Origin: Labrys monachus
Lineage (GTDB): Bacteria > Pseudomonadota > Alphaproteobacteria > Rhizobiales > Labraceae
Direction of reading: 5' to 3'
DNA length: 64,000 nt
Assembly: GCF_030814655.1 (NCBI RefSeq)
Contig: NZ_JAUSVK010000001.1
Coordinates: forward strand, 3,367,501-3,431,500
Program-made: the position numbers and the translations under genes
Shown: piece by piece, positions 1 to 64,000 of the stretch
Layout: the number at the start of each line of letters is the position of its first letter
Numbering within the stretch: the stretch's first letter is position 1
The notes under the pieces: generated by a model
The model's input: the letters and a program-made list of their open reading frames with translations, nothing else
Database searches by the model: none
What the model was told of the DNA's origin: nothing

Positions 1-517
1 AGTTGCCTGGCACGCCACGGCTGAGGAAGATCTTGCCCTTGCCGCCGAGCGCGTTCACCAGCGCCTGGGCGGTGTTCTCGCCGAAGCCCGCGGTGATGTA
101 GCTGACATTGTAGGCGCAGGGCTCGGTGACGGTGGCGTCGTACATGAAGAACTTCACGCCCTTCTCGCAGCCGCGCTTGATGACGCGGTTCAGGGCGGTC
201 GAGGAGATCGGGAAGCTGATGATGCCGTCGGCCTTGGCCGCGATCATGCTTTCATAGGCGGCGATCTGGGCCTGCGGGTCGGTGCCCGAGATGACCTCGG
301 TCAGCTCGACCGTCTTGTCGTAGGGCGGCGTCTTGGCGAGGGCCTTGACGATGTTCGCCGCCTCCGACTGCCAGGAATTGCCGCTATAGCTCAGGCTCAG
401 ATAGATCTTGAGCTTCTTGTCCTCGGCGGAGGCCGTGTTGGCCACGAGCGCCAGCCCCATGACCGAGGCGCAGAGCGTCGCCCCCAGCGTCGTCAAAGCC
501 TTTCTCCAGGTCGGCAT
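1..517 (-). CDS. Sugar ABC transporter substrate-binding protein (partial)
   Basis: The gene runs off the left edge, so only about 172 N-terminal codons are present. The protein opens with a Sec-type signal peptide (basic MPTWRKA, hydrophobic core, end near NTASA) and continues into a type-1 periplasmic sugar-binding fold of the RbsB/Peripla_BP_4 class (LSLSYSGNSWQSE, then the strand DGIISFPIS). It should capture a sugar in the periplasm for the permeases encoded just upstream at 597-2650. Start choice: an ATG at 523 abuts GAGGAG with no spacing, while the ATG at 517 lies six bases from it, so 517 is preferred. A LacI-type palindrome at 549-562 in the short gap before it suggests its own regulated promoter. 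The sugar cannot be told from sequence. Confidence 0.9.
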   Translation of the reverse strand, partial: MPTWRKALTTLGATLCASVMGLALVANTASAEDKKLKIYLSLSYSGNSWQSEAANIVKALAKTPPYDKTVELTEVISGTDPQAQIAAYESMIAAKADGIISFPISSTALNRVIKRGCEKGVKFFMYDATVTEPCAYNVSYITAGFGENTAQALVNALGGKGKIFLSRGVPGN

Positions 518-548
518 TTTCATCTCCTCGTTGTCTGACCGCTTGTTA

Positions 549-562
549 TGGGAACGTTCCCA
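549..562. promoter_or_regulatory. LacI-family operator candidate
   Basis: TGGGAACGTTCCCA is a perfect 14-bp palindrome with a central CG, the form typical of LacI/GalR-family operators. It lies between the last permease gene and the binding-protein gene of importer A. Near-identical sites precede the ATPase gene at 4224-4250, so one regulator probably controls both ends of the operon. No LacI-family gene is in the window. Confidence 0.65.
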
Positions 563-596
563 GCGAGGAACGCACCGAAGCGTGGAGCGCGAGCGG

Positions 597-1646
597 TCAT
601 TGTCGCGTGGTCCGGCGCTTCAAGATGGCAAAGACGTTTTCGCGCAGCAGCAGGAGCGCGAGCAGGATGATCGATCCCTCGATGACGGTGCGCCACCCCT
701 GGGGAACGCCGAGCGCCGAAATGACGGTGCTCAGCGTGGTGAGCAGCACGGCCCCGCCGATGGTGGCGACGAAGGTGCCGCTGCCGCCGAGGATGGAGGA
801 TCCGCCGATCACCACCGCGGCGATGCTCGGCAGCAGATAGTCGCTGCCCATGCGCAGGGTCGCCCCGTTGGCGTAGCCGACCAGCATCATGCCGGCGAAG
901 CCCGCGGCGGCGGCGCTGATCATGTAGGCCATGACCATGGAGCGCCACACCGCGATGCCGGCGACGCGGGCCGCGACCGGATTGGAGCCGATCGCGGTCA
1001 GGCGCCGCCCGAAGGAGGTGCGTCCCTGCAGCGCGGAGGCGAGCAGGCAGAACGCCACGATGAAGACGAGAATGAGCGGGATGCCGATCCAATCGGCCTT
1101 CATCAGGTCGACGAACACCGGCGGAGAGGCGCCGCGCGGCGTTCCGCTGGTGAAGCCCAGCGCCGCCGATGCGACGATGATGCCGGTCGCCATGGTCATG
1201 ATGAAGGGCGGGATGCCGAGCGCCGTGACGCCGAGGCCGCTGACGGCGCCGATGCCGGCGCAGATGAGCAGGATGGCGGGCACGAGGTACCAGCTCCCCT
1301 CCCCGGTCGCGCCGATCCAGTAGGTCGACAGCACGCCGCCGATGGTGATCAGCGCCGGGATCGACAGATCGAGGCCGCCGATGAGGATGACGAGCCCCTG
1401 CCCGAAGGCGACCACCATCAGGAAGGAGGCGAGCAGCAGGACGGTGTTGACCTGCTCCCAGGACCCCAGCGCCGGGCTGACGAAGCGCGACAGCAGGATC
1501 AGCAGGATGCTGAGGCCGAAGACGCAAAGGATGGTGATCGTCTCCGGGCGCAGGCGCGCGGTCCCGCGCCGGTCGGCAGCGGCTTCGATCGACGGCATCG
1601 GCCGGGCCGGCCGGTTCTGCTCGGGGGCGAGGAGAGGATCGTTCAT
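597..1646 (-). CDS. Sugar ABC transporter permease (importer A, second)
   Basis: A 349-residue inner-membrane protein of the RbsC/BPD_transp_2 family, with many hydrophobic segments and the family signature around GGLDLSIPALITIGG followed by GGSSILGGSGTF. It would form half of the translocation channel with the permease encoded upstream. Its ATG at 1646 overlaps the stop of that gene as ATGA, so the two are translationally coupled. The cytoplasmic N-terminus (MNDPLLAPEQNRP onwards, about 40 residues) is longer than in RbsC. A much longer upstream open frame exists but is out of register with the first permease and is not used. The binding-protein gene follows after 79 bases. Confidence 0.93.
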   Translation of the reverse strand: MNDPLLAPEQNRPARPMPSIEAAADRRGTARLRPETITILCVFGLSILLILLSRFVSPALGSWEQVNTVLLLASFLMVVAFGQGLVILIGGLDLSIPALITIGGVLSTYWIGATGEGSWYLVPAILLICAGIGAVSGLGVTALGIPPFIMTMATGIIVASAALGFTSGTPRGASPPVFVDLMKADWIGIPLILVFIVAFCLLASALQGRTSFGRRLTAIGSNPVAARVAGIAVWRSMVMAYMISAAAAGFAGMMLVGYANGATLRMGSDYLLPSIAAVVIGGSSILGGSGTFVATIGGAVLLTTLSTVISALGVPQGWRTVIEGSIILLALLLLRENVFAILKRRTTRQ

Positions 1647-2650
1647 GCTGCGCCCCGTCGATCGATGAGGTGGGTGACGAGGCCGCCGAAGACGACCGCC
1701 GCCACCAGGACCGCGCCCTGGAATATGCCGGTATAGAAGGAGGAGACTCCGCCGGCGAAGAGCACCTTCTGCAGGAGCATCAGAGTCGCGGCGCCGATGA
1801 CGCTGCCGACCAGCCCTCCCCGTCCGCCGGAGAGCGAGGTGCCGCCGAGCGCCACGGCGGCGAAGGTCAGCATCAGGAAGGAACTGCCGCCGTTCGGATC
1901 GCCCGTCGCCGTCTGCGCGCTCAGCATGAAGCCCGCGAGGCCGTAGAGCATGCCGGCGGCGACGAAGGCGACGAAGCGCGTCCGCACGACCGAGATGCCG
2001 GAGAGCTGCGCGGCCGTCTCGTCGGCGCCCACGGTGTAGAGGGCGATGCCCGTATCGGTACGCCGGAAGACGAGCCACAGCACGACGACGGCGGCGATGA
2101 TCAGGCCGGAGATCGGGATCACCCCCATCAGGGTATCCGTCAGCTCGTAGCTGACGAAGTCGGCGACGGTGCCGCCGGGGGCATCGAGCACCACCAAGGC
2201 GAGCCCCTGGCAGATGATCATCGTCGCCAGCGTCGCGGCGATCGACTGCAGGCGCAGGATCGCGACGAGATAGCCGTTCACCATGCCGACCGCAGCGCCG
2301 ATGGCCAGGCAGATCAGCAGGCTTTCCACCGCGCCCGCCGGCCCGTCCAGGGGATAGGCGGCCATGACGACGTTGGTGAGGGAGATGACGCCGGCGACGG
2401 ACAGGTCGAAGCCGCGCGATAGCACCACGAAGGTTTCCCCCGCCGCGGAAATCGCCAGGGGCGCGGCGTTGTTGGTCAGGCTGAGCACGGTATCGGCCGT
2501 CAGGGCCGTCGGATCCCAGACCGCATAGAGAAGATAGAGGATGACGTAGAGGGCAGCGATGATGCCGGCGCCGCTCGCCGCCAGGCGGCGGAGGCGGACG
2601 GCGAGCGGCAGCGTGTGACGCCGATAGGGAAGGGCCTGCTGCATGCTCAT
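1643..2650 (-). CDS. Sugar ABC transporter permease (importer A, first)
   Basis: A 335-residue polytopic membrane protein of the RbsC family. Visible marks are SRGFDLSVAGVISL (the conserved loop after the first membrane segments) and GGTSLSGGRGGL near the C-terminus. It pairs with the ATPase encoded immediately upstream, whose 3' end overlaps it by four bases. Two different permeases with a single fused ATPase imply a heterodimeric channel, as in the AraH- and AI-2-type branches of this family. The substrate is unknown. Confidence 0.93.
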   Translation of the reverse strand: MSMQQALPYRRHTLPLAVRLRRLAASGAGIIAALYVILYLLYAVWDPTALTADTVLSLTNNAAPLAISAAGETFVVLSRGFDLSVAGVISLTNVVMAAYPLDGPAGAVESLLICLAIGAAVGMVNGYLVAILRLQSIAATLATMIICQGLALVVLDAPGGTVADFVSYELTDTLMGVIPISGLIIAAVVVLWLVFRRTDTGIALYTVGADETAAQLSGISVVRTRFVAFVAAGMLYGLAGFMLSAQTATGDPNGGSSFLMLTFAAVALGGTSLSGGRGGLVGSVIGAATLMLLQKVLFAGGVSSFYTGIFQGAVLVAAVVFGGLVTHLIDRRGAA

Positions 2651-4188
2651 GCCGCACCCGCCCGCTCTTGCGCCGGCAGGCCGTCGGCATGGCCGGTCAA
2701 GGCCGCCACCAACGCCCCCTCCTCGATCGCCTCGCCTTCGAATTGCGCGAAGATGCGGGCGCCGTAGACGACGAGGCAGCGATCGGCCAGCCGCGTCAGT
2801 TCCGGCAATTCGGAGGAATAGAGCAGCACGGAGCCTCCCTTGGCGGCAAAGGCCTGGATCGCGGCGTAGATCGCCTGCTTGGTGCCGACGTCGACGCCGC
2901 GTGTCGGATCATAGAGCAGCAGCGTGCGCGCCCCGGTCATCATGGCGCGGGCGAGGAGCGCCTTCTGCTGGTTGCCGCCGGAGAGGTCGGCGATGCGGAA
3001 GTCGAGATAGCGGGGGCTGAGCTCGACCGCCTGCGAGGCCGTCGCCGCGCCGCGGCGCTCCAGAGCGGGCCATACGATGCCGGCTCGGCTGATGCGCTCG
3101 ACGATCGGCAGCACGATGTTGCCGGCCGCGGACAGGCTGGGAAAGATGCCCTCGACCTTGCGCTCTTCCGGCAGGAAGCTGAGACCGGCGGCAAGAGCGT
3201 CACGCGGGTTCTTCGGTTGAACCGGACGGCCGTCGACGACGATGTCGCCCGAAACGAGCTTCTCCAGGCCGACGAGGGTGCGGAAGAGTTCCCGCTGCCC
3301 CTGCCCCTCCAGGGCCGCGACGCCGAGAATCTCGCCCTGCATCAGATCGAGGGAGACGCCGCGCAGCTTGCTGCCGGTCAGGTCCTTGAGCTGCAGCACG
3401 GGCTTGCGAGGTTCCTTGCGGACCGCGGAACGACGGCTCGCCGCCGCCTCCGAGCGGCCGACCATCAGCCGGAAGATGTCCGCATCCGTCGCGTCCGACA
3501 GATCGACGCTGGCCACCGAGCGGCCGTTGCGCAGCACCGTCGCCCGCGGACAGAGCTGGCGCACCTCGGCCAGGCGATGGGAAATATAGAGGACGGCCAC
3601 GCCGGCATCCGTCTTCTCGCGCACGAGATCGAAGAGCCAGCCGACATCGGTCAGCGCCGCCGTAGGTTCGTCGAGCACCAGGACCTTGCCGGCATTGTGC
3701 AAGGCGCGGGCGATCTCGAGGCGCTGACGCTGGGCCAGCGAAAGCGCAGCAATCGACTGCAGGGGCGAAACATCGGTCAGCCGGTAGCGGGCGAGGATCG
3801 CGGCGGCCTCGTCGACGGTACGACGGCCGGAGATCAGGCCCAGGACGCCCTTGCGCATTGCCGGCAGCAGCAGGGCCTCCGCGACGGAGAGGTTCGGCGG
3901 AAGGCTGAGTTCCTGGAAGGCGGTGGCGACGCCCGCCCTGCGCCCCGCAAGAATCGATGCGGGCGCATAGGGCTTTCCGTCGATCTCGATCGAACCGCTG
4001 TTCGGCCTGAGGACGCCGCTGAGGATCTTGACCAGCGTCGACTTTCCCGCCCCGTTTTCGCCGAGCAAAGCGTGCACCTGGCCGGGCTCGAGCGCGAGCG
4101 TCACCTGCTCCAGCGCGATGGTCGCGCCATAGGATTTGGTGATCGACGACGCCAGCAGGCGGTGGGTTGCGACCGCGCCCAAAAGCAT
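2647..4188 (-). CDS. Sugar ABC transporter ATP-binding protein (importer A)
   Basis: A 513-residue RbsA/MglA-type protein with two fused nucleotide-binding domains. The first has an intact Walker A (GENGAGKST), an ABC signature (LSLAQRQRLEIA) and Walker B (VLVLDEPT). The second has the degenerate P-loop usual in this family (LEGQGQRELFR) with LSGGNQQKALLA and LLLYDPTRGVDVG. Start choice: an in-frame ATG at 4251 would place the coding region across two operator-like palindromes (4224-4250). The ATG at 4188 follows a GAGGGAGGA purine run and puts residue 1 just before the ATPase fold, so I prefer 4188; the run is very close to it, leaving some doubt. First gene of the importer A operon. Confidence 0.9.
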   Translation of the reverse strand: MLLGAVATHRLLASSITKSYGATIALEQVTLALEPGQVHALLGENGAGKSTLVKILSGVLRPNSGSIEIDGKPYAPASILAGRRAGVATAFQELSLPPNLSVAEALLLPAMRKGVLGLISGRRTVDEAAAILARYRLTDVSPLQSIAALSLAQRQRLEIARALHNAGKVLVLDEPTAALTDVGWLFDLVREKTDAGVAVLYISHRLAEVRQLCPRATVLRNGRSVASVDLSDATDADIFRLMVGRSEAAASRRSAVRKEPRKPVLQLKDLTGSKLRGVSLDLMQGEILGVAALEGQGQRELFRTLVGLEKLVSGDIVVDGRPVQPKNPRDALAAGLSFLPEERKVEGIFPSLSAAGNIVLPIVERISRAGIVWPALERRGAATASQAVELSPRYLDFRIADLSGGNQQKALLARAMMTGARTLLLYDPTRGVDVGTKQAIYAAIQAFAAKGGSVLLYSSELPELTRLADRCLVVYGARIFAQFEGEAIEEGALVAALTGHADGLPAQERAGAA

Positions 4189-4223
4189 TCCTCCCTCGCC
4201 GTCCCTCGCAACGCCACGGGCGA

Positions 4224-4250
4224 TGGGAACGTTCTCAGAGAACCTTCTCA
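4224..4250. promoter_or_regulatory. Tandem LacI-family operators upstream of importer A
   Basis: Two 14-bp near-palindromes lie end to end, sharing one base: TGGGAACGTTCTCA (4224-4237) and AGAGAACCTTCTCA (4237-4250). Both match the palindrome at 549-562 closely. Their position about 36 bases before the ATPase start fits repression of the importer A promoter, and argues against the longer reading frame that would begin inside them. Confidence 0.6.
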
Positions 4251-4446
4251 CTGGAAAATGGCATTGTCAACAGGCTGCGAATGATTTCCCCGACGCGCTG
4301 CCGGCGACGCTCCGCCCTCATGCGGGCGCGCCGGCGGGCAGCCTTTCTCGCCTTGTTTTCGGTCTTGACCACGGAATGACCGAAGCGCAGGCACAAGCCG
4401 TGCCGCCCCGAAATGTGCGGCGTTCGCGATTCAAAGGATCGTCCGC

Positions 4447-5061
4447 ATGATGCCGGACGGATGGAAGGGCGTATCGATGGGTGGCGACGACCGGCAGGCG
4501 GGCTCGACCGATTCGCGCGAAATATCGCTGGACAATCGGCTGTGGCACTTCGCGCTCGACTTCTACGGCCGCGAGGGCGTTGCCCCCGCCTGCCTCGCGC
4601 TGCAGGACGGGCTCGGGGTCGACGTCAACATCCTGCTCCTCGCCGTCTTTGCACAGATCCGGCATGGCGCGGCGCTCGGGCCGAGGGACCTCGCCGCGGC
4701 CGACGCCCTCGTCCGCGACTGGCGGACGGGCGTCGTGCACGCCCTGCGGCGGCTGCGCCTCCAGCTCAAATCCGGTCCGGACCCCGCGCCGTCGCCGCTG
4801 ACGGACGGGCTGCGGAGCGAGATCAAGGCCGCGGAACTGCGATCCGAACAGATCGAGATCGCCCTGCTGTCCGCCTGGCTCGACCGGACGCAGCCCCGGC
4901 CCGATGACGGCGCGCCCGCTGCCGAAACGGTACCCGCTGCCGTCGCACGCCATTTCGCACCGGATGCCGCGGCCCTTCAGGCGCCGGCGATCGCCGAAGC
5001 CCTGGAGGTGCTGCGCCGGGCCATCCGGCAGGCCGGCGGCGATCGGCCGACGGTGCCGTGA
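4447..5061 (+). CDS. TIGR02444/DUF2390 family protein, function unknown
   Basis: A 204-residue soluble protein. Residues 30-60 carry the family hallmark, an aromatic/Leu-rich helix leading into REGVAPACLALQDGLGVDVN, which I recognise as TIGR02444 (DUF2390). The rest is helical and charged, with an Ala/Pro-rich linker near residue 150. No catalytic motif is visible and the family has no established function. The ATG at 4447 is eight bases from AAGGA; a second in-frame ATG at 4477 is possible. The gene stands alone between the divergent importer A promoter and the convergent cupin gene, so context says little about its role. Confidence 0.8.
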   Translation: MMPDGWKGVSMGGDDRQAGSTDSREISLDNRLWHFALDFYGREGVAPACLALQDGLGVDVNILLLAVFAQIRHGAALGPRDLAAADALVRDWRTGVVHALRRLRLQLKSGPDPAPSPLTDGLRSEIKAAELRSEQIEIALLSAWLDRTQPRPDDGAPAAETVPAAVARHFAPDAAALQAPAIAEALEVLRRAIRQAGGDRPTVP

Positions 5062-5086
5062 CGCAGGGAGGCGATCCGCGCGCCGC

Positions 5087-5713
5087 TCACCGGGCCTTGG
5101 CGAAAATGCTTTCCACCAGTTCGGCCGGGCGGAAACGATAGCTCTCGTTGTCGACCGCCACCCAGCTGCCGCGGCCGTCATCGACGATGCGGCTGCGCAT
5201 GCCGCCGGCCTTGGCGATGATGTCGTAGTCCTGCCCGGAATCGGCGGGATAGGCGAAGGTCATCACCAGTTCGGTCGGGCCGACATTGACGGAACGGTGG
5301 ATCCAGTAGGGCGGCACGTAGCACAGGCTGCGCGGGCCGATCTCGACGGTGCGGATATCGCCGGCCGGCGATTCCAGCAGCATGAGGCCGTGCCCGCTCT
5401 CGCCGTAATACATCTCCGGGCGGTTGGGGTTCGCATGGATATGGCCCCGGGTCAGGAAGAACTCCCGGCCGACCTTGCCCGGCAGCATGCGGGTGACGCC
5501 GATGATCATGTCGCCGGCGTCGGCGGACGGTTTGTAGTCCGTCACCTCGTAGACGACCTTGTCGCCCATCTCGGCAAGCAAGGCCCGGTAGGCCTCTTCG
5601 TCCTCATAGAGGCCGGCGAGATCCCCCAAAGTCTTGGTGTAACGGTTCGTGGCGCCGCGCAATTCGCCCTTTGCAACGTCCACCACGCAAATACCCGGTT
5701 CGCGCATAGGCAT
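5087..5713 (-). CDS. Cupin-type glucose-6-phosphate isomerase
   Basis: A 208-residue cytosolic cupin protein of the archaeal-type phosphoglucose isomerase family, interconverting glucose 6-phosphate and fructose 6-phosphate. The signature TRMLPGKVGREFFLTRGHIH is present. By analogy with the Pyrococcus enzyme the metal ligands would be His91, His93, Glu100 and His139, all conserved here. The ATG at 5713 is nine bases from GAGAGG; the longer frame starting at 5761 has no such site. It is divergent from importer B and shares its control region, so an aldose/ketose phosphate step is probably part of that pathway. Rhizobial relatives may act on other sugar phosphates. Confidence 0.85.
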   Translation of the reverse strand: MPMREPGICVVDVAKGELRGATNRYTKTLGDLAGLYEDEEAYRALLAEMGDKVVYEVTDYKPSADAGDMIIGVTRMLPGKVGREFFLTRGHIHANPNRPEMYYGESGHGLMLLESPAGDIRTVEIGPRSLCYVPPYWIHRSVNVGPTELVMTFAYPADSGQDYDIIAKAGGMRSRIVDDGRGSWVAVDNESYRFRPAELVESIFAKAR

Positions 5714-5763
5714 TTCGACCAACCTCTCAAAGGCAATGGAGACAGGCGAAGGCATCGCCAATT

Positions 5764-5780
5764 ATGTAGTCACACTACAT
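5764..5780. promoter_or_regulatory. Inverted repeat in the cupin / importer B divergent region
   Basis: ATGTAGT-CAC-ACTACAT is a perfect 7-bp inverted repeat with a 3-bp spacer, 51 bp upstream of the cupin isomerase start. It shares the pattern ATGTA-N7-TACAW with a second site at 5922-5938. Candidate operator; the cognate regulator is not identified. Confidence 0.5.
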
Positions 5781-5859
5781 TTCTCACCGTCGCGACACAA
5801 GACCAGCGGAAAGTTTTTGGTCAAAACTGCGGGGAGAGGCGCAATATTGCAGCGCAGCA

Positions 5860-5873
5860 TTTCACTAATGTGA
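5860..5873. promoter_or_regulatory. TTTCAC-N4-GTGA operator candidate
   Basis: TTTCACTAATGTGA, with TCAC and GTGA as arms, lies between the cupin isomerase and the importer B binding-protein gene. The same pattern recurs in front of the dehydrogenase gene at 9729-9744, which suggests one regulator for both transcription units. The SorC-type protein at 13628-14626 is the obvious candidate. Confidence 0.5.
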
Positions 5874-5921
5874 TCCGCTCTCAAATTTTTGGAGAAAGCA
5901 CCGCTTGACCGGCTCACGGTA

Positions 5922-5938
5922 ATGTACTTAAGCTACAA
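5922..5938. promoter_or_regulatory. Second ATGTA-N7-TACAW site
   Basis: ATGTACTTAAGCTACAA repeats the half-site pattern and spacing of 5764-5780. It begins 12 bp after a TTGACC hexamer (5905-5910) and ends 52 bp before the binding-protein start, so it probably overlaps that gene's promoter. Confidence 0.4.
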
Positions 5939-5989
5939 GAATGGGCTTCGGAGAAACGCCCTGCCGGATTGACTCAGGAGGAGAGAAGC

Positions 5990-6973
5990 ATGAAGAAAAC
6001 CCTTACGGCCAGCGCCGTCGCCACGGCCCTGCTGGCCGGCACGATGAGCCTGGCGCACACGGCCTCGTCGCAGGCCGCCGACTGCAAGATCGGCGTGGCG
6101 ATGTACACGCTCAGCGCCCCCTATTTCGCCGCCCAGCAGGCTGCCGCCATCGACGAGGGCAAGAAGAAGGGCTGCGAAGTCACCACCTCCGACGGCCAGA
6201 ACGACATGGGCAAGCAGATCTCCGACGTGGAGGACATGGTTGCCAAGGGCGTCAAGCTGCTCATTCTCAATCCGCGCGACCCGGAAGGCCTCGTCGCCGC
6301 CGCCAATGCCGCCACCGCGGCCGGCGTCAAGGTCGTGGTGATGGATTCCAGCATCAACACCAAGGCCAACGTCATCACCCAGGTCCGCTCGTCGAACGAC
6401 CAGAACGGCTTCCTGGTCGGCCAGTGGCTCGCCAAGAAGATGCAGGGCAAGCCGATCAAGATCATCCTGCTCTCCGGCTCGCAGGGCAACGAAGTCGGCC
6501 GTGACCGCCGCCTCGGCGTCTTCAAGGGCCTCGTGGAAGGCCAGCTCGTCAACGACGGCAAGGCCGGCTTCGAAGTGCTCGGCCAGGGCTGGGGCAACTG
6601 GGCGACGGAAGACGGCCTGAAGGCCGCCGAGGACCTGCTGCAGGCCCATCCGGACGTCAACGTGCTGCTCGCCGAGAATGATTCGATGGCGCTGGGCGGC
6701 ATGAAGGCCCTGCAGGCCGCCGGCAAGTCCGACGTGCTGGTTCTCGCCGCGGCCGACGGCCAGAAGGAAGCGCTCGCCCTGATCAAGGAAGGCAAATACG
6801 GCGCCACCGGTCTCAACGATCCCGACCTCGTCGCCCGCACGGCGGTCGATATCGGCGTGAAGGCCCTGGAAGGCACGCTCCCGGCCGACTTCCCCAAGCT
6901 GGAGCTGACGACGCCCGCGGTGATCACGCAGGAGAACGTCGACAAGTACTACCGCAAGGACGCCGTGTTCTGA
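5990..6973 (+). CDS. Sugar ABC transporter substrate-binding protein (importer B)
   Basis: A 327-residue RbsB-like periplasmic protein. It starts with a signal peptide (MKKTLTASAVATALLAG, end near SSQAAD). The mature type-1 fold has a first strand KIGVAMYTLSAPYFAA, a hinge region around LLSGSQGNEVGRDRR, and a late strand that reads VLVLAAADGQ. The ATG at 5990 follows AGGAGG at good spacing. An in-frame start 21 bases upstream lacks a signal-peptide-like beginning. It should deliver a pentose, hexose or polyol to the ATPase and permease downstream. A hairpin with a T-rich tail in the 112-bp gap after it (7034-7058) probably makes this gene the most abundant message of the operon. Confidence 0.93.
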   Translation: MKKTLTASAVATALLAGTMSLAHTASSQAADCKIGVAMYTLSAPYFAAQQAAAIDEGKKKGCEVTTSDGQNDMGKQISDVEDMVAKGVKLLILNPRDPEGLVAAANAATAAGVKVVVMDSSINTKANVITQVRSSNDQNGFLVGQWLAKKMQGKPIKIILLSGSQGNEVGRDRRLGVFKGLVEGQLVNDGKAGFEVLGQGWGNWATEDGLKAAEDLLQAHPDVNVLLAENDSMALGGMKALQAAGKSDVLVLAAADGQKEALALIKEGKYGATGLNDPDLVARTAVDIGVKALEGTLPADFPKLELTTPAVITQENVDKYYRKDAVF

Positions 6974-7033
6974 GCCCGGCTCGGAGCTGATCCGCAACGA
7001 CGACCTGCAAGAACAACGACCAGCAAGAACACC

Positions 7034-7058
7034 GGCGGCGGGATATCGGCCCGCCGCC
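7034..7058 (+). terminator. Attenuating hairpin after the binding-protein gene
   Basis: GGCGGCGGG and CCCGCCGCC form a perfect 9-bp stem with a 7-nt loop, followed by TCTTGTCTT. This looks like a leaky terminator or mRNA-stabilising hairpin between the binding-protein and ATPase genes, a common way to obtain excess binding protein. Confidence 0.6.
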
Positions 7059-7084
7059 TCTTGTCTTATCGCGCGAGGGTGTGA

Positions 7085-8623
7085 ATGTCTGAACTCGCGA
7101 GGCTAACGGCCATCACCAAGTCCTTCGGCGGCGTCCACGCGCTGAAGGGGGTCGATTTCGACGTCCAGAGCGGCGAGGTCCACGCGCTCCTCGGCGAGAA
7201 CGGCGCGGGCAAGTCGACGCTGATGCGCGTGCTCGGCGGCGAGACCCACCCGAGCAGCGGCGAGGTTTGGATCGCCGGCCAGCTCGTGGACTTCCGCGAT
7301 CCCAGGCTCGCCCGCTCGCTCGGCATCGCCGTCATCCACCAGGAACTGGCGCTCGCTCCCGACCTGTCCGTCGCCGAAAACATCTTCCTCGGCGAGCTGC
7401 CCGGCGTGTTCGCCGGCCCGGGCCTGAAGAAGCGGGCGGGCGAACTGATCCGCAGTCTCGGCTTCGACATCGATCCCGCCCAGCGGGTCGGCAATCTCGC
7501 GGTGGCGCACCAGCAGGTGGTCGAGATCGCCAAGGCGCTGTCGCGCGAGGTCAAGATCATCATCTTCGACGAGCCGACGGCCGTGCTCTCGGCCCAGGAT
7601 GCCGAGCGGCTCCACAAGGTGATCGCCGCCCTGCGCGCCCGGAACGTCGGCATCGTCTATATCTCCCATCGGCTCGAGGAGGTCTTCCGCATCTCGGACC
7701 GGATGACGGTGATGAAGGACGGCCAGCTCGTCGGCACCGTCGCCACCGGCGACGTCACCATCGACGACGTCATCCGCATGATGGTCGGGCGCCCGCTTGC
7801 GGCGCTCTTCCCCGAAAAGGGCGCCCGCCGGATCGGCGAGGAGCTCCTCGGCGTCTCCGGCCTCAATGCCGGGCGGAAGGTGAGGAATGTCAGCCTTTCG
7901 GTGAAGGCCGGCGAGATCGTCGGCCTCGGCGGCCTGGTCGGCTCGGGCCGCACCGAGGTGGCACGCCTGATCTTCGGGGCGGACCGCCTCGACAGCGGCA
8001 CCGTCAAGCTGCGGGGCAAGCCCGTGCATTTCCGCTCGCCCCGCGACGCGGTGGCGGCCGGCATCGGGCTCGTGCCCGAGGACCGCAAGCACCAGGGCGT
8101 GATCCTCGACAAGCCCATCCGGGTGAACGCCACCATGGCGCGGCTCTCCTCGGTGGTGAACGTGCTCGGCTTCCTGCGCCAGGGACTGGAGCGGCGCGTG
8201 GTGACCGAACTCGGCAGGAGCCTGCGGCTCAAGGCCTCGAGCGTCGATGCGCCCGTCTCCAGCCTCTCGGGCGGCAACCAGCAGAAGATCGTGCTCGCCA
8301 AATGGTTTCATGCCGACGGCGACATCATCATCCTGGACGAGCCGACGCGCGGCGTCGATGTCGGCGCGAAAACGGAAATCTACAGCCTGGTCAACCGGCT
8401 GGCGGAATCGGGCAAGGCCGTGCTGGTGATCTCCTCGGAGCATCAGGAACTCTTCGGACTGTGCGACCGCGTGCTGGTCATGGGCGAAGGCGAGATTCGC
8501 GGCGAGCTGAGCCCCGATCGCTACAGCGAGGAGAACCTTCTCTCGCTGGCGATGACACGAAGCTCCCAGACGACCGACGGCCTCGCGGGAGGCCTGGCGA
8601 CCCAAAGCGGTGAAAAAGAATGA
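7085..8623 (+). CDS. Sugar ABC transporter ATP-binding protein (importer B)
   Basis: A 512-residue tandem ATPase of the RbsA family. Domain 1 has Walker A GENGAGKST, signature VAHQQVVEIAKAL and Walker B IIIFDEPT. Domain 2 has the family's altered P-loop (GGLVGSGRTEVARL), LSGGNQQKIVLA and IIILDEPTRGVDVG. It energises import through the permease encoded next, whose start codon overlaps its stop as ATGA. GAGGG lies five bases before the ATG. The C-terminus ends in a Thr/Ser/Gln-rich tail. Confidence 0.95.
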   Translation: MSELARLTAITKSFGGVHALKGVDFDVQSGEVHALLGENGAGKSTLMRVLGGETHPSSGEVWIAGQLVDFRDPRLARSLGIAVIHQELALAPDLSVAENIFLGELPGVFAGPGLKKRAGELIRSLGFDIDPAQRVGNLAVAHQQVVEIAKALSREVKIIIFDEPTAVLSAQDAERLHKVIAALRARNVGIVYISHRLEEVFRISDRMTVMKDGQLVGTVATGDVTIDDVIRMMVGRPLAALFPEKGARRIGEELLGVSGLNAGRKVRNVSLSVKAGEIVGLGGLVGSGRTEVARLIFGADRLDSGTVKLRGKPVHFRSPRDAVAAGIGLVPEDRKHQGVILDKPIRVNATMARLSSVVNVLGFLRQGLERRVVTELGRSLRLKASSVDAPVSSLSGGNQQKIVLAKWFHADGDIIILDEPTRGVDVGAKTEIYSLVNRLAESGKAVLVISSEHQELFGLCDRVLVMGEGEIRGELSPDRYSEENLLSLAMTRSSQTTDGLAGGLATQSGEKE

Positions 8624-9609
8624 CGGCACTCAGCGATAACCGCGGCGACAAGAAGCGCGGATCTGATTTCGGCGAAATCGTGCAGCGTTTCGCCACGCTC
8701 GGCATCTTCCTGGTGCTGGTCGTGGTTGCAAGCCTGTGGTCGGACAGCTTCCTGACGACGACCAACATCCTCAACGTCCTGCGCCAGGTCGCCTCGGGCG
8801 CCGGCATCATGGCCGTCGGCATGCTCTTCGTCATCCTGACGCGGGGCATCGACCTGTCGGTCGGCTCCATCCTGGCGCTGGGCTGCGTGCTGACCGCCTA
8901 TTTCATCACCAATCTCGGCTACAGCCTGCCTGTCAGCCTCGTCCTCGTCGTCCTTTCGGGCGCCGCCTGCGGCCTGGTGACGGGCTTCTTCGTCGCCTAT
9001 ATGCGCCTGCCCTCCTTCGTCATGTCGCTCGCCATGATGGCGATCGCCCGCTCGCTGTCCTTCATGATCTCGGAGGGACGGCCCATCTCCATCGGCGACG
9101 AGGGCGCCGCGCTCGCCAGCTTCGGCTCGGGCTACTGGCTCGGCATGCCGCAGCCGGTGATCCTGATGTTCGCCGTGTTCATCGTCGGCGGCATCGTCCT
9201 CACCTTCACGCGCTTCGGCCGCATCATCACCGCCATCGGCTCGAACGAGGAGGCGGTGCGCCTCTCCGGCATCGCGGTGCCGCGCTACATCCTCTCCGTC
9301 TACGTGATCTCCGGCGCGCTGGCCGGCGTCGCCGGCATCATCTCCGCCAGCCGGACCACCATCGGCTCCGCCCAGGTCGGCGTCGGCATGGAGCTCAACG
9401 TCATCGCCGCCGTCGTCATCGGCGGCGCCAGCCTCATGGGCGGCCGCGGCGACGTCATCAACACGCTGCTCGGCACGCTGGTGATGGGCATCATCGCCAA
9501 CATCATGAATCTCGCCGGCGTGCCCGGTTACAGCCAGCAGCTCTATACCGGCCTGATCATCATGGTCGCGATGCTGCTGCAATATGCGACGGGCACGCTG
9601 AAGCGCTGA
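8620..9609 (+). CDS. Sugar ABC transporter permease (importer B)
   Basis: A 329-residue RbsC-type membrane protein with about eight to ten hydrophobic segments. The conserved loops are TRGIDLSVGSILALG and GGASLMGGRGDVINTL. It is translationally coupled to the ATPase by an ATGA overlap. It is the only permease of importer B and should act as a homodimer. A stem-loop follows at 9622-9643, and a separate strong promoter drives the dehydrogenase genes beyond. Confidence 0.95.
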   Translation: MTALSDNRGDKKRGSDFGEIVQRFATLGIFLVLVVVASLWSDSFLTTTNILNVLRQVASGAGIMAVGMLFVILTRGIDLSVGSILALGCVLTAYFITNLGYSLPVSLVLVVLSGAACGLVTGFFVAYMRLPSFVMSLAMMAIARSLSFMISEGRPISIGDEGAALASFGSGYWLGMPQPVILMFAVFIVGGIVLTFTRFGRIITAIGSNEEAVRLSGIAVPRYILSVYVISGALAGVAGIISASRTTIGSAQVGVGMELNVIAAVVIGGASLMGGRGDVINTLLGTLVMGIIANIMNLAGVPGYSQQLYTGLIIMVAMLLQYATGTLKR

Positions 9610-9621
9610 CCCGGAGCCCGG

Positions 9622-9643
9622 CACGCCGCCCCTGAGCGGCGTG
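9622..9643 (+). terminator. Hairpin after the importer B permease gene
   Basis: CACGCCGC and GCGGCGTG form an 8-bp stem with a 6-nt loop just after the permease stop. There is no U-run, so termination here may need Rho or be partial. Confidence 0.4.
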
Positions 9644-9681
9644 TCCCGATACGTGACGATCGAGCTCCGCCGTCTGTCGCG

Positions 9682-9710
9682 TTGACAGCCGATGGCAGCT
9701 TGCCTATATT
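9682..9710 (+). promoter_or_regulatory. Sigma-70 promoter of the dehydrogenase-kinase operon
   Basis: TTGACA (9682-9687) and TATATT (9705-9710) are separated by exactly 17 bp, close to the bacterial consensus. It would start transcription about 70 bp before the GldA-like gene. Operator-like repeats begin at its -10 end (9710-9744), the place where a repressor would block it. Confidence 0.7.
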
Positions 9711-9744
9711 TTCACATAAATGATCATATTTCACATTTGTGAAA
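9710..9744. promoter_or_regulatory. Double operator at the dehydrogenase promoter
   Basis: Two copies of the TTTCAC-N4-RTGA pattern lie 19 bp apart: TTTCACATAAATGA (9710-9723) and TTTCACATTTGTGA with its mirror (9729-9744). The second is the core of a perfect inverted repeat with 10-bp arms (9726-9747, 2-bp centre). Adjacent paired sites suit the tetrameric SorC-type repressor encoded in this operon. A related site is at 5860-5873. Confidence 0.6.
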
Positions 9745-9789
9745 TATCGGGCACCGGAAGAGGTGCCGCAGACCAGGAAAGACCCGACC

Positions 9790-10926
9790 ATGGCGGAAAT
9801 TCAGGGTTCGCGCTCGGCGTCCGGACGCGCCTTCGGCGGTCCCGGCAAATATATCCAGCGCGCCGGCGAGATCGACCGGCTCGGCTCGCACCTCTCCAGC
9901 CTCGGCCGCAAGGTGTTCCTGCTCGTCGACGGCTTCGTCTTCGACCGCATGGGAGCGTCGATCCTGGCCTCCCTCGACGGCAGCGGCCTCGCCGTCGCCA
10001 TGGAGAAATTCAACGGCGAATGCTGCCGTGAGGAAATCGACCGCGTCACCGCCCTGGTGAAGGCGGAGGGAGCCGATGTCGTGGCCGGCATCGGCGGCGG
10101 CAAGACGATCGATACCGCCAAGCTCGCGGCGATCGCCAACGATGCGCGCATCGCCATCGTGCCGACCATCGCCTCCACCGATGCGCCCACCAGCGCCATC
10201 GCGGTGACCTATACGCCGGAGGGCATCTTCAACGAGGCCTTCCGTCTCTCGCGTAACCCCGACGTCGTCATCGTCGACAGCGCGCTGATCGCCAAGGCGC
10301 CGGCGCGCTTCCTGGTCGCCGGCATCGGCGATGCCCTTTCCACCTGGTTCGAAGCGCGCTCCAACCTGGAATCGCATGCCGGCAATTTCGTCGCCGGAGG
10401 CTTTCCCGCCCCGCGGGCCGGCATCGCCATCGCGAAGGCCTGCCACGACGTGCTGATGCGCGATGCGCTCGCGGCCAAGATCGCCGTCGAGAAGGGCCTG
10501 CTGACGCCGGCGGTCGAGAACATCATCGAGGCCAATACGCTGCTCAGCGGCCTCGGCTTCGAGAATTGCGGGGTATCGGCGGCGCACGGCATCCATGACG
10601 GACTGACCGTGCTGGAAGAAACCCACGGCTTCTTCCACGGCGAGAAGGTCGCCTTCGGCGTGCTCTGCCTGCTGATGCTGGAGGGCCGGCCGCTGGCCGA
10701 GATCGAGGCCACGACCCGCTTCTGCCGCTCGGTCGGCCTGCCGACCACCCTCGCCGACCTCAAGCTGGGACGGGCGACCGCCGACGACATCGAACGGGTC
10801 GCCCGCTCGGCCCTGCGCGAGGGCGCGACGACCTGGCGCGTCGCCGTGCCGCTCTCGGTCGAGATCGTGCGCGACGCGATCCTCGCCCTCGACGCCTTCA
10901 CCTCTTCGCTCGACACCGCGAACTGA
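9790..10926 (+). CDS. GldA-like metal-dependent polyol dehydrogenase
   Basis: A 378-residue cytosolic NAD-dependent dehydrogenase of the glycerol-dehydrogenase branch of the iron-containing alcohol dehydrogenases. The N-terminal dinucleotide-binding half carries IGGGKTIDTAK (about 101-111). The C-terminal helical half holds the three metal ligands in the GldA pattern: Asp181 (GIGDALS), His266 (SAAHGIHD) and His283 (FFHGEKVAFG). The ATG at 9790 follows AGGAAAG; an earlier in-frame codon at 9739 falls inside the operator and is rejected. First gene after a near-consensus promoter. In this operon it probably oxidises a polyol or reduces a dihydroxy ketone rather than serving glycerol metabolism. 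Confidence 0.88.
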   Translation: MAEIQGSRSASGRAFGGPGKYIQRAGEIDRLGSHLSSLGRKVFLLVDGFVFDRMGASILASLDGSGLAVAMEKFNGECCREEIDRVTALVKAEGADVVAGIGGGKTIDTAKLAAIANDARIAIVPTIASTDAPTSAIAVTYTPEGIFNEAFRLSRNPDVVIVDSALIAKAPARFLVAGIGDALSTWFEARSNLESHAGNFVAGGFPAPRAGIAIAKACHDVLMRDALAAKIAVEKGLLTPAVENIIEANTLLSGLGFENCGVSAAHGIHDGLTVLEETHGFFHGEKVAFGVLCLLMLEGRPLAEIEATTRFCRSVGLPTTLADLKLGRATADDIERVARSALREGATTWRVAVPLSVEIVRDAILALDAFTSSLDTAN

Positions 10927-10930
10927 CCTG

Positions 10931-10953
10931 GCGGCCCGTCTGGGGCGGGCCGC
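10931..10953 (+). terminator. Intergenic hairpin between the two dehydrogenase genes
   Basis: GCGGCCCG and CGGGCCGC form a perfect 8-bp stem with a 7-nt loop in the 54-bp gap. There is no T-run, so it more likely tunes or protects the polycistronic message than ends it. Confidence 0.35.
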
Positions 10954-10980
10954 GCTTCTGCTGATCCAAGGATGACGACA

Positions 10981-11997
10981 ATGCGTGCAGCCGTAATGTA
11001 TTCGCCCGGTGACATCCGGTTGGAGGACGTTCCCAAGCCCAGCGCCGCGACCGGCGAGGTCCTGCTGCGCGTGGCGGCCGTGGGCGTGTGCGGCTCCGAC
11101 CTGCCGCGCATGCTCGTCAAGGGCGCGCATCGCATGCCGATCATCTGCGGCCACGAGTTCTCCGGCCACATCACCGAGATCGGCGAGGGCGTCACCGGCT
11201 TCGAGAAGGGCGAACTCGTCGGCGTCGCGCCGCTGATCCCGTGCCGGGTCTGCGACCAGTGCGCGACGGGCAATTTCTCGCGCTGCCGCAACTATGACTA
11301 TTTCGGCAGCCGGCGCGACGGTGCCTACACCGAATTCGTGGCGGTGCCGGTCGGCAACCTGCTCAAGGCGCCGGAAGGCGCCGATCCGCGCGCCGTGGCG
11401 ATGACCGACCCGGCATCCATCGCCCTGCACGCCGTCTGGAAGGCGCCGCCCACCATGGGCCAGCGCGGCGGCGTCATCGGCTGCGGGCCGATCGGCCTGT
11501 TCGCCATCCAGTGGATGAAGCTGATGGGCTGCACCGAGGTCGTCGCCGTCGACGTCTCGCAGCAGAAACTCGACCAGGCGCGCGAGGCGGGCGCGACCCA
11601 GACCTTCCTGGTGACGGACGAGGTGCCGGCCGGCCTCACCTGCGACCTCATCGTCGAGGCCGCCGGCCATCCGTCCTCGATCAACCTCGCGGCCAAGCTC
11701 GCCGGCCCCGGCGGCCATGTCGTGTTCATCGGCATCCCGGTCGGCGACGTCACGCTGGAGAACAAGACCTTCCAGCACTTCCTCCGCCAGGAGGTTTCGC
11801 TGCATGGCGCCTGGAATTCCTTCGGCGCTCCCTTCCCCGGCAAGCAATGGACGGTGGCGCTCGAAGCCCTCGCCTCCGGCGCCCTGAAATGGGAGTTCAT
11901 GATCACGCATGAACTGGAGCTGGAGGCGCTGCCGGGCATGTTCGAGACCTTCCGCCGCAAGAACGACTTCTTCTCCAAGGTGATGTTCAGGCCGTAG
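10981..11997 (+). CDS. Zinc-dependent dehydrogenase, GatD/sorbitol dehydrogenase-like
   Basis: A 338-residue medium-chain dehydrogenase. Catalytic zinc ligands are Cys37 (GVCGSDL) and His58-Glu59 (CGHEF). The structural zinc set is complete (Cys88, 91, 94 and 102, in PCRVCDQCATGNFSRC). A Rossmann motif GCGPIGLFAIQ begins near residue 164. The late segment APFPGKQW and the C-terminal FFSKVMF resemble galactitol-1-phosphate 5-dehydrogenase, so a polyol or polyol phosphate is the likely substrate and NAD the cofactor. Start: AAGG lies nine bases before the ATG at 10981; the in-frame ATG at 10972 abuts it. It may work in series with the preceding GldA-like enzyme. Confidence 0.88.
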   Translation: MRAAVMYSPGDIRLEDVPKPSAATGEVLLRVAAVGVCGSDLPRMLVKGAHRMPIICGHEFSGHITEIGEGVTGFEKGELVGVAPLIPCRVCDQCATGNFSRCRNYDYFGSRRDGAYTEFVAVPVGNLLKAPEGADPRAVAMTDPASIALHAVWKAPPTMGQRGGVIGCGPIGLFAIQWMKLMGCTEVVAVDVSQQKLDQAREAGATQTFLVTDEVPAGLTCDLIVEAAGHPSSINLAAKLAGPGGHVVFIGIPVGDVTLENKTFQHFLRQEVSLHGAWNSFGAPFPGKQWTVALEALASGALKWEFMITHELELEALPGMFETFRRKNDFFSKVMFRP

Positions 11998-12110
11998 GAT
12001 CGGGAGCGCGGATCTCCGGGCGCATGGCCTGCCATGTCGCCTGTCCGCTTCCCCGCCCTGCAAGCACACAAAGATGCGGACAGCCTGTCCGCGCTCCCAG
12101 GAAAACCGAT

Positions 12111-13631
12111 ATGGCGCGTCTTCTCGGCCTCGATTTCGGCACGGGCGGCATCAGGGTCGGGGTCTTCGACCTCGACAGCCGCGCCATGCTCGGCGAACGG
12201 GAAGTCCAATATCCCACCCGCCACCCGCGGCCCGGCTGGGCCGAGCAGTCGCCGCAGGACTGGTGGACGGCTCTGGGCGAGGCGACGCGAGGCCTCATGC
12301 GGGACCTCGGCTCGCCTGAGATCGACGGCATCTGCGCCGCCACCACCGCCTCCACCGTCGTCGCCTGCCGGCGGGACGGCACGCCGCTGCGCCCGGCCCT
12401 GCTGTGGATGGACTGCCGCGCCGCCGAGGAGGCGGCCGCCACCGCCCGCTCCGACCATCCGGTGCTGGCCTATGCCGGCGGCGGCGACGCGGCCGAATGG
12501 CTGGTGCCCAAGGCGATGTGGCTGTCGCGGCACGAACCCTCGGTCTATGCCGAGGCCGACATCATCTGCGAATGCCTCGACTACATCAATTTCAAGCTGA
12601 CGGGCTTGTGGGTCGGCTCGCGCATGAACGCGACCTGCAAATGGAACTATGATTCCGTCCGCCGATGCTTCCACGAGGACCTCTTCGCCGAGTTCGGCGT
12701 GCCCGGCCTCGCCGGCAAGCTGCCGCACGACATCAAGGCGGTGGGGGCGCCGATCGCCCCGCTCAGCGCCGCGGCGGCCGAGCATCTCGGCCTCGCCAAC
12801 CGGCCGATGCTGGCGCAGGGCGGCATCGACGCGCATATCGGCATCGTCGGCGCCGGCACGCTGCGGCCGGGCGAGCATCTGATGATCGGCGGCACCTCCG
12901 TGGTGCAATTGTTCCAGCTCGCCGCCGAGGCCCCCGTCACTGGCTTCTGGGGCCCCTACCCGCATGCGCTGGTGGACGATTACTTCCTCGTCGAAGCCGG
13001 GCAGGTCTCGGCGGGCTCGGTGCTTTCCTGGACGTCGAAGGACATGTTCGATCTCGACCGGGCCGGGCTCACTGCGTTGTGGGAGGAGGCCGAAGCCCTG
13101 CCGGTCGGCGGCACGGGCCTGCTCACGCTCGACTATTTCATGGGCAACCGTACGCCCTACCGCGACCCGCTGCTGCGCGGCACCATCCTCGGCCTCTCGC
13201 TCAGCCACAGCCGGGCCGATCTCTACCGCTCCGCCGTCGAGGGCGTGGCGCTGGGGTCGGCCAACGTCCTCAAGCGCATCAAAGAGCTGGGCATTCCCTG
13301 CAACCGCATCGTCAGTTCCGGAGGCTATGCCAGGAACAGGCTGTGGCTGAAGGCGACGGTGGATGCCATCGGCCTGCCGATGGAGCTTCTGGGCGGCACC
13401 AACCTCACCATCGTCGGCGCCGCGGCCTCGGCGGCGGCGGGCGCCGGCATCTTCCCCGACCTCTTCGCCGCGGCCGACGCCGTCACCCAGCCGGCGACGA
13501 TCATCGAGCCTGACCTTCGTGCCCATATGCGCTATGGTGAACTGCTGCAGGACTACCTCGAAGCCACCGAACTGCTGACGCCGCTCCTGCATCGCCTCGC
13601 GGCACGGCAGCTTGGGGGAGCCAGCGCATGA
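12111..13631 (+). CDS. FGGY-family carbohydrate kinase
   Basis: A 506-residue sugar kinase with the actin-like two-domain FGGY fold. N-terminal domain: LLGLDFGTGGIRVGVFD, phosphate-binding loop 1. Centre: QGGIDAHIGIVGAGT, with the Asp expected as catalytic base. C-terminal domain: VSSGGYARNRLWLKATVDA, the second FGGY signature. Closest in type to xylulokinase/ribulokinase, so it probably phosphorylates the ketose or polyol made by the dehydrogenases. The ATG at 12111 follows AGGAAAA; an open frame extends upstream to 12024 but gives a non-homologous, Arg/Pro-rich N-terminus. Its stop overlaps the regulator start (ATGA). Confidence 0.9.
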   Translation: MARLLGLDFGTGGIRVGVFDLDSRAMLGEREVQYPTRHPRPGWAEQSPQDWWTALGEATRGLMRDLGSPEIDGICAATTASTVVACRRDGTPLRPALLWMDCRAAEEAAATARSDHPVLAYAGGGDAAEWLVPKAMWLSRHEPSVYAEADIICECLDYINFKLTGLWVGSRMNATCKWNYDSVRRCFHEDLFAEFGVPGLAGKLPHDIKAVGAPIAPLSAAAAEHLGLANRPMLAQGGIDAHIGIVGAGTLRPGEHLMIGGTSVVQLFQLAAEAPVTGFWGPYPHALVDDYFLVEAGQVSAGSVLSWTSKDMFDLDRAGLTALWEEAEALPVGGTGLLTLDYFMGNRTPYRDPLLRGTILGLSLSHSRADLYRSAVEGVALGSANVLKRIKELGIPCNRIVSSGGYARNRLWLKATVDAIGLPMELLGGTNLTIVGAAASAAAGAGIFPDLFAAADAVTQPATIIEPDLRAHMRYGELLQDYLEATELLTPLLHRLAARQLGGASA

Positions 13632-14626
13632 GCGTCGAGAGCATCGATCACGACGTCCAGTTCCGTACCCTGTCCGGCGAACAGCGCGAGCTCCTGATGA
13701 TCCAGGTCGCCAAGCGCTATTACGAGCTCGACATGACCATGGGCGAGCTCGCCAAGGAGCTCAATCTGACGCGCTGGCAGGCGAGCCGGCTGCTCAGCGA
13801 TGCACGCGAGGCCGGCATCGTGCGCATCGAGATCGTTCCCCGCGCCCCGCGCAGCCCCGACATCGAGGCGAGGCTCCAGCGCCGCTACAATCTCAAGGAA
13901 GCGGTGGTGGTGCCCAATAGCGGGGAGGAGGACGAAGGCCTCCTGCTCGAGAGCGTGGCGCAGGCGGCGGCCCGCATGCTGGCGGGCCTCGGCAAGGTGC
14001 CGCTGATCGGCGTGTCCTGGGGGCGGACGATGAGCGCCGTCGCCCACCGCCTGCCCCCGTTCTGGAACGAGGGCGTCGAAGTGGTGCTGCTCAACGGCGC
14101 CATGAACATCCGCTCGCCCTCGATCCGCACCAACAACACCGCCGAACTGTTCGCCCGCTCGGCCAACGGCACGGCGACGCTGCTGCCGGTGCCGGCCATT
14201 CTCGGCCATGCCGCCACCCGCGTCGCCCTGGAGCAGGACCCGACGATCGCCAGCGTGCTCGACCTCGCCCGCCGCGCGCCGGTGATCTGCTTCGGCATGG
14301 GCACCATCAGTCCGGATTCCGTGCTGGTGCAATCGGGCTTCGTCTCAGAGGCGGAAACCGCGGCGCTCAAGGCGCGGGGCGCCGTCGGCGACATCCTCAG
14401 CCGCTATGTCGACGCCTATGGCAACATCGTCGACCCCGGCCTCGACGCCCGCACGATCGGCATGGATCTGCGTTCCTGCCGCGAGCGCAAATTCTCGATC
14501 GGGGTCGCAGCGGGCAAGTCCAAGCACGCCATCGCCCTCGCCTGCCTCCGGGCCGGCTATCTCAACGTGCTCGTCACCGACGAGCAGACCGCACGCTTCC
14601 TCCTGGATGAGGCCCACCATGGATAA
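13628..14626 (+). CDS. SorC/DeoR-type sugar-responsive transcriptional regulator
   Basis: A 332-residue cytosolic regulator. Residues about 20-65 form the helix-turn-helix (MTMGELAKELNLTRWQASRLL). The rest is the SorC-type effector domain related to sugar-phosphate isomerases, with GVSWGRTMSAV and CFGMGTISPDS marking its phosphate-binding loops. Such proteins sense a phosphorylated sugar and bind paired palindromes as tetramers. Coupled to the kinase gene by ATGA at its start and overlapping deoC by eight bases at its end, so it is autoregulated with the operon. The double operator at 9710-9744 and the single site at 5860-5873 are its likely targets. A kinase product is the natural inducer. 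Confidence 0.9.
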   Translation: MSVESIDHDVQFRTLSGEQRELLMIQVAKRYYELDMTMGELAKELNLTRWQASRLLSDAREAGIVRIEIVPRAPRSPDIEARLQRRYNLKEAVVVPNSGEEDEGLLLESVAQAAARMLAGLGKVPLIGVSWGRTMSAVAHRLPPFWNEGVEVVLLNGAMNIRSPSIRTNNTAELFARSANGTATLLPVPAILGHAATRVALEQDPTIASVLDLARRAPVICFGMGTISPDSVLVQSGFVSEAETAALKARGAVGDILSRYVDAYGNIVDPGLDARTIGMDLRSCRERKFSIGVAAGKSKHAIALACLRAGYLNVLVTDEQTARFLLDEAHHG

Positions 14627-15707
14627 GACAGAAACTCGCGCGCAAGCCGCCAAGCCGCCCGTTGCCAAGCAGCAGGTCGCGAAGACACCGGCCCTGGCCG
14701 CCGTGCCCACGGCAGGCGCCCCGACGGGATCGGCGCTGACGGTGGTGTCCCATGGCGGCCATGCCCGCAACAAGGGCACGCCGCTGCGTCCGGAATGGTT
14801 CGAAACGGTGCAGGTCAATCTCACCGCCACCGAAAGGCGCGCCGGCACGCTGGGCGGGCGCCGCACCGTGAAGAAGGAATATCAGGCCGCCTGGCTGGTC
14901 AAGGCGGTGCAATGCATCGACCTGACGACGCTGGCCGGCGACGATACGCCTGGCCGCGTCCATCGCCTCGCCATGAAGGCACGCCGCCCGCTGCGCGAGG
15001 ACATCGTCGCGGCGCTCGGCCTCGCCGACGCGCCGCCCACGGTCGGCGCGGTCTGCGTCTATCCGACCATGGTCGCGCCCGCGGTGAAGGCGCTGGCGGG
15101 CTCCGGCATTCCCGTCGCCTCCGTGGCGACCGGCTTTCCCGCCGGCCTGACGCCCCTGCCCCAGCGCCTCGCCGAGATCCGCTACGCGGTCGACCAGGGC
15201 GCCGGAGAGATCGACATCGTCATCAACCGCGCCCAGGTGCTGACGCAGGACTGGAATGCCCTCTATGACGAGGTCAAGGCGATGCGCGAGGCCTGCGGCG
15301 AGGCGCATCTCAAGGCCATCCTCGGCACCGGCGACCTCAAGACCCTGCGCAACGTCTACAAGGCCAGCATGGTGGCGATGATGGCGGGCGCCGACTTCAT
15401 CAAGACCTCGACGGGCAAGGAGGACGTCAACGCCACGCTTCCCGTCAGCCTGACCATGATCCGCGCTTTGCGCGATTATGGCGATCTCACCGGCGAGATG
15501 ATCGGCTTCAAGCCGGCCGGCGGCCTGCGCACCGCCAAGGACGCGCTCGCCTGGCTCGCGCTGATGAAGGAGGAGCTCGGCCGCCCGTGGCTGGAGCCGG
15601 ACCTCTTCCGCATCGGCGCCAGCTCGCTGCTCGCCGACATCGAGCGCCAGCTCGAGCACTATGTCACCGGCCGCTATTCGGCGCTCACCCATCACGCGAT
15701 GGCCTAG
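14619..15707 (+). CDS. deoC: Deoxyribose-phosphate aldolase
   Basis: A 362-residue class I aldolase, cleaving 2-deoxyribose 5-phosphate to glyceraldehyde 3-phosphate and acetaldehyde. All active-site residues are visible: Asp199 (EIDIVINR), the Schiff-base Lys262 (DFIKTSTGK) and Lys298 (GFKPAGG). The protein is about 100 residues longer than E. coli DeoC because of an Ala/Pro/Lys-rich N-terminal extension (1-60) plus a segment before the barrel, as in other alphaproteobacterial versions. The ATG overlaps the regulator gene by eight bases. Its place after an FGGY kinase and before an aldehyde dehydrogenase suggests the pathway yields a 2-deoxy-type phosphate and a short aldehyde. Confidence 0.93.
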   Translation: MDKTETRAQAAKPPVAKQQVAKTPALAAVPTAGAPTGSALTVVSHGGHARNKGTPLRPEWFETVQVNLTATERRAGTLGGRRTVKKEYQAAWLVKAVQCIDLTTLAGDDTPGRVHRLAMKARRPLREDIVAALGLADAPPTVGAVCVYPTMVAPAVKALAGSGIPVASVATGFPAGLTPLPQRLAEIRYAVDQGAGEIDIVINRAQVLTQDWNALYDEVKAMREACGEAHLKAILGTGDLKTLRNVYKASMVAMMAGADFIKTSTGKEDVNATLPVSLTMIRALRDYGDLTGEMIGFKPAGGLRTAKDALAWLALMKEELGRPWLEPDLFRIGASSLLADIERQLEHYVTGRYSALTHHAMA

Positions 15708-15725
15708 AGGATGCGCGTGGCGGCC

Positions 15726-15882
15726 TTCACCCTCCCCTGAGGGGGAGGGTCGGCCGCAAGGCCGGAGTGGGGTGACTTCTTGCGCAGAGATCGCCTCTTC
15801 GGGAGTCCGCATCCGAAAATGCCGCGCCGTTCGCCCCACCCCGACGCTCCGCGTCGGCCCTCCCCCTCCAGGGGAGGATGAT
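15726..15882. repeat. Imperfect long inverted repeat (GC-rich mosaic element)
   Basis: The deoC-ALDH gap holds a roughly 155-bp palindromic element. The left half has CCCTCCCCTGAGGGGGAGGG, then GGCCGCAAGGCC and GTGGGG. The right half mirrors it with CCCCAC, then GACGCTCCGCGTC and CCCTCCCCCTCCAGGGGAGG. Nested local hairpins inside a larger inverted repeat are typical of dispersed intergenic repeats in rhizobial genomes. It could end or attenuate transcription before the aldehyde dehydrogenase gene. Confidence 0.65.
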
Positions 15883-15917
15883 ACACCGCCCTCTTCTCCC
15901 CTCTGGAGGAACACACC

Positions 15918-18314
15918 ATGCCCACCGTCAAGGAAATCCTGCAAACCATGGACTATGGTCCTGCCCCGGAAGCCGAGAACCATGTTGCGGCCTGGCTCGC
16001 CCAGCACGAGAAGGGCTTTCGTCACTTCATCGGCGGCGCCTTCGTTCGGTCCAGCGGCAAGGCCACCTTCGACGTCACCAATCCCGCCCGCGACACGCTG
16101 CTCGCCAAGGTGGCCGAGGGCACCGCGGAGGATGTCGACGCCGCGGTGAAGGCGGCGCGCAAGGCGTTTCCCGCCTGGTCCGCCCTGCCCGGCCATGAGC
16201 GGGCGCGCTACCTCTATGCCATCGCCCGCCATGTCCAGAAGCGCGAGCGCTTCCTCTCCGTGCTGGAGACGATGGACAACGGCAAGCCGATCCGCGAGAG
16301 CCGCGACATCGACATCCCGCTGGTGGCCCGCCATTTCTATCACCATGCCGGCTGGGCCGAATTGATCGACAGCGAGTTCGCCGGCTACGGCCCGGTCGGC
16401 GTCTGCGGCCAGATCATCCCCTGGAACTTCCCGCTGCTGATGCTGGCCTGGAAGATCGCCCCCGCGCTCGCAGCCGGCAACACCGTCGTGCTCAAGCCGG
16501 CCGAGTTCACGCCGCTGACCGCGCTCGCCTTCGCCGAGATCTGCCGGGAAGTCGGCCTGCCCGAAGGCGTGGTGAACATCGTCTGCGGCGACGGCGCCAC
16601 CGGCGCGGCGCTCGTCGCCCATGCCGACGTCGACAAGATCGCCTTCACCGGATCGACGGAAGTCGGGCGCCTTATCCGCCAGGCGACGGCCGGATCCGGC
16701 AAGAAGCTGTCGCTGGAGCTCGGCGGCAAGTCTCCCTTCATTGTCTATGAGGATGCCGATCTCGACGGTGCGGTGGAAGGCGTCGTCGACGCCATCTGGT
16801 TCAACCAGGGCCAGGTGTGCTGCGCCGGCTCGCGCCTGCTGATCCAGGAGGGCGTCTCCGATCTCTTCCTGCGCAAGCTGCAGCGCCGCATGGAGACGCT
16901 GCGCGTCGGCGACCCGCTCGACAAGTCCGTCGACATGGGCGCGATCGTCGCCCCGGTGCAGCTGCAGCGCATCCGCGATCTCGTCGCCAAGGGCAAGGCG
17001 GAGGGCGGCACGCTGTGGCAGTCGCCATGCGACCTGCCTTCGAAGGGCAATTTCTTCCCGCCCTCGATCTTCATCGACGTCGAACCGTCCTCGACGGTGT
17101 CGGAGGTCGAGATCTTCGGGCCGGTTGCCGTCGCCATGACCTTCCGCACGCCCGACGAAGCGATACAGCTCGCCAACCACACGCGCTACGGCCTCGCCGC
17201 GTCGATCTGGTCGGAAAACATCAACCGCGCGCTCGACACCGCCGCGCGGATGAAGGCCGGCGTGGTGTGGGTCAACTCCACCAACCTCTTCGACGCGGCG
17301 GCCGGCTTCGGCGGCTATCGCGAGAGCGGCTTCGGACGCGAGGGCGGACGCGAGGGCCTCTACGAATATCTCAAGCCGGCGTGGGAGAAGGGCCTCGCCG
17401 ACGCGGCGGACGCCAAGGCGGCGCCGCTCAGCGCCGCCCCCGCCGACGCGCCGACGGGCAACGCGCTGCCGAGCATCGACCGCACCGCCAAGCTCTATGT
17501 CGGCGGCAAGCAGGCGCGGCCCGATTCGGGCTACAGCTACACCGTCAGGAGCACGAGCGGGGCGAGCCTCGGCCAGGCCGGCCTCGGCAACCGCAAGGAT
17601 ATCCGCAACGCGGTGGAGGCAGCGGCCAAGGCGGGCGGCTGGGGCGGCGCCACCGCGCACAACCGGGCGCAGGTGCTCTATTATGTCGCCGAGAACCTCG
17701 CCTCCCGTGCCGGCGAGTTCGAGCAGCGCCTGCAGGGCTTCGGCCACAGCGCGGAAACGGCGCGGGCCGAGGTGGAGAAATCGATCCGGCGTATCTTCTT
17801 CTACGCCGCCCAGGCGGACAAATATGACGGGCGCGTGCATTCGACCCGGTCGCGCCACGTGACGCTGGCGATGAACGAGCCCTTCGGCATCCTCGGCATC
17901 CTCTGCCCGGACGAGGCGCCTCTGCTCGCCTTCGTCTCGCTGGTGATGCCGGCCATCGCCATGGGCAACCGCGTGGTGGTGGTGCCCTCGCCGGTCCATC
18001 CGCTCGCGGCGACGGACTTCTACCAGATCCTCGACACCTCCGACGTTCCCGGCGGCGTTGTCAACATCGTCACCGGCGCCCGCGACGAACTCGCCAAGAC
18101 CCTGGCCGAGCACGACGATGTCGCCGCCCTCTGGTATCACGGCACCAAGAGCGGCGGCGCCGCGACCGAGAAGGGCTCGGCCGGGAACCTCAAGCCGGTG
18201 TGGAGCAACCAGGGCAAGAGCCTCGACTGGCTCGCCGACGTCCAGGCCCAGGGCGCCGACTATCTGCGCCATGCGACCCAGGTGAAGAACATCTGGGTGC
18301 CCTACGGCGAATGA
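15918..18314 (+). CDS. Two-domain aldehyde dehydrogenase, ALDH16-like
   Basis: A 798-residue cytosolic enzyme, far longer than the usual ~500. Residues 1-480 are a complete ALDH: PWNFPLLM (169-176), FTGSTEVG (243-250), general base Glu267 (LELGGKSPF) and nucleophile Cys301 (NQGQVCCAG). Residues about 480-798 are a second, incomplete ALDH-like domain without the catalytic Cys/Glu loop. That is the bacterial ALDH16 layout, in which the extra domain is structural. GAGG lies before the ATG at 15918. Placed after deoC, it most likely oxidises the acetaldehyde or related aldehyde made by the aldolase. The 210-bp gap before it holds an inverted repeat, so it may not always be co-transcribed. Confidence 0.92.
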   Translation: MPTVKEILQTMDYGPAPEAENHVAAWLAQHEKGFRHFIGGAFVRSSGKATFDVTNPARDTLLAKVAEGTAEDVDAAVKAARKAFPAWSALPGHERARYLYAIARHVQKRERFLSVLETMDNGKPIRESRDIDIPLVARHFYHHAGWAELIDSEFAGYGPVGVCGQIIPWNFPLLMLAWKIAPALAAGNTVVLKPAEFTPLTALAFAEICREVGLPEGVVNIVCGDGATGAALVAHADVDKIAFTGSTEVGRLIRQATAGSGKKLSLELGGKSPFIVYEDADLDGAVEGVVDAIWFNQGQVCCAGSRLLIQEGVSDLFLRKLQRRMETLRVGDPLDKSVDMGAIVAPVQLQRIRDLVAKGKAEGGTLWQSPCDLPSKGNFFPPSIFIDVEPSSTVSEVEIFGPVAVAMTFRTPDEAIQLANHTRYGLAASIWSENINRALDTAARMKAGVVWVNSTNLFDAAAGFGGYRESGFGREGGREGLYEYLKPAWEKGLADAADAKAAPLSAAPADAPTGNALPSIDRTAKLYVGGKQARPDSGYSYTVRSTSGASLGQAGLGNRKDIRNAVEAAAKAGGWGGATAHNRAQVLYYVAENLASRAGEFEQRLQGFGHSAETARAEVEKSIRRIFFYAAQADKYDGRVHSTRSRHVTLAMNEPFGILGILCPDEAPLLAFVSLVMPAIAMGNRVVVVPSPVHPLAATDFYQILDTSDVPGGVVNIVTGARDELAKTLAEHDDVAALWYHGTKSGGAATEKGSAGNLKPVWSNQGKSLDWLADVQAQGADYLRHATQVKNIWVPYGE

Positions 18315-18321
18315 GGGAGGG

Positions 18322-18342
18322 GTGCCGGTCTCGGGCCGGCAC
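18322..18342 (+). terminator. Hairpin after the ALDH gene
   Basis: GTGCCGG and CCGGCAC form a 7-bp stem with a 7-nt loop eight bases after the stop codon. There is no T-run. It probably marks the end of the catabolic run, since the next genes are on the opposite strand. Confidence 0.4.
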
Positions 18343-18494
18343 GCCACCCGACCATCCCGGAGGCGGACGCCTCGCCCCCATGTGCCAAGTCTACGGGAAA
18401 TAGCGCAACTTTGCTTCTCCCGAATGGGAGAAGGATGCTGATCGGCCGATCCCATCGCTATTGGACGAAATCGGCCGCGGTCCCGTGAAGCCTG

Positions 18495-20834
18495 TCAGGC
18501 CGGTTTCAGCGCCAGGCGCCGCTCGGCCGCCTGCTCGATCCGTTCCGCACTGTAGAGCAGCGGCACATAGCCGCCTTCCGCCCATTTGCGGGCGAGATCG
18601 CCGTAATGCGGAGAGGTCGGGTCGCCCGACTGGCCCGGTGCATTGATGCAGACGCTGTTGTCCCAGCTGCCGACGTCGACGACGACCCGCACGGACGCAC
18701 CCAGCATCACCCGGAAATCGCTGGTCCGGTAGAGGGCGTTCATCGGCGTCGAATCGCTGCCGCCCTTCTCGAAAGGCCCGACATCGAGATCGGACGCGCT
18801 GCCGACACGCGCCGTCGCGCTGATGGCATGGGCGAAATAGCCCTTGTGCAGGCTGCCCCAGCGCCACAGGGAGGGATTTGCGCCCATCAGGCCTGCGCAT
18901 TCGGCCCAGGCGTCGGCGAGCGTGCGGGCGAGAAGTTCGTCGCGGGCGCGCGACGGATCCTCGCCCAGCCGCGCATCCGGCGTCTCGATGAGGAGGAGCA
19001 CGCTCTCGGGGTCGCCGGGCAGAAGGAGCGCGCGGATGGCGGGGTCCTCGACGAGGAGCGCGAAGAGCCCCGTCCTCAGATGCTTGCTCCACCACACCTC
19101 GAAAAGCGCGGCGGGCGCACTGCCGGCGGCGATGCGGAAATCCCATCCGGCGAACAATGCCTTCGCCTCGCCGACGCGGCCTTCGGCGCGCAGCCTGTCG
19201 ACCAGGGCGACGAGACGGCGGGCCGGGAGCGAGAGGTCGTCGGTCTGCAAGGCGCAGGAATCGGCGACGTCATGGCGCCCGCCGGCGGCGAACACTTCGG
19301 TGATGCGGTTCATGCGCGAGCGCTCGATCCACTCATAGCCGACCTGCCTGGTGTCGTGCGGCCAGTCCGGCGGCAGGTTCGGCTCATTGGCGGTGGCGAA
19401 ATAGCCCGCCTCGGGATTGAGCACTTCCGGCAGGTCGCCGAGGAAGCCGTTCCACTCGTACCGGCCGTCACCCGGCACGGGAAGCAGGCCGTCCCAGTTC
19501 GGCCTGACCGGGCTGAACCCGGCCGGCAGCCAGCCGATATTGCCGCTGGTGTCGGCATAGACCTGGTTGGTCGCCGGCACGCCCCAGCGCTTCATCGCGG
19601 TGCGGAACTCGTCGAAATTGCGGGCGCGCATGGAGGCAATGCTGGCGAAATAGGGGGCGGTGCCCGGCTCGGACCAGACGGTGCGGATGGCATAGGCGCG
19701 CCGGCGCGCCCGATCCTCGTAGACGACTGGCCCGTGGCGGGTGAATTTGAGCCGGTGCACCTGGTCTTCGGCGCCCTTGACCGCGACGCGTTCCTCGACG
19801 ACGCGCATCGCCTCCCAGCCTTCGCCGAAGCGATAGAGGCCGGAATCGTCCGGCGACGTCTCATAGACATAGACGTCTTCCTGGTCCGGGCCGAAGAACA
19901 GCGTCAGCCCGAAGGCGATGGTGCCGTTATGGCCGATGCAGATGCCGGGAAGACAGGGTTCGCCGGCGCCGATCACGTCGAGGCCCGGCGCGGTGAGATG
20001 CACGAGATAGCGCAGCGAGGGAACGGCGTGGGCCCGGTGCGGGTCGTTGGCCATGATCGGGCGGCCGCTTGCGGTCCGGCTGCCATGCACGACCCAATTG
20101 TTCGAGCCCTGCGCCGCGGCATCGCGGACGACGTCGCCCGTCGCGGCGACCCTGGACCAGACGGGCGCCTCCTCGATCGAGGAGGCGAGCCGTCCGTCCT
20201 CGAAGGTCACCGCCGCCAGCGCGAGCTTGAACACGTCCAACACCGCCAACGGAATCGCGGCGAGATCGATCCCCTCGGCGCGATACGGCGTCTTCGGCGG
20301 ATCGAGCTGCTGGCGCAGCAGGTCGATCCCCTCCCCGGCCGCGCTGACGACATTGGCGCGGATGACCTCGGAAAGCGCGTTGCGCATCATGCCGTGGCTG
20401 CGCACCCGCACCACGTCCTCGGCCTCCCATCGGGCGGGCCGGGTTCCCATCAGCTTGAATTCGATCGGCAGCCACTCGGGATGGGCGTCGAGCCCGTCGA
20501 TGAAGGCGTTGATGCCGGCGGCGAAGGCCCGGCAGATGTCATGGGCATCGTCGCTGTAGGCGGCCCATTCGGCCTGCATGTCGCCCCGATACAGGAACAG
20601 GCGCGAGGCCCTGTCCTGGGCGAGATAGCCGGGCCCGAAATCGGCGGCGAGCTGGCCGAGACCGCGCTTGCGCCACAGGTCGATCTGCCAGAGCCGGTCG
20701 CGGGCGGCGTTGTAGCCCTGGAGGAAGAAGAGATCCGTCAGGTTCTCGGCCTTGAGGTGGGAAATGCCCCATCGATCGATGGTGATTTCCGCCGGCGCCG
20801 ACAAACCCGGCACCATCATCTCCTGCACCTGCAT
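18495..20834 (-). CDS. Penicillin acylase family (Ntn-hydrolase) protein
   Basis: A 779-residue amidohydrolase of the S45/penicillin acylase family. These are made as one chain and cut autocatalytically to expose an N-terminal nucleophile. The cleavage site is AAQGSNNWVV with Ser244 as nucleophile, giving an alpha part of about 243 residues and a beta part of about 536. The beta part carries MANDPHRAHAVPSLRY and an Asn near SATANEPN-like loops, as expected for the oxyanion site. No signal peptide is visible, unlike many exported relatives. Relatives hydrolyse beta-lactam side chains, N-acyl-homoserine lactones or other N-acyl amides. It lies downstream of importer C and the deacetylase on the same strand but 330 bp away, so it may have its own promoter. 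Confidence 0.85.
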   Translation of the reverse strand: MQVQEMMVPGLSAPAEITIDRWGISHLKAENLTDLFFLQGYNAARDRLWQIDLWRKRGLGQLAADFGPGYLAQDRASRLFLYRGDMQAEWAAYSDDAHDICRAFAAGINAFIDGLDAHPEWLPIEFKLMGTRPARWEAEDVVRVRSHGMMRNALSEVIRANVVSAAGEGIDLLRQQLDPPKTPYRAEGIDLAAIPLAVLDVFKLALAAVTFEDGRLASSIEEAPVWSRVAATGDVVRDAAAQGSNNWVVHGSRTASGRPIMANDPHRAHAVPSLRYLVHLTAPGLDVIGAGEPCLPGICIGHNGTIAFGLTLFFGPDQEDVYVYETSPDDSGLYRFGEGWEAMRVVEERVAVKGAEDQVHRLKFTRHGPVVYEDRARRRAYAIRTVWSEPGTAPYFASIASMRARNFDEFRTAMKRWGVPATNQVYADTSGNIGWLPAGFSPVRPNWDGLLPVPGDGRYEWNGFLGDLPEVLNPEAGYFATANEPNLPPDWPHDTRQVGYEWIERSRMNRITEVFAAGGRHDVADSCALQTDDLSLPARRLVALVDRLRAEGRVGEAKALFAGWDFRIAAGSAPAALFEVWWSKHLRTGLFALLVEDPAIRALLLPGDPESVLLLIETPDARLGEDPSRARDELLARTLADAWAECAGLMGANPSLWRWGSLHKGYFAHAISATARVGSASDLDVGPFEKGGSDSTPMNALYRTSDFRVMLGASVRVVVDVGSWDNSVCINAPGQSGDPTSPHYGDLARKWAEGGYVPLLYSAERIEQAAERRLALKPA

Positions 20835-21164
20835 TCTCGCTACCCCGACTCTTCAAAATGGCTTTCAGGAAATCGATAGACCCGGGACGGATAAAAATCT
20901 CCACCCTTCCCGGCGCGACGGCATCGATCCACGGATCGCTCGCGGGAACGCGGATACCCCGCCCCTATGCGCCGAGATATGAGGAAGAGGCGCGATTTTT
21001 TCATAGCCGCGCTTGTCCAGGGTATCCGGACTTCGTCCGGAACGAGGGCTCGCGGCCCGCCGGATTGCCGGGACAAGCCCGGCAATGACAAATCCTGAAC
21101 CGTTACGAGTCAAAATCGCCTTATCCGGCACCCTATGAGCGCCTCATGCGTGCACCCGGCGGGA
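20835..21164. other. 330-bp gap with REP-like palindromes
   Basis: No open frame here looks coding. Two compact palindromes are present: TCCGGAC-TTC-GTCCGGA (21025-21041) and ATTGCCGGG-ACAAG-CCCGGCAAT (21064-21086). The second is the core of a dispersed extragenic palindrome common in rhizobial genomes. The promoter of the acylase gene should lie at the left part of the gap, but I see no convincing -35/-10 pair. Confidence 0.6.
21064..21086. repeat. REP-like palindrome
   Basis: Perfect 9-bp arms ATTGCCGGG and CCCGGCAAT with a 5-bp spacer ACAAG. A 7-bp-arm companion lies at 21025-21041. Both sit between two genes read leftwards and may stabilise the 3' end of the deacetylase message. Confidence 0.6.
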
Positions 21165-22040
21165 TCACCCCTGCGCGGCCTCGACCGGAAGGGACGGCGT
21201 CTTGCCTTCGCGCCATTTGCGGCAATAGTCGATCATCGTGGTGAACCTGACGCCCGGCTTGTCCTTCACATGCTCGATGAACTGCTCGAGGATGAGCATG
21301 CGATGAGCCCGCCCGATCACCTGCGGATGCATGGTGGCGCTGAACAGGCCGGTGCCGATGCGGTCGTAGAGATAGTCGAACTCGTCCTTCCACATCTGCA
21401 GGAAGTCGCGCGGCGTGATCACGCCCTGATTGATGCCAGTCTTGCCGACGACATATTCGAACTGCGGGAAGTCGTCGAGATGCCAGGCGACCGGCATCTC
21501 GACGAGATTGACCGGCGTGCCGAACTTGTAGGGATCGTCCATGGTGAACGTGTCGCCCAGGCGGCACCAATAGGGCTCGAAATCCGATCCCATCATGCTG
21601 CTCTCATATTCGAAGCCATATTCGAGCAGCAGCGGAATGCTCTCGGGGCTGTTGTCCCAGGCCGGCGAGCGATAGCCGACCGGCCTGACGCCGGCGACCT
21701 CGTGGAGGGCCTGGAAGCCTTTTTCGAGGATCCAGCGCTCGCGCTCGGGCGACACCGTCACCGGGTTCTCGTGGATCCAGCCATGGTGGCCGATCTCATG
21801 CCCGGCGGCGGCGATGTCCTGCACCGTCCGCGGATAGGCATAGGCGGTGTGGCCGGGAATGTAGAAGGTCGCCGGGATCTTGTAATGCTCCAGCGTCGAC
21901 AGGATGCGGCGCACCCCGATCGGTCCGAATTCACCGCGCGACAGCATGCTCGGCGACTTCGCTCCGAACGTGCCGATCCACAGCGAAACCGCGTCGTAGT
22001 CGAATGTCAGGGCAACGCCCACATCCTTGGCCTGGCTCAT
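21165..22040 (-). CDS. Polysaccharide deacetylase (NodB/PuuE-type) family protein
   Basis: A 291-residue metal-dependent deacetylase-fold protein. The first motif is TFDYDAVSLW (catalytic and metal Asp, residues about 12-20) and the second is HEIGHHGWIHEN (the H-x3-H metal pair). Later come RSPAWDNSP and MHPQVIGR (final active-site His). The Phe-Asp-Tyr-Asp opening and overall shape resemble PuuE/allantoinase-like and cyclic-imide hydrolases as much as chitin deacetylases, so the bond cut is an amide but the substrate is open. The ATG at 22040 follows GGAGGA at eight bases. It is 34 bp downstream of the importer C permease, so probably the last gene of that operon and active on the imported compound. 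Confidence 0.87.
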   Translation of the reverse strand: MSQAKDVGVALTFDYDAVSLWIGTFGAKSPSMLSRGEFGPIGVRRILSTLEHYKIPATFYIPGHTAYAYPRTVQDIAAAGHEIGHHGWIHENPVTVSPERERWILEKGFQALHEVAGVRPVGYRSPAWDNSPESIPLLLEYGFEYESSMMGSDFEPYWCRLGDTFTMDDPYKFGTPVNLVEMPVAWHLDDFPQFEYVVGKTGINQGVITPRDFLQMWKDEFDYLYDRIGTGLFSATMHPQVIGRAHRMLILEQFIEHVKDKPGVRFTTMIDYCRKWREGKTPSLPVEAAQG

Positions 22041-22074
22041 GATTATTCCTCCGTGCTGAAAGGGAAGCGGCGGA

Positions 22075-23052
22075 TCAGTTGCGGATGCGCCGCGCATAGA
22101 TGTCGAGCGCCACGGCGCCGATGACGATGACGCCCTTGGCCACCAGCTGGTAGTTGTTGTTGATGGCGAGGGAGTCGAAGACATTGGTGAGGGTGGCGAT
22201 GATCAGGAGGCCGATCGCAGTGCGCCACATCGCGCCCTCGCCGCCGAGCAGCGAGGTGCCGCCGATCACCACGATGGCGATGGAATCGAGGGCGATGCTG
22301 CCGCCCATGTCGGCCTGGCCGACGCCGAGGCGCGAGGCCAGGATCATGCCGCCGATGCCCGAGCAGATCGCCGTCATCACATAGGTGCTCGCCCGCAGCA
22401 CGTCGACGGGAATGCCGGACAGCCGCGACGCCTCGGTGTTGCCGCCCGTCGCATAGATCGCCCGGCCATAGACGCTGCGCGCGAGCACGAAGGCACCGAA
22501 CAGGAAGACCGCGATGAGGATGTAGATCGAGATCGGCCAGCCGAACCACGCCTCGGTACCGAGATATTGGAAGTTGAAATCGTTCGGCACCTGCGGCGCG
22601 GCATCCGAATAGATGAAGGCGTAGCCGCCGAAGGCCGAGCCGGTGCCGAGCGTCGCGACGAAGGGGTTCACCCTGAGCTTGGTGACGATCAGCCCGTTGA
22701 TCACCCCGCAAATGGTGCTCGCGATGAGGACGACGCCGGCCGCTCCCCACAGCCCGAGAGGGTCGGTGAGATGGGCGAAGACCACGGCCCCGAGCGCGAA
22801 GATCGCGCCGACCGACAGGTCGAAGCCGCCGCCGATCATTACGAAGGTCATGCCCACCGAGACGATGCCGACAGGCGCGGCCTGGCTGAGGATGTTCTTG
22901 ACGTTGGTCGGATCGAAGACGCGCGGATAGAGGATCGCGCTGGCGACCAGCAGGATCACGAAGGCCCAGACGACGCCGAACTGCAGGAAGACATCGCGGA
23001 TCGGGAATCTGCGCCGGGGCGCGGCAGGCCGGGAAAGCGGGACATTAGTCAT
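22075..23052 (-). CDS. Sugar ABC transporter permease (importer C)
   Basis: A 325-residue RbsC-family membrane protein with about nine hydrophobic segments. The family loops are GGGFDLSVGAIFALG and GGTSLLGGEGAMWRT. Its start overlaps the ATPase gene by eight bases, indicating translational coupling. As the sole permease of importer C it should form a homodimeric channel. The C-terminus is a short basic tail (ARRIRN). Confidence 0.94.
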   Translation of the reverse strand: MTNVPLSRPAAPRRRFPIRDVFLQFGVVWAFVILLVASAILYPRVFDPTNVKNILSQAAPVGIVSVGMTFVMIGGGFDLSVGAIFALGAVVFAHLTDPLGLWGAAGVVLIASTICGVINGLIVTKLRVNPFVATLGTGSAFGGYAFIYSDAAPQVPNDFNFQYLGTEAWFGWPISIYILIAVFLFGAFVLARSVYGRAIYATGGNTEASRLSGIPVDVLRASTYVMTAICSGIGGMILASRLGVGQADMGGSIALDSIAIVVIGGTSLLGGEGAMWRTAIGLLIIATLTNVFDSLAINNNYQLVAKGVIVIGAVALDIYARRIRN

Positions 23053-24592
23053 GCGTCATTACCTTGAAGGCGGCAGTCAGGATGTCCTGGACGGTCACCG
23101 GCGTATCCCCTTGATCGAATTCGGCGACCTTGCGCCCCTCGGACATCACCAGGATGCGGTCGCTGGCGGCAATGACCTCTTCGAGGTCCGACGACACCAC
23201 GATGATGCCGAGGCCTTCGTCGGCGAGGCGGCGCAGCGTCATCATGATCTCGTCCTTCGCGCCGACGTCGATGCCGCGCGTCGGCTCGTCGACGAGAAGG
23301 ATCCTCGGGCCGCGGAAGCGCGCCTTGCCCAGGAGCACCTTCTGCTGGTTGCCGCCGGAAAGATGGCGCACCAGCGTGCCGACGCGGTTCTCCGCAAAGC
23401 CGAATTCGCGCGCCACCGCCCGCGATTTGCGCAGCATCGCCGTGTTGGAAATCACGCCGAAACGCGAGACCTCGCCGAAGCGGGAGATCGCGATATTGTC
23501 CATGGCGCTCATGCCGAGGACGAGCCCCTGCGTCTTGCGGTCTTCCGGCACCAGCACGATGCCCGATTTCAGCGCTTCGCGCGGCGATCGCGGCCAGGAG
23601 ACCGCCACGCCGTCGACCACGAGATCGCCGGTGCTGCGCGGCTCCAGGCCGGCGAGCGCCCTCAGCAGCGAGGTGCGCCCCGAACCGACGAGGCCGCCGA
23701 CCCCGAGGATCTCGCCCGGCTGGAGTTCGAGATCGACATTCTCGATCGCTCCCGGCACGCCCACGCCCTTCGCGATGAGAAGGGGCGCCGCGCCCGGCTT
23801 GCGCGGGGCGCCCTCGATGCGCCGGTTCTCGACGACGTCGTGGCCGACCATGGCGCGGATCAGCGCCGGCTTGGTCCAGTCGGCGCGCGGGGCCGATCCG
23901 GACAGCGCGCCGTCCCGGAACACGGTGACGACGTCGGAAATATCCAGCACCTCCTCGAGGTTGTGGCTGACGAACATCATCGTGGTGCCTTCCGCCCGCA
24001 TCTGGCGCATCAGGCGGAACAGCGCCTCGCGCTCGGGCGGCGCGAGGGAGGTCGTCGGTTCGTCGAAGAGCAGCAGCCTGGCGCCCGACTGGACGCCGCG
24101 CATGATCTCCAGCATCTGCTGGTCGGCGACGGAGAGCCGCCCGGCGACCGCATCGGGCCGGATCGAGACGGACATCTGCGCCGCCAGCTCCTCGAAGCGC
24201 GCGCGCATGCGCCGCTCTTCCAGGAGGCCGACGCGCGACAATGTCTGGCCGAGGAAGACATTGGCCTGCGCCGACAGGGCGGGAACGATGGTCAGTTCCT
24301 GGTAGATCGTCGCGATGCCGAGCCGCCGCGCCTGGCGCGGAGCGCCGAACGCATGCGGCTGGCCGAAGATCCTCACGGCGCCGCCGGTGGGGACGACCCG
24401 CCCGGCGATGATGCCGAGGAAGGTCGACTTGCCGGCGCCGTTCTCGCCGACAAGCGCGTGGATCGAGCCGGTGCGGGCCTCGACGTCGACGCCCTTGAGC
24501 GCCATCGTGCCGCTATAGCTCATCTCGACGCCGGTGGCCTGGAGGGCGAAACCGGACCGGGGGGTGCTCGCCGTCACAGTCGCGTGCTGCAT
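23045..24592 (-). CDS. Sugar ABC transporter ATP-binding protein (importer C)
   Basis: An RbsA-type double ATPase of about 515 residues. Domain 1: Walker A GENGAGKST, signature LSVADQQMLEIMRGV, Walker B LLLFDEPT. Domain 2: GGLVGSGRTSLLRAL in place of a canonical P-loop, then LSGGNQQKVLLG and ILLVDEPTRGIDVG. The reading frame stays open to 24661, which would overlap the binding-protein gene by 29 bp. The ATG at 24592 has GGGGG nine bases upstream and gives a short leader, so I chose it, though 24601 is also possible. It lies between binding protein and permease in one operon. Confidence 0.9.
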   Translation of the reverse strand: MQHATVTASTPRSGFALQATGVEMSYSGTMALKGVDVEARTGSIHALVGENGAGKSTFLGIIAGRVVPTGGAVRIFGQPHAFGAPRQARRLGIATIYQELTIVPALSAQANVFLGQTLSRVGLLEERRMRARFEELAAQMSVSIRPDAVAGRLSVADQQMLEIMRGVQSGARLLLFDEPTTSLAPPEREALFRLMRQMRAEGTTMMFVSHNLEEVLDISDVVTVFRDGALSGSAPRADWTKPALIRAMVGHDVVENRRIEGAPRKPGAAPLLIAKGVGVPGAIENVDLELQPGEILGVGGLVGSGRTSLLRALAGLEPRSTGDLVVDGVAVSWPRSPREALKSGIVLVPEDRKTQGLVLGMSAMDNIAISRFGEVSRFGVISNTAMLRKSRAVAREFGFAENRVGTLVRHLSGGNQQKVLLGKARFRGPRILLVDEPTRGIDVGAKDEIMMTLRRLADEGLGIIVVSSDLEEVIAASDRILVMSEGRKVAEFDQGDTPVTVQDILTAAFKVMTHD

Positions 24593-24632
24593 GGATCCCA
24601 TCCCCCGGCGTGCGATCGCCGTCCCCGCCGCG

Positions 24633-25697
24633 TCAGTACTGGGGCTCATATTTGTCGACATTGTCCTTGGTGATGTCGTGGACTTCCAGCGGCGTGGTGC
24701 GGGGCACCGGCTTGCCGGCCCAGGCGTCGCCGAGCTGGATGACGGCCTCGTACATCTCCGTATAGGGCAGCAGGGTACGGGTGCCCTCGATCTGGCCGGC
24801 CTTGACGGCCTGGAAGGACCAGATGTTGCCGCCGCTGTCGTAGATCTTGAGATGGCCGTTGTTGAGCGCGCCGGTCTGCTTGGCGGCCTGCACCGCGCCG
24901 CGGGTCATGTCGGAATAGTTCGAGATCAGGATCGTCAGGTCGGGATGGGCCTGGAACAAAGGCAGCGTCTTGGAATTGCCCTGCACGATGGAATAGTCGG
25001 TCCTGACCACGGCGACGACGTCGAAGTCGGGATATTTGGCCTTGACGTCCTTCAGCGCGAGGTCGGTGTTGATCGTGTTGGCATTGAGGTCGGGCCCGGT
25101 GACCACGGCGACCTTCTGCTTGCCGGGATTGTCCTTGGCGACGTTCATGATCCAGTCGCGGAAAGGCCCGCGACCCTGCGATCCGCCGACGAAGTTCAGC
25201 GTGCCCGGCGCCCACAGCGCGTCGCCCTCATTGGCGGCGCGGTCGCAGATCGGTTCGTTGGCAATCGCCACGAGGACGTTGTGCTCGCGCGCGGTCTCGC
25301 TCAGGATCTTGCAGGCTTGGTTGCCGTCGTTGATCTCGCCGAGGATGGCATTGTACTTGCCGCTCGAAATCACGTTCTGGGCCTGGTTGTACTGGACCGT
25401 CGGGCTCCAGTTGGGGTCGAACACGTCCAGCGTCGCGCCGATCTTCTGGGCCGCTTCCTTGGCGCCCTTGATGGCCGCCTGCAGATGTGTGTTGTTGGTC
25501 GCGGCGACGAGGAAGGCGATGTGGAGCTGGCCGCAGCCGCCCATCACCGATTTGCCCTCGCCGAGATCGATGGCGTGAGGCTTGCAGTCGTCGGCGCGGG
25601 CCGGCGTCGTGCCCGCCCCCGCCAGCAGCGCCGTGCCGAGGGCGAAAGCCGTGCCTGCGAACAGGCCGAAGCGAAGTTTAGCGAACATGGTCGTCAT
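24633..25697 (-). CDS. Substrate-binding protein (importer C)
   Basis: A 354-residue exported protein. The signal peptide (MTTMFAKLRFGLFAGTAFAL, ending near TPARA) is followed by a short Cys-containing segment (DDCKPHA to GGCGQ), then a type-1 periplasmic binding fold beginning LHIAFLVAATNNTHLQAA. The two cysteines about 18 residues apart near the mature N-terminus could form a disulfide, unusual for RbsB relatives. The ATG at 25697 is five bases from GGAAGG; an earlier in-frame start at 25733 lacks this. First gene of the operon with ATPase, permease and deacetylase. Ligand unknown; the deacetylase and acylase neighbours suggest an amidated or N-acylated carbohydrate. Confidence 0.9.
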   Translation of the reverse strand: MTTMFAKLRFGLFAGTAFALGTALLAGAGTTPARADDCKPHAIDLGEGKSVMGGCGQLHIAFLVAATNNTHLQAAIKGAKEAAQKIGATLDVFDPNWSPTVQYNQAQNVISSGKYNAILGEINDGNQACKILSETAREHNVLVAIANEPICDRAANEGDALWAPGTLNFVGGSQGRGPFRDWIMNVAKDNPGKQKVAVVTGPDLNANTINTDLALKDVKAKYPDFDVVAVVRTDYSIVQGNSKTLPLFQAHPDLTILISNYSDMTRGAVQAAKQTGALNNGHLKIYDSGGNIWSFQAVKAGQIEGTRTLLPYTEMYEAVIQLGDAWAGKPVPRTTPLEVHDITKDNVDKYEPQY

Positions 25698-25833
25698 GGC
25701 TCCCTTCCGGATCATGCCGCCGGCGGCCACCAAGGCGCGGGCGCGGTCTGGATTGGGGTGATTATCGGCGGCGCCCGGATTTTCGAGTTACCACTTGAAC
25801 ACAATCGCAGCGTGCGGCGGGAAAAGGCACGCG

Positions 25834-25912
25834 TGGAGAGGCGATCATCGGATCACCCCTCTTGGAAACGCAGAGCCCGCCGGAAAGGAAGAGGTCGATC
25901 GGTGATCGACCC
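25834..25912. repeat. Two-hairpin repeat, copy 1
   Basis: A repeat of about 75 bp, shared with 58347-58419. Its right half (25883-25912) is identical over 30 bp to 58390-58419 and contains the palindrome GTCGATC-GGT-GATCGAC (25894-25910) preceded by GAAAGGAAGAG. The left hairpin is decayed here. It lies between the importer C binding-protein gene and the LuxR-type gene, in a 251-bp gap that shows no other feature. Confidence 0.7.
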
Positions 25913-25948
25913 ATCTCGCATTTATCCCGGGAAAGCCTGCGGCTTTTC

Positions 25949-27853
25949 TCACCCCCGGTTGAGCCAGGGCGGCAGGCGAAAGGCGCATTCCCCGTAGGGC
26001 GAGGGCGAGAGGATGCGCTGGCGTCCGTCCTGGATCTGGAAGATGAGATGGGCCTGGCTGATCGAAGGGTCGCGCGAGGTATCGGGATAGGCCTCCGCCA
26101 CCTGCCCGGGATTGTCGAGGCAATAGGCGCCGTTGACGCCGCGATGGATGACCGTGCGGATCTCCGGCACCACGCGGTCGAAGGCCCGGGGGTTGTCGGT
26201 GCGGGTCCAGGCCGTCGCCAGGATGTTGACGCGGTCATAGGCGAGGCCGGCATGGGAGTGGCCGGGCTTGACACCATGCATCCGCTCATAGCGCTCGGCG
26301 AAGCCGCGGGCGAGATGGTCGCCGTAAAGGCCGGTCGTCGTCGCCCAGATCACCCCGTCCGCATCGCCGCCGAGTTGCTGGCGATAGGCGGGGATCGAGG
26401 GACCGTACAGCGTGTAGACCAGCGCATTGGCCGGATTGTCGAGGAACTGCCGAAGGAAGGCGATGTTTTCCTCGGGAAAGTAATAGGCCAGGAAGATGGC
26501 AGCCGGCGCCAGGCTGTGCACCTTGTCCATCACCGTGCCCCAGTCGATGTTGCGCAGCGGCAGGTCGTCGAGCAGATCGATCTTCCAGCCGGTCCTCGCC
26601 GCCAGGCGTTCCAGGTTCTGGAACCCGATATTCATGCGCGACCAGCGCGGCTGGATCACCAGGACCCGCCGCGTCGCGGGCGTCCAGGCCCTCGTCTTCT
26701 CCAGTTCGGTGATGAACTGGATGAAGCGCGGGCCGTAATGGATGTCGCTCGGGCAGATCTGGAAGACATTGCGCAGCCGCCACCGATCGAGGCGCACGCG
26801 GTCCACCATCGCCTCCATCGTGGCGCAATGCAGGTAGGGCGCGCCATAGTCGGCGACGAGGTCCTGGACCCCCTCCTCCGAACAGGTATAGCCCGAGGTG
26901 ATGGCGTCCACCTCGCAATCGATCAGGTTGCGGACCGCCTCCAGCACGGCTCGATCGTCGCTGACGTCGCAATCGGCGACGCGCAGCTCCAGCTTGCGTC
27001 CGGCGACGCCGCCGCGACGGTTGATCTCGTCGATCGCCAGGCGGGTGCCGTTGAGCATCTCGGTCGCGTCGGTCGAGGCCAGTCCGTTGAGGGACAGCGG
27101 CATGCCGATCAGGATCGGGCGCCGCTGCACGGACAGAGAGGGCTGGCGCGCCCGTCCCGACCAGGAAGCCTTGTGGTCGACGAGCCCGGCCGTCAGCGGC
27201 ATGAGGTTGCGCCCGCCGCCGGGCGTCGGCAGCCGAAGCAGGCCGAGATCGGTCGCCAGGGTCGCGGCGCCGGTGCGGCTCATCTGGCCGAGCTTGACGA
27301 GAATGCGCTCTACATGGGTGGTGATCGTGCGCAGGCTCGCCTCCAGGCAGGCCGCGATCTCCCGGTTGCCCAGGCCGCCCGAAATCAGGGTGAGGACGTC
27401 GAGCTCGCGGACCGTCAGCCCGAAAGGCGGCGATACCCGCGTGGCCGCCACGATCGCCCGCCTGCCATCGGCCCGGTGTTCGACGTCGATGCGGACCGAA
27501 TGCCAGCTGCGGTCGCCGTCGATCCAGACGAAGCGGACGAGATCGCGGCCGCTGTCCATCAGCGCCACCGCGAAGGCGGCAAGGTCCGGCCGGGCCACGA
27601 TGAAGGCTTCGGCGCCGCGGCCCTCGATCGTTTCGATCTGTCCGTCCTCGGTGACGGCCAGGCGGTGGGTCACGAGCGGCGCGCCGGCCTCCGGCCCGTG
27701 CGGCCGCTCTTCGGTCACGCCGGCCGCCGCGGATGCCTTCCGGCTTTCCAGGAGAAGAGAGCCCGTGGGCTCTTTGGCGATCAAAGGGCTCTCACCTTGT
27801 TGCGAGGAAGCATCATCGTGCCTCGACCGTAGCAAATTCCATGCCGGGAACAT
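25949..27853 (-). CDS. LuxR-type HTH regulator fused to a periplasmic-binding-protein domain
   Basis: A 634-residue protein without signal peptide or membrane segment, so presumably cytosolic. Residues about 60-140 form a small alpha/beta region. Residues about 145-207 are a LuxR/GerE helix-turn-helix (LTVRELDVLTLI, then GNREIAACLEASLRTITTHV). Residues about 247-620 form a type-1 binding fold of the urea/short-chain amide class (IGMPLSLNGLASTDATEM, SGYTCSEEGVQDLVADYGAP). An HTH in the middle with a binding domain at the C-terminus is an uncommon order. By analogy with AmiC it may sense an amide or its product. The ATG at 27853 is seven bases from GGAG; the frame stays open to 28012, inside the divergent AraC gene. 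It probably controls importer C downstream. Confidence 0.8.
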   Translation of the reverse strand: MFPAWNLLRSRHDDASSQQGESPLIAKEPTGSLLLESRKASAAAGVTEERPHGPEAGAPLVTHRLAVTEDGQIETIEGRGAEAFIVARPDLAAFAVALMDSGRDLVRFVWIDGDRSWHSVRIDVEHRADGRRAIVAATRVSPPFGLTVRELDVLTLISGGLGNREIAACLEASLRTITTHVERILVKLGQMSRTGAATLATDLGLLRLPTPGGGRNLMPLTAGLVDHKASWSGRARQPSLSVQRRPILIGMPLSLNGLASTDATEMLNGTRLAIDEINRRGGVAGRKLELRVADCDVSDDRAVLEAVRNLIDCEVDAITSGYTCSEEGVQDLVADYGAPYLHCATMEAMVDRVRLDRWRLRNVFQICPSDIHYGPRFIQFITELEKTRAWTPATRRVLVIQPRWSRMNIGFQNLERLAARTGWKIDLLDDLPLRNIDWGTVMDKVHSLAPAAIFLAYYFPEENIAFLRQFLDNPANALVYTLYGPSIPAYRQQLGGDADGVIWATTTGLYGDHLARGFAERYERMHGVKPGHSHAGLAYDRVNILATAWTRTDNPRAFDRVVPEIRTVIHRGVNGAYCLDNPGQVAEAYPDTSRDPSISQAHLIFQIQDGRQRILSPSPYGECAFRLPPWLNRG

Positions 27854-27996
27854 AGGCCGTCTCCGCCCGCCAACCATGGATGACGGAAACGGCCCTGTCG
27901 CGCCATCGGTCGGTTTACGTATTTCGCAGCCGGCTCCCGCCACTAGGCTTGCGCCATGCTCCCGCTGACGAGGAGTGCAAGCAAGAGGGCGAGAGC

Positions 27997-29064
27997 ATGA
28001 GTCAGCCGACATCCGGGGCGGACCACCTGCCGGCCGCAGCGACGGCGAGCAACGCGAGGATCCTGTCCTCCGCCGCCAACGGCATTTCCGAATTCATCGT
28101 CGCCAACGGCGCCGATCCCGGCGTCGTGCTCCGGGCCGCCGGCATCGACGAGCGCATCGTCCGCACCGATCGCGGCAGCCTCGATCTGCGGCGCTATTGC
28201 GAGATGATCGAGCTCGCCGCCCGCGTGACGAAGAATGACGATTTCGGCCTGCAATTCGGGCGCGACTTCAGCCCGGAACGGCTCGGCCTGATCGGAGAGA
28301 TCGTCCTCGCCTCGCCGACGCTGGGGGCCTCGCTCGAGAACCTCGCCCGCTTCTTCCCCTATCACCAGCAAAATACCGCCACGGCCTTCCGCCGCTCGGG
28401 CGGCTTGTGGCGCCTCGAATTCCGCATCCTCGACGGACGCATCCTGCAGGGGCGCCACTATGCGGAGATGACGATGGCCATGTATCTGAACGTCATCCGC
28501 AGCTGTCTCGGCCCGGCCTGGACGGCGGACGAGGTCCATTTCGAACATCCCTGCCCCGGCGGGATCGCGACGCATCGCAGCGTCTTCAACGCGCCGGTCT
28601 ATTTCAGCATGGCGACCAACGCCCTCGTCTTCCGCGACGGGCAGCTGGCGACATCGATGCCCGGCGGCAATCCGGCCCGCATGCGCGATTTGTGCCAGGC
28701 ACTGACGCTGCTCACCGGCAGCACCGGCACGCTCAGCCTCACCGATCAGGTGACGGGGGAGATCCGCTCGCGGCTGCCTTCCGGCTATCCGCATATCGAG
28801 GACGTCGCCGAGGCCCTGCAGATGACGCGCTGGACGCTGCAGCGCCGCCTCGCCGACCATGGCCGCGTGTTTTCCGACCTCGTGGAGACCACGCGGCAGA
28901 GGCTGGCGGAACTTCATCTGGGCCAGGCCCACATGCCGATCCGCGAGATCGCCGACATCCTCGGCTATTCCGAGCTGAGCGCCTTCAGCCGGGCCTGCGT
29001 GCGCTGGTTCGCCGCCCCGCCCTCCAGGGTCCGTGAAGGCCTGCTTCGAACGCAGGCGCCCTGA
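27997..29064 (+). CDS. AraC-family transcriptional regulator
   Basis: A 355-residue regulator. Residues about 25-215 match the arabinose-binding-like sensor domain of the OruR/ArgR-type AraC proteins (ISEFIVANGADPGVVLRAAG, then FGLQFGRDFSPERLG). Residues about 255-345 are the double helix-turn-helix (HIEDVAEALQMTRWTLQRRL, then IREIADILGYSELSAFSRA). The ATG at 27997 follows GAGGGCGAGAG; an upstream alternative at 27880 would run back across the divergent promoter region. It faces the LuxR-type gene and precedes two dehydrogenase genes on the same strand, so it likely activates those. Confidence 0.9.
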   Translation: MSQPTSGADHLPAAATASNARILSSAANGISEFIVANGADPGVVLRAAGIDERIVRTDRGSLDLRRYCEMIELAARVTKNDDFGLQFGRDFSPERLGLIGEIVLASPTLGASLENLARFFPYHQQNTATAFRRSGGLWRLEFRILDGRILQGRHYAEMTMAMYLNVIRSCLGPAWTADEVHFEHPCPGGIATHRSVFNAPVYFSMATNALVFRDGQLATSMPGGNPARMRDLCQALTLLTGSTGTLSLTDQVTGEIRSRLPSGYPHIEDVAEALQMTRWTLQRRLADHGRVFSDLVETTRQRLAELHLGQAHMPIREIADILGYSELSAFSRACVRWFAAPPSRVREGLLRTQAP

Positions 29065-29154
29065 CGCAGTATCGAGATGTCAAGCGCCCGTGCGGCGGGA
29101 CGCCCTATCATGCTGCGACGAGAGAGTTCGCGCGAGGAGCGAAAGGAAAGCATC

Positions 29155-29880
29155 ATGAAGCTCACAGGCAGGCTGGCGGTGGTGACCGGCGGCTATCGCG
29201 GGATCGGCCGCGCCTGCGCCGAAGCGCTCGCCGGCGAAGGCGCGCGGGTGATCGCGGCGGACATCTTCCCGGACAGCCCCGGCTATGCCAGCGATGCCAT
29301 CGCCTATCGCAAGCTCGATGTCGGATCGGAAGGCGACTGGCAGGCCCTCTCCGACACCCTCGCCGCCGATCCCGGCCGCATCGACATCCTGGTCTGCGCC
29401 GCCGGCATCGCCCCCACCAAGGCTTCTGCGCACGACGTCGCCCTCGCCGACTGGGACGACATCCTCCGCGTCAACCAGACCGGTGTGCTGCTCGGCATGC
29501 GCATGGCGACGGCGATGATGCTCGGACGCGGTCCCCTCTCGATCGTCAACATCTCCTCGATCTGGGGACAGGTCGGCGGCAGCGGGCAAATCGCCTATCA
29601 TGCCAGCAAGGGCGCCGTCATCAACATGACCCGCAACGCCGCCGTGACCTATGCCTCGCGGGGCATCCGCGTCAACGCCATCCTGCCCGGCCTGATCGAT
29701 ACCGACATGGTGCGCGTCCAGAAGCCGGAAATGAACGCCGCCACGCTGGCCCTCACGCCGATGGGCCGCATCGGCCTTCCCCGGGAGATCGCCGCCGGGG
29801 TGGTCTTCCTCGCCGGCGACGACGCCTCCTTCATCACCGGCGCCATCCTGCCGATCGACGGCGGCTATACCGCGCAATAG
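29155..29880 (+). CDS. Short-chain dehydrogenase/reductase
   Basis: A 241-residue classical SDR. The cofactor-binding motif is VTGGYRGIGRA (residues 12-22) with the acidic ADIFPD after strand 2, which favours NAD(H). Catalytic residues are Ser in NISSIWG, Tyr and Lys in AYHASKGAV. The C-terminus ends ITGAILPIDGGYTAQ, typical of the FabG/KduD-like group. AAAGG precedes the ATG at 29155; an open frame from 29077 adds an unsupported Arg/Ser-rich stretch. Forms a pair with the next SDR gene 12 bp downstream. Substrate not evident. Confidence 0.9.
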   Translation: MKLTGRLAVVTGGYRGIGRACAEALAGEGARVIAADIFPDSPGYASDAIAYRKLDVGSEGDWQALSDTLAADPGRIDILVCAAGIAPTKASAHDVALADWDDILRVNQTGVLLGMRMATAMMLGRGPLSIVNISSIWGQVGGSGQIAYHASKGAVINMTRNAAVTYASRGIRVNAILPGLIDTDMVRVQKPEMNAATLALTPMGRIGLPREIAAGVVFLAGDDASFITGAILPIDGGYTAQ

Positions 29881-29892
29881 GTCCACAGTCTC

Positions 29893-30639
29893 ATGACCGA
29901 TCAAACCGAGAGCCGGCCTCTGGCCGGACGCATCGCGCTGGTGACCGGCGCCGCCCGCGGCATCGGCGCCGCCGTGGCGACGCGCCTGGCCGCCGACGGC
30001 GCCCAGATCTATGCCGGCGACATCCTGGAAGAGGAGGGCCGCGCCCTTGCGGCGCGGCTCGGGCCGCAGGCAGCCTTCCAGCGGCTCGACGTCACCGACG
30101 AGGCCCAATGGGCGGCGATGATGGAGCGCATCGCGCGCGAGGCCGGGCGCCTCGACATCCTCGTCAACAATGCCGGCATCTACGGACCGGCCTCGCTGCA
30201 GGACGAATCCGCGGCCGGCTTCCGGCGGCTGTTCGAGATCAACCAGTTCTCGATCTTCTGGGGCATGAAATGCGCCGTGCCGCTGATGACGCTCGGCGGG
30301 TCGATCATCAACCTGTCCTCGATCGGCGGCATGGTCGGCTACAAGGGGACCTTCGGCTATGCCGGCACCAAATGGGCCGTGCGCGGCCTGACCCGCTCGG
30401 CCGCCCGCGAACTGGCCCCCCTCAGGATCCGCGTCAATACCGTCTGCCCCGGCGTGATCGACACGCCGATGTTCTACGAGAACGACCCGGCGCTGCTGAA
30501 CCAGTTCCTCGAATCGATCCCGCTGGGAGCCCTGGGCAAGCCGACCGACATCGCCTCCGCCGTCGCTTTCCTCGCCTCGGAACAGGCGGCCTACATCACC
30601 GGCTCGGACATCCTCGTCGACGGCGGCATGCTGGCCTGA
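29893..30639 (+). CDS. Short-chain dehydrogenase/reductase
   Basis: A 248-residue classical SDR similar in type to its neighbour. Cofactor motif VTGAARGIGAA (residues 17-27) followed by AGDILEEEG, suggesting NAD(H). Catalytic Ser in NLSSIGG, Tyr and Lys in YAGTKWA. It resembles the 3-alpha(20-beta)-hydroxysteroid and glucose dehydrogenase-like SDRs in its VDGGMLA end, but the substrate cannot be assigned. Twelve bases from the first SDR, so the two are almost certainly co-transcribed and may carry out an epimerisation or two-step oxidation. Confidence 0.9.
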   Translation: MTDQTESRPLAGRIALVTGAARGIGAAVATRLAADGAQIYAGDILEEEGRALAARLGPQAAFQRLDVTDEAQWAAMMERIAREAGRLDILVNNAGIYGPASLQDESAAGFRRLFEINQFSIFWGMKCAVPLMTLGGSIINLSSIGGMVGYKGTFGYAGTKWAVRGLTRSAARELAPLRIRVNTVCPGVIDTPMFYENDPALLNQFLESIPLGALGKPTDIASAVAFLASEQAAYITGSDILVDGGMLA

Positions 30640-30853
30640 AGCATTCGCCGGACCCGGCGGGAAGCGCAAAGACGCATCCCAAGAGCCGAAGCCGGGCCCG
30701 AGGCGCGAGCGGCCCGTTCGGCGGCCGCGCCGGTCGGTCATCGCCCCTATTTGCGGCGCCGGGGCGCTACGGCGATTCGCCGCTTGTGATTTCCGCTTGA
30801 AACCCGCTATCGACCAGCATTGAATTGAGCGTGAATCAAGCGGAAGGTCCGAT

Positions 30854-32410
30854 GTGAACGACGTCCATCAGCCCCGGCCAGCCGGCATGTCGCATGAAGA
30901 GCGCGTGCGAAGCGGTATCGAGAGCGCGGGAGTCGGCACCTGGGACTTCGACTTCTCCACGCGGCGGCTGGTCTGGTCGGCGACGACGAGGAGGCTTTTC
31001 GGCATCAGCGCCGACCAGCCGGTCGATTATGACCTCCTTTTGTCGCTGCTCGCCGCGCCGGAGCGCGAGGTCACGATCGAGGCCGTCAACCGGACGATCG
31101 AGACCGGCGCTCCCTTCGACGTGCAGATCCGGGTCAGCATGCCGTCGGGCGCGGGCCATTGGCTGCGTTTGCGCGGCGGAGCGGTCCGCGACGAAGGCGG
31201 CTCGATCGGCCGGCTGAGCGGCATCGCGCTCGACATCGATGAGGAAAAGAAGCTCGAAGAGGCCTTGCGGACGCGCGAGGAACATTTTCGGTCCATCCTC
31301 GATACCATTCCCGATGCCATGGTCGTCATCGACGAAGCCGGCATCATCCAGTTCTTCAGCCGGGCCGCCGAACGCCTGTTCGGCGCTACCGAGAGCGAGG
31401 CGATCGGCAGGAATGTCAGCATGCTGATGCCGGAGCCGGACCGGTCGCGCCATGACAATTATCTCTCCCGCTACCGCAGCACCGGTGACCGCCACATCAT
31501 CGGCATCGGCCGGGTCGTCACCGGCAAGCGCAAGGACGGCTCCACCTTTCCCATGCACCTGTCGGTCGGCGAGATGAGATCGGGCGGCCAGCGTTACTTC
31601 ACCGGCTTCGTCCGCGATCTGACGGAGCAGCACCAGACGCAGGCGAGGCTTCTCGAGCTTCAGGCCGAGCTCGTCCATATCTCGCGCCTGAGCGCGATGG
31701 GCGAGATGGCGTCCGCCCTCGCCCACGAACTTAACCAGCCGCTCGCGGCCATCAGCAACTATATGAAAGGCTCGCGCCGCCTGCTCGCAGCCAGCCGCGA
31801 CCCGAACGCCGAGAAGATCGAATCGGCTCTCGACCGCGCGGCCGAGCAGGCCATCCGGGCCGGCCAGATCATCCGCCGTCTGCGCAGCTTCGTGTCCCGG
31901 AGCGAGGCGGAGCGGCATGTCGAAAGCCTCTCCAAGCTGGTGGAGGAAGCCGGCTCCCTCGGCCTCGTCGGTGCGAGGGAACAAGGCGTCGCGCTGCGTT
32001 TCGAGCTCGATCCCGCCTGCGACCTCGTGTTCGCCGACCGTGTTCAGGTCCAGCAGGTGCTCATCAACCTCTACCGCAACGCCATCGAGGCGATGCAGTC
32101 CGCCGACCGCCGCGAACTCGTCGTCGCCAGCAGCCGCACGCAGGAGGGCCTGGTCCGCATTTCCGTGGCCGATACGGGCCACGGCTTTACCGAGGAAGTC
32201 CGGTCGAGCCTGTTCCAACCCTTCTTCACCACCAAGAAGACGGGCATGGGTGTCGGTCTTTCCATCAGCCGAACGATCATCGAGGCCCATGGCGGGCAGA
32301 TGTGGGCCGAGGCCAACGAGCTGGGCGGCGCTACCTTCCGCTTCACGTTGCCGCCTGCCTCGGCTGGAGATGACGCGGAGGATCGGGAGAATGTCTCCGA
32401 TGCCCGGTAA
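30854..32410 (+). CDS. fixL: Oxygen-sensing histidine kinase FixL
   Basis: A 518-residue soluble sensor kinase. PAS1 spans about 20-130 and a heme-PAS about 140-255. The second matches Bradyrhizobium FixL even in numbering: proximal heme ligand His200 (RSRHDNY), distal-pocket Arg206, His214 and Arg220 (HIIGIGR). The phospho-acceptor is His291 ([11 protein letters not shown]), followed by a HATPase domain with NAIEAM, DTGHGF and GVGLSIS. When oxygen leaves the heme the kinase should phosphorylate FixJ. Translation starts at GTG (30854), six bases from GGAAGG; the nearby ATG at 30852 is out of frame. No membrane anchor is present, unlike Sinorhizobium FixL. Confidence 0.95.
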
Positions 32411-33017
32411 TGCACGCGTCTATGTCATCGATGACGATCCGGCCATGCGCGATTCGCTCGACTTCCTGCTCGGCACCGCCGGATTCGCCGTGATGTTGTT
32501 CGATTCCGCATCGCAGTTCCTACAGGCTCTCCCGGAGCTCGGCTTCGGCTGCGTGCTCACCGATGTCCGCATGCCCGGCACCGACGGGATCGAGTTGCTC
32601 AGGCAGATGCGATCGGCGGCCAGCAGGCTGCCCACCATCGTCATGACCGGGCACGGGGACATCCCGCTCGCCGTCGAGGCCATGAAGCTCGGTGCCGCCG
32701 ATTTCGTGGAAAAGCCCTTCGAGGACGAACGCCTCATCGGCATGATCGGCAGCATTCTCAGGCAGGCCGTCGAAAGCGACAGGACGTCCAGGGAGCAGAC
32801 TGCGTTGGTTTCACGCATCGCGTCCCTCAGCCCGCGCGAGCGCCAGGTCCTGGATGGCCTCGTCGCCGGCCTCTCCAACAAGATGATCGCCCAGGAATAC
32901 GACATCAGCCCACGAACGGTGGAAGTCTACCGCGCCAATCTGATGACCAAGATGCAGGCCTCCAACATCTCGGAACTGGTCAAGCTGGCGATCCGCAGCG
33001 GCGTCCTCGACACCTGA
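32391..33017 (+). CDS. fixJ: Response regulator FixJ
   Basis: A 208-residue two-domain regulator. The receiver (1-125) has the acidic pocket DDD (14-16), phospho-acceptor Asp58 (LTDVRMPG), Thr (VMTGHGD) and Lys (VEKPFED). The LuxR-type HTH (about 140-205) reads [19 protein letters not shown] followed by [20 protein letters not shown], near-identical in pattern to rhizobial FixJ. Its ATG overlaps the end of fixL by 20 bp, coupling the pair. Phospho-FixJ normally activates fixK; the fixK gene is 680 bp downstream, after a lone receiver gene. A GGAGG lies nine bases before the start. Confidence 0.95.
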
Positions 33018-33201
33018 CGGCAGCGCCTTGCTCGCGCCCCCGGCGCTCCGTCACCCGCTTTCCGAGAGAGCGACCGCCGGCGGCATTCGCTCCCGCCGCG
33101 CCTTTTGTGGTGGATCAACGCGCGGCTTGCCGACAACGCCCATTATTGACAATCGCACGGCTCCGCCAGATCTGCCCGAGTGGGGGTGCGCCGAGGATTC
33201 G

Positions 33202-33609
33202 ATGAGCACTGTCCCCGCCCCCATCACCGTCGACGTCATCGACGACGATCCCGATGTTCTCGGCTCCCTCCGCTTCCTGCTGGAAACCGAAGGCTTCGAG
33301 GTCAGGACCTTTGCCAGCGGCGCTGCATTTCTGGCCGCCGGTGTCGACCATTGGTCCGACTGCGTGATCATCGACTACAAGATGGAGGAGATGAACGGGA
33401 TCGACCTCATCCGCTCCCTGCGCGGGCGGGATGTCCACGCGCCGGTCGTGCTGATCACCGGCTATCCCGACGAAACCATCCCGAAGCGGGCTGCTGCCGT
33501 GGGCGTGCATCACGTCGTGCTGAAGCCGCATGTCGAGGAAGGCCTCGTGGTGCATGTGCGTGCCGCCCTGAGCGCGGCCGCGGCCGCCGACCTCCGGGAA
33601 ACCCCTTAG
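33202..33609 (+). CDS. Single-domain response regulator receiver
   Basis: A 135-residue protein that is only a CheY-like receiver. Acidic residues DDD (14-16), phospho-acceptor Asp58 (IIDYKMEE), Thr in LITGYPDE and Lys in VVLKPHVE are all present, so it should be phosphorylatable. There is no output domain; the tail is Ala-rich. The ATG at 33202 is five bases from GAGG. It lies between fixJ and the FixK-type gene, where it may act as a phosphate sink or inhibitor for FixL, as some FixJ-family stand-alone receivers do, but this is inference. Confidence 0.88.
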   Translation: MSTVPAPITVDVIDDDPDVLGSLRFLLETEGFEVRTFASGAAFLAAGVDHWSDCVIIDYKMEEMNGIDLIRSLRGRDVHAPVVLITGYPDETIPKRAAAVGVHHVVLKPHVEEGLVVHVRAALSAAAAADLRETP

Positions 33610-33699
33610 GGGGGAGCCCTTAAGGCATCGACCGAAATTTCGCGGCGGGGCGATCGCCTCTACCACTTGGCCATCCGCACCGCCAAGGAGATGGCTCCG

Positions 33700-34395
33700 A
33701 TGCTTTCCCGCACCATGATCGCTCCCACCCCCGACATGCGCACCGGCCTCCTGCCGACCCTGCCTCCCAAAGCCGACAGCCGCTTCTTCTCCACCGCCCA
33801 TCCCGGCCTGCTCGGCACCCTCGCCTCCTACGGCAAGGACGAGGAGATCTATGGTGACGACGAGCCCGCCGACTATGTCTACGAAGTGGTGAGCGGCGCC
33901 GTCCGCACCTGCAAGCTCCTCGACGACGGCCGCCGCCAGATCGGCGCCTTCCATCTGCCCGGCGACGTCTTCGGCCTCGAATCCGGCCCCGCCCACCGCC
34001 TCACCGCCGACGCCATCGTCGACACCACCGTCCGCCTCGTCCGCCGCAGGAGCCTCGAGGCCGCTGCCCAGGGCGATGTGCGCATCGCCAATGCCCTCTG
34101 GGCCACCACCGCCCGCGACCTGCGCCACGCCGAGGACCACATGCTCCTCCTCGGCCGCAAGACCGCCAAGGAACGCGTCGCCGCCTTCCTCCTCGAAATG
34201 GACCGCCGCCTCACCGTCGCCGGCATGCTCGACCTGCCCATGTGCCGCCGAGACATCGGCGATTATCTCGGCCTCACCCTCGAGACCGTCTCACGCGTCC
34301 TCTCCCAGCTCCAGCAGGAAGGCGTCCTCGGCCTCTCCGGCGCTCGCCACATCGTCCTGCGCAACCGCCAGCGCCTCCACGGCATGAATATCTGA
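33700..34395 (+). CDS. fixK: Crp/Fnr-family regulator, FixK type
   Basis: A 231-residue regulator. A cyclic-nucleotide-binding-like beta barrel fills about 30-140 (GAVRTCKLLDDGRRQIGAFH, LPGDVFGLE). A dimerisation helix follows, then a winged helix (about 175-225) with recognition helix LTLETVSRVLS, whose Glu, Ser and Arg are the FNR-type contacts for TTGAT-N4-ATCAA sites. The N-terminus lacks the cysteine cluster of FNR, so it does not itself sense oxygen and fits FixK. The ATG at 33700 is nine bases from AAGGAG; an in-frame ATG at 33691 abuts it. Six to eight matching boxes occur in the next 20 kb. Confidence 0.9.
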   Translation: MLSRTMIAPTPDMRTGLLPTLPPKADSRFFSTAHPGLLGTLASYGKDEEIYGDDEPADYVYEVVSGAVRTCKLLDDGRRQIGAFHLPGDVFGLESGPAHRLTADAIVDTTVRLVRRRSLEAAAQGDVRIANALWATTARDLRHAEDHMLLLGRKTAKERVAAFLLEMDRRLTVAGMLDLPMCRRDIGDYLGLTLETVSRVLSQLQQEGVLGLSGARHIVLRNRQRLHGMNI

Positions 34396-34401
34396 ACGGA
34401 T

Positions 34402-34431
34402 GGCCCGCCGCCGGCTTCGATCGGCGGGGCC
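34402..34431 (+). terminator. Hairpin between convergent fixK and universal stress genes
   Basis: GGCCCGCCG pairs with CGGCGGGGCC with one bulged base. It sits in the 72-bp gap where the two genes converge and could stop transcription from either side. No T-run is present. Confidence 0.35.
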
Positions 34432-34467
34432 CGACGATCTCATTCGAGCGATCTCGCGCCGCATCGC

Positions 34468-35361
34468 TCAATGGGCCATGAAGAGCGGCAGGTCGCTGGT
34501 GCGGATGAGGTCCTGCGTCGCGCCGCCGAGGATCCATTCCCGCATGCGCGAATGGCCATAGGCGCCGGCCACGATCAGGTCCGCCGAGATATGATGCGCC
34601 CGGTCGAGCAGCGCCGCGGCGACGTTCTCGCCGGACGGCATCACGGTGACCGTGGTCTCGATGCCGTGCCGCGCCAGATGGGTGGCGATGTCCGCCATCG
34701 CCTCCCCGCCGCCGAGCCGTCCCTTGGCCGGCTCCTGCACGCCGACGAGCTCTGTCTTCGTCGCCAGCCTGAGCAGCGGCAGCGCCTCGGCGACGGCGCG
34801 GGCCGCCTCGCGCGTATCGACCCAGCCGATCATCGCCGTCTCGATGCGCGCTCGGGGCTTCACCCCGCGCGGCACGAGGTAAAGGCCGTGCCCGCCCTCG
34901 AACATCACGGCCTCGACCATGCTGTCCCAGTCGTGAAGGCTCCTGAAATGATAGGGGCAGGACACGACGAAGAGATCGGCCCAGCGTGCCTCGGTGGCGA
35001 CCAGGCGCGGCAGGAGCCCGGATACGTCCTCGACCCTGCGCACATCTCCCGTGACCGACAGGCGGGCGAACCGGGCCTCCATGCTCGCCTGGGTGGCGGC
35101 ACCCTGGTCGAGGACATCCCAGGTGATTTCCGCAAAGGCCGCGGCTCCCGCTCCCTCCGCATAGAAGGCACTGTCCGGCAGCATGTTGGTGTAGAGGCCG
35201 GTCAGATGCGCGCCTGAAAGGCCGGCGATCGCCTCGGCATGGGCGAGGCGGTTTTCATCCTCCTCGCCGCCGTCGAGATGAACCATCACGTCCCGGTAGC
35301 CGGCGGCACGGCGCCGCGCGTCGACGGCCAGAGAGCGGACGGACGGGGATATGTCGTTCAT
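34468..35361 (-). CDS. Universal stress protein (double-domain)
   Basis: A 297-residue protein, twice the size of a simple UspA domain. The N-terminal half (about 20-150) has the fold (VMVHLDGGEEDENRL) without a clear nucleotide site. The C-terminal half has the ATP-binding pattern G-x2-G-x9-G: VAGAYGHSRMREWILGGAT near residue 270. GGAG lies six bases before the ATG. A FixK-type box at 35437-35450 is 76 bp upstream, and universal stress proteins are regular members of alphaproteobacterial low-oxygen regulons, so induction by FixK is likely. Biochemical role unknown. Confidence 0.88.
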   Translation of the reverse strand: MNDISPSVRSLAVDARRRAAGYRDVMVHLDGGEEDENRLAHAEAIAGLSGAHLTGLYTNMLPDSAFYAEGAGAAAFAEITWDVLDQGAATQASMEARFARLSVTGDVRRVEDVSGLLPRLVATEARWADLFVVSCPYHFRSLHDWDSMVEAVMFEGGHGLYLVPRGVKPRARIETAMIGWVDTREAARAVAEALPLLRLATKTELVGVQEPAKGRLGGGEAMADIATHLARHGIETTVTVMPSGENVAAALLDRAHHISADLIVAGAYGHSRMREWILGGATQDLIRTSDLPLFMAH

Positions 35362-35436
35362 GGCGGTCTCCGTGAGAGGTTGCCGGAATCGTTGCCGGCC
35401 TTGGGTTCGATCCTCTGCCCCGCCGGGCGAGTCGCC

Positions 35437-35450
35437 TTGATCTGTCTCAA
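35437..35450. promoter_or_regulatory. FixK/FNR box upstream of the universal stress gene
   Basis: TTGATCTGTCTCAA matches TTG[AC]-N6-[TG]CAA exactly. It lies 76 bp from the start of the universal stress gene and in the gap before it, with no gene reading the other way, so the target is clear. Confidence 0.65.
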
Positions 35451-35488
35451 CACGGCGGCCGGGCCGAAGGAAATGCCCGGCAATGCGC

Positions 35489-36820
35489 TCAGCCGGGAAC
35501 CAGCGACAGCAGCATCCCGACGACGATGACCGTCATCAGGAGAGTGCCGCCCCAGCCGAGCCATGTCAGCGACCGCGGCAGCACGAATTCCCCCATGATG
35601 TCGGTGCGCGAAGCGATCCGCATCATGACCGCCATCACGGGCACGGCGACGATGCCGTTGATCACCGCGCTGCCATAGAGGGCCCGAATCGGATCGATCG
35701 GCGTGAAGTTGAGGATCATGCCGACCAGCGTCGCCAGGACGAGCGTCGCATAGAAGGCCTGCGCTTCCTTGGGACGGCGCGAAAGCCCCGTCGGCCATTG
35801 GCGCGCCTCCCCGATCGCATAAGCGGCGGATCCCGCGAGGACGGGCACCGCCAGCAGCCCCGTGCCGACGACCCCGAGCGAAAAGGTGAGAAAGGCGAAG
35901 TTCCCCGCGATCGGCCGCAGGGCCTCGGCTGCCTGCGCCGACGTCTCGATCGAGGTGATGCCGGCGACGTTCAGCGTCGCGGCCGTCGTCACGAGGATCG
36001 CGAGGGCCACGATGTTGGAGAAGGCCATGCCGACCAGCGTGTCGATCTCGATGCGGTGAAGGGCGGCGCGGCCCTGGCCGGGAGCATCGAACAGATCGAT
36101 CCGGCGAGGATGGACGTGCATGTCCTCGACTTCCTCGGCCGCCTGCCAGAAGAAGAGATAGGGGCTGATCGTCGTGCCGAAGATGGCGACGAGGGTGAAG
36201 AGATAGCCCGAATCCCATCGCAGTGGCGGCACCACCAGCCGATAGGCGAGCGCGGCCCAATCGACATGCACCACGGTCAGCGTGACGAAATAGGCGAACA
36301 GCACGAGGGTCAGCCACTTCAGCACCGCGACGTAGCGGGTATATTGCAGGAAGAGCTGCATGAAGATCGAGATTGCCGCGAACAGCAGGATGTAGAGGAA
36401 ATGCGGTGCCGGCAGCACGAGGCTGAAAGCGTCGGCCATGGCGCCGAGATCGGCGCCCAGATTGATGATGTTGGCGACGAGCAGCAGCATGACGACGATC
36501 TGCAGCATCCATCCCGGATAATGCAGGCGAAGCACGCCGGCGATGCCGTGCCCCGTCGTCCGGCCGATACGGGCGCTGATCATCTGCACCGCGGCCATGA
36601 AGGGATAGGACAGCAGCAGCGTCCAGGCCAGCCCGTAGCCGAACTGGGCCCCCGCCTGCGAATAGGTGGCGATGCCGCTCGGATCGTCGTCGGAGGCGCC
36701 GGTAACGAGGCCGGGGCCCAGCACCTTGAGCAGCCGGGGTCTCGTCGGGCCGACGACGGGGCTCGGATCCTCCGGATCCTCGTCCCGTTGGGACATCAAG
36801 GGAAGCGTGGGGTCGGACAT
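35489..36820 (-). CDS. NRAMP-like divalent metal transporter
   Basis: A 443-residue membrane protein of the NRAMP (SLC11-related) family with about eleven hydrophobic segments. The first membrane helix carries DDDPSGIATYSQAGAQFG where canonical NRAMPs have DPGN. The sixth has GTTISPYLFFW where the family has a Met before Pro-His. Loss of the Asn and Met suggests a cargo other than the usual Mn/Fe, perhaps Mg as in NRAMP-related magnesium carriers. The ATG at 36820 is seven bases from GAGG; the frame stays open to 36883 but that part is not conserved-looking. It follows the cyd genes on the same strand, 52 bp after ybgE. Confidence 0.85.
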   Translation of the reverse strand: MSDPTLPLMSQRDEDPEDPSPVVGPTRPRLLKVLGPGLVTGASDDDPSGIATYSQAGAQFGYGLAWTLLLSYPFMAAVQMISARIGRTTGHGIAGVLRLHYPGWMLQIVVMLLLVANIINLGADLGAMADAFSLVLPAPHFLYILLFAAISIFMQLFLQYTRYVAVLKWLTLVLFAYFVTLTVVHVDWAALAYRLVVPPLRWDSGYLFTLVAIFGTTISPYLFFWQAAEEVEDMHVHPRRIDLFDAPGQGRAALHRIEIDTLVGMAFSNIVALAILVTTAATLNVAGITSIETSAQAAEALRPIAGNFAFLTFSLGVVGTGLLAVPVLAGSAAYAIGEARQWPTGLSRRPKEAQAFYATLVLATLVGMILNFTPIDPIRALYGSAVINGIVAVPVMAVMMRIASRTDIMGEFVLPRSLTWLGWGGTLLMTVIVVGMLLSLVPG

Positions 36821-36872
36821 CGCGCGGCCTCGGTTGAAAACGCCCGCATCATGAACCACGCGGCCGCCGTCG

Positions 36873-37166
36873 TCAGCGCACACCGACGAGGACCGCCAGG
36901 CCGCCCAGGAACAGAAGCCAGGCGCTGGCGGGATGGAAGACGACGCGAAGCACGCCGTTCCTCGGCTCGAAGCCGAGGCCGTGCATGAAGAGGCCCGCCG
37001 CGCCCGACATCATCAGCGGCAGCCCGGCATGGACGCTCCATGCGGGGATGCCGGCGAGGATATAGGGATAGACCAGCAGCAGGAGGCTGACGGCGCCGGC
37101 GATGGCCAGGGAAAATCCCCTGGCCAGGCTGCGGGCCGCAGAAGCGAGGTCAAACCCTTCGGTCAT
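36873..37166 (-). CDS. ybgE: Cytochrome bd operon membrane protein YbgE-like
   Basis: A 97-residue protein with about three hydrophobic segments, the same length as E. coli YbgE. The family hallmark HGLGFEPRNG (residues 62-71) corresponds to HGVGFRPQ in E. coli. It follows cydX with a 17-bp overlap and is the fifth gene of the cyd operon. YbgE accompanies cyd operons widely; its role in oxidase assembly is not settled. The ATG at 37166 is fixed by position inside cydX; a longer frame running upstream belongs to no recognisable protein. Confidence 0.8.
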   Translation of the reverse strand: MTEGFDLASAARSLARGFSLAIAGAVSLLLLVYPYILAGIPAWSVHAGLPLMMSGAAGLFMHGLGFEPRNGVLRVVFHPASAWLLFLGGLAVLVGVR

Positions 37167-37275
37167 CACGGTCGACCTCGACCAGCGTCGTCTCGTGGAG
37201 CTCGAGCCACATCGCGTTGAGGATGGAGAATGCTCCGGCAAAGCCGACTCCGAGTATCCAGGCAAAATACCACAT
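37150..37275 (-). CDS. cydX: Cytochrome bd oxidase small subunit CydX
   Basis: A 41-residue single-helix protein: MWYFAWILGVGFAGAFSIL, then NAMWLELHE and an acidic/basic tail. The MWYFxWILG start and the conserved NAMWxE are diagnostic of CydX, which is needed for stability of the bd oxidase hemes. AGGAG lies five to six bases before the ATG at 37275. It comes 13 bp after cydB and overlaps ybgE by 17 bp. It is too short for most gene finders and is easily missed. Confidence 0.92.
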   Translation of the reverse strand: MWYFAWILGVGFAGAFSILNAMWLELHETTLVEVDRDDRRV

Positions 37276-37288
37276 CGGGTGCTCCTGA

Positions 37289-38428
37289 TCAGTAATGGTG
37301 GGAAGAGACGTCGGCGATGGCCGCCAGGGTGACGCGGCCGCGCAGCACCCGGTACACCCATGCGGTATAGACGAGGATGATCGGCAGGAAGATCACGGTC
37401 ACGACCAGCATGATCATCAGCGTCAGGCGGCTCGAAGAGGCATCCCAGGCCGTGAGGCTGGCATTGGGATCGAGCGAGGACGGCAGCAGGAACGGGAAGA
37501 CGCTGAGGCCCGCCGTCGCGATCACGCCGGCGACGCTGAGCGCGCTGGCGACGAAGGCGAGGACATACCGGCGTCCGCCGAGCAGGGCCGCGGCCCCGAG
37601 CGCCCCAGCCACCCCGAGCAGCGGTGCAGCGATCGTCGCGGGAGCGAGGCCGTAATTGGCCAACCACGCGCCGGGCGCCCGTATGACGGTCTTCAGCAGC
37701 GGGTTCGACGGGCCGTCATGAGCGACGGTGCCGGCCAGCTGGTAACCGTCGATGCCGATCGCCACCCAGACGCCCGCCAGCAGGAACAGGATGACCATGG
37801 CGATGGCAGCCCAGCGGGTCGCGGAGGCCGCCCGGGCAGCCACGGGCTCATCGGCCTTGAGCGCCAGATAGGTGCCGCCATGCATCGCCAGCATGGCCAC
37901 GCTCACCAGCCCGCACAGGAGGGCGAAGGGGTTGAGCAGGCCGAACAGTGTGCCCTCATAGGTCATGCGCAGCGTGTCGTCGAAGTGGAACGGCACGCCC
38001 TGCAGGACATTGCCGAAGGCGACGCCGAAGATCAGCGAGGGAACGAGGCCGGCGACGAAGAGCAGCCAATCCCACACGCTCCGCCAGGTCGGACCGGGAA
38101 GCTTGGAGCGGAACTTGAAGGCGACCGGCCGCAGGATGAGAGCGCACAGGACCAGGAACATGGCGAGGTAGAAGCCAGAGAAGGCCACGGCGTAGAGCGG
38201 CGGCCAGGCCGCGAAGATCGCTCCTCCCCCGAGGATGAACCAGACCTGGTTGCCTTCCCACACCGGGCCGACGGTGTTGATGACGACGCGCCGTTCGGCG
38301 TCGGTCCGCCCGACGAAGGGCAGCAGCATGGCGGCGCCGAGGTCGAAGCCGTCCATGATGGCGAAGCCGATGAGGAGAATTCCCAGGAGCGCCCACCACA
38401 GCAGGCGCAGCGTTTCGTAGTCGAGCAT
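37289..38428 (-). CDS. cydB: Cytochrome bd ubiquinol oxidase subunit II
   Basis: A 379-residue membrane protein, the size of E. coli CydB, with about nine hydrophobic segments. Typical motifs are MLDYETLRLLWWALLG, FAIMDGFDLGAAMLLP (Asp near the proton path), GPVWEGNQVWFILGGG, and GGTYLALK. It forms the heterodimer with CydA that reduces oxygen to water with quinol in the inner membrane. It lies 20 bp after cydA and 13 bp before cydX. Confidence 0.96.
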   Translation of the reverse strand: MLDYETLRLLWWALLGILLIGFAIMDGFDLGAAMLLPFVGRTDAERRVVINTVGPVWEGNQVWFILGGGAIFAAWPPLYAVAFSGFYLAMFLVLCALILRPVAFKFRSKLPGPTWRSVWDWLLFVAGLVPSLIFGVAFGNVLQGVPFHFDDTLRMTYEGTLFGLLNPFALLCGLVSVAMLAMHGGTYLALKADEPVAARAASATRWAAIAMVILFLLAGVWVAIGIDGYQLAGTVAHDGPSNPLLKTVIRAPGAWLANYGLAPATIAAPLLGVAGALGAAALLGGRRYVLAFVASALSVAGVIATAGLSVFPFLLPSSLDPNASLTAWDASSSRLTLMIMLVVTVIFLPIILVYTAWVYRVLRGRVTLAAIADVSSHHY

Positions 38429-38448
38429 GGTGCGAACCTTTCAGGAGG

Positions 38449-40026
38449 CTATTCGGCGGGGAGCGGCATGGCGGACGGTCCCGGCTGGACCGTGGGTTTC
38501 GTGGCGCTGGGCTCCGGGCCGAGACGGATCGCCTTCACCATCAGATAGATGTCGACCACGAGCAGGATCGAATAGAAGGCGATGAAGCCGATGAGCGTGG
38601 TCAGGACATTGGCCGCCGACAGGCTGGACACCGCCATGAAGGTCGGCAGCACGCCCTCGATGACCCAGGGCTGGCGGCCGACTTCGGCGACGAACCAGCC
38701 GAGCTCGGCCGCGATCCACGGCAGCGGCAGGGTGCAGAGCGCGACCCACAGGAAGGCTCGGGACGACAGCAGCCGGCGCTTCGAGGCGAGGTAGAAGGCG
38801 ACGGCGAAGAGCAGGATGAAGAAGAAGCCCAGCCCGACCATCAGGCGGAAGCTCCAGAACAGCGGCGATACCGCCGGCACGGTGTTCCACGCCGCCTGCT
38901 GGACGTCGGCATCCGTCGCATTCGCGATGTCGGGACGGATCTTCTTCAGCAGCAGGGCATAGCCGAGGTCGTCGGCATGGGCGGCCAGGGCGGTCCGGGC
39001 GTCGGTGCTGGTGCGGTCGGCATGCAGTTTCTCCAGCGCATCATAGGCGAGGAGGCCGGAACGGATGCGGGTCTGCGTGCGGGCGACGAGGTCGTTGATG
39101 CCGGGAACCTCGGTGCTGATCGAGCGGGTGGCGATGAGCCCCAGCATCCACGGCACCTTGATCTCGTAGTCGGTCCGATGCGTCTCCTGGTTGGGCAGGC
39201 CGAACAGCGTGAAGGACGCGGGCGCCGGCTCGGTGTTCCACATCGATTCGATGGCGGCGATCTTCATCTTCTGGTTCTCGCCGGCGGTGTAGCCGCTCTC
39301 GTCACCGAGCACGACCACCGAAAGCGCGGCGGCAAGGCCGAAACTGGCGGCCACCGTCATCGAGCGCTTGGCGAGCTCGACGTGACGCCCGCGCAGCAGG
39401 TAGAAGGCGGAGATGGCCAGGACGAACACCGCGCCGGTGACGTAGCCGGCGCTGACGGTATGCACGAACTTGGCCTGCGCCACCGGGTTGAAGATCACCG
39501 CCGAGAAGTCGGTGACTTCCATGCGCATGGTGTCCGGATTGAAGCTCGCGCCGACCGGATGCTGCATCCAGCCATTGGCGATGAGGATCCACAAGGCCGA
39601 GAGGTTCGACCCCAGCGCGACGAGCCACGTCACGGCCAGATGGGCGACCTTCGACAGCCGATCCCAGCCGAAGAAGAACAGGCCGATGAACGTCGCCTCG
39701 AGGAAGAAGGCCATCAGGCCCTCGATCGCCAGGGGCGCGCCGAAGACGTCGCCGACATAGTGGCTGTAATAGGCCCAGTTCATGCCGAACTGGAATTCCA
39801 TGGTGATGCCGGTGGCGACGCCCATGGCGAAGTTGATGCCGAACAGGACTCCCCAGAATTTCGTCATCTGCCGCCAGATGTCGCGGCCGGTCATGACGTA
39901 GACGCTTTCCATGATGCCGAGAAGGACGGCAAGCCCGAGCGTCAGGGGAACGAATAGGAAGTGGTACATGGCGGTGAGGCCGAATTGCAGCCGGGAAAGC
40001 TGCACGACATCCATGGCGATGGTCAC
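38449..40026 (-). CDS. cydA: Cytochrome bd ubiquinol oxidase subunit I
   Basis: A 525-residue membrane protein with the heme sites of a high-affinity bd oxidase. His22 in SRLQFGLTAMYHFLFVP is the heme b595 ligand (E. coli His19). HTVSAGYVTGA holds the b558 His. GRQPWVIEGVLPT is the conserved late segment. Its length matches the long-Q-loop type. The GTG at 40026 overlaps the cydP stop as GTGA and has GAGGAA nine bases upstream; the ATG at 40014 has no ribosome site. FixK-type boxes at 40243-40295 lie ahead of the operon, consistent with use under low oxygen. Confidence 0.96.
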   Translation of the reverse strand: MTIAMDVVQLSRLQFGLTAMYHFLFVPLTLGLAVLLGIMESVYVMTGRDIWRQMTKFWGVLFGINFAMGVATGITMEFQFGMNWAYYSHYVGDVFGAPLAIEGLMAFFLEATFIGLFFFGWDRLSKVAHLAVTWLVALGSNLSALWILIANGWMQHPVGASFNPDTMRMEVTDFSAVIFNPVAQAKFVHTVSAGYVTGAVFVLAISAFYLLRGRHVELAKRSMTVAASFGLAAALSVVVLGDESGYTAGENQKMKIAAIESMWNTEPAPASFTLFGLPNQETHRTDYEIKVPWMLGLIATRSISTEVPGINDLVARTQTRIRSGLLAYDALEKLHADRTSTDARTALAAHADDLGYALLLKKIRPDIANATDADVQQAAWNTVPAVSPLFWSFRLMVGLGFFFILLFAVAFYLASKRRLLSSRAFLWVALCTLPLPWIAAELGWFVAEVGRQPWVIEGVLPTFMAVSSLSAANVLTTLIGFIAFYSILLVVDIYLMVKAIRLGPEPSATKPTVQPGPSAMPLPAE

Positions 40027-40208
40027 GGCGTCATATTCCTCGATTGTGGGCCGTGATCGGGAGTGCCGATCAGCCGCGTTTCGATACTGCCGGCATCGAG
40101 CTTCGGACGTTGTCCCGGGCCGAATATGAAGATGGCTGCGCCGATCACGACCATCAGCTTGATGGTGATCACGATGAATACGTCCCGGGTGAGCGAATGC
40201 TTCGGCAT
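40023..40208 (-). CDS. cydP: Cytochrome bd oxidase putative small subunit CydP
   Basis: A 61-residue protein with one membrane helix. The N-terminus MPKHSLTRDVFIVITIKLMV has the Arg-Asp, then Ile-Lys-Leu pattern of the CydP family found beside cydAB. The C-terminal third is hydrophilic. It is the first gene of the cyd operon and its stop overlaps the cydA GTG start by four bases. No good ribosome site is visible before the ATG at 40208, so the start is a little uncertain. Role inferred only from family and position. Confidence 0.78.
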   Translation of the reverse strand: MPKHSLTRDVFIVITIKLMVVIGAAIFIFGPGQRPKLDAGSIETRLIGTPDHGPQSRNMTP

Positions 40209-40242
40209 GCAACGGTTATCGGACCGGCTCCGCCGCTGCGCT

Positions 40243-40256
40243 TTGATCTGGATCAT
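40243..40256. promoter_or_regulatory. Near-match FixK/FNR box upstream of cydP
   Basis: TTGATCTGGATCAT departs from TTGAT-N4-ATCAA only in the last base. It is 35 bp from the cydP start, close to the promoter itself, and 26 bp from a full match at 40282-40295. Confidence 0.5.
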
Positions 40257-40281
40257 GTCAAAGGCGGCGGGGACGGCGGGT

Positions 40282-40295
40282 TTGAGGCAGGTCAA
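40282..40295. promoter_or_regulatory. FixK/FNR box between cydP and the CBS-BON gene
   Basis: TTGAGGCAGGTCAA fits TTG[AC]-N6-[TG]CAA exactly, inside a slightly larger palindrome TTTGA...TCAAA. It lies 74 bp from the cydP start and 76 bp from the CBS-BON start, well placed to activate either or both. Confidence 0.65.
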
Positions 40296-40370
40296 ACTCC
40301 CCCGCGTCCAATCATGCTTTTGATGACAGAACGGCCGCGTGGCCGACGATTGCGAGCGATGGAGAGCTTC

Positions 40371-41105
40371 ATGCGTGTCAGGGATGTAATGACCAGGAAA
40401 GTCATCGGCATATCGCCCGAGGCGACCATCGCCGATGCGGTGGATCTCATGGTGCGCTCGAATGTCAGCGGGCTGCCGGTCGTCGATGCGAGCGGTGCGC
40501 TCGTCGGCATTCTCAGCGAGGGCGATCTCCTGCGCCGTCCGGAACTCGGCACCCAAAAGCCGCGCGCGCACTGGCTGGAATGCCTGTTCCACTCGGGAAA
40601 GGTCGCCGAAGCCTATGCGCATACCCATGGACGCGTGGTCGAAGAGATCATGACGCGCGAGCCGATCTCGATCGGCGAGGACATGCGGCTCGAGGAGGCG
40701 GTCGCCCTGATGGAAGGGCACGGCGTCAAGCGGCTGCCGGTCGTGCGCGAGGGCAAGGTCGTCGGCATCATCTCGCGCGCCGACTTCGTGCGTGCGCTCG
40801 CGAGCTTCGTGCGCCAATCCTACACGGATTCCCTGGTCGGCGACCGGCAGATCAAGGCGGCGATCGAGGCCGAGCTGCGGGCGGAGCCCTGGGCCCCGGT
40901 CGGAACGGTGACGATCGACGTGCAGGACGGCGTCGTCGAGCTGCAAGGCATCATCACCGACGAGACGCTGCGCAACGCGATCCGCGTCCTCGCGGAGAAT
41001 GTGGAAGGCGTCAAGACGGTGCACGACCGCATGACCTGGGTCGACCCCTATTCCGGCATCAGCGGACCGGCGCCGGAGGAGGACGCCAAGGGCCATGCGG
41101 CGTGA
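40371..41105 (+). CDS. CBS-pair and BON domain protein
   Basis: A 244-residue soluble protein. CBS1 (about 5-60: VRDVMTRKVIGISPEATIAD, GLPVVDASGALVGILSEGDLL), CBS2 (about 90-145: IMTREPISIGEDMRLEEAV, RLPVVREGKVVGIISRADF) and a C-terminal BON domain (about 160-230: QIKAAIEAELRAE, GVVELQGIITDETLRNA). CBS pairs bind adenine nucleotides; BON domains often bind phospholipid or associate with envelopes. The ATG at 40371 is five bases from GGAGA. Divergent from the cyd operon and sharing its FixK-type box, so probably induced at low oxygen. Function otherwise unknown. Confidence 0.9.
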   Translation: MRVRDVMTRKVIGISPEATIADAVDLMVRSNVSGLPVVDASGALVGILSEGDLLRRPELGTQKPRAHWLECLFHSGKVAEAYAHTHGRVVEEIMTREPISIGEDMRLEEAVALMEGHGVKRLPVVREGKVVGIISRADFVRALASFVRQSYTDSLVGDRQIKAAIEAELRAEPWAPVGTVTIDVQDGVVELQGIITDETLRNAIRVLAENVEGVKTVHDRMTWVDPYSGISGPAPEEDAKGHAA

Positions 41106-41111
41106 CGTGCT

Positions 41112-41173
41112 CGCCGTCAATGCCCGATGTCCCTCGCGCATGGCAGGGCATCGCCGAGCGGGCATTGACGGCG
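41112..41173. terminator. Long stem-loop after the CBS-BON gene
   Basis: CGCCGTCAATGCCCG (41112-41126) and its exact complement CGGGCATTGACGGCG (41159-41173) give a perfect 15-bp stem. The 32-nt loop has a weaker inner stem of its own. Six bases after the CBS-BON stop; likely a terminator or mRNA 3'-end structure, although no U-run follows. Confidence 0.55.
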
Positions 41174-41263
41174 CCCGTGGTTGAGCGATAAATCAAATCA
41201 TTGCGGAATAAAGGTTTTCGATCCCGTAATCGTCATGTGCTGCGCAGAGAAATCGGAATCGAA

Positions 41264-41998
41264 ATGCTAGTCCGCGAAGGCGAGGAGCGCAGCAACGACG
41301 TCGATCAGAAGCTGGCCTGTACCCTGGCGGCGATAGCCGGCGCGCTGAACACGGCAGCCTTCTACGCGGTCGGCTTCTTTGCCGCCAACATGACCGGCAA
41401 CGTCTCGTCCTTCTCGAACAATCTGGCCCTCGGCAATATCGTCGTGGGCCTGTTCTTCCTGATGATCGTGTCGACCTTCGTCGCCGGTGCGGCGGTGTCG
41501 ACGCTGTTGATCAACGCCGGCCGGCGCAAGGGAATCAACGGCATCTATGCCTACAGCATCCTGCTCGAGGCGGGCCTCCTCGCGCTGCTCGGATGTGCCG
41601 ATCTCTGGCTGCCCGTGGGCGACCGCACGCCAGTCCTGGTGCTCGGCTTGAGCTTCCTGATGGGATTGCAGAACGCGGTCGTCACCCGCATATCCGACGC
41701 CCGCGTCCGCACCACCCACGTCTCGGGCATGTCGACCGATATCGGCATCGAGCTGGGCATGCTGATCGACATCGCCAGCGGCCGCGAATCGGGGGCGAAC
41801 GCCGGCCACTACCGGGACAAACTCCGGCTTCACGGCATGACCGTGCTTTCCTTCTTCGCTGGCGGCATTGTCGGCGTGCTCGTCTACAGGGCGCTCGAAG
41901 GCGCCATGCTGATCGCGACGGCGGCCCTGCTCTTCGCCATCGCCATGAACGGTCTCGTCGGCGCGCGGCGGCTGCGCATCCTGAGCCAGACGGAATAG
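41264..41998 (+). CDS. DUF1275 (YoaK) family membrane protein
   Basis: A 244-residue inner-membrane protein with about six hydrophobic segments. The family pattern is GALNTAAFYAVGFFAANMTG near the first helices and SFLMGLQNAVVTRIS in the middle, followed by THVSGMSTDIG. DUF1275 members are thought to be transporters or permease-like proteins but have no proven function. The ATG at 41264 is preferred to a TTG at 41201; its ribosome site is weak. The gene lies in the low-oxygen island, but no FixK-type box precedes it. Confidence 0.85.
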   Translation: MLVREGEERSNDVDQKLACTLAAIAGALNTAAFYAVGFFAANMTGNVSSFSNNLALGNIVVGLFFLMIVSTFVAGAAVSTLLINAGRRKGINGIYAYSILLEAGLLALLGCADLWLPVGDRTPVLVLGLSFLMGLQNAVVTRISDARVRTTHVSGMSTDIGIELGMLIDIASGRESGANAGHYRDKLRLHGMTVLSFFAGGIVGVLVYRALEGAMLIATAALLFAIAMNGLVGARRLRILSQTE

Positions 41999-42084
41999 CG
42001 CAGGCGATTTTTACCGAAGAGCGTATCGCACCGAAACGCCATCCCGGCGAAAGCCCGGCCATGCTTGACCGACCTCGTCGAATT

Positions 42085-42179
42085 ATGCGCATATAAGCGC
42101 ATTGAGCGGCCCCTCCTTTGCGGGGCGTTCGGCCGGGTGCAGCGAAACCGGCCGATGCATCAAGGGCATATAAGCGCAT
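42085..42179. promoter_or_regulatory. Paired operator-like repeats upstream of the MarR gene
   Basis: GCATATAAGCGCAT occurs twice, at 42089-42102 and 42166-42179, 77 bp apart. The first copy is part of a perfect inverted repeat ATGCGC-ATATAA-GCGCAT (42085-42102). Both lie before the MarR start at 42216; the second would overlap the leader. This fits autoregulation by the MarR protein. Confidence 0.6.
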
Positions 42180-42215
42180 ATCGTGCCGCAGTCGGCTGCG
42201 CCGAGGAGACCATCG

Positions 42216-42665
42216 ATGGAAACGCCGTGCAATTGCCTTGCCTTGCGGCAGGCCGCCAGGCGGGTGACCCAGCTCTACGACCTGGCGCTGGCACCGCTCG
42301 ACCTGCGTGCGACGCAGTATTCGCTTCTCAGCCGGACCGAGGCGCTCGGCCCGATCGCCCTGAACCGGCTGGCCGAGGTGCTGGTGATGGACCGGGCGAC
42401 GCTCGGCCACAATGTGCGCCCCCTCGAAGCGCGCGGGCTTGTCCGGCTGGATGTGGGCGAGGACCGCCGAAGCCGCGAATTGTCGCTCACCGAGGCGGGA
42501 CGCAGCCTGCTGGCCGAAGCGCGGAGCCCGTGGCGCAAGGCGCAGCAGGCTTTCGAGGACGAGATCGGCGCGCAGACCGCATCGGCCCTGCGGGCCCAGC
42601 TCCATCGCGTGGCGGCAACCGAGTTCGCGCTCCCCGGGCGGGAATCCTCGGAGCCGGCGCTTTGA
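42216..42665 (+). CDS. MarR-family transcriptional regulator
   Basis: A 149-residue winged-helix regulator. Helix-turn-helix LNRLAEVLVMDRATLGHNVR (about 50-70) and wing LVRLDVGEDRRSRELSLTEAG (about 80-100) are clear. The N-terminus has two close cysteines (METPCNCLALRQ), unusual for the family and possibly redox- or electrophile-sensitive. The ATG is seven bases from GAGGAG. It lies 40 bp before an MFS efflux gene on the same strand and behind a repeated palindrome, so it likely represses itself and the pump. Confidence 0.9.
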   Translation: METPCNCLALRQAARRVTQLYDLALAPLDLRATQYSLLSRTEALGPIALNRLAEVLVMDRATLGHNVRPLEARGLVRLDVGEDRRSRELSLTEAGRSLLAEARSPWRKAQQAFEDEIGAQTASALRAQLHRVAATEFALPGRESSEPAL

Positions 42666-42705
42666 GAACCCGTCCCCGGCGGCCATTTTGCAGGATATCT
42701 CTGTC

Positions 42706-44322
42706 ATGACGCAACAGGATGCCGCCACCGGTGCGGCCGTTCGTGCCGGATCCGCGCGGTGGGTGACGGGACGCCGTGCGCGCGTGCTGCTCTGCGCCTC
42801 GGGCGTGTCGTTCATGATCATGCTCGATTCCAACATCGTCGCGGTGTCGCTGCCCGCCATCGCCCGCGACCTCGGCGCGGTCTTCGCCGATATCGAATGG
42901 GTGGTCAGCGCCTATGTGCTGACCTTCGCCGCCCTGCTCATGCCCGCCGGCGCCCTGGCCGACCGCTTCGGCCGCCGCCGGCTGCTGATCGCCGGGCTCG
43001 CGGTCTTCACCCTCGCCTCGCTGCTGTGCGGCCTGGCGCCGACCGTCCTCGTCCTCAACGCCGCCCGGGCCTTGCAGGGGGTCGGCGCCGCCATCCAGCT
43101 CAGCGCGGCGCTGGCCGTGCTCGGACATGAATTCCGCGGCCCGGAACGGGCCAGAGCCTTCGCCTTCTGGGGCACGGTGATCGGCGTGGCGGTCGCCGCC
43201 GGCCCTCCCCTCGGCGGGCTGATCACCTCCGCCTTCGGCTGGCGATGGGCCTTCCTCGTCAATGTACCGATCGGCGGGGCGCTCGTCGCGCTGACGGCGT
43301 CCGCGGTCGGGGAATCGCAGGATCCCGATGCCCGCCGGCTCGACATCGCCGGCATCATCCTGCTCGGCAGCGGCCTGTTCTGCCTGGTCTGGGCCCTGAT
43401 CGGGGCGAATGCCGACGGCTGGTCCGGCGAGAGCACGGCGATGAAGCTCGCCGCGGCCGCCGCGCTGCTGGCGCTCTTCGCCGTCGCCGAAACGGTCCAG
43501 CGGCGGCCGATGGTCGATTTCGGGCTGTTCCGGCGGCGCACCTTCCTCGGCAGCAGCGTCGCGATGCTCGGCTTCGCCTCGGCCGCGCAGGTGATGATGA
43601 CCTATCTGCCGCTCTATCTGCAGAACGTCTTCGGGCTCAGCCCGGCCCTTGCGGGGCTCGGCATGCTGCCCTTCGCCCTTCCCTTGTTCTTCTGCCCCCG
43701 CATCGCCGCCGGGCTGGCGATGCGCGTCTCCGGCCGGACATTGCTGGCGGCCGGCCTCGCCGTCGTCGCGGCCGGCAACCTCGCCACCGCGGCGATGGTG
43801 GCGATGCACCTGCCCTATGCCGTCATCGCCGCCGGCATGCTGCTGACCGGGTGCGGCGCCGGCCTGCTCAATGGCGAGACCGCCAAGGTCTCGATGAGCG
43901 TCATACCGCCGGAACGCAGCGGCATGGCCTCCGGCATCGGCGGCACGCTGCGCTTCGTCGGCCTCGTCACCGGCATCACCGGCCTCGGCGCGGTGCTCGC
44001 GGGCGAGACCGGGCGGCAGTTCGCCCGGGCGTCGGCCGCCTCCGGCCTTGCCGATATCGGCAAGGCGGCGGCCCGTTCGATGGTGTCGCGCATCGTCGCC
44101 GGCGATATCGAAGGCGCGGCGGCGCAGGTCGCCGCCCCGGCACGGCTCGCGATCGCCGAGATCGCGCGCCGGAGCTTCGCCTCGGGTTTCGCCACCGTGC
44201 TGCTGGCCGCGGGTGCCATCGCCGTCGCGGCTGCGCTGCTCGCCTTTGTCCTGATCGACGCCCGGGAGACCGCTCCCGCACGCCCGCAGGACGGCGCCGC
44301 GCCTGCAGCACCGGCCGACTGA
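42706..44322 (+). CDS. MFS drug:H+ antiporter, DHA2 (14-helix) family
   Basis: A 538-residue membrane transporter with about fourteen hydrophobic segments. Family motifs are present: LDSNIVAVSLPAIARDLG in helix 1, GALADRFGRRRLLIAG (motif A) between helices 2 and 3, and GPPLGGLITSAFGWRWAFLV (motif C) around helix 5. DHA2 pumps export lipophilic or cationic drugs and dyes. The ATG at 42706 has only a weak AGGA upstream; the frame continues back through the MarR gene but that part is not coding in this register. Co-transcribed with the MarR regulator. Substrates unknown. Confidence 0.9.
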   Translation: MTQQDAATGAAVRAGSARWVTGRRARVLLCASGVSFMIMLDSNIVAVSLPAIARDLGAVFADIEWVVSAYVLTFAALLMPAGALADRFGRRRLLIAGLAVFTLASLLCGLAPTVLVLNAARALQGVGAAIQLSAALAVLGHEFRGPERARAFAFWGTVIGVAVAAGPPLGGLITSAFGWRWAFLVNVPIGGALVALTASAVGESQDPDARRLDIAGIILLGSGLFCLVWALIGANADGWSGESTAMKLAAAAALLALFAVAETVQRRPMVDFGLFRRRTFLGSSVAMLGFASAAQVMMTYLPLYLQNVFGLSPALAGLGMLPFALPLFFCPRIAAGLAMRVSGRTLLAAGLAVVAAGNLATAAMVAMHLPYAVIAAGMLLTGCGAGLLNGETAKVSMSVIPPERSGMASGIGGTLRFVGLVTGITGLGAVLAGETGRQFARASAASGLADIGKAAARSMVSRIVAGDIEGAAAQVAAPARLAIAEIARRSFASGFATVLLAAGAIAVAAALLAFVLIDARETAPARPQDGAAPAAPAD

Positions 44323-44401
44323 GCCGCGCACCCTCCCGCTGAACCCGGCACGCACCTTGCGTGTTGAGGCGGGACAGGCTCCAATGCGGCGAGGCGATCC
44401 C

Positions 44402-44851
44402 ATGACGGACAGCGACCCCTTCGATCTCGAACGCTTCGTGACGGCGCAGGCCTCCGTCTTCGATACGGCGATCGAGGAACTGAAAGGCGGCCGCAAGCGG
44501 AGCCACTGGATGTGGTTCGTCTTTCCGCAATTGCGCGGCCTCGGCCGATCGCCGACCGCGACGTTCTACGGCATCGCCTCGCTCGACGAGGCCCGAGCCT
44601 ATCTCGGGCATGCGCTGCTCGGCCCGCGACTGCACCTGGCCACCGACACGACGCTGCGGATAGCCGGGCGGTCGCTGAACGCGATCTTCGGCTCGCCCGA
44701 CGACATCAAGTTCCACTCGTCGATGACGCTCTTCGCCGTCGCTACGGGCGACGACCGAGCCCCGTTCTCCACCGCGCTCGATCGCTGGTGCGGCGGTCGC
44801 ATGGACGGGGCGACGCTCGCGCTTCTCGGCATGCCCGGCCGCGGCGGATAG
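44402..44851 (+). CDS. DUF1810 family protein
   Basis: A 149-residue soluble protein. The DUF1810 pattern is clear: DPFDLERFVTAQ at the start, then GGRKRSHWMWFVFPQLRGLG, the ALLGPRL segment and FGSPDDIKFHSSMTLFA. No catalytic role is established for the family. The ATG at 44402 is seven bases from GAGG; a frame open from 44357 adds only 15 residues with no ribosome site. It follows the MFS gene by 79 bp on the same strand. Confidence 0.85.
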   Translation: MTDSDPFDLERFVTAQASVFDTAIEELKGGRKRSHWMWFVFPQLRGLGRSPTATFYGIASLDEARAYLGHALLGPRLHLATDTTLRIAGRSLNAIFGSPDDIKFHSSMTLFAVATGDDRAPFSTALDRWCGGRMDGATLALLGMPGRGG

Positions 44852-44863
44852 AACGGATCGGGG

Positions 44864-44945
44864 TTCGGACCCGGGTCGATCTGCCCGCGGGCCGGAAAGC
44901 GGCACGGATGCCCATTCAGCACTGAAACATCGACCCGGGTTCGAA
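44864..44945. repeat. Inverted repeat with 17-bp arms
   Basis: TTCGGACCCGGGTCGAT (44864-44880) is matched by the complement of 44929-44945 with one mismatch, around a 48-bp centre. A second small hairpin (GGGAG-TCCAA-CTCCC) follows. It lies between the DUF1810 and BI-1 genes, upstream of the FixK-type box, and may end transcription from the left. Confidence 0.5.
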
Positions 44946-44968
44946 GCCCGGGAGTCCAACTCCCGTGC

Positions 44969-44982
44969 TTGATGGGAATCAA
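44969..44982. promoter_or_regulatory. FixK/FNR box upstream of the BI-1 gene
   Basis: TTGATGGGAATCAA is a perfect TTGAT-N4-ATCAA palindrome, 110 bp before the BI-1 start codon and with no other gene nearby to serve. Confidence 0.75.
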
Positions 44983-45092
44983 TGCCCGGCCCCGGCAGGC
45001 TGCCATCCTGCGATCGCGACAGGTCAGGCAGCCTCATTTCCTGACCTTTCCCCGTCGGCGTCGGAGGCGGATCAATCGTCAGGAGCAAAGGC

Positions 45093-45824
45093 ATGTCCCA
45101 GCAATTCCAGAACCCGCCCGACCGTTCGGCTCTTCGCGACAGTTTCGCCTCGCACGATCCCGGCAGCGACCAGAGACTTCGGCAATACATGCTGCAGGTC
45201 TACAATTTCATGGTCGCCGGGCTGGTCCTGAGCGGGCTCGCCGCCTCTCTCGCGATCGCCACGGGCTTCTATCAGCAGATCGCCGGCACCTTCGCCATCT
45301 GGCTGGTGATGCTCGCCCCGCTTGTCGCCATCTTCTTCCTGACCATCCGCATCGAGCGATTGAGCCTGGGCGCGGCCCAGGCCATCTTCTGGATCTATGC
45401 CGTTCTGATGGGCCTGTCCCTCGCCGGCATCTTCCTGGTCTATACGGGCACCAGCATCGCGTTCACCTTCTTCATCGCCGCGGCCACCTTCGGCGCCATG
45501 AGCCTCTACGGCTATACGACGGGGCAGGATCTGACACGCTTCGGCTCCTTCCTCTTCATGGGGCTGATCGGCATCGTCCTGGCCGGCCTCGTCAATCTGT
45601 TTCTCGCCTCCTCGGCTTTCCAGTTCGCCATCTCGGTCGTCGGCGTCGTTCTGTTCACCGGCCTCACCGCCTACGACACGCAGCGTATCCGGGATGTCTA
45701 TCTCGAAAGCGATTCCGAACTCGTCGCCGGCAAGAAGGCGGTGATCGGCGCTCTGACGCTCTATCTCGACTTCGTCAATCTGTTCGTCATGCTGCTGAAA
45801 TTCACCGGCGACCGGCGCCGCTAG
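45093..45824 (+). CDS. Bax inhibitor-1/YccA family membrane protein
   Basis: A 243-residue inner-membrane protein with a soluble N-terminus of about 35 residues and about seven hydrophobic segments. The family signature appears in the middle (FTFFIAAATFGAMSLYGY) and near the end (GLTAYDTQRIRDVY). Bacterial members behave as pH-sensitive calcium leak channels or interact with the FtsH protease. AGGAG lies seven bases before the ATG. A perfect FixK/FNR box at 44969-44982 makes low-oxygen induction likely. Confidence 0.92.
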   Translation: MSQQFQNPPDRSALRDSFASHDPGSDQRLRQYMLQVYNFMVAGLVLSGLAASLAIATGFYQQIAGTFAIWLVMLAPLVAIFFLTIRIERLSLGAAQAIFWIYAVLMGLSLAGIFLVYTGTSIAFTFFIAAATFGAMSLYGYTTGQDLTRFGSFLFMGLIGIVLAGLVNLFLASSAFQFAISVVGVVLFTGLTAYDTQRIRDVYLESDSELVAGKKAVIGALTLYLDFVNLFVMLLKFTGDRRR

Positions 45825-45873
45825 CGATGGGGCCGGGCCGCCGCATGGGCCTGTTTTAAGAGCACGGAGCGCT

Positions 45874-46404
45874 CTACGGCATCTTCGATTTCAGCGTGAT
45901 CGTTTCGCCGTCGACGACGAAGGTGCCATAGCCGCGATGATGGATGGTGCGGCGCTCGGTCCGCGCCGGATCGGTCCAGGCCTTCACCACCTCGAGCACG
46001 AACAGATCATATCGGTTCACAAGGCGCGTCTCCACCACCCGGCATTCGAGATTGGCGAGACACTCGGCGATCAGCGGCGCCGCGACATGCTGGGCGGGAA
46101 GCGGGCTGAGCCCGATCGTGCCGAACTTGTCGACGTCCCGCCCGGAACAATTGCCCACCGCGACCACCTTGGCCGCGAGGTCGACCGTGGGAATGGCGAT
46201 GACGCATTCCCGCGTCGCCCGCAGGGCCGCGAAACTGTAGTCGCCCTGGCTGACGACGCAGGCCACCAGAGGCGGCGTGAATTCCACCATCATGTGCCAG
46301 GACATCGTCATGACGTTGCGGCGCCCTCCGCGCGCCGTCGTCAGCAGCACCACTGGCCCCGGTTCGAGCCATTGATACACCTTGGACAGCGGCAGTTCCT
46401 GCAT
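45874..46404 (-). CDS. Flavin reductase family (FMN-binding) protein
   Basis: A 176-residue protein with the split-barrel FMN-binding fold. The family pattern is GPVVLLTTARGGRRNVMTMSW (about 17-37), PPLVACVVSQGDYSF, and a late segment LFVLEVVKAWTD. Such proteins reduce FMN with NAD(P)H for a partner monooxygenase, or serve as small flavoproteins. GGAGG precedes the ATG at 46404. It converges with the BI-1 gene and follows the nitroreductase gene on the same strand with 136 bp between, so the two may share a message. Confidence 0.87.
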   Translation of the reverse strand: MQELPLSKVYQWLEPGPVVLLTTARGGRRNVMTMSWHMMVEFTPPLVACVVSQGDYSFAALRATRECVIAIPTVDLAAKVVAVGNCSGRDVDKFGTIGLSPLPAQHVAAPLIAECLANLECRVVETRLVNRYDLFVLEVVKAWTDPARTERRTIHHRGYGTFVVDGETITLKSKMP

Positions 46405-46540
46405 GACGGTAACCTCCCGGCTTTGATCCGCCCGTGAATCGGCTTGCTGCGGCAGCCGCCACGCCTGTACGGCGACGCAGCCGGGAAGAGGCGGGACGGG
46501 CCGTCACGGAGCCGCCCGCCTCGTGTGCGCCCGTCCGCCC

Positions 46541-47092
46541 TCACCGGCACCAGGTGATGGCGGGCGGCCTGCGGGGCGTGGCGGCCGGCCTTGCACGGGG
46601 ATGGCCGACGATGATCGGTGCGACCGGGGTCAGATCCGCGGAAATGCCGAGTTCCGCCTTGACGGAAGCCTCCGCGAGCCACGGGCGCGCCAGGCCGATC
46701 CAACAGGTTCCGAGCCCTTCGGCATGCGCCGCCAGCATCAGGCTTTCGCCGGCGAGACAGCAATCTTCGGCCGACTGGCGATCGCCGCCGGCGGCGCACA
46801 CGATCACCAGCGCCGCCGCCCCGTGGAAGATCTCGAAACTATGGTCGGCGAGATGGCCGGCCATGGGCGATCCCGGCGCGACATGCGCGAGCGCGTGGCG
46901 TCGGGCCTGCTCCGAGAGGTCGCGCAGCCGCGCCGTCCCCTGCACGACGGCGAAGGCCCATGGCTGCCGATTCATGGCGCTCGGGGCCAGGACCGCCGCG
47001 GCGACGAGGCCTTCGATGGCGGTGGCAGTGACCGGCTCGTCCGTGAAGTCCCGGACCGCGCGCCGCGTCTTCAAAGCTTCCATCAGGTCCAT
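46541..47092 (-). CDS. Nitroreductase family protein
   Basis: A 183-residue FMN-dependent oxidoreductase. Typical features are the N-terminal basic SRRS-like loop (here KTRRAVRDF, residues 8-16), APSAMNRQPWAFAVV (about 37-51) and the later GLGTCWIGLARPWL. Members reduce nitroaromatics, quinones or enones with NAD(P)H. GAGGG lies seven bases before the ATG. A FixK-type site at 47156-47169 is 64 bp upstream; nitroreductases of this kind recur in low-oxygen regulons of alphaproteobacteria. Natural substrate unknown. Confidence 0.88.
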   Translation of the reverse strand: MDLMEALKTRRAVRDFTDEPVTATAIEGLVAAAVLAPSAMNRQPWAFAVVQGTARLRDLSEQARRHALAHVAPGSPMAGHLADHSFEIFHGAAALVIVCAAGGDRQSAEDCCLAGESLMLAAHAEGLGTCWIGLARPWLAEASVKAELGISADLTPVAPIIVGHPRARPAATPRRPPAITWCR

Positions 47093-47155
47093 GGCCCATC
47101 CCTCGCAATTATGGTCGACGTGCCGTCAGTCTGGATGAAAGCGCGGACGGCATCT

Positions 47156-47169
47156 TGATGCATCGCAAG
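47156..47169. promoter_or_regulatory. FixK-type box between nitroreductase and 47279 genes
   Basis: TTGATGCATCGCAA fits the relaxed FixK pattern TTG[AC]-N6-[TG]CAA. It is 64 bp from the nitroreductase start and 110 bp from the divergent gene at 47279. Confidence 0.5.
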
Positions 47170-47278
47170 GGGGCGATTCGCGTGACGGCGGCCATTCCCT
47201 CCGGTGCCTTGCGCGGCATCAATGTCCCTGCGCCTTCGCCGTGCACCTCTCTGGGATGCACAAAGGGGAAGCCGGGCG

Positions 47279-47905
47279 ATGACACACCGCATGCAGGCAT
47301 TGGCGAGCGAAATCGTGCGGCTTCAGGCCGAACTGGACCAGGAAATCGAAAGGCGCCGCAAGGTGCTCGGCTGGACGCTGAAGGAACGGATCGTCGAGTT
47401 CGAACATGGCGTCGCCATCGAGCATCGCCGCCTGCGCACCGGAATCGTGAGCTTCCTGGCGAGATCCTCGCTCGCCACCATCCTGACGGCGCCCGTCATC
47501 TATTCGCTGATCCTGCCGTTCCTGGTGATCGACGCGTGGGTCAGCCTCTATCAGGCGGTTTGCTTCAGGGCCTATGGGATCCCGAGGGTCAGACGGTCGG
47601 ATTATATCGCGTTCGATCGCCAGCACCTGCGCTATCTCAACTGGATCGAGGCCGCGAATTGTCTCTATTGCGGCTATGTCAACGGCCTGATCGCCTATAT
47701 CCGCGAGATCGCCAGCCGCACAGAGCAATATTGGTGCCCGATCAAGCACGCCCTGCGGATCACCGATCCGCACCGGCGCTACCATGAATTCCTCGAGTAT
47801 GGCGATGCCGACGGCTATCGTGCCCGGCTCCAGGAGTTCCGGAGGCGGCTGCAGGCCGAGCCGGAGGCACGCGCGGATCATCCGCAGCCGGGAGGCGGCG
47901 CATAG
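47279..47905 (+). CDS. Conserved hypothetical protein with membrane segment and CxxC
   Basis: A 208-residue protein I do not recognise. Residues 1-55 are a charged, probably coiled helix (ALASEIVRLQAELDQEIERR). Residues about 65-100 form one or two hydrophobic segments (LATILTAPVIYSLILPFLVI). Then come an Arg-rich turn and a soluble part with EAANCLYCGYVNGL, whose Cys pair is spaced as C-x2-C, and a helical C-terminus ending Gly-rich. It could bind metal or be redox-active at the inner face of the membrane. AAGGGG lies about ten bases before the ATG. Divergent from the nitroreductase gene with a FixK-type box between. Confidence 0.75.
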   Translation: MTHRMQALASEIVRLQAELDQEIERRRKVLGWTLKERIVEFEHGVAIEHRRLRTGIVSFLARSSLATILTAPVIYSLILPFLVIDAWVSLYQAVCFRAYGIPRVRRSDYIAFDRQHLRYLNWIEAANCLYCGYVNGLIAYIREIASRTEQYWCPIKHALRITDPHRRYHEFLEYGDADGYRARLQEFRRRLQAEPEARADHPQPGGGA

Positions 47906-47976
47906 GGCCTTTCGGTCTCGCGCGGGGGCCGCACCGTCCTCCGATGGGACAGGCCGGGCGCGCCGCAGACCCGCTC

Positions 47977-50412
<2,436 letters not shown>

Positions 50413-50470
50413 GAGCGGGGCTCCATATTCCCAATTCGAGCCACGATGCCCGGATTCCCGAAGTCCTCTC

Positions 50471-50484
50471 TTGATCTGCGTCAA
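50471..50484. promoter_or_regulatory. FixK/FNR box proximal to ppsA
   Basis: TTGATCTGCGTCAA matches TTG[AC]-N6-[TG]CAA. It is 59 bp from the ppsA start codon, a fitting distance for activation of that gene. Confidence 0.65.
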
Positions 50485-50583
50485 GGCGGGGAATCCGCGG
50501 AGCTCTCGGCACGGATGCCGCTCCGGGCACTCTGATTTCCTCGAGCGATCCGGCTGCCCTTCCCCATCGAACGCGACCGGACC

Positions 50584-50597
50584 TTGATGGAAATCAA
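50584..50597. promoter_or_regulatory. FixK/FNR box proximal to the hydroxyacyl dehydrogenase gene
   Basis: TTGATGGAAATCAA is a perfect TTGAT-N4-ATCAA palindrome, 105 bp before the plus-strand dehydrogenase gene. With 50471-50484 it gives one box per direction in the divergent region. Confidence 0.75.
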
Positions 50598-50702
50598 CGC
50601 CGAGCGGCACGCCGCGGCGTCTAGCTCGTCGGAACGCGGAGAGCCGCCGCGACGCTCTCGAACGAGGATGCAACCCGGGGGGCTCGGATCGAGGAATACG
50701 CG

Positions 50703-51782
50703 ATGAACAGTACATCCAATGCCGACGTTCGGCGTGTCGCCGTGATCGGGGCCGGCACCATCGGCGCGAGTTGGGCCGCCTGCTTCCTGGCACGGGGGCT
50801 GGATGTCGTGGTGAGCGATCCGGCGCCGGGAGCGGCCGACGGCGTGCGGCGAATGATTGCGGAGGCGTGGCCGGCGCTGACGGCGCTCGGCACCTCGCCG
50901 AACGCCGACCCGACGGCCTGGCGTTTCGAGGCCGATCCGGCCGCCGCGGTCGCCGGCGTGGACTTCGTCCAGGAGAGCACGCCCGAACGGTATGACGTGA
51001 AACAGAAGCTGCTGCCGCTGATCGATGCCGTCCTGTCGCCGGACGTCGTCATCGCATCCAGCTCGTCCGGCCTCCTCGTCAGCCGGCTCTCGGAAGGATG
51101 CCGTTTCCCCGAACGGTGCATCATCGGCCATCCCTTCAATCCGCCCCATCTCATTCCCCTCGTGGAAGTGGTCGGCGGGACGAAGGCGAGCCGCGCGGCG
51201 ATCGACAGGGCGATGGCCTTCTATCGGGCGGCCGGCAAGCATCCGATCGAAATCCGCAAGGAGGTTCCGGGTCACGTCTCCAACCGGCTCCAGGCGGCTC
51301 TCTGGCGGGAAGCGATCTATCTCGTCCAGGAGGGCGTGGCATCGGTGGCGGACGTCGATGCGGCGGTCAGCGAAGGTCCGGGGCTCCGCTGGGCCCTGAT
51401 GGGCCCCCATATGACGTTTCATCTCGGCGGCGGCGCCGGCGGCATGAACCATTTCCTCCGTCATCTCCTTCCCGCCGTCGAAAGCTGGTGGACGGATCTC
51501 GGCTCTCCGACCATGACGGACGACCTGCAGCGCCGCCTGGTGGAAGGCGTCGATGAGGAAGCGGACGGACAGTCGATCGCCGAACTGGAGCGCTGGCGCG
51601 ACGGCCTTCTGGAGCAGATCATCGTCCTGCGCCGGAACGCCGCCGCCAAGCTCGAGGCAGCCAGGGAGAGGGAGCGCGTGGAGGCGAGGCTCGACGAGAC
51701 CTTTCCGGCGAGCGATGCGCTCTCCGTCACCCGCGAGCTGCCGGAGCAGGACATCACGCCGAACCCCAAGGCCGGCGAATAG
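50703..51782 (+). CDS. 3-hydroxyacyl-CoA/carnitine-type dehydrogenase
   Basis: A 359-residue NAD-dependent dehydrogenase. Rossmann motif VAVIGAGTIGASWAACFLAR (12-31), then QESTPERYDVKQ and IGHPFNPPHLIPLVEVV with the catalytic His (about 143). The pattern is nearest to L-carnitine and lambda-crystallin-type dehydrogenases rather than full FadB enzymes. The last 40 residues are an extension with ARLDETFPASDALSVTR; tails with ETFPASD-like motifs recur on unrelated small proteins of Rhizobiales. A perfect FixK/FNR box lies 105 bp upstream. True substrate unknown; a 3-hydroxy acid derivative is likely. Confidence 0.85.
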   Translation: MNSTSNADVRRVAVIGAGTIGASWAACFLARGLDVVVSDPAPGAADGVRRMIAEAWPALTALGTSPNADPTAWRFEADPAAAVAGVDFVQESTPERYDVKQKLLPLIDAVLSPDVVIASSSSGLLVSRLSEGCRFPERCIIGHPFNPPHLIPLVEVVGGTKASRAAIDRAMAFYRAAGKHPIEIRKEVPGHVSNRLQAALWREAIYLVQEGVASVADVDAAVSEGPGLRWALMGPHMTFHLGGGAGGMNHFLRHLLPAVESWWTDLGSPTMTDDLQRRLVEGVDEEADGQSIAELERWRDGLLEQIIVLRRNAAAKLEAARERERVEARLDETFPASDALSVTRELPEQDITPNPKAGE

Positions 51783-51906
51783 TCGAGGCCCCTGCCCGGT
51801 CGGGTCTCTACGGCTCGGCGCGCCTCGACGGCTGGGTTCCATCGCATCCCGGCGGTGCGGGGCAATCGCATTTGGAAACGACGGGTCATTCCGGAGGCGA
51901 TGCAGC

Positions 51907-51934
51907 ACCTGCGTGATGCAACCTGCGTGATGCA
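51907..51934. repeat. Tandem 14-bp duplication
   Basis: ACCTGCGTGATGCA is repeated head to tail without a gap. It lies in non-coding DNA between convergent genes. No function is apparent. Confidence 0.7.
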
Positions 51935-52029
51935 TCGCAGATCCGGGATCCCTCCGCGGGAAGAGGAGGAAGAAGCCGCTTCCGCCGACGGTCCCGTGCG
52001 CGCCCTTCGAGGACGAAGGCCGCCACCGG

Positions 52030-52053
52030 GGATGCTTCTTGGGATGCTTCTTG
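52030..52053. repeat. Tandem 12-bp duplication
   Basis: GGGATGCTTCTT is repeated head to tail without a gap, about 100 bp from the other tandem duplication in the same gap. Confidence 0.7.
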
Positions 52054-52157
52054 CGCCCGCAGCCTCATCCGCCCGGAAGCGGCGACGACTTCCGCCGGCG
52101 CCTCGCCGAAGCTTTCGCCGCCGATCGATGTCCCGCGGTCGGATCTCACATGACGGA

Positions 52158-52204
52158 CGAGGCGTGGTCGAGGCGCTTGCAGCAATCACCTCGACCACGC
52201 CTCG
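52158..52204 (-). terminator. Strong stem-loop after the zinc dehydrogenase gene
   Basis: CGAGGCGTGGTCGAGG (52158-52173) pairs perfectly with CCTCGACCACGCCTCG (52189-52204), a 16-bp stem with a 15-nt loop. It starts 14 bp after the stop codon of the leftward dehydrogenase gene. There is no U-run, but the stability suggests a terminator or 3'-end protector. Confidence 0.6.
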
Positions 52205-52218
52205 GAAGGTTCGATCTC

Positions 52219-53256
52219 CTACATGCTGATGATCACCTTCAGCGCCTGCGTCTGGGCGGCGCGGCCGAAGGTGTCGTAGGCATCGAGTATCTCGTCCAGC
52301 TTGAAGTGGTGGGTGATCAGCCGCGTCGGATCGATCTTCCGGGCTTCGACCGTCTTGAGCAGCATCGGCGTGGTCACCGTATCGACCAGCCGGGTGGTGA
52401 TGGCGATGTTCTGCGACCACAGCGTCTCCAGATGCAGGTCGACCTTCTGGCCGTGCACGCCGACATTGGCGATGATACCGCCGGGCGCGACCACGTCCTG
52501 GCAGATCAGGAACGTCGCGGGCACGCCGACGGCCTCGATCGCCGCATCGACGCCCTTGCCGCCGGTCAGCGCCTTGACGGTTTCCGCCGCCTTGCCGTCC
52601 GCGCTGTTGACGGTATGGGTCGCGCCGAACTGGCGGGCGATGCCGAGCCTGTTGTCGTCGAGGTCGATCATGATGATCTGCGCCGGCGAATAGAATTGCG
52701 CCGTCAGCAGCGCGGCCAGGCCCACCGGTCCGGCACCGACGATCGCCACCGTCGAGCCCGGCGCCACCTTGCCGTTGAGGACGCCGCATTCGAAGCCGGT
52801 GGGCAGGATGTCGCTCAGCATGACCAGCGCCTCTTCGTCCGCCCCTTCCGGGATGGGATAGAGGCTGGTGTCGGCATGGGGCGTGCGGACATATTCGGCC
52901 TGCGTGCCGTCGATCTCGTTGCCGAGGATCCAGCCGCCGGTCGTACAATGGGAATACATCCCCCGCCGGCAATATTCGCATTTGCCGCAGGAGGAAATGC
53001 AGGAAAGGAGCACCCGGTCTCCCGGCCGGAAGGCCGTGACCCCGGCGCCGACCGCCTCGACGACGCCGACGCCCTCATGGCCCAGAATGCGCCCGGGCTT
53101 GCAGGTGGCGACATCGCCCTTGAGGATGTGGAGGTCGGTGCCGCAGATCGTGGTCTTCACCATTCTGACGATCGCATCGCTCGGCGCCTGGATCTCGGGC
53201 TTGGGACGGTCCTCGAGCGCTTTCGATCCGGGACCACGGTAAACAAGGGCCTTCAT
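52219..53256 (-). CDS. Zinc-dependent alcohol dehydrogenase
   Basis: A 345-residue medium-chain dehydrogenase. Catalytic zinc: Cys in TTICGTDLHIL, His-Glu in LGHEGVGVV. Structural zinc: four Cys in CISSCGKCEYCRRGMYSHC. Rossmann: IVGAGPVGLAAL near residue 170. The TTICGTDLHILKGD and HCTTGGWILGN segments are typical of the broad-range alcohol dehydrogenases often called AdhA or isopropanol-type, able to reduce acetaldehyde under low oxygen. AGGAGG lies five bases before the ATG at 53256. A one-mismatch FixK/FNR box is 99 bp upstream. Likely disposes of reducing power as alcohol. Confidence 0.92.
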   Translation of the reverse strand: MKALVYRGPGSKALEDRPKPEIQAPSDAIVRMVKTTICGTDLHILKGDVATCKPGRILGHEGVGVVEAVGAGVTAFRPGDRVLLSCISSCGKCEYCRRGMYSHCTTGGWILGNEIDGTQAEYVRTPHADTSLYPIPEGADEEALVMLSDILPTGFECGVLNGKVAPGSTVAIVGAGPVGLAALLTAQFYSPAQIIMIDLDDNRLGIARQFGATHTVNSADGKAAETVKALTGGKGVDAAIEAVGVPATFLICQDVVAPGGIIANVGVHGQKVDLHLETLWSQNIAITTRLVDTVTTPMLLKTVEARKIDPTRLITHHFKLDEILDAYDTFGRAAQTQALKVIISM

Positions 53257-53354
53257 GATATCCTCCTGCCATTGTGCATCCGGAAGCCGGCAATAGCCGA
53301 TCGGCACGGAAGCTCCCGGAGCCGCGAAGGGACGACGGCGCGTCGCGAGCCGCA

Positions 53355-53368
53355 ATGATCTGCATCAA
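53355..53368. promoter_or_regulatory. Near-match FixK/FNR box upstream of the zinc dehydrogenase
   Basis: ATGATCTGCATCAA differs from TTGAT-N4-ATCAA in the first base only. It is 99 bp before the dehydrogenase start, in line with the spacing of the other boxes. Confidence 0.45.
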
Positions 53369-53515
53369 ACGCAGCCGCGAATGGTGCCCTCATGCTGCGA
53401 TAGCCGGGTGAGGAGAGGATCGGTGGCGTCGGCTCCGAGCCAGATATGGTCACGCGGTCTCGCGACGCCGGGCGTCCGATGCGGCTGCAGAAGCGCCGCG
53501 GTGCCCTGCGCCGGC

Positions 53516-54685
53516 CTATTCCCGGCCGACCGCGAGCCGTTCCGGCGAGGTCGGTGCGCCGCCGACCATCTCATAGGCCTGCGCGACGTTCCCGGCCGTC
53601 ACCCCGAGGCCCGGCAGCACGATCCAGGGCGGCACGGCGTGGCCGCAGAGGGACGCGACGGCGGCCGTCGCGGCCGCCCTTCCCTGCTCGTAGGGACGCT
53701 GGGCAGCGACGCCCTTGACGATACGGCCGGCGGCCAGCGCCGCCGCCACGCCGGCGCCGAGATCGACGGTCGTCATCACCGGCCGCCGCGGCCTGCCCTC
53801 GAGGACGGCGAGCGATTCCACCGCCGGCTCGTCCCAGACGACGAAGAGACCGTCGAGGCCGGGATGCCGGTCGAGATGCGGCGCGATCACGGCCCCGGCC
53901 TCCGACGGCCTCTCGAACTTCAGCTGGCTCAGCGCGACGTCGGGCCGCTCGCGCCGCATCCATCGATTGAAGGCGATCTCGCGCTGCGCGGTCGCGAAGA
54001 AATCGAGCTTGTAGGCGAGGACGCAGACCGCCCCGCCCTGGGGAACATGGGGTGACAGGAGGCCGGCGGCGATCTGGCCCAGGCCGAAATTGTCGCAGGA
54101 GACGACGGTGACGTAATCCATCTCGGGCAGGAGGCCGGAGGGCGCGTTGTCGAGCAGGATGAGCCGGATGCCGGCCGACGACACCTTGCGGAAGGCCTGC
54201 GCAACGGCGGCACCGGCGACGGGGATGCTGATCACCGCATCGGGCCGCCGGCGGATGACCCGCTCGATGGCCGCCACCTGGGTCGACGCATCGTAGGAGC
54301 AGCCAACGACGTCGTCGACGACTGCGCCGACCCGGCGCAGTTCCGCCTCGATCCCGGCGATCTGCCGGCGGGACCAGTCCGACGTTATGGTGTGAAGCAC
54401 GATGGAAACCCGCAGCCCGCCCGTCCGGGCGCGCGCCAGGGCTTCCGGCGACAGGTCGATCTGGTCCGGCGTGGCCGGCCGTTCGCCATGCGGACCGAGG
54501 CCGGCGACCGCTGGGGCCTGCTGCGCGGACGGGCTTTCCCCGGCGAAAGGCGATGGCGCCGGCCCGTCCCTGCCCTTGTCCTGCATGCTGTTCCGCCCCG
54601 TGCTGGCTGCGTTCTGTGCGACAGCCTCGGCCGCAAGCCTAGAGGACACCTCGATCCTTGGGAATGCATGCGCGGCCAAGGTCAT
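53516..54685 (-). CDS. Leaderless sugar-binding protein, paralogue of importer D binding protein
   Basis: A 389-residue protein with a type-1 sugar-binding fold from about residue 85 on, but no signal peptide. The first 80 residues are Ala/Pro/Gly-rich and polar. Blocks match the importer D binding protein (57194-58315) one by one: SDWSRRQIAG/NDWSQAQIEG, LDFFATAQR/ADFFVTRQR, VVWDEPA/AVWDVPA, AAQRPYEQG/SAQRPYDQG. Its ATG overlaps the ROK gene stop as ATGA, so the two are made together. A cytosolic copy of a binding protein tied to a repressor suggests an intracellular sensor or ligand buffer. It could also be a decaying duplicate, though the frame is intact. Confidence 0.85.
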   Translation of the reverse strand: MTLAAHAFPRIEVSSRLAAEAVAQNAASTGRNSMQDKGRDGPAPSPFAGESPSAQQAPAVAGLGPHGERPATPDQIDLSPEALARARTGGLRVSIVLHTITSDWSRRQIAGIEAELRRVGAVVDDVVGCSYDASTQVAAIERVIRRRPDAVISIPVAGAAVAQAFRKVSSAGIRLILLDNAPSGLLPEMDYVTVVSCDNFGLGQIAAGLLSPHVPQGGAVCVLAYKLDFFATAQREIAFNRWMRRERPDVALSQLKFERPSEAGAVIAPHLDRHPGLDGLFVVWDEPAVESLAVLEGRPRRPVMTTVDLGAGVAAALAAGRIVKGVAAQRPYEQGRAAATAAVASLCGHAVPPWIVLPGLGVTAGNVAQAYEMVGGAPTSPERLAVGRE

Positions 54686-56139
54686 CTCGGCGCGCCGATC
54701 GGGAAGGTCCGCGCGGACGGCGCCGGCCCCGTTCTCCCGCTCCCTGCCGTCAAGGCTTTTCGCGCCGCCTCGAGGAGGCGGAGGACGTCGGGATGCGCCA
54801 GGGGGGAGCCGGCGGTGATCCACCCCTCCATGAAGGCCGGCGCGAAGATCTCCTCCGCCACCACCTTGGTGGCGCCGGCCAACCCGGAGGAGCGGCCCAT
54901 GCGGGATCGCACGATGCCGAGATCGCGCGTCAGCAAGGGTTGCGAGTGGCGATAGATGCCTTCGCGGATGGCGGCGATGCAGATGTCGCCGGTCAGCGCC
55001 AGTTCGCCGCCGACGACGACCATTGAGGGGTTGAGCAGGTTCACCAGCGTCGCCAGCACGGTGCCGACGAGGCGGCCGCATCGCGCCAGGAGATCGGCCG
55101 AGAACGGGTCCCCGAGGCGGGCGGCGGTGCCGATATCGGCCACCGTGATGCCGCCATTGCGTTCGAGGATGTCGGCGAGCGCGCGGCTATGTCCCCGGCG
55201 GGCGGCCTGCAGGCCCTGTACGACCACCGCCTCGCAGCCGGCCACCGTTTCCAGGCAGCCCGTATTGCCGCAGCCGCAGATCGCCATATGGCCCTCGCCG
55301 GCATAGACGTGACCGATCTGGCCGGCAGTCCCCTGCCCCCCGCGATGCAGACGACCGTTGGAGACGACGCCGGCGCTGATCTCGGTGCCAAGATCCACGA
55401 ACACCATGTCGCGGCCGAGCTCCGGCGCCACGGTGCCGAGCTCGCCCATGGTCTCCATCTGCACCGCGCCCCGCACCCAGGCGGGCACGCCGAAGCGACA
55501 GACGAGACGCTCGATCAGCCGCGCGCTCTCCCATTCGGGCGTCGCGCCCAGCCTGGGGATCGCCAGCGGCGGCCCCTCCTGGGATTCGACCGGGCCGGGA
55601 ATGCCGAGGCCGATGCCCCACAGATCGGGCATGCCGACCTGGTCCAGGAGCCAGCTGAAGAGCTGCTCCAGCCGCTCGAACAGCGCATCGGCGGAAATGG
55701 CGAGATCGATATCCTCGTAATGCTCGGTGATCAGCCTGCCGCCCAGGTCGGCCAGGCCGACGCCGATCGTGCCGCGATGGATGTTGGCGACCAGGAGCCT
55801 GCCCGCCTCCGCACGGAAGCGCAGGAGGCGCGGGGCGCGGCCGCCGATCGAGCGCCCGACGCCGCCTTCGTCGACCAGGCCGAAACGGGCGAGCGTCGCC
55901 AGCCGGTCGGCGACGACCGCACGCCCCAGCCGCGCCTCGCGTTCGAGGTCGAGCCGGGTGGCCGCCTCCGCCTTGCGCAGGATGTCGAGGAGGGCCGCCA
56001 GGCTCTGCCGCTCGGATTCCAGGGCGCGAACGCGATCGGTCGTGCCGGAGACCGCCGGGCCCGCATCGTCCGGCGCGCGCCGACCGATACGCAGCCCGCT
56101 TCGCAACTCCGCTTTCGCCACGGTGAATCCGCCTTTCAT
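54682..56139 (-). CDS. ROK-family transcriptional repressor
   Basis: A 485-residue regulator of the NagC/XylR type, longer than the usual 400. The N-terminal winged helix (about 40-100) reads LLDILRKAEAATRLDLEREA. The ROK domain has VFVDLGTEISAGVVSNG for phosphate and sugar binding and a zinc motif GHMAICGCGNTGCLET with three of the four usual ligands as Cys. The ATG at 56139 has a weak site; a GTG at 56121 with AAGGCGG seven bases before it is a real alternative. Divergent from the isomerase-importer D operon, with an inverted repeat at 56210-56234 between, and coupled to the leaderless binding protein gene. Confidence 0.87.
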   Translation of the reverse strand: MKGGFTVAKAELRSGLRIGRRAPDDAGPAVSGTTDRVRALESERQSLAALLDILRKAEAATRLDLEREARLGRAVVADRLATLARFGLVDEGGVGRSIGGRAPRLLRFRAEAGRLLVANIHRGTIGVGLADLGGRLITEHYEDIDLAISADALFERLEQLFSWLLDQVGMPDLWGIGLGIPGPVESQEGPPLAIPRLGATPEWESARLIERLVCRFGVPAWVRGAVQMETMGELGTVAPELGRDMVFVDLGTEISAGVVSNGRLHRGGQGTAGQIGHVYAGEGHMAICGCGNTGCLETVAGCEAVVVQGLQAARRGHSRALADILERNGGITVADIGTAARLGDPFSADLLARCGRLVGTVLATLVNLLNPSMVVVGGELALTGDICIAAIREGIYRHSQPLLTRDLGIVRSRMGRSSGLAGATKVVAEEIFAPAFMEGWITAGSPLAHPDVLRLLEAARKALTAGSGRTGPAPSARTFPIGAPR

Positions 56140-56209
56140 CCGCGTCCCGACGAGACGGCGCGGACTATAACGCAAGGTTTCGCAGGTGCAAAAATGCCGA
56201 TCTGCGTTG

Positions 56210-56234
56210 ACTTATGTTTTTTACCAACATAAGT
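56210..56234. promoter_or_regulatory. Operator-promoter of the importer D operon
   Basis: ACTTATGTT and AACATAAGT form a perfect 9-bp inverted repeat with a 7-bp spacer. A TTGACT hexamer (56207-56212) overlaps its left arm and a possible -10 lies in the right arm, so binding of the ROK repressor would block this promoter. The AT-rich ATAA/TTAT arms suit ROK operators. Confidence 0.6.
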
Positions 56235-56287
56235 TCGACTCAAGAAAACAAAAGAAAAATTCGGCTCGACGAGGAAGGGAACGCGCG

Positions 56288-57127
56288 ATGGCCCGGTGGA
56301 AATTGGCCTATCATGCCAATTGTTGGGGTCCCCTCGGCGGCGACGCCGTCGGCGTGACCTCGATCACGCGATTGGCCTACCGCACCTTCGGCGACATGGA
56401 GAAGGCGGCCCGCGAGATCGCCGAGGCCGGCTATGAAGGCATCGAATTCTTCGACGGCAATGTGGTGGACGGCGAAGGCGACGGCTATGCCGCCATGCGC
56501 CGCGTTCTCGACCGGAGCGGGCTGAGGCTCGTGGCGCTGTACAGCGGCTGCAATTTCATCTTTGCCGATATCCTGCCCGAGGAACTCGCGCGCGTCACCC
56601 GAGCCGCCGCAGCGGCCGAGGCGCTGGGCGCCGAACATCTCGTGGTCGGTGGCGGCGCGCGGCGCTTCGACGGCACCCGGCCGGGCGATTACGACGCGCT
56701 CGCCGCAGGCCTCGACGAGGTCATGGCGATCGCCCAGGCGCACGGCCTCGCCGCCCATTATCACCCGCATCTGTCCACCATCGTCGAGACTCCCGACGAG
56801 GTCCGCACCATCTTCGCCAAGACCGGCATCGGCTTTTGTCCCGACACCGCCCATCTGGCCGCGGCCGGCGGCGATGTCGCCGCCATGGTTCGCGAGCACG
56901 CCGCCCGCATCTCCTATGTCCACCTGAAGGGCTGGCAGCGCGAGCCGTTCGCCTTCACGCCCGTCGGCCTCGGCGACTGCGACAATGGCGCGGTGATCCG
57001 GGCGCTCAGGGATGTCGGCTACGAGGGATGGATCTGCAACGAACTCGACAGCTGGCCCGATCCGGCCGGGGCGGCACGCCAGAGCCGGGCCTTCGTCGAA
57101 GTCGAGGCGATGAAAACTGATCCGTAA
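56288..57127 (+). CDS. Sugar phosphate isomerase/epimerase (AP endonuclease 2-like TIM barrel)
   Basis: A 279-residue TIM-barrel protein of the IolE/inosose dehydratase-hydroxypyruvate isomerase superfamily. Metal-site landmarks are EIAEAGYEGIEFFDG (Glu), AHYHPHLSTIVET (His), FCPDTAHLAAAG (Asp and His), ISYVHLKGW (His) and ICNELDSW (late Glu). Such enzymes isomerise, epimerise or dehydrate sugars, including 3-keto-sugars. The ATG at 56288 follows GAGGAAGGGA; the upstream frame overlaps the operator. First gene of the operon with importer D and a GMC dehydrogenase, so it probably acts on the imported or oxidised sugar. Confidence 0.88.
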   Translation: MARWKLAYHANCWGPLGGDAVGVTSITRLAYRTFGDMEKAAREIAEAGYEGIEFFDGNVVDGEGDGYAAMRRVLDRSGLRLVALYSGCNFIFADILPEELARVTRAAAAAEALGAEHLVVGGGARRFDGTRPGDYDALAAGLDEVMAIAQAHGLAAHYHPHLSTIVETPDEVRTIFAKTGIGFCPDTAHLAAAGGDVAAMVREHAARISYVHLKGWQREPFAFTPVGLGDCDNGAVIRALRDVGYEGWICNELDSWPDPAGAARQSRAFVEVEAMKTDP

Positions 57128-57193
57128 TACCGGATGCGGGCGGCCTCGCCCGCGCGAGATCGACGACAAAAACAATATAAGGGAGAAACGATC

Positions 57194-58315
57194 ATGCGGA
57201 TATCCGCACTGCTTCACGGCACGGCGTTCTGCCTGGCACTGGGCGCCGGCCTCGCCGCCACGACGGCGCAGGCCTTCGATTCCCAGGCCGCCATCGACAA
57301 TATCGGCAAGAGCGTCATGAGCCTCGGCCCGAACGGTGAAAAGCCGGAATCGGCATCGGTGGTCAAGCTCAGCGACGATGAACTGGCCAAGATCAAGGCC
57401 ATGCACGCCAAGGCCGCCATCGTCATGCATTATGCCGGCAATGACTGGTCGCAGGCCCAGATCGAAGGGCTGAAGGCCCAGTTCGACAAGATGGGCATCG
57501 AGGTGATCGCCACCACGGATGCCGGCTTCAAGCCGGACAAGCAGGTATCGGACATCGAGACGGTGCTGGCGCAGAAGCCTAACATCATCGTCTCGATCCC
57601 GACCGATCCGGTCGCCACCGCCAACGAATACAAAGCCGCGGCCGCGGCCGGCGTCAAGCTCGTCTTCATGGACAACGTGCCGAAGGATTTCGTCGCCGGG
57701 AAGGACTATGTCAGCGTCGTCTCCGCCGACAATTACGGCAACGGCGTCGCCACCGCCCATCTCCTGGCGCAGGCCCTCGGCGGCAAGGGCGACGTCGGCG
57801 TCGTCTTCCATGCCGCCGACTTCTTCGTCACCAGGCAGCGCTACGACGCCATGAAGAAGACGCTCGCCGAGGACTATCCCGATATCCACATCGTCGCCGA
57901 GCAGGGCATCGGCGGCCCGGACTTTTCGGGCGATGCCGAGAAGGCCGCCGGCGCGATGCTGGTGTCGCATCGCAGCATCAAGGGCATCTGGGCCGTCTGG
58001 GACGTGCCCGCCGAAGGCGTGATCGCCGCCGCGGCGACCAATGGCCGGGACGACCTCGTGGTGACCAATTGCGACCTCGGCGAGAATGTCGCGATCAATA
58101 TGGCCAGCGACGGCGTCATCAAGGGCCTGTCGGCCCAGCGTCCCTACGACCAGGGCGTGACCGAGGCTTTGCTGGCGGGATACGGCCTTCTCGGCAAGCA
58201 GGCCCCCGCCTATGTGGCGTTGCCGGCGCTTCCGGTGACCAAGGCCAACCTCGCCGACGCCTGGCAGCAGGTCTACCACAAGCCCGTCACCGACAAGATC
58301 AAGAAGAGCATGTGA
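57194..58315 (+). CDS. Sugar ABC transporter substrate-binding protein (importer D)
   Basis: A 373-residue exported protein. Signal peptide MRISALLHGTAFCLALGAG ending near TAQA, then a 45-residue leader-like segment before the type-1 binding fold (AAIVMHYAGNDWSQAQI). Likely ligand contacts include DWS, FMDNVP, DFFVTRQR, WDVPAEG and AQRPYDQG. These blocks are conserved in the leaderless paralogue at 53516-54685. GGGAG precedes the ATG. The ATPase gene follows after a gap holding a two-hairpin repeat (58347-58419), which may protect this part of the message. Confidence 0.92.
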   Translation: MRISALLHGTAFCLALGAGLAATTAQAFDSQAAIDNIGKSVMSLGPNGEKPESASVVKLSDDELAKIKAMHAKAAIVMHYAGNDWSQAQIEGLKAQFDKMGIEVIATTDAGFKPDKQVSDIETVLAQKPNIIVSIPTDPVATANEYKAAAAAGVKLVFMDNVPKDFVAGKDYVSVVSADNYGNGVATAHLLAQALGGKGDVGVVFHAADFFVTRQRYDAMKKTLAEDYPDIHIVAEQGIGGPDFSGDAEKAAGAMLVSHRSIKGIWAVWDVPAEGVIAAAATNGRDDLVVTNCDLGENVAINMASDGVIKGLSAQRPYDQGVTEALLAGYGLLGKQAPAYVALPALPVTKANLADAWQQVYHKPVTDKIKKSM

Positions 58316-58346
58316 TCGCGGCGGGGATGGACGAACGAGCGCGAAT

Positions 58347-58419
58347 GGAAGGGCGATCACCGATCGCCCTTCCTGGAACCATGGCTGCCGAAAGGAAGAG
58401 GTCGATCGGTGATCGACCC
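58347..58419. repeat. Two-hairpin repeat, copy 2
   Basis: Intact copy of the element at 25834-25912. Left hairpin: perfect 12-bp arms GGAAGGGCGATC (58347-58358) and GATCGCCCTTCC (58362-58373) around ACC. Right hairpin: GTCGATC-GGT-GATCGAC (58401-58417), preceded by GAAAGGAAGAG. Thirty bases (58390-58419) are identical to the first copy. It lies between the binding-protein and ATPase genes of importer D. Confidence 0.75.
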
Positions 58420-58473
58420 TCCAATCTGGCGTCGAGCCCACCACCCCCTGACCACCAGCAAATCGCGACGCCC

Positions 58474-60033
58474 ATGGTTCCCGCTCCCGAAGCCGTCCGC
58501 ATGACGAATGTCAGCAAGCATTTCGACGCCGTGCGGGCGCTCGACGGGGTGAGCCTCGAAGTCAGGGCCGGCGAGATCCATGCCCTGCTCGGCGAGAACG
58601 GGGCCGGCAAGTCGACCATCCTGAAAATCCTGCGCGGCGTGCAGCCTCCGAGCGCGGGCACCGTCGAGATCGACGGCGTCCGGCTCGCAGCCTTCACGCC
58701 GGAGGCCTCGCGTGCGGCCGGCGTCGCCATGGCCTTCCAGGAAATGAGCCTGGTGCCGACGCTCACCGTCGCCCAGAACGTCTTCCTCGAACGCGAGATC
58801 AAGACCGCTTCCGGCCTCATCGACGACAAGGCGGCGATCGCCGAGACGCGGAAACTCTTCGCCGCCATGGGCGTCGCCATCGATCCCGCCCTGAAGGTCG
58901 CCGACATCCCGGCCGGCCAGCGCCAGCTCACCGAGATCGTCAAGGCGACATCCCAGCCCTGCAAGGTGCTCGTGCTGGACGAGCCGACATCCGCGCTCTC
59001 GTCGAACGAAGTTGACCGGCTGTTCCATTATGTCCGGCACTTGCGCGAACGGGGCGTGGCCGTGATCTATGTCTCCCACCGCATGGACGAGATCTTCCGC
59101 ATCGCCGACCGCGCCACCATCCTGCGCGACGGCCGGCACATCGTCACCGCCCCCCTCGCCGATTTCACCCTCGAATCGATGATCGCCCATATCATCGGGC
59201 GGCGCTCGCGCGGGTTCTCGGAGGCCACGCGCGACACCGGCAAGCGAGGCGAGATCCTGCTGGAGGCGCGCGGCCTCTCCGGCCGCTTCAAGCCGGCCGG
59301 CGTCGACCTCTCCCTGCATCGCGGCGAGGTCGTGGGGGTGGCCGGGCTGCTGGGCAGCGGGCGTTCGTCGCTCGCGCGCCTGCTCTGCGGCATCGAGCCG
59401 GCGGTGTCGGGCGAGATTCGCGTCAGGGGCGCGCCGGTATCGATTGCCGGTCCGCAGGACGCCATCCGGGCGGGTATCGCCCTGGTGCCGGAAGACCGCG
59501 CCCGCCAGGGCTTCGTCGCCTTCCACTCGGTGGAGGCCAATATCGCCCTGCCCAACCTCGGCCGCCTGTCGCGGAGAGGCTGGATCGACCGCCGCCGCTC
59601 CGCCCGCCTGGCCGAGGGCTCGATCGGGCGCCTGCGCATCAAGGCCGCCTGCCGCGAGGCGCCGGTGTCGAGCCTTTCCGGCGGCAACGCCCAGAAGGTG
59701 GTGATCGCCAAATGGCTCGCCGCCGACCCGGACATCCTGATCCTCGACGAACCCACCGCCGGCATCGACATCGGCTCCAAATCGGAGATCGTGGCGCTGA
59801 TCCGCGACCTCGCCCGCACCGGCAAGGCGGTGCTGGTGATATCGTCGGAACTGCAGGAACTGCTCGCCGCCTGCGACCGCATCCTGGTGATGTCGGACGG
59901 GCGCATCCTGCGCGACATCGCGCGGGCCGCCCTCGACGATCCCGCGACGGCGGGGACGTCCGACGCTCTCCTCCACGCCGAGCAGAGATTGAACGAAGCC
60001 ATGCAGCAGGCCCGGGGAGGATACGAACCATGA
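58474..60033 (+). CDS. Sugar ABC transporter ATP-binding protein (importer D)
   Basis: A 519-residue RbsA-type double ATPase. Domain 1: GENGAGKST, PAGQRQLTEIVKA, VLVLDEPT. Domain 2: AGLLGSGRSSLARLL, LSGGNAQKVVIA (Ala where siblings have Gln), LILDEPTAGIDIGSK. The start is uncertain: the frame is open far upstream through the repeat element, and neither ATG 58474 nor ATG 58501 (which begins right at MTNVSKHFDAV) has a clear ribosome site. I give 58474. The stop overlaps the permease start as ATGA. Confidence 0.88.
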   Translation: MVPAPEAVRMTNVSKHFDAVRALDGVSLEVRAGEIHALLGENGAGKSTILKILRGVQPPSAGTVEIDGVRLAAFTPEASRAAGVAMAFQEMSLVPTLTVAQNVFLEREIKTASGLIDDKAAIAETRKLFAAMGVAIDPALKVADIPAGQRQLTEIVKATSQPCKVLVLDEPTSALSSNEVDRLFHYVRHLRERGVAVIYVSHRMDEIFRIADRATILRDGRHIVTAPLADFTLESMIAHIIGRRSRGFSEATRDTGKRGEILLEARGLSGRFKPAGVDLSLHRGEVVGVAGLLGSGRSSLARLLCGIEPAVSGEIRVRGAPVSIAGPQDAIRAGIALVPEDRARQGFVAFHSVEANIALPNLGRLSRRGWIDRRRSARLAEGSIGRLRIKAACREAPVSSLSGGNAQKVVIAKWLAADPDILILDEPTAGIDIGSKSEIVALIRDLARTGKAVLVISSELQELLAACDRILVMSDGRILRDIARAALDDPATAGTSDALLHAEQRLNEAMQQARGGYEP

Positions 60034-60998
60034 CCGAAACGGGGCTGGGCGCACGCAAGATGCCATCGGCGCTGCGCAACTGGCGCGATTTCATCATCTA
60101 TATCGGCTTCGTCGCGATCTTCGTCATCTTCGCGGCGACGCTCGGGGAGCGCGGCTTCCTCGATCCGAACAACCTGCTCAACATCGTCAGGCAGAGCGCC
60201 ATCATCGCGGTGATGGCGGTTTCGATGACCTTCGTGCTCGGCACGGCCGAGATCGACCTGTCGGTCGGCGCGGTCGCCGGCCTCGCCTCCGTCGCCACCG
60301 CCATCGGCATCGACCATTACGGCCTGCCGGGCGGGATTGCCTGCGGCCTCGGTACCGGGCTGATCGTCGGCGCCGCCAATGGCTGGCTGACCACCGGCCT
60401 CGGCATCCCCTCCTTCCTCACCACCCTCGCGATGATGGGGATCGCCCGCGGCGTCGCGATGTGGATCAGCGGCACCGCCGCCATCCCCATCCTCGACAAG
60501 ACCTTTGCGGCGATCTTCGGCGGCGGCAATCTCGGTCCGGTCCCGAGCCTGCTGATCTGGATGGCGCTGCTCGGCCTCGCCGGCCATGTCGCGCTGCGGC
60601 GCACGACCTTCGGGCGCCGCGTGCTGGCCACCGGCGGCAACGAGACCTCGGCCCGCTATTCCGGCGTCGACACCGCCGCGGTGAAGTTCCGTGTGCTGAT
60701 GCTCTCCAGCCTGGCGGCGGCGCTGGCGGGCATGCTCTATGCCGGCCGCCTCCATTCCGGGCGCTTCCAGTTCGGCGAAGGCGACGAACTCTCGGTGATC
60801 GCGGCCGCGGTCCTCGGCGGCTCCAGCCTGTTCGGCGGCACGGCCACCGTGGTCGGCTCCGTCATGGGCGCGCTGATGATCGGCCTCATCAACAACGGTC
60901 TCGTGCTCATGGGCCTCGAATTCAGCCAGCAGCTCATCGCGCGCGGGGCCATCATCATCGTCGCGGTGGCGATGAGCCAGACGCGCCGGCGGCGTTAG
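60030..60998 (+). CDS. Sugar ABC transporter permease (importer D)
   Basis: A 322-residue RbsC-family membrane protein with about nine hydrophobic segments. Conserved loops are GTAEIDLSVGAVAGLA and GGSSLFGGTATVVGS. The ATG overlaps the ATPase stop (ATGA) and has GGAGG nine bases upstream, inside the ATPase gene. Only permease of importer D. The dehydrogenase genes follow after 112 bp on the same strand. Confidence 0.94.
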   Translation: MTETGLGARKMPSALRNWRDFIIYIGFVAIFVIFAATLGERGFLDPNNLLNIVRQSAIIAVMAVSMTFVLGTAEIDLSVGAVAGLASVATAIGIDHYGLPGGIACGLGTGLIVGAANGWLTTGLGIPSFLTTLAMMGIARGVAMWISGTAAIPILDKTFAAIFGGGNLGPVPSLLIWMALLGLAGHVALRRTTFGRRVLATGGNETSARYSGVDTAAVKFRVLMLSSLAAALAGMLYAGRLHSGRFQFGEGDELSVIAAAVLGGSSLFGGTATVVGSVMGALMIGLINNGLVLMGLEFSQQLIARGAIIIVAVAMSQTRRRR

Positions 60999-61110
60999 GG
61001 CGATGCGTCCGAGCGGGCCGGCCTTCCGCCCCGCCCGCGAGGGCACGACGCATCATGCGCCTCAGCCTGAGCTCCTCCCGCTCCAGCACTCCCGTATCAA
61101 GGACGACTTC

Positions 61111-61743
61111 ATGCCCGATACTTTCTTCGATGCGCATCAGCGCGCCACCGTCGAGGCGGCGATGGCGCGGATCATCCCGACCGACGACACCCCCGGCGCC
61201 CGCGAGGCCGGCTGCATCGATTTCCTCGAACGCTACCTGTCGGGGCTCGGCTACATCTTCGCCAAGCCCGACGGCTCGGGCTTCGAGACCCTCGAAGGCC
61301 GCAGCGCCGAAGCCTGGATGCGGCGCGTGACGATCATGCGCCAGACCTATCGCTCCGGCATCGAAGAACTCGATGCCCGCGCCCGCGCGATGGACGGCGT
61401 CGATTTCATCGCCCTGCCGCCGGAGCGCCAGGATGCGGTGCTGCGCGCCATCGAGACGTCCGGCGGCGACGATGCGCCGTCCGCGCCGGCGGACCAGCCC
61501 GCTTTGCAGCAGACCTCGACCGAGGTCGAGCTGCCCTTCCTGCCGCTGCTCGTCACCCATACGCGCCAGGGCTTCTATGCGGATCCGATCTATGGCGGCA
61601 ACCGCAACCAGGCCGGCTGGAAGACCATCGGCTTTCCCGGTCCGGCCTCGCTCGCCGAGGTGCATGCCGGGCGCTACACCACGCTGCCCTATTTTGCCGA
61701 CGGCGAGGCCGAGAAAGTGAAGGAGTTCCACGATGGCCTCTGA
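61111..61743 (+). CDS. Gluconate 2-dehydrogenase subunit 3 family protein
   Basis: A 210-residue small subunit of a GMC flavoprotein dehydrogenase. Family marks are ARIIPTDDTPGAREAGCIDFL near the start and a C-terminal GFYADPIYGGNRNQAGWKTIG followed by GFPGPA. Related subunits carry a Tat signal that exports the complex; none is visible here (MPDTFFDAHQRA), so this pair may stay in the cytoplasm. The ATG at 61111 is seven bases from AAGGA. It overlaps the flavoprotein gene by 11 bp. Confidence 0.88.
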   Translation: MPDTFFDAHQRATVEAAMARIIPTDDTPGAREAGCIDFLERYLSGLGYIFAKPDGSGFETLEGRSAEAWMRRVTIMRQTYRSGIEELDARARAMDGVDFIALPPERQDAVLRAIETSGGDDAPSAPADQPALQQTSTEVELPFLPLLVTHTRQGFYADPIYGGNRNQAGWKTIGFPGPASLAEVHAGRYTTLPYFADGEAEKVKEFHDGL

Positions 61744-63397
61744 GCGGCGCATGTCCAAGCCGGCGCGAACCGACGCCGTCATCATCGGTGCGGGCGCCTC
61801 GGGCGCTGCCGCAGCCAAGGTGCTGTGCGAGGCCGGCGTCAAGGTCGTCGCCCTCGAAAAGGGCCCCTGGCGCCGGAAGGAATCCTTTGGCGGCGACGAA
61901 CTCGCCAATATCAACCGCTACAGTCTGTGGCCCGATCCGCTGCTCAATCCCCGCACCTGGCGCCGGGACACCTCGGACGAGGCCCGGGTCGACCTGTTCT
62001 GCCCGGTGCCGCAGATGGTGGGCGGCGGCACCGTCCACTGGCAGGGCTGGCTGCCGCGCTTCACGCCGGACGATTTCCGCATGCGCACCGTGGCGGGCGA
62101 CCTGCCGGGCGCCACCCTCGCCGACTGGCCCATCACCTATGACGAGCTCGAGCCCTATTATCTGAAGGTCGAATGGGCCTTCGGCGTGTCCGGCCAGGCC
62201 GGTGCCAACCGGTTCGAGGGGCCGCGATCGGGCGGCTATCCCTGCCCGCCCATGCCGATGTCCCGCTACGCCCAGAAATTCCACCAGGGCTGCGCGGCCT
62301 TGGGCTGGAACGCCTTCCCGACCCCGCAGGCCGCCCTCTCCCGCCCCTTCAACGGCCGCCGCGCCACGGTTGTGAGCGCCTTCGCCCAGCAGCACGGCGA
62401 CCCGACCGGCACGCGCTCCTCCGCGCTCAACGTGTTCGTGCCCGACGCCGTCGCGACCGGCAATTACGACCTGCGGCCTGATTCCTATGTGCGGGAACTG
62501 GTGCTCGACGGCCAGGGCAATATCAGGGCCGCCGTCTATGAGGATGCGCAGGGCGAGACCTTCGAGCAGGAGGCCGACATCTTCATCTTGGCCTGCGGCG
62601 CGGTGGAGACGGCGCGGCTGCTGCTGCTGTCGCGGTCCGGCCGCTTCCCCAACGGCCTCGCCAACGGCAGCGACCTCGTCGGCCGCAACGCGACGTTCCA
62701 CGAATATTCGGCCGCCGTCGGCACCTATGACGACCCGGTCTATGCCTGGGCCGGGGGCGGCTATGTCAGCGCCTCGACGTTCCAGCATTACGGCCACGAC
62801 GAGTCCCGCGGTTTCGTCAGCGGCAGCCATGTTGCCGTCGCGGGCGTCGGCATCCCCCTGCCGATCAACTGGCACCTTCCGGGCGCGCCGTCCTGGGGCG
62901 CCGAGGCCAAGAAGATCGACCGCGACTATTTCAGCCATTCGCTCGCCGTGGCGATGGTGCTGCACGACATGCCGCAGCACGACAACCGCGTCGACCTCGA
63001 CGACGAGGTCGTCGACGCCTGGGGCCTGCCGGTGGCGCGGGTGACGCTGAAGCCGCACAGGAACGATCTCGACCAGGGCCGCTACCTCATCGACCGCGGC
63101 GCCGACATCCTCCAGGCCAGCGGAGCCAAGGGCATCACCAAGGTCTATGCCGATCGCGTCACCGGCAACTGCTCCCACCAGCACGGCACGGCGCGGATGG
63201 GCAAGGATCCCGACGCGTCCGTTCTCGACCGGTGGTGCCGGGCGCACGAGGTCGCCAATCTCTACGCCGTCGACGGCTCCCCCTTCCCGACCGGCACCGG
63301 CGCCAATCCGACGCTCACCATCATGGCGAATGCCTGGCGCGTCGCCGACAGGATCATCGCCGAGCGTGGCCGCGCGCGCACGGCGCCGGAGCGATAG
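61733..63397 (+). CDS. GMC-family FAD-dependent sugar dehydrogenase
   Basis: A 554-residue flavoprotein. FAD-binding motif AVIIGAGASGAAAAKVL (about 15-31), LEKGPWRR after strand 2, GGGTVHWQGW in the GMC signature region, and the catalytic end with CSHQHGTARMG (His) and GANPTLTIMANAWR (Asn). It belongs with the gluconate/2-keto-gluconate and glucoside 3-dehydrogenase large subunits. With subunit 3 and a sugar isomerase in the same gene run it may make 3-keto-glycosides. AAGGAG lies seven bases before the ATG. No third cytochrome c subunit gene is found in the window. Confidence 0.9.
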   Translation: MASERRMSKPARTDAVIIGAGASGAAAAKVLCEAGVKVVALEKGPWRRKESFGGDELANINRYSLWPDPLLNPRTWRRDTSDEARVDLFCPVPQMVGGGTVHWQGWLPRFTPDDFRMRTVAGDLPGATLADWPITYDELEPYYLKVEWAFGVSGQAGANRFEGPRSGGYPCPPMPMSRYAQKFHQGCAALGWNAFPTPQAALSRPFNGRRATVVSAFAQQHGDPTGTRSSALNVFVPDAVATGNYDLRPDSYVRELVLDGQGNIRAAVYEDAQGETFEQEADIFILACGAVETARLLLLSRSGRFPNGLANGSDLVGRNATFHEYSAAVGTYDDPVYAWAGGGYVSASTFQHYGHDESRGFVSGSHVAVAGVGIPLPINWHLPGAPSWGAEAKKIDRDYFSHSLAVAMVLHDMPQHDNRVDLDDEVVDAWGLPVARVTLKPHRNDLDQGRYLIDRGADILQASGAKGITKVYADRVTGNCSHQHGTARMGKDPDASVLDRWCRAHEVANLYAVDGSPFPTGTGANPTLTIMANAWRVADRIIAERGRARTAPER

Positions 63398-64000
63398 CGG
63401 GCAAGGCATGCGTCGACGGCGCTGCGAGCGGCCGGGCCGGCGGTCGATCGCCGCCGGCTCGCCGCGCCGGCAGGGCCGGACGCGCCCAAGCCTCGCATAC
63501 AGAAGCCGCACATCCTGATTGTGCCGCGATCATGCCGAGAGTAGCGTTACCCGGCGCGGGTCCAACGGGAGAGGGGATGGAATGATCTTCCGCAGCTTTT
63601 CAATCAGGCTTCCGGCCCCTATTCCGATCCTCTCGCGAGCCGCTGCGGCGGCGAAGCCTTGATCATCTATCCCGTCCGCCTGCCACTTCGAAGGCGGGAC
63701 CGGCAGCCTGAAGGTGGTCGAATCATGATCCCGTGGAGTATCGGCGCGATTCTCGACTGCCGAGGAGAGGCTCGCCGGCCCGGCCGAACTGCCGAACGGA
63801 CCGGCCGGGCGACAGATCGCGGCAACCGGACGGTATTGATGCTCGAAGCCACGATCCCTTCTCCAGAATTAAGCCTTTATACTGGTGCTTCCACTCTGGC
63901 GTTTCAGCCCGGCCGGTGGTAAGTGAGGTGTCATTCCTCGCGCTGTGGTCCGCCGTGAACGAAATGATTTTTCAGCGCTTCACGCCGGCCGCATCGAAAT
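63398..64000. other. 603-bp right-end stretch without a supported gene
   Basis: Apart from the hairpin at 63436-63458 I find no clear feature. A 26-codon frame (63582-63662, MIFRSFSIRLPAP...) has a good GAGAGGGG ribosome site but no recognisable product. A longer frame (63659-63922) is Arg-rich with no ribosome site. A promoter for a gene beyond the right edge may lie here. Confidence 0.5.
63436..63458 (+). terminator. Hairpin after the GMC dehydrogenase gene
   Basis: GCCGGCGG and CCGCCGGC form a perfect 8-bp stem with a 7-nt loop, 38 bp after the stop codon. No U-run follows. Probable end of the importer D/dehydrogenase transcription unit. Confidence 0.4.

Follow-up and report, generated by a model that had tools for sequence, protein, structure and literature searches.

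The window (the whole stretch of 64,000 nucleotides of Labrys monachus DNA that was analysed) holds, near its 3′ end, two divergent operons with a palindrome between them (Table 1); a ROK-family regulator is followed by a leaderless sugar-binding protein (LSBP) on one strand, and an importer (importer D) is encoded with oxidoreductase-type genes on the other.

Table 1: Features of the locus; positions are those of the window.
Feature	Position	Strand	Evidence
LSBP, Peripla_BP_4	53516..54685	−	389-aa ORF; PF13407 match; structure model
ROK-family regulator, winged-helix N-terminus	54682..56139 (start approximate)	−	PF00480, model, alignment
Perfect palindrome, 9-base arms, 7-base spacer, predicted ROK operator	56210..56234	.	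Between divergent operons
Xylose-isomerase-like TIM-barrel protein, first gene of divergent operon	56288..57127	+	PF01261, 1.8e-33; homologues in relatives
Exported sugar-binding protein of divergent importer, signal peptide	57194..58315	+	
Sugar ABC transporter ATPase	58474..60033 (start approximate)	+	PF00005, 1.7e-51
ABC transporter permease	60030..60998	+	PF02653, 3.1e-34
Gluconate 2-dehydrogenase subunit 3-like	61096..61743 (start approximate)	+	PF13618, 2e-30; same annotated neighbour in L105
GMC-family FAD oxidoreductase	61733..63397	+	PF05199, 1.4e-25; same annotated neighbour in L105

The type-1 sugar-binding fold that a preliminary description had assigned to the LSBP gene was borne out: the open reading frame is real (389 aa), its sole domain found is Peripla_BP_4 (PF13407, 7.6e-32), the same domain was present in 37/37 aligned LSBP family members, and the structure model (mean pLDDT 88.8) resembles sugar-binding proteins of solved structure. 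The ROK frame ends with TGA at 54684–54682 and is overlapped, as ATGA, by the ATG at 54685; in the 389-aa reading the motif GLGPHGER occupies residues 62–69, and the sequence N-terminal to it is poorly kept among LSBPs. An ATG exactly four codons 5′ of this motif was found in 60 of the 83 distinct listed loci, the window being without it; the alternative start in the window is ATG 54586, 28 codons 5′ of the motif, and appears at least as likely as 54685. Of the described start on the ROK stop codon, the overlap is thus real, and the start itself is one of two candidates.

The ROK regulator (PF00480, 1.3e-37) shows the ROK fold, predicted to be intact (model pLDDT 85.8; matches to 1z05, Mlc and Lmo0178), and an N-terminal helix-turn-helix, the alignment to Mlc running from residue 49 on; R55, R62, E66, G72, R73 and A74 are invariant in 36 aligned ROK rows. 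The short distances suggest that LSBP and ROK lie on one transcript.

Pairing in relatives: the collection of 83 distinct loci was found via LSBP alone (best 80 of 146 relatives and 5 from a search of 100 genomes, minus two doubles, L021 = L043 and L022 = L099), and all 83 have a ROK gene immediately upstream in the same orientation, so that the conserved pairing on which the preliminary description depended is present and the arrangement is beyond chance. The 85 rows including both doubles were used for the strand count of the exported gene and for the residue conservation, dN/dS, operator and fusion analyses. The pair was also found in G386 and G407 (class-wide search) and in three inspected plasmids from 13 close plasmid records; modules are carried on chromosomes and plasmids of Alphaproteobacteria, and by one Vibrio. 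In the reverse direction, a close ROK (E ≤ 1e-90) was present in 5 of the 100 genomes, including the window's own, and these were the same five that hold an LSBP at E ≤ 1e-50. The pair is, by these comparisons, old and conserved; the paired ROKs may go back to a single common origin event, and the many rows then amount to fewer than that many tests. A natural in-frame ROK/LSBP fusion was sought in the 85 rows and none was found; a 764-aa frame at a paralogue, considered as a fusion, is really an upstream-open frame before an exported, signal-bearing protein, and the long ROK frame of L032 runs in a different frame.

Divergent operon and predicted operator: a D-type exported gene (>55% identity, >250 aa, other strand) was found on the opposite strand in 75 of the 85 rows; of the ten rows that fell short, L038 and L041 have another type, L067 has its importer on the strand of the pair, L040 gave no exported protein, and further ones lie close to the end of a contig. 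The GMC-family oxidoreductase is likely to serve sugar oxidation, and the neighbours (TIM barrel, Gfo/Idh/MocA or GMC oxidoreductases) resemble the glycoside and levoglucosan oxidation/elimination pathways treated in sections of PMC10628242 and PMC7676230, a resemblance that gives a lead only as to the ligand. With up to three mismatches allowed, the palindrome search gave one match in the window and none in 100 shuffles. Operator-like palindromes at a score of at least 8 were found in 75/78 rows (0.25 expected; 7 of the 85 rows, without a usable intergenic region, were left out), the matrix having been grown from a single seed and the hold-out halves containing close relatives; even a matrix trained on shuffled regions reached a score of at least 10 in 5–11 of 78. 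The ends are T-rich and A-rich, as is stated for canonical ROK operators in a passage of PMC4856308.

Absence of an export signal: the highest 14-residue Kyte–Doolittle mean at the N-terminus of the window LSBP is 0.59 vs 1.81 in the exported protein, and a 14-residue segment averaging ≥1.6 in hydropathy, the measure of a signal used here, was found in 0/83 listed LSBPs vs 70/73 exported neighbours, 46 of the 83 LSBPs being too short to hold such a stretch. No alternative start in any of the 83 LSBPs supplied a signal-like stretch, and at most 25 open residues precede GLGPHGER in 38 of them; the absence of a leader, as first described, holds. That LSBP is nevertheless exported, by another route or from an unrecognised start, and serves the importer as an additional binding protein would agree with its N-terminal GPxGE segment and its pocket, both kept as in mature exported proteins, and with the blurred hydropathy cut; this is very improbable given the hydropathy counts and the short N-termini, and the LSBPs have other residues at many positions that are fixed among the exported proteins. 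Three exported proteins score just 1.43–1.58, next to a highest LSBP value of 1.54, so that hydropathy sets no sharp boundary.

Pocket, selection and co-divergence: the blocks DWS, DFFxTxQR, VWDxP and AQRPYxQG, claimed to be common to LSBP and the exported protein, were found in both, and H98, D103, W104, N180, F229, R235, W284, D285, D308, Q329 and others are ≥95% identical in both groups. At the level of alignment, LSBP thereby has its pocket residues in common with the exported protein; alignment to solved proteins marks them as probable ligand contacts. Fixed in the LSBP group only are T99, C129, R142, F200, L202, W242, R247, F257, F281 and others, which could mark a contact with ROK. Median dN/dS (60 of 248 eligible pairs) was 0.117 for LSBP, 0.098 for ROK and 0.055 for the exported protein; the gene is accordingly under purifying selection (about 0.12), where relaxed selection had been named as a point to check. 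A functionless duplicate, decaying and kept by chance, could be read from the faster divergence of LSBP than of the exported protein, and is nearly negligible with a ratio far below 1 and near that of ROK, an intact pocket and ROK adjoining in every distinct locus.

Over 48 loci the divergence of LSBP correlated with that of ROK at r 0.934 (partial 0.835 with the exported protein controlled for) and with that of the exported protein at r 0.771 (partial 0.203 with ROK controlled for). Correlated divergence is also expected if two adjacent genes moved together; the exported protein is encoded in the other operon and spans a narrower range (mean distance 0.23 vs 0.46). The same figures bear on a role of LSBP as a cytosolic metabolic carrier, which would pass imported sugar to the TIM-barrel and oxidoreductase enzymes, its adjacency to ROK being operon history. 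The TIM-barrel gene does accompany the pair also where the exported protein is of the other type (L038, L041) or where none was found (L040); LSBP, however, tracks ROK in divergence, lies behind the regulator, with the enzyme genes running the other way, in most loci (75/85 rows), and is missing from clusters with a similar TIM barrel and exported protein in Klebsiella (LacI-family regulator) and Deinococcus (LuxR-type regulator nearby), which makes the carrier role improbable.

Sugar pocket of ROK (signature motifs according to a portion of PMC5458393): in the window ROK VRGAVQMETMGE stands at the position of xND in others, the canonical Asp being replaced by Ala, QIGH replaces ExGH, and the Zn motif CxCGxxGCx(E/D) is kept as CxCGxxGCxE. 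The sugar/catalytic Asp was found in 0/80 scorable paired ROKs vs 32/39 other ROKs and the acidic ExGH residue in 0/81 vs 31/39; both were missing in 80/80 scorable paired ROKs and in 0/39 others, the latter being regulators and kinases hand-picked, non-randomly, from search rows, with no close LSBP homologue adjoining by genome searches. The Asp column is a gap in L051, L062 and L083 and the ExGH column in L051 and L062; one survey of these residues took in 83 of the 85 ROKs. Clustering at 80% identity left 35 paired ROKs vs 35 others (29 with Asp, 27 with E/D, none lacking both). Single losses occur among the 39 other ROKs, Asp being missing in 7 and E/D in 8. The replacements in paired ROKs are varied and small or hydrophobic (mostly S/G/A for Asp; L/M/Q for the ExGH acid). 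The His of ExGH is retained in 29/81 scorable paired ROKs, the Gly in 83/83 scorable rows, and the first Zn Cys in 18/83, the window's among them, vs 27/39 others; with the His and the Cys partly kept, the site is altered rather than gone. Since the Asp and the ExGH acid are missing, the protein is assigned here to the ROK fold and not to the canonical sugar-sensing ROKs, and the paired pocket seems to work no longer in the usual ROK manner.

The pairing, the missing leader, the purifying selection, the divergence that tracks ROK and, above all, the loss of the ROK sugar residues support LSBP as a partner of the repressor; a two-protein split sensor, in which LSBP senses the sugar for a ROK no longer able to do so, is put at a probability of roughly two in three. 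In the mechanism that we infer, as to cytosolic location, contact with ROK, ligand identity, operator binding and sign of effect alike, ROK would bind the predicted palindromic operator between both operons and repress at least the divergent importer/oxidation operon; LSBP would bind the sugar, or an early intracellular product of it, and its closing on the ligand would alter the contact with ROK and release repression (or, with opposite sign, establish it). Of the partnership first proposed, the partner role is thus supported, and the handing over of sugar to ROK is unlikely because ROK seems to be without the usual site to receive it. DNA binding by most studied ROK regulators is independent of effector presence, as far as a passage of PMC4856308 states, so that a pocket-less ROK may do without a separate sensor.

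The other role first proposed for LSBP, that of a buffer which binds the sugar and sets the induction threshold, would here involve no contact with ROK and would leave ROK to sense another effector with its altered pocket (e.g., a keto- or phosphosugar from the operon). The pocket is indeed altered and not deleted, with the ExGH Gly invariant and the fold predicted intact, and buffering requires ligand binding alone, for which the LSBP pocket residues are kept; this reading is considered unlikely, since the varied replacements do not form the single new conserved polar set expected of a new specificity, and since buffering accounts neither for the strict linkage to a ROK whose pocket is altered nor for a rate correlation specific to ROK. 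Extended to all modules, the split-sensor reading would describe a class of split one-component regulators in which ROK is the DNA-binding/switch subunit without sugar binding and LSBP an obligate cytosolic sensor, distributed over Alphaproteobacteria and one Vibrio, on chromosomes and plasmids, near 3-keto-glycoside-like routes; such a class is considered somewhat more likely than not.

Sugar repressors are usually thought to contain their own sensor. Here the work seems to be divided between the repressor, which is without the usual sugar residues, and a separate binding protein, and specificity could then shift through exchange or mutation of the partner only. If this holds, the pair would be a natural plug-in sensor design of a binding protein and one repressor, would account for a set of genes annotated as "substrate-binding domain-containing proteins" whose role is unlikely to be transport, and would make partner-driven switching of the ROK fold testable. 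The preliminary description knew of no ROK regulator with such a partner; likewise, none was found among the matches listed in open-licence PubMed Central only, which leaves absence unproven.

The closest known design is AmiC–AmiR, of which LSBP/ROK is a possible analogue only. AmiC is cytosolic, has a periplasmic-binding fold and belongs to a binding-protein family other than that of LSBP; as in AmiC-type pairs, LSBP is a leaderless binding-fold protein beside a regulator on the same strand. AmiR is an ANTAR RNA-binding antiterminator, whereas the partner of LSBP is a ROK DNA-binding repressor, and LSBP/ROK is therefore not a member of AmiC–AmiR; the ligand of the latter is an amide, unlike the predicted sugar ligand of LSBP. 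In the amidase operon of Pseudomonas aeruginosa the ligand-binding protein and the regulator are likewise encoded together, and acetamide on AmiC frees AmiR (excerpts of PMC5259723 and PMC3369936). Like the window ROK, Mlc of E. coli is a ROK repressor with a protein partner; unlike the paired ROKs, it keeps Asp, the Glu and His of ExGH and the Zn cysteines (reference row). The protein that Mlc pairs with is part of the PTS glucose permease and is not a sugar-binding protein of this kind. The Mlc/EIIB complex has been solved (3bp8). NagC, XylR and Lmo0178 share with the window ROK the winged helix, the ROK fold and local sugar operons. In NagC and XylR the effector is bound in the ROK domain. 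Lmo0178, solved with its inducer (5f7r), has the effector bound in the ROK domain, where paired ROKs are without the pocket residues. LSBP is separate and would act, if at all, via ROK, whereas the sensor of the LacI family is fused to the DNA-binding domain. In this LacI/RbsR family a periplasmic-binding-type domain serves as cytosolic sugar sensor. Such a regulator adjoins the similar cluster of Klebsiella and, according to a part of PMC7676230, the levoglucosan cluster of Bacillus smithii. LevQ/LevT with LevRS of Streptococcus mutans represent ABC-type binding proteins that have become sensors for a regulator; as given in a section of PMC3043104, the sugar-binding part of LevQ is extracytoplasmic and acts through a membrane histidine kinase, unlike LSBP/ROK.

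Origin of LSBP: a duplication of the binding protein of importer D, as first suggested, was rejected by both trees and is unsupported because the identity between LSBP and the exported protein of the same locus is 28–38% (median 34%, 75 rows) and the two fall into different clades. In two trees, which took 35 and 23 of the 85 LSBP rows and were rooted at midpoints, the LSBPs form one clade (100/99) apart from the D-type clade; its neighbours are a plasmid protein of Agrobacterium rubi and the exported proteins of L136, L038 and L041 (in the first tree 98/97, for L136 and A. rubi; in the second 99/99, for all). By these trees LSBP is a separate old lineage next to another exported type.

The leaderless sugar-binding protein was confirmed beside a ROK repressor, as the preliminary description had reported, and the TGA stop of the ROK gene overlaps a potential ATG start of the leaderless gene. 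The divergent operon encodes, in order, a TIM-barrel protein, an exported binding protein, an ABC ATPase, a permease, a gluconate 2-dehydrogenase subunit 3-like protein and a GMC oxidoreductase. The motif blocks previously proposed as ligand contacts were found in the leaderless and exported binding proteins of the window alike. Predicted structures: leaderless protein, mean pLDDT 88.8, matching solved ribose-type binding proteins; ROK, pLDDT 85.8, matching Mlc-type repressors. Judged from sequence, the leaderless protein would be a sugar sensor and the ROK its DNA-binding switch, with a probability of about two in three.

Positions of the ROK/leaderless pair, its predicted operator and the exported binding protein in the window
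Feature	Position	Strand	Remarks
Leaderless binding protein	53516-54685	-	389 residues; Peripla_BP_4 as sole Pfam domain, 7.6e-32
ROK-family regulator	54682-56139	-	PF00480, 1.3e-37; directly upstream of leaderless gene
Palindrome (predicted ROK operator)	56210-56234		perfect 9-base inverted repeat; sole match in window
Exported binding protein (importer D)	57194-58315	+	with signal

With the leaderless protein as query, five of the 100 genomes matched at E ≤ 1e-50, namely that of the window and those of four relatives, and in each of the five the second match was a divergent binding-protein gene (33–37% identity); the reverse search with the ROK (E ≤ 1e-90) returned the identical five of 100. 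Scanning contigs with the alignment of these five proteins yielded 146 relatives; the best 80, from hosts in Hyphomicrobiales, Rhodobacterales, Acidisoma, other Alphaproteobacteria and one Vibrio, were used. With the five added, the sample comprised 85 rows and 83 distinct loci (doubles: L021 = L043, L022 = L099). A same-strand ROK gene was located directly upstream of the leaderless gene in 83/83 distinct loci from the best 80 of 146 and the five (83 of 85 rows in the first pass; L074 and L080 were seen in the separate ROK analysis), and the proposed check on pairing in relatives thus found the pair kept. The class-wide search (E ≤ 1e-65) yielded 3 of 385 genomes, the window's own counted, and the other two also carry the ROK, as do all three plasmid copies inspected out of 13 close plasmid records. 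In four loci (L032, L063, L080 and L081) the ROK frame extends beyond the point where the leaderless motif begins (by 49–151 bases in the last three), in a different reading frame, which is either true overlap or a sequence or frameshift error. At L067 the module was rearranged yet retained: the importer genes follow the leaderless gene on its own strand instead of being divergent. G004, a genome of the same genus, gave 35 ROK matches, the window's genome 12, and many others of the order 1 to 3.

The window's protein has 61 residues ahead of the N-terminal motif GLGPHGER, and this stretch is not conserved. Among the 83 loci (best 80 of 146 plus five), an ATG stands exactly four codons ahead of the motif in 60, and at most 25 open residues precede it in 38. 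A start that overlaps the stop of the ROK gene is available in 27; the distance from that stop to the motif is at most 75 bases in 63 (median 26 over all 83). The window's gene may start at ATGA 54685 or at ATG 54586; the claimed start on the ROK stop is available, and ATG 54586 is at least as likely. For the leader test, the longest N-terminus from in-frame starts within 70 codons was scanned for a 14-residue mean hydropathy of at least 1.6. A signal-like stretch was found in 0/83 leaderless proteins of this sample (highest 1.54; 46 too short for one) versus 70/73 exported neighbours (remaining three, 1.43–1.58), and the check for a signal from an alternative start was so answered in favour of a leaderless protein. 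In many relatives its N-terminus corresponds approximately to the start of the exported protein's mature part (GLGPHGER vs SLGPNGEK).

In two trees (58 and 44 rows, including 35 and 23 leaderless rows) the leaderless proteins group in a single clade (100/99), separate from the D-type exported proteins; its neighbours are exported proteins of another type (98/97; 99/99). On this placement the earlier claim of a duplicated importer D binding protein was rejected; the other half of that interpretation, a partner of the ROK, was strengthened. An exported protein of the other type is divergent from the pair at L038 and L041. We infer that the leaderless protein likely derived from this older exported type, the importer's binding protein being replaced later in most lineages.

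Median dN/dS (Nei–Gojobori, 60 random pairs of 248 eligible) was 0.055 for the exported protein and 0.117 for the leaderless protein versus 0.098 for the ROK; the suggested check for relaxed selection on the leaderless copy went in its favour. Over 48 dereplicated loci out of 73 with all three genes, pairwise divergence of the leaderless protein showed a correlation of 0.934 with ROK divergence (0.835 when the exported protein is controlled for) and of 0.771 with divergence of the exported protein (0.203 when the ROK is controlled for); gene adjacency can contribute to this.

The binding-protein pockets were compared over 85 leaderless and 75 exported rows (389-residue numbering; distinct loci gave the identical list). 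The two groups share ~34% identity (75 rows); at least 95% identical in both are H98, D103, W104, N180, F229, R235, W284, D285, D308 and Q329, among others, and D179 reaches 98% and 87% in the leaderless and exported groups, respectively. Several shared residues are at or beside what we take, by alignment with solved ribose-binding proteins, to be sugar-contact positions. At many further positions, a residue fixed in one group is replaced in the other.

According to PMC5458393, signatures of the ROK family comprise a nucleotide motif, a catalytic Asp that is strictly conserved, the sugar-contacting ExGH and a Zn motif. Among paired ROKs (loci from the best 80 of 146 relatives plus five), the Asp is missing in 80/80 scorable distinct proteins (Ser 50, Ala 12, Gly 12, Arg 3, others 3) and the ExGH Glu in 81/81 (Leu 54, Met 15, Gln 11, Gly 1). 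In a comparison set of 39 other ROKs, drawn from the same genomes and related ones, the Asp was present in 32 and Glu or Asp in ExGH in 31; 0/39 were without both. Clustering at 80% identity left 35 paired and 35 others, the latter with Asp in 29, the acid in 27 and none without both. G004:C1:1352879, the closest ROK that has no leaderless neighbour (38% identity), retains the Asp and the Zn motif. Against pocket loss count the ExGH His, retained in 29/81 paired ROKs, and the first Zn cysteine, retained in 18/83, the window's ROK among them; all paired ROKs may also descend from one event, which counts against the pocket evidence. Since most studied ROK regulators bind DNA independently of effector, according to an excerpt of PMC4856308, a lost pocket alone is no proof of a separate sensor, and the probability of the sensor and switch assignment was slightly lowered for this.

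A palindrome of consensus aCTTTTGCtgtTaAacaGCAAAAGt was found between the ROK and TIM-barrel genes in 75/78 usable rows at a score of at least 8 (0.25 expected from shuffles) and in 73/78 at 10 or more; the rows include two doubled loci, 76 regions being distinct. Hold-out halves, which contain close relatives, gave 38, 36 and 36 of 39 at ≥10. After training on shuffled regions, the same procedure reached ≥10 in 5 to 11 of 78 rows; it has some freedom, far less than the observed signal. With such a palindrome, the ROK would probably regulate the divergent operon locally and may also regulate its own gene.

The switch could work with either sign: the sugar-bound sensor may detach the ROK from DNA, or the ligand-free sensor may keep it bound. 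The nearest known design is AmiC–AmiR, in which AmiR is released upon acetamide binding to AmiC (portions of PMC5259723 and PMC3369936); the regulator family differs. Mlc (3bp8) is an example of a ROK with a protein partner. Among the matches listed in open-licence PubMed Central literature, no ROK with a binding-protein partner was described. The neighbouring genes resemble 3-keto-glycoside routes, as presented in sections of PMC10628242 and PMC7676230, and therefore suggest glycosides or anhydrosugars as a lead to the ligand class. Klebsiella plasmid NZ_CP063938.1 (L138) carries a comparable sugar cluster whose regulator belongs to the LacI family, and neither ROK nor leaderless protein was found nearby; a short gene annotated as 'substrate-binding domain' and another TIM-barrel fragment, the second in this cluster, look like remnants (4530-4784 and 4252-4518).
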